A DNA stretch of 5,138 bases, from positions 1 through 5,138 of the forward strand of contig NZ_JAQIVI010000316.1 in NCBI RefSeq assembly GCF_028618695.1, given 5' to 3'. This document shows positions 1-5,138 of this stretch, piece after piece; position 1 is the stretch's first letter; each line of letters starts with the position of its first letter. The DNA comes from Natrinema soli. Lineage in GTDB: Archaea; Halobacteriota; Halobacteria; Halobacteriales; Natrialbaceae. The notes beneath the pieces were generated by a model. The model searched no databases, had not been told where the DNA came from, and saw only the letters and a list, made by a program, of their open reading frames with translations. Made by a program: the position numbers and the translations under genes.

Positions 1-461
1 GGCTCGGCGTCTGTCTCGGCGACCGCGACGGCGCGCTCGAGCGCGCCCGGCAGCTCCTGCGCGAGCACCGCCGGAACCTCTCGAACGGTATCGACCTCGT
101 CACTCGAGCGGGGACGACCCAGGAGGAACACGTCCAGTGGATCCACGCGAGCGACGAGATCCGCGAGACCATCGTCGGCATCGTCGCGGGAATGGCGATG
201 GGGAATCAGGGGATCAGCCGCTCGAAGCCGATCATCGCCTTCGCAGAAAAGAACGAAGAAGAAGTCAAGGTCTCCTCGCGGGGCACCCACTCGCTCGTCC
301 GGCAGGGACTGGACCTCTCGGCCGTAATGGGCGAGGCCTCTCGAGCCGTCGGGGGCGACGGCGGCGGCCACGACGTCGCGGCGGGCGCGACGGTCCCGAA
401 AGGCGAGGAGGAAACGTTCGTCGAACGCGCCGACGAGATCGTCGGCGAACAGCTCTCATAG
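1..461 (+). CDS. RecJ-like DHH/DHHA1 family phosphoesterase (single-strand nuclease), C-terminal part
   Basis: This is the last 152 codons of a gene that begins before the window; the reading frame starts at base 3 and ends at a TAG at 459-461. The visible protein matches the DHHA1 end of archaeal RecJ-like proteins. The key signature is a glycine-rich GGHDVAAGA stretch (part of 351-389), the family's GGH..AAG motif thought to bind the nucleic acid substrate. It is preceded by a strand with VSSRGT and followed by a short acidic helix ending the protein. The catalytic DHH domain lies outside the window, so activity cannot be checked. Family members are metal-dependent exonucleases or phosphoesterases on single-stranded DNA or RNA; haloarchaea carry several paralogues and I cannot tell which this is. 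The next gene is convergent, so this is the last gene of its transcription unit. The family call is firm, the exact role is not. Confidence 0.87.
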   Translation, partial: LGVCLGDRDGALERARQLLREHRRNLSNGIDLVTRAGTTQEEHVQWIHASDEIRETIVGIVAGMAMGNQGISRSKPIIAFAEKNEEEVKVSSRGTHSLVRQGLDLSAVMGEASRAVGGDGGGHDVAAGATVPKGEEETFVERADEIVGEQLS

Positions 462-520
462 TCGGCATCCTGCGACGGGTTCCCATTATCTCACTCCAGA
501 CTGATATTCCACCGGCGGTG

Positions 521-659
521 GCGCGCGCTGTCGGTTGTCCGAACGATAGTGAGGACGACCGACGACGCTGCGCGAGGGATGAGCGAGGGAACGGAGTAAC
601 TGAGCGAATCGGCTGGGGAGGAAGTGGCCTCCCTTTGTTGCCAGCATCAGCAGAACGCG
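521..659. repeat. Structured intergenic block with two stem-loops, possible haloarchaeal interspersed repeat
   Basis: This block lies between the convergent RecJ-like and PHP genes. Its left part forms an 11-bp stem, GTCGGTTGTCC (530-540) with GGACGACCGAC (553-563), one pair being G-U, around a 12-nt loop. Flanking CGCGC and GCGCG can lengthen it. The middle has short direct repeats GCGAGGGA (572-579 and 583-590) and a further GAGCGA. The right part forms a second stem: GCTGG (612-616) with CCAGC (641-645), and GGAGG (617-621) with CCTCC (628-632). From memory, similar GGCTGGGGAGG...GTTGCCAGC blocks recur between genes in haloarchaeal genomes, but I could not search for this. It may act as a bidirectional terminator for the two converging genes; there is no clear T-run. 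No convincing reading frame crosses it. Confidence 0.42.
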
Positions 660-682
660 TGCGTATCTACGTCTCCTCGTCG

Positions 683-1438
683 TCAGGTCGATCTGTCCAT
701 CGAGGCCGGCACCGTCGGCAACAGCGGCGCGCGTGAGGTGAACGTGTACGCCGTCTTCCGCACCGCACCCTTCCCGTACTGGACGGCGCTCTTGCGAATC
801 GGCGTGCGCTTGCCGTGGATCTGGGTTCGCCCCTCGAGGATGGCCTCGATGAGTTCGTCGCCGTCGATATCCGCCTTCGTCGGGGCCGCCGTGTCGGGCG
901 TCACGATGACCTCGGTGAAGGCTTTGCCCACGTTGGGGAGGTAGTGAGCGTCGCTGGCACCGATCTGGGGATAGTCCCGGCGGTCGGCGAACGTTCGGGC
1001 CCGCCGGTTGCGGTAGCCCGTAAAGACCATCGAGTTGTAGGTCTCGATCGCGTCGGCGTCGTCGATGTGGCGTTTCCGGACGCCGTGGCGACTGCGCTGG
1101 AAGGGGTGGGGAACGATCGCCACCCCGCCCAGGTCGCGGACGGTCTCGACGGTGTCCATGAACGGCTGCCCCGGATCGGGGCGTTTCTCGACGCCGATCG
1201 CCAGCAGGTGGCCGTGTTGCGTCGAAACTTCGACGCCGGGGATGCCGATCAGTCCGTACTCGGGCGCGAGGTCGGCGGCGCGCCGCGATTCGTCGATCTC
1301 GTCGTGATCGGTGATGACCACCCCGTCGAGTCCGATATCCGCGGCGTGCTCGAGGATGAGCTCGATCGGTTCGTGCCCGTCGTAGGAGGCGTCGGAGTGG
1401 ACGTGAAAGTCGATCGCGAACGGAATCTGCGTGGTCAT
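683..1438 (-). CDS. PHP-domain metal-dependent phosphoesterase
   Basis: A complete 251-residue protein of the PHP (polymerase and histidinol phosphatase) superfamily. The metal-binding motifs appear in the expected order: HVH (H12, H14) in DFHVHSDASYDG, TDHDE at 43-47 (D44, H45), the glutamate of IPGVEVS (E70), PHPF (H111), and SDAH (D163, H165). Together these are the usual ligands of a two- or three-metal phosphoester hydrolase site, so the enzyme should be active. Residues from about 182 onward form a basic C-terminal tail typical of stand-alone archaeal PHP proteins. No signal peptide or membrane segment is seen; it should be cytoplasmic. The substrate cannot be told from sequence: relatives act on phosphorylated nucleotides, sugars or histidinol phosphate. 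I chose the ATG at 1436-1438 because it lies just before the conserved core; the longer frame needs a TTG at 1478-1480 and adds a poor 14-residue leader. No Shine-Dalgarno precedes it. Confidence 0.9.
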   Translation of the reverse strand: MTTQIPFAIDFHVHSDASYDGHEPIELILEHAADIGLDGVVITDHDEIDESRRAADLAPEYGLIGIPGVEVSTQHGHLLAIGVEKRPDPGQPFMDTVETVRDLGGVAIVPHPFQRSRHGVRKRHIDDADAIETYNSMVFTGYRNRRARTFADRRDYPQIGASDAHYLPNVGKAFTEVIVTPDTAAPTKADIDGDELIEAILEGRTQIHGKRTPIRKSAVQYGKGAVRKTAYTFTSRAPLLPTVPASMDRST

Positions 1439-1457
1439 AGAGGGGTTCAGGGTCGGG

Positions 1458-1502
1458 GGTAGCGGAGTCGCTACCACCAATAGCTTGTTGTCGCGCTTAA
1501 AG
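1458..1502 (-). promoter_or_regulatory. Probable promoter and 5'-end hairpin of the PHP gene
   Basis: On the - strand a TATA-like CTTTAAG lies at 1496-1502, about 60 nt before the PHP start. Archaeal spacing of about 25 nt puts the transcript start near 1470-1475. A perfect 7-bp hairpin, GGTAGCG (1458-1464) and CGCTACC (1469-1475) with a GAGT loop, therefore falls at or near the RNA 5' end. It could protect the message, or the DNA palindrome could be an operator. The TATA call rests on position and base composition alone. Confidence 0.4.
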
Positions 1503-1558
1503 ACTCTGCTACCGGTCGCATCCGGATCGCAGTTCGACGGTCGACACCGCTAAGAACG

Positions 1559-1670
1559 CATTATACTGGTGTTGCGGCCGGTAAGCGTGTAATACTTCGA
1601 GAGACCCGTCCGCAGGTCGTCTCAAGAGACGAACGGTAACTGACCTGATAAACCGATACGTTGGTATACG
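1559..1670 (+). promoter_or_regulatory. Candidate promoter region of the histidine kinase, with nested inverted repeat
   Basis: This is the kinase side of the divergent gap. Several TATA-like stretches are present: ATTATAC (1559-1565), GTAATAC near 1590, GATAAA (1648-1653) and GGTATACG (1663-1670); I cannot say which is used. Between them CGTCTC (1618-1623) pairs perfectly with GAGACG (1626-1631), enclosed by CAGGT (1613-1617) with ACCTG (1643-1647). Depending on the true transcript start, this is either a DNA operator near the promoter or a stem-loop in the leader. Confidence 0.3.
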
Positions 1671-1691
1671 CTCTCATCCTGTCACGTCACA

Positions 1692-1696
1692 GGGAG
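1692..1696 (+). promoter_or_regulatory. Shine-Dalgarno site supporting the kinase start
   Basis: GGGAG lies three bases before the ATG at 1700. The spacing is short, but no such site precedes the upstream TTG at 1661, so it decides the start in favour of 1700. Confidence 0.5.
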
Positions 1697-1699
1697 AAC

Positions 1700-3511
1700 A
1701 TGTACAGTTACGTGACGTTCGCGGTTCTGTTATCGGCGATCGTCGGCATAAGCGTCGCCGTCTGGTTGCTCGTCCGGAACGAGTCGAGTCGACCGGCCTT
1801 CGCGTTCGGCCTGTTCATGCTCACGATGGCAGTCTGGTCGGCTACCCACGTCGGAGCTCTCATGTCAGAAACGGTGCGATGGCAACTGCGGTTCACCCAA
1901 CTCTCGTACGTGAGCGTGGTCTTCGCGCCGGTCACCTGGCTCGTATTCTCTCTTCGATACACCGACCGAAGCGGATGGGGTTCCGGGCGACGCATCGCGT
2001 TGCTCTCAGTCGTTCCCGTACTAACGCTCGGATTCGTCTTCACCGCACGGCATCACTCGCTGTTTTACAGTTCGATTTCGCTCGCCGAGGTCGGCGGCCG
2101 GCCGTTCCTCGAGACCGAGCCCGGCCCGTGGCACGTCGTCAACGTCGCCTACTCGTATACGCTGTTACTGATCGGGACGGCGCTGCTGGTCAATGCGGCG
2201 CTCACGAACAACCGGCTCTACAGACGCCAATCCGCCGTCCTTCTGACGTGTACGCTCACACCGTGGCTCGTTAACGGTGCCTACCACATCGGTGTCAGGC
2301 CGATCCCCGAAATCGATCCGACGCCGCTCGCGTTCACGCTCGTCGGGATCCCGCTTGCGGCCCTCGTCTTGCGGACGGACCTGACGACGTTCGTGCCGAT
2401 CGCACACGAGCGCGTGTTCCGAACGCTCGACGATCCCGTTCTCGTGATCAGCCCGAACGATCGGATCCTCGAGGCCAACGCCAGCGCACAATCGGTCCTC
2501 GGCGCGGATCGGCCGCTCGAGGGAGTGGCTGCCGAAGCCGTCCTTCCCGCTGAACTCTCCGACGGTGAAACGTTTCACCTCCCCCTCGAGGCCACCGTTT
2601 CGTGCTCGATTCCGGTCGACGGCGAGACGCGGCGGTTCCTCGCGCAGTGTCGAGCCATCGATCCGGAGCGAGCGGCCGGCTCTCGAGGGGCTATCGTCTC
2701 GCTGACCGATGTCACCGTGCACCTGAACCAGCGGGACGCACTTGCGACCAAGAACGACGCGCTCGAGACGCAGACGGCGAAACTGGAGCTGAAAAACGAA
2801 CAGCTCGAACGGCTCGCGAGCGTCGTCTCCCACGATCTCGCGACCCCGCTGACCACCGGCGAGAGCCTGTTGCAACTCGTTCGCGCGGACCTCGAGGGGG
2901 CAAATCCGGAACTCGAACAGTTGCTCGACGAGCTCGAAACGGTCCACGACCGCCTCCGGGAGTTCTCGGCGGCGCTCCCCGAACTCGCCAGGGAGAGCAC
3001 CGACGTCGAATCGCCCATCGAGTGCGACCTCGAGACCGTCGCCGAGGCCGCGTGGAACGTCGTGGACACCCACGATCTCACCCTCGTCGTCGAATCGACG
3101 CGCACGGTGAGAGCCGATCCGCGTCGGCTCCAGCAGGCGTTCGAGAACCTGTTTCAGAACTGTGTGGAGCACGGCTCCGCGAGCAGTCAGCGCGGAGAAT
3201 CCGCAACGGGGAACGGCGTGACGACGGTCCGCGTCGGGACGCTCGAGGCGGACGATCCTCCCCGGGCGACCGCGAGACCGGACACCGCGAGCCCGCTGCC
3301 CGACCGAGTCGGCTTCTACGTCGAAGACGACGGACCGGGGATTCCGTTCGAGCGTCGGGAGTACGTCCTCCGTTTCGGCGTCAGTACCGGCTCCGGTTCC
3401 GGATACGGACTCGCGATCGTCCGCACGATCGTCGAAGCCCACGGCTGGTCGCTCGCCGTCGTCGATTCATCACAGGGTGGCGCGCGGTTCGAGGTGCTCG
3501 ATGTCGAGTGA
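1700..3511 (+). CDS. 7TM-PAS sensor histidine kinase
   Basis: A complete 603-residue membrane histidine kinase. Seven hydrophobic segments lie at about 5-25, 33-55, 63-85, 98-116, 145-168, 178-198 and 207-224, with a GPW motif (142-144) before helix 5, as in the N-terminal 7TM sensor family of archaeal kinases. A PAS domain follows (about 236-341; LDDPVLVISPNDRILEANASA at its start, SLTDVT at its end), then a short coiled coil (343-372). The phospho-acceptor is H378 in SVVSHDLATPL. The ATPase domain has the N box (N487 in ENLFQNCVEHG), the G1 box DDGPG (543-547) and the G2 box GSGSGYGL (564-571). It should sense a signal in or near the membrane and pass phosphate to a response regulator, but none is encoded nearby. 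The ATG at 1700 has GGGAG just before it and opens the first helix; an upstream TTG at 1661 is less likely. A loop of roughly 40 residues (493-534) after the N box is long and low in complexity. Confidence 0.94.
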   Translation: MYSYVTFAVLLSAIVGISVAVWLLVRNESSRPAFAFGLFMLTMAVWSATHVGALMSETVRWQLRFTQLSYVSVVFAPVTWLVFSLRYTDRSGWGSGRRIALLSVVPVLTLGFVFTARHHSLFYSSISLAEVGGRPFLETEPGPWHVVNVAYSYTLLLIGTALLVNAALTNNRLYRRQSAVLLTCTLTPWLVNGAYHIGVRPIPEIDPTPLAFTLVGIPLAALVLRTDLTTFVPIAHERVFRTLDDPVLVISPNDRILEANASAQSVLGADRPLEGVAAEAVLPAELSDGETFHLPLEATVSCSIPVDGETRRFLAQCRAIDPERAAGSRGAIVSLTDVTVHLNQRDALATKNDALETQTAKLELKNEQLERLASVVSHDLATPLTTGESLLQLVRADLEGANPELEQLLDELETVHDRLREFSAALPELARESTDVESPIECDLETVAEAAWNVVDTHDLTLVVESTRTVRADPRRLQQAFENLFQNCVEHGSASSQRGESATGNGVTTVRVGTLEADDPPRATARPDTASPLPDRVGFYVEDDGPGIPFERREYVLRFGVSTGSGSGYGLAIVRTIVEAHGWSLAVVDSSQGGARFEVLDVE

Positions 3512-3607
3512 GCGATCCGACGCTGTTCGAGGAACTGCTCGTCGGCCCTCCACAAAACGGAGACTCGCATGACCGTGTATCACACAAGCGGCGAGGCGTC
3601 GTCTGTT

Positions 3608-3686
3608 CTAGTACCACTGAACCGATGTACAGACTGATCGCAACGCGATCGCGCGATCAGGTCTGCAAGCATTCAGTGGCGACTAG
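3608..3686. other. Long imperfect inverted repeat (79 nt): terminator or small structured RNA
   Basis: Three stems stack into one long hairpin: CTAGT (3608-3612) with ACTAG (3682-3686); CCACTGAA (3614-3621) with TTCAGTGG (3672-3679); and CAGACTGATCGC (3630-3641) with GCGATCA (3653-3659) plus GTCTG (3661-3665), interrupted only by one bulged G. The loop is 11 nt and the internal loops are small and similar in size. It begins 97 nt after the kinase stop codon, so it may end or protect the kinase transcript. No T-run follows, which archaeal terminators usually have. It could also be a stand-alone RNA or the remains of a small inverted-repeat element. The pairing is clear; the role is inferred. 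Confidence 0.55.
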
Positions 3687-3889
3687 AGTACTCGATCGTC
3701 GTTCAAATTGATAGACACCGTCGCGCGATGAGCTGGTACCGGTCAGCTGTGGTTCTCGTTCGCAGTGAGACGTGACGAGACTGACAGAGCAGAGCGATAA
3801 CGGACGAGACGGCGTCGCTTCAGCCGGAGAATCGACGGCGTAGCGGCAGCCCGTTGCGTTCGGTCCGCGGCTACGCCCGCTCGAGCGAT

Positions 3890-3915
3890 TCGATATAGCG
3901 ATATAAGATATATCT
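3890..3915. promoter_or_regulatory. AT-rich TATA-like cluster
   Basis: A run of GATATA, GATATAA and the palindrome AGATATATCT (3906-3915 region) stands out in otherwise GC-rich DNA and resembles a TATA element readable on either strand. There is no gene downstream in either direction, so if it is a promoter it would drive a non-coding RNA. Weak evidence. Confidence 0.25.
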
Positions 3916-3974
3916 CCGTGAGATCGGGCTGACGCGAGGATCGGTGCAACACAGCTCGAAACGCATCTGAGCAG

Positions 3975-4017
3975 CCGATCGACGCGTGATTCGTAACCGA
4001 ATCCCAGTCGCAATCGG
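3975..4017. other. Stem-loop of about 15 base pairs
   Basis: CCGAT (3975-3979) pairs with ATCGG (4013-4017), CGAC (3980-3983) with GTCG (4007-4010) leaving a two-base bulge, and GATTCG (3988-3993) with CGAATC (3998-4003) around a TAAC loop. It lies 60 nt after the AT-rich cluster at 3890-3915, where a transcript starting on the + strand would run through it. Role unknown. Confidence 0.4.
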
Positions 4018-4149
4018 GCGTACCGACCGGTGGGGAGTCTGCCCAACGAGAATCAGTGACCGAGCTCCAGAACTGCCCGTTACACGGAACGAGCGCCGTC
4101 CGTTGAGTGCCGATTTCACGCTGAACCAGTTCGTCGTTTGCGGCAGAGA

Positions 4150-4212
4150 GCGATCGGTCACTGCCTCCTCCCGACGGGAGCATTCACGGGAGTCGGATTC
4201 TCGACCGGTCGC
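4150..4212. other. Stem-loop with a 10-bp base
   Basis: GCGATCGGTC (4150-4159) pairs with GACCGGTCGC (4203-4212) with one G-U pair. Inside, CTCCC (4168-4172) pairs with GGGAG (4176-4180) around a 3-nt loop. No gene overlaps it convincingly. Role unknown. Confidence 0.35.
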
Positions 4213-4304
4213 ATGGGTCGGGTTCGAAAGCGACGGTCTCAGCGCTGATCGACTCGAGAGGGTGGCCTGTGGGCAGCCATGCGGACCCGTACGAGCAGTC
4301 AAAA

Positions 4305-4366
4305 ACGGGGGTAATCGGTCTCGGTCGGCACTATCGCAGGGTCGACCGAGAGTCCGCACGCCCCGT
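4305..4366. other. Nested stem-loop, perfect 6-bp and 9-bp arms
   Basis: ACGGGG (4305-4310) pairs with CCCCGT (4361-4366), and inside it TCTCGGTCG (4319-4327) pairs perfectly with CGACCGAGA (4343-4351) around a 15-nt loop. The two joining segments are 8 and 9 nt, so the stems can stack as one rod. An A5 run precedes it on the + strand, which reads as a T5 run just after the hairpin on the - strand: hairpin-plus-T geometry for a transcript running leftward, although no - strand gene lies upstream of it. Confidence 0.4.
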
Positions 4367-4558
4367 CATCGTGCATACGCGTTCGACGCGAGACACATTC
4401 TGCGGTGCGCGTTGAGGTGGCGCGATCCCGCCGGCGATAGCAGGATCCGCGTCGAGAGGCGCCTATCACACGTTCCGACCGCTAGCGATCGACGACACTC
4501 GAGATTAACACGGCCACCAGTTCGCCTCGTGTGGACAGCGAAGCACGGACGGATCGTC

Positions 4559-4577
4559 TCCGAGTCGTCGACTCGGA
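4559..4577. other. Short perfect hairpin
   Basis: TCCGAGTC (4559-4566) pairs with GACTCGGA (4570-4577) around a 3-nt loop. It is a compact 8-bp palindrome that could be a protein-binding site or part of an RNA. Nothing else points to a function. Confidence 0.3.
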
Positions 4578-4748
4578 TCGAGGGTGAAACGGAGTACAGT
4601 CCGGTTTGGTCGATGGAGCGCCGATGAACGATCACGGAGTGACGAGAACGCGGCTGGCTACGGTAACCGGTGAATCTCTTCACATCGACCGCGATGGGAA
4701 CGAGTTCAGCGTCGGGAGGACGGCTTCTTCGCGCAGTTCTGCACTGAC

Positions 4749-4780
4749 AGTTAAAAGGTGAACGCCATAGTGCTATATCG
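4749..4780 (+). promoter_or_regulatory. Candidate upstream TATA-like sites
   Basis: AGTTAAAAGG (4749-4758) and GCTATATCG (4772-4780) look like haloarchaeal TATA elements on the + strand. They could be extra promoters for the downstream gene, giving a leader of 190-220 nt that includes the operator and the long stem. They are weaker candidates than the box at 4849-4856. Confidence 0.22.
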
Positions 4781-4848
4781 AATAGGGAGGGGCTCTCAAA
4801 CGGCGGCCCACAGTGGCGGACGAGGGGAACGTCGAAACTCCGGTGGGC

Positions 4849-4856
4849 TTATTATG
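4849..4856 (+). promoter_or_regulatory. TATA-like box of the right-end gene
   Basis: TTATTATG is the most AT-rich octamer in the upstream region of the gene at 4995. Usual archaeal spacing places the transcript start near 4877-4881, immediately after the palindrome at 4858-4873. A protein bound there would sit where the polymerase must load. Positional inference, no start-site data. Confidence 0.5.
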
Positions 4857-4857
4857 T

Positions 4858-4873
4858 TTTAGGCCAGCCTAAA
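4858..4873. promoter_or_regulatory. Perfect 16-bp palindrome resembling a DtxR/IdeR-family iron box
   Basis: TTTAGGC and GCCTAAA are perfect inverted repeats with a CA spacer. The core TTAGGCCAGCCTAA agrees at 12 of 14 positions with the first 14 bases of the classical DtxR/IdeR consensus, TTAGGTTAGCCTAACCTAA. Haloarchaea have several DtxR-family metal-dependent regulators (SirR, Idr1, Idr2) that control iron uptake and storage. Lying between the TATA-like box and the expected transcript start, it should repress when metal is bound, although these proteins can also activate. The palindrome is seen directly; the regulator and the metal are inferred. Confidence 0.65.
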
Positions 4874-4882
4874 TGATGACGC

Positions 4883-4981
4883 GTCCGTCTGCGATACCGC
4901 GGATACGAACCGTCCGGCGGCGACTGCTCGGCCATCGAGCGCACCGGTTCGTAAACAGAGATCCGCAGTCCCGCGACGGAC
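4883..4981 (+). promoter_or_regulatory. Long interrupted stem filling the predicted 5' leader (regulatory leader or small RNA)
   Basis: Paired arms follow in nested order: GTCCGTC (4883-4889) with GACGGAC (4975-4981); GCG (4891-4893) with CGC (4972-4974); a 5x5 internal loop; GCGGA (4899-4903) with TCCGC (4962-4966); TACGAACCG (4904-4912) with CGGTTCGTA (4945-4953), with an 8-nt bulge on the 3' side; and GCTCG (4926-4930) with CGAGC (4936-4940) around a GCCAT loop. That is 29 base pairs in 99 nt, all Watson-Crick. The stem starts a few bases after the expected transcript start and ends four bases before the GGAGG site. It could control access to that site, act as a metabolite- or metal-sensing leader, or be a small RNA made from the metal-regulated promoter. 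I recognise no known riboswitch class in it. Confidence 0.5.
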
Positions 4982-4985
4982 CAGT

Positions 4986-4990
4986 GGAGG
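4986..4990 (+). promoter_or_regulatory. Shine-Dalgarno site of the right-end gene
   Basis: GGAGG, a full match to the 16S rRNA tail, lies four bases before the ATG at 4995. It fixes the start, and indicates a transcript with a leader, not a leaderless one. Confidence 0.7.
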
Positions 4991-4994
4991 AACC

Positions 4995-5138
4995 ATGGTC
5001 GGAACGACACTCAGAGAGATTCGCCAGCACATCGAACGACTGGCCAGCGACGACGGAGCGTACTACGTCGTCTGCGCCCGCTCCGGCGAACGGCCCGTCC
5101 CGGTCGCCGGCCAGCGGTTCGCGACCCGCCCGGACGCG
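4995..5138 (+). CDS. Conserved haloarchaeal protein of unknown function, N-terminal part
   Basis: The first 48 codons of a gene that runs off the window. The protein starts MVGTTLREIRQHIERLAS, an amphipathic helix, then DDGAYYVVCARSGERPVPVAGQRF, a likely strand-turn-strand unit, then ATRPDA. From memory this pattern (LREIR.HIE.LAS..GAYY.VCARTG.RPVPV.G.RF) belongs to small haloarchaea-specific proteins named only as domains of unknown function (DUF7551/DUF7552-type); I am not certain of the number. No signal peptide or membrane segment is visible, so it is probably cytoplasmic. The start is supported by GGAGG at 4986-4990. The upstream DtxR-like palindrome and long leader stem suggest control by metal status, possibly also at the RNA level. 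Function unknown. Confidence 0.8.
   Translation, partial: MVGTTLREIRQHIERLASDDGAYYVVCARSGERPVPVAGQRFATRPDA

What the first reader, a model, noticed from the sequence alone, without database searches (positions are those of the whole stretch)
4883..4981. A whole 5' leader that folds into one long stem just before the ribosome binding site
Five nested arms (7, 3, 5, 9 and 5 bp, all Watson-Crick) account for 29 pairs in 99 nt, beginning a few bases after the expected transcript start and ending four bases before GGAGG. Haloarchaeal mRNAs mostly have no or short leaders, so a fully folded leader of about 115 nt is unusual. It may be an undescribed archaeal cis-regulatory RNA, or a small RNA that ends before or at the downstream gene. 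The 13-nt purine- and C-rich side loop (4913-4925) and the 8-nt bulge (4954-4961) would be natural ligand or protein contact points.
Basis: partly seen in the sequence, partly recalled or inferred. Interest (0 to 1): 0.72.

Follow-up and report, generated by a model that had tools for sequence, protein, structure and literature searches.

The report
Folded leader on an iron-box gene
A salt-loving archaeon and its relatives carry, between an iron-type control site and an uncharacterised gene, a roughly 120-base RNA leader that folds into a long hairpin; the fold is probably real and selected, but nothing shows yet that it senses anything.

Summary
The hairpin is there as described: 29 Watson-Crick pairs at 4883-4981, four bases before GGAGG. 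Alone it is modestly unusual (1 of 200 shuffles as good for the chosen 99 nt, 13 of 200 for the whole leader). Relatives make the case. The gene at 4995 encodes a DUF7552-DUF7551-type protein. In its Natrinema/Haloterrigena/Halopiger clade 27 of 33 orthologues have 86-141 nt between a DtxR-type palindrome and the start codon and 6 have 23-27 nt; of 35 outer relatives 13 start 1 nt after it. Long leaders fold better than shuffles (mean z -1.67; upstream controls -0.23), and sister-species substitutions spare stability more than in upstream DNA (9 of 9 pairs, paired p 0.003). Exact pairs are not conserved: the closest relative breaks 4 of 29 uncompensated, and clades differ in the 3' partner of a recurrent 5' arm. 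The proposed ligand loops are not conserved. Best reading: a fast-evolving 5'-terminal hairpin tuning translation or lifetime of an iron-box mRNA, without specifically hiding the ribosome-binding site. New member of a known kind (structured 5' leader); function untested.

The parts
4849..4857 (+). TATA-like promoter element (CTTATTATG)
   Evidence: recurs in most relatives; haloarchaeal TATA motif TTWT as given in PMC4983044
4857..4874 (+). DtxR/IdeR-type palindrome TTTTAGGCCAGCCTAAAT (operator-like box; the family name of the motif is recalled)
   Evidence: core TTAGG-N4-CCTAAA invariant in 13 of 13 aligned sequences; TTTAGG-N4-CCTAAA at 9, 15 and 20 sites in three Natrinema genomes against 0 for the reversed control
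4883..4889 (+). outer 5' arm (7 bp); holds the CCGTC anchor that recurs at a near-constant distance from the box
4975..4981 (+). outer 3' arm, pairs with 4883-4889
   Evidence: 7 of 7 pairs intact in closest relative L032
4891..4893 (+). second arm (3 bp) with 4972-4974
   Evidence: 1 of 3 pairs broken in L032
4899..4903 (+). third arm (5 bp) with 4962-4966
   Evidence: intact in L032
4904..4912 (+). fourth arm (9 bp) with 4945-4953
   Evidence: 3 of 9 pairs broken without compensation in L032
4926..4930 (+). apical arm (5 bp) with 4936-4940
   Evidence: intact in L032; in the centroid, not in the minimum-energy structure
4986..4990 (+). Shine-Dalgarno-like GGAGG
   Evidence: sequence; an SD-like purine run found near the start in 26 of 28 long leaders
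4995..5138 (+). start of a DUF7552-type protein gene, cut by the window end
   Evidence: PF24422 E 3.5e-19; the N. versiforme orthologue has PF24422 and PF24420

Best explanation
The 99 bases are the body of a roughly 120-nt 5' untranslated leader of a gene that is probably controlled by a DtxR-family metal regulator. The transcript begins a few bases before the outer arm and folds at once into one long, rapidly evolving hairpin. The hairpin takes up most of the leader and leaves the ribosome-binding site about as accessible as in relatives that lack it. Most likely it sets the output of the mRNA in cis, by lowering translation relative to a leaderless arrangement and/or by protecting the 5' end from 5'-to-3' decay. 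Shown by computation: the leader, its fold and its recurrence. Inferred: the transcript start, the metal regulation and the effect on expression.
For: 27 of 33 clade members have 86-141 nt between box and start. 29 long leaders: mean z -1.67, 16 of 29 with p<0.1, against -0.23 and 3 of 29 for upstream controls; three coding segments -0.31, 0.12, 0.20. 97-nt window centred on the leader: mean z -1.58 over 9 clades. Nine sister pairs: mean z -1.52, 9 of 9 negative, p 8e-5; upstream control -0.49, 7 of 9, p 0.07; leader lower than control in 9 of 9, paired t p 0.003 (which mends an alignment slip). Leader more conserved than upstream intergenic DNA in 16 of 16 long-leader pairs. A 5' anchor (CGGTC/CCGTC/CGGAC) lies in the first 24 nt of 24 of 28 leaders against 34 of 246 upstream windows; that arm pairs with the 3' half of the leader with probability 0.45 or more in 24 of 28. 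Predicted openness of the SD averages about 0.48 in 26 long leaders and 0.47 in 6 short ones (my means). Precedent: stabilising a 5'-UTR stem-loop abolished, and destabilising it raised, translation in Hfx. volcanii (PMC2636863, passages).
Against: Covariation is weak: 0 compensated and 4 broken of 29 pairs in the closest relative. Pairs kept exceeded random placement at p<0.05 in only 4 of 30 ordered comparisons. In two other clades 97% of cells are paired with one two-sided change each, not beyond shuffles except the paired percentage in one (21 of 500). RNAalifold finds no consensus over 28 leaders, and its covariation term is unfavourable in 5 of 10 subsets. The window's own sister pair is not significant alone (p 0.21 and 0.08), and only 7 of 18 ordered leader tests are. 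Long-range pairing is a weaker signal: p<0.1 in 45% of leaders but also in 28% of upstream controls. The leader is less conserved than fourfold sites of the gene in 11 of 16 pairs. In 4 of 28 leaders the 5' arm pairs with the 3' half at under 0.3. Six of 33 clade members do without the leader. No RNA or expression data.
Confidence: 0.5

Rival explanations
1. The leader is a spacer with no role for its fold; GC-rich DNA folds anyway.
For: Whole-leader z in the window only -1.35; arms break without compensation; leader absent in 6 of 33; less conserved than fourfold sites in 11 of 16 pairs.
Against: Matched upstream controls show much less of it; leader more conserved than upstream DNA in 16 of 16 pairs.
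Confidence: 0.22
2. A ligand- or metal-sensing RNA (riboswitch-like) with the side loop and bulge as contact points.
For: Long folded leader behind a metal-type box; no Rfam match, so not excluded by known families.
Against: No conserved loop or consensus across clades; loop and bulge change in the closest relative; the SD is not systematically hidden.
Confidence: 0.08
3. The dyad acts as DNA, as a binding site or cruciform, not as RNA.
For: It directly follows an operator-like palindrome; a 5' anchor recurs at a near-constant distance from it.
Against: The anchor's partner differs between clades and lies at varying spacing, near the start codon, which suits RNA folding better than a protein site.
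Confidence: 0.1
4. A separate small RNA ends before or at the gene.
For: Compact hairpin of about 100 nt behind its own promoter.
Against: No U-run follows the hairpin in the sequence; SD and start codon follow directly.
Confidence: 0.07

Closest known systems
Structured 5'-UTR of the hp transcript studied in Haloferax volcanii (PMC2636863, passages)
   Same: a haloarchaeal 5'-UTR stem-loop whose stability controls translation
   Different: the hp loop is given as -7.4 kcal/mol; this hairpin is predicted at about -45; no function shown here
5'-terminal protective hairpins such as that of E. coli ompA (recalled)
   Same: a stem at the very 5' end with the ribosome site left open
   Different: bacterial; tested there for mRNA lifetime, untested here
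DtxR-box genes of Natrinema with the start codon next to the box
   Same: same promoter-box layout
   Different: start codon 3-5 nt after the box (8 of 26 rows); here a folded leader lies in between. Nine of the 26 rows have 71-200 nt, so other long leaders in this set are not excluded

Membership tests
Any Rfam 15 family | score above the family's gathering threshold | tested here: not met
   no hit in the leader even at E up to 5; the one hit in the window, at 2070-2155, is below its threshold
Riboswitch | conserved aptamer sequence and structure across homologues | tested here: not met
   no consensus over 28 leaders; loops change
Riboswitch | ligand binding changes expression | not testable with these tools
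   needs bench work
Structured 5' leader (general kind) | located between promoter and start codon | tested here: met
   transcript start itself not measured
Structured 5' leader (general kind) | fold stronger than controls and kept in relatives | tested here: met
   for the group of leaders; modest for the window alone
Structured 5' leader (general kind) | compensatory base changes in the arms | tested here: inconclusive
   0 in the closest relative; one each in two other clades
Intrinsic terminator / attenuator | hairpin followed by U-run | tested here: not met
   the sequence after 4981 is CAGTGGAGG
DtxR-type regulated gene | palindromic box at the promoter | tested here: met
   motif assignment recalled
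DtxR-type regulated gene | regulator binds and expression follows metal supply | not testable with these tools
   needs bench work

The most novel reading that the evidence does not exclude
A lineage-specific cis-acting RNA of haloarchaea, gained between a metal-regulator box and a formerly leaderless start, in which a recurrent 5' anchor is repeatedly matched by a newly evolved 3' partner: selection on being folded, not on a given set of pairs, adding a second, post-transcriptional layer to iron control.
Probability: 0.2. Interest if true: 0.65.

Novelty: new member of a known kind. Interest (0 to 1): 0.42.

Why it matters
Haloarchaeal mRNAs are mostly leaderless and structured leaders are described as not typical (PMC4983044). 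A leader that stays folded over a clade while its sequence turns over, and that is missing in a few members with the promoter kept, offers natural with/without pairs for testing what 5' structure does to archaeal mRNA. The gene itself is uncharacterised: no paper in the library names DUF7551, DUF7552 or DUF7260.

Tried and rejected
Dispersed repeat or mobile element: among 29 genus genomes 8 had a match at E<=0.01; only that in G075, the orthologous leader, is strong (2e-34); the other 7 genomes gave short hits, best E 7e-4. The 5' anchor next to a box elsewhere: a strict pattern that covers only the CGGTCYCCG form gave 18 hits in 125 genomes, 11 of them at this same gene by coordinates and 7 scattered, with 4 hits of the reversed control. 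One alignment of the 28 long leaders: RNAalifold found no consensus. A clue from the protein: AlphaFold2 model of low confidence (mean pLDDT 60.6, 11 sequences), no PDB match with E<=0.001. uORF: the ATG at 4873 lies in the box end or before the likely start; 3 of the 27 other long leaders have an ATG at that place. Alignments A4 and A5 took the wrong strand of minus-strand loci and were discarded; repeated correctly. Searches aligned the window with L032 without a 1-nt gap (too many differences); one search repeats the sister test with proper alignment and supersedes (there: leaders -1.5, 9 of 9; control -0.47, 8 of 9, p 0.04).

Limits: clades a, b, e and c, d, g, h appear to share ancestry, so the nine groups are not independent. 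The anchor motif was chosen after seeing the sequences, and the pairing figure there has no shuffled control. The shuffles in the sister test keep base-specific substitutions but not dinucleotides. The ORF calling is mechanical; I fetched 8 of 9 box sites of G075 and 14 of 15 of G002 (all but this gene's own), and 10 of 20 of G004; 9 of the 26 rows have box-to-start distances of 71-200 nt, some probably wrong ORFs, so the long leader is not proven unique among box genes. My notebook entry calls these genes 'mostly leaderless transport lipoproteins'; that is too strong. The SD scan took the first SD-like match within 18 nt; 2 of 28 long leaders had none. Box-to-start distances need an exact TTAGG-N4-CCTAA within 260 nt; 14 of 68 tree rows had none.

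Full report
What is there. The window is from a Natrinema-like haloarchaeon (inferred from its closest relatives; no genome is held for it). At 4857-4874 lies a DtxR-type palindrome, directly preceded by a TATA-like element. The leader follows, then GGAGG at 4986-4990, then the start at 4995 of a protein with a DUF7552 domain, cut by the window end. Fold energy of the 99 nt is -45.7 kcal/mol, z -2.93. With the rest of the leader z falls to -1.35 and 13 of 200 shuffles do as well. One sequence alone would not carry the claim.

Relatives. A scan of genome contigs gave 12 loci. A search of 125 genomes of the family of N. versiforme (G002) found 68 with an orthologue at E<=1e-40. I extracted the upstream DNA of 69 loci plus the window and built a tree of 68 proteins; Halorussus (L025, start codon 1 nt after the box) and the cut window protein were left out. 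Distances are counted from the end of CCTAA to the start codon. Of the other 35 rows, 13 have 1 nt, 1 has 4 nt, 3 have 23 nt, 2 have 83 nt, one each has 111 and 205 nt, and 14 have no exact box in the counted stretch. So starting right after the box is common outside the clade, and the long leader looks like a gain at or near its base followed by one or two losses (inference; the inner forks are weakly supported and the 205-nt row, L071, sits on a long branch next to the clade).

Is it more than chance? For 29 long leaders (28 including the window, plus L054 from outside the clade), trimmed of the first 5 and last 14 nt, the mean z was -1.67 and 16 of 29 had p<0.1. Same-length upstream segments gave -0.23 and 3 of 29; three coding segments gave -0.31, 0.12 and 0.20. 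Long-range pairs averaged 9.3 against 4.8 in shuffles, but this measure is less clean: p<0.1 in 45% of leaders and in 28% of upstream controls. A sliding profile over 28 leaders in 9 clades has its deepest minimum (-2.04) over the promoter and palindromic boxes, as expected, and a separate one centred on the leader (-1.58; -0.83 and -0.37 when shifted by 20 nt). When the substitutions seen between sister species are placed at random, the leader becomes less stable than the real sister in 9 of 9 pairs (mean z -1.52, p 8e-5). The upstream control shows a weaker bias of the same sign (-0.49, 7 of 9, p 0.07); the leader is below its control in 9 of 9 (paired t p 0.003). Single tests are mostly weak: 7 of 18 ordered leader tests and 2 of 18 controls have p<0.05, and the window's own pair has p 0.21 and 0.08. 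In 16 of 16 long-leader pairs the leader is more conserved than the DNA upstream of the promoter, but in 11 of 16 less than fourfold sites of the gene.

What is conserved and what is not. Specific pairs are not. The closest relative, L032 (89% identical over the leader), breaks 4 of the 29 pairs, 3 of them in the 9-bp arm, and none is compensated; of the 37 pairs of the window's minimum-energy leader fold, 5 break. Over 30 ordered sister comparisons the number of pairs kept beat random placement at p<0.05 in 4. In two other clades 97% of cells stay paired, with mostly one-sided G-C/G-U changes and one two-sided change each; shuffles are exceeded only for the paired percentage in clade g (21 of 500 reach it). 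What recurs is a 5' anchor, CGGTC, CCGTC or CGGAC, within the first 24 nt in 24 of 28 leaders, against 34 of 246 upstream windows; the motif was chosen after looking. It pairs with the 3' half of the leader at 0.45 or more in 24 of 28, with the partner's centre 20-52 nt before the ATG in 23 of these 24 (58 nt in L053), but at places that differ between clades.

Regulation. The palindrome TTTAGG-N4-CCTAAA occurs 9, 15 and 20 times in three Natrinema genomes; the reversed control 0 times. Of 26 box-gene rows from the sites that I fetched (32 of 44), 8 have the start codon 3-5 nt after the box. Of seven box genes scanned, two gave solute-binding families (PF01497; SBP_bac types), one an ABC ATPase, one DUF5059, one an HVO_A0261-type regulator and two glycosyl-transfer or RGP families, so uptake genes are among them but not alone. 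PMC11349517 (passages) names the SirR/DtxR-family regulators Idr1 and Idr2 of Halobacterium as involved in iron homeostasis, and Idr, SirR and TroR of Hfx. volcanii as potential regulators. That this gene answers to iron is inference.

How it most likely works. A stable stem at the 5' end that leaves the SD about as open as in short leaders (means about 0.48 in 26 long and 0.47 in 6 short) does not look like a simple on/off mask of the ribosome site. Lowered or tuned translation, as shown for a much weaker stem in Hfx. volcanii (PMC2636863, passages), or protection of the 5' end from exonucleases (recalled for bacteria) are the likeliest roles. Which one is open.

Novelty. No Rfam family matches the leader and no paper in the library names the protein domains. 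The literature searches were about haloarchaeal leaders, archaeal riboswitches, iron regulators and the domain names, in open-licence papers only; none of the listed titles or abstracts describes this leader, which is not proof that it is undescribed. It is a new member of a known kind, structured 5' leaders, and unusual for its host group.

Noticed in passing
window 3549-4840: About 1.3 kb between the histidine kinase gene and the promoter without a convincing gene: five ORFs there have no Pfam match at E<=0.1, yet L032 keeps 3802-4407 at 83% and 4408-5138 at 86% identity.
   Followed up: partly
window 1709-3511: A 7TM-PAS-histidine kinase gene (PF16927, HATPase) sits between the PHP-domain gene and the DUF7552 gene; blastn of the window found it in none of the 11 loci among L001-L012 that hold enough upstream DNA, and its end in L032, whose locus stops there. 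It looks like an insertion in this lineage.
   Followed up: partly
upstream regions of the 33 clade members; window 4800-4874: 28 of 33 clade members have a second exact DtxR-type box upstream of the TATA element; L031, L034 and L040 have degenerate ones, and I see none in L032, L033 and the window.
   Followed up: no
L002:6930-7730: The next gene after DUF7552-DUF7551 in N. versiforme is a DUF7260 protein whose start overlaps it by 4 bases, so the leader may serve an operon.
   Followed up: no
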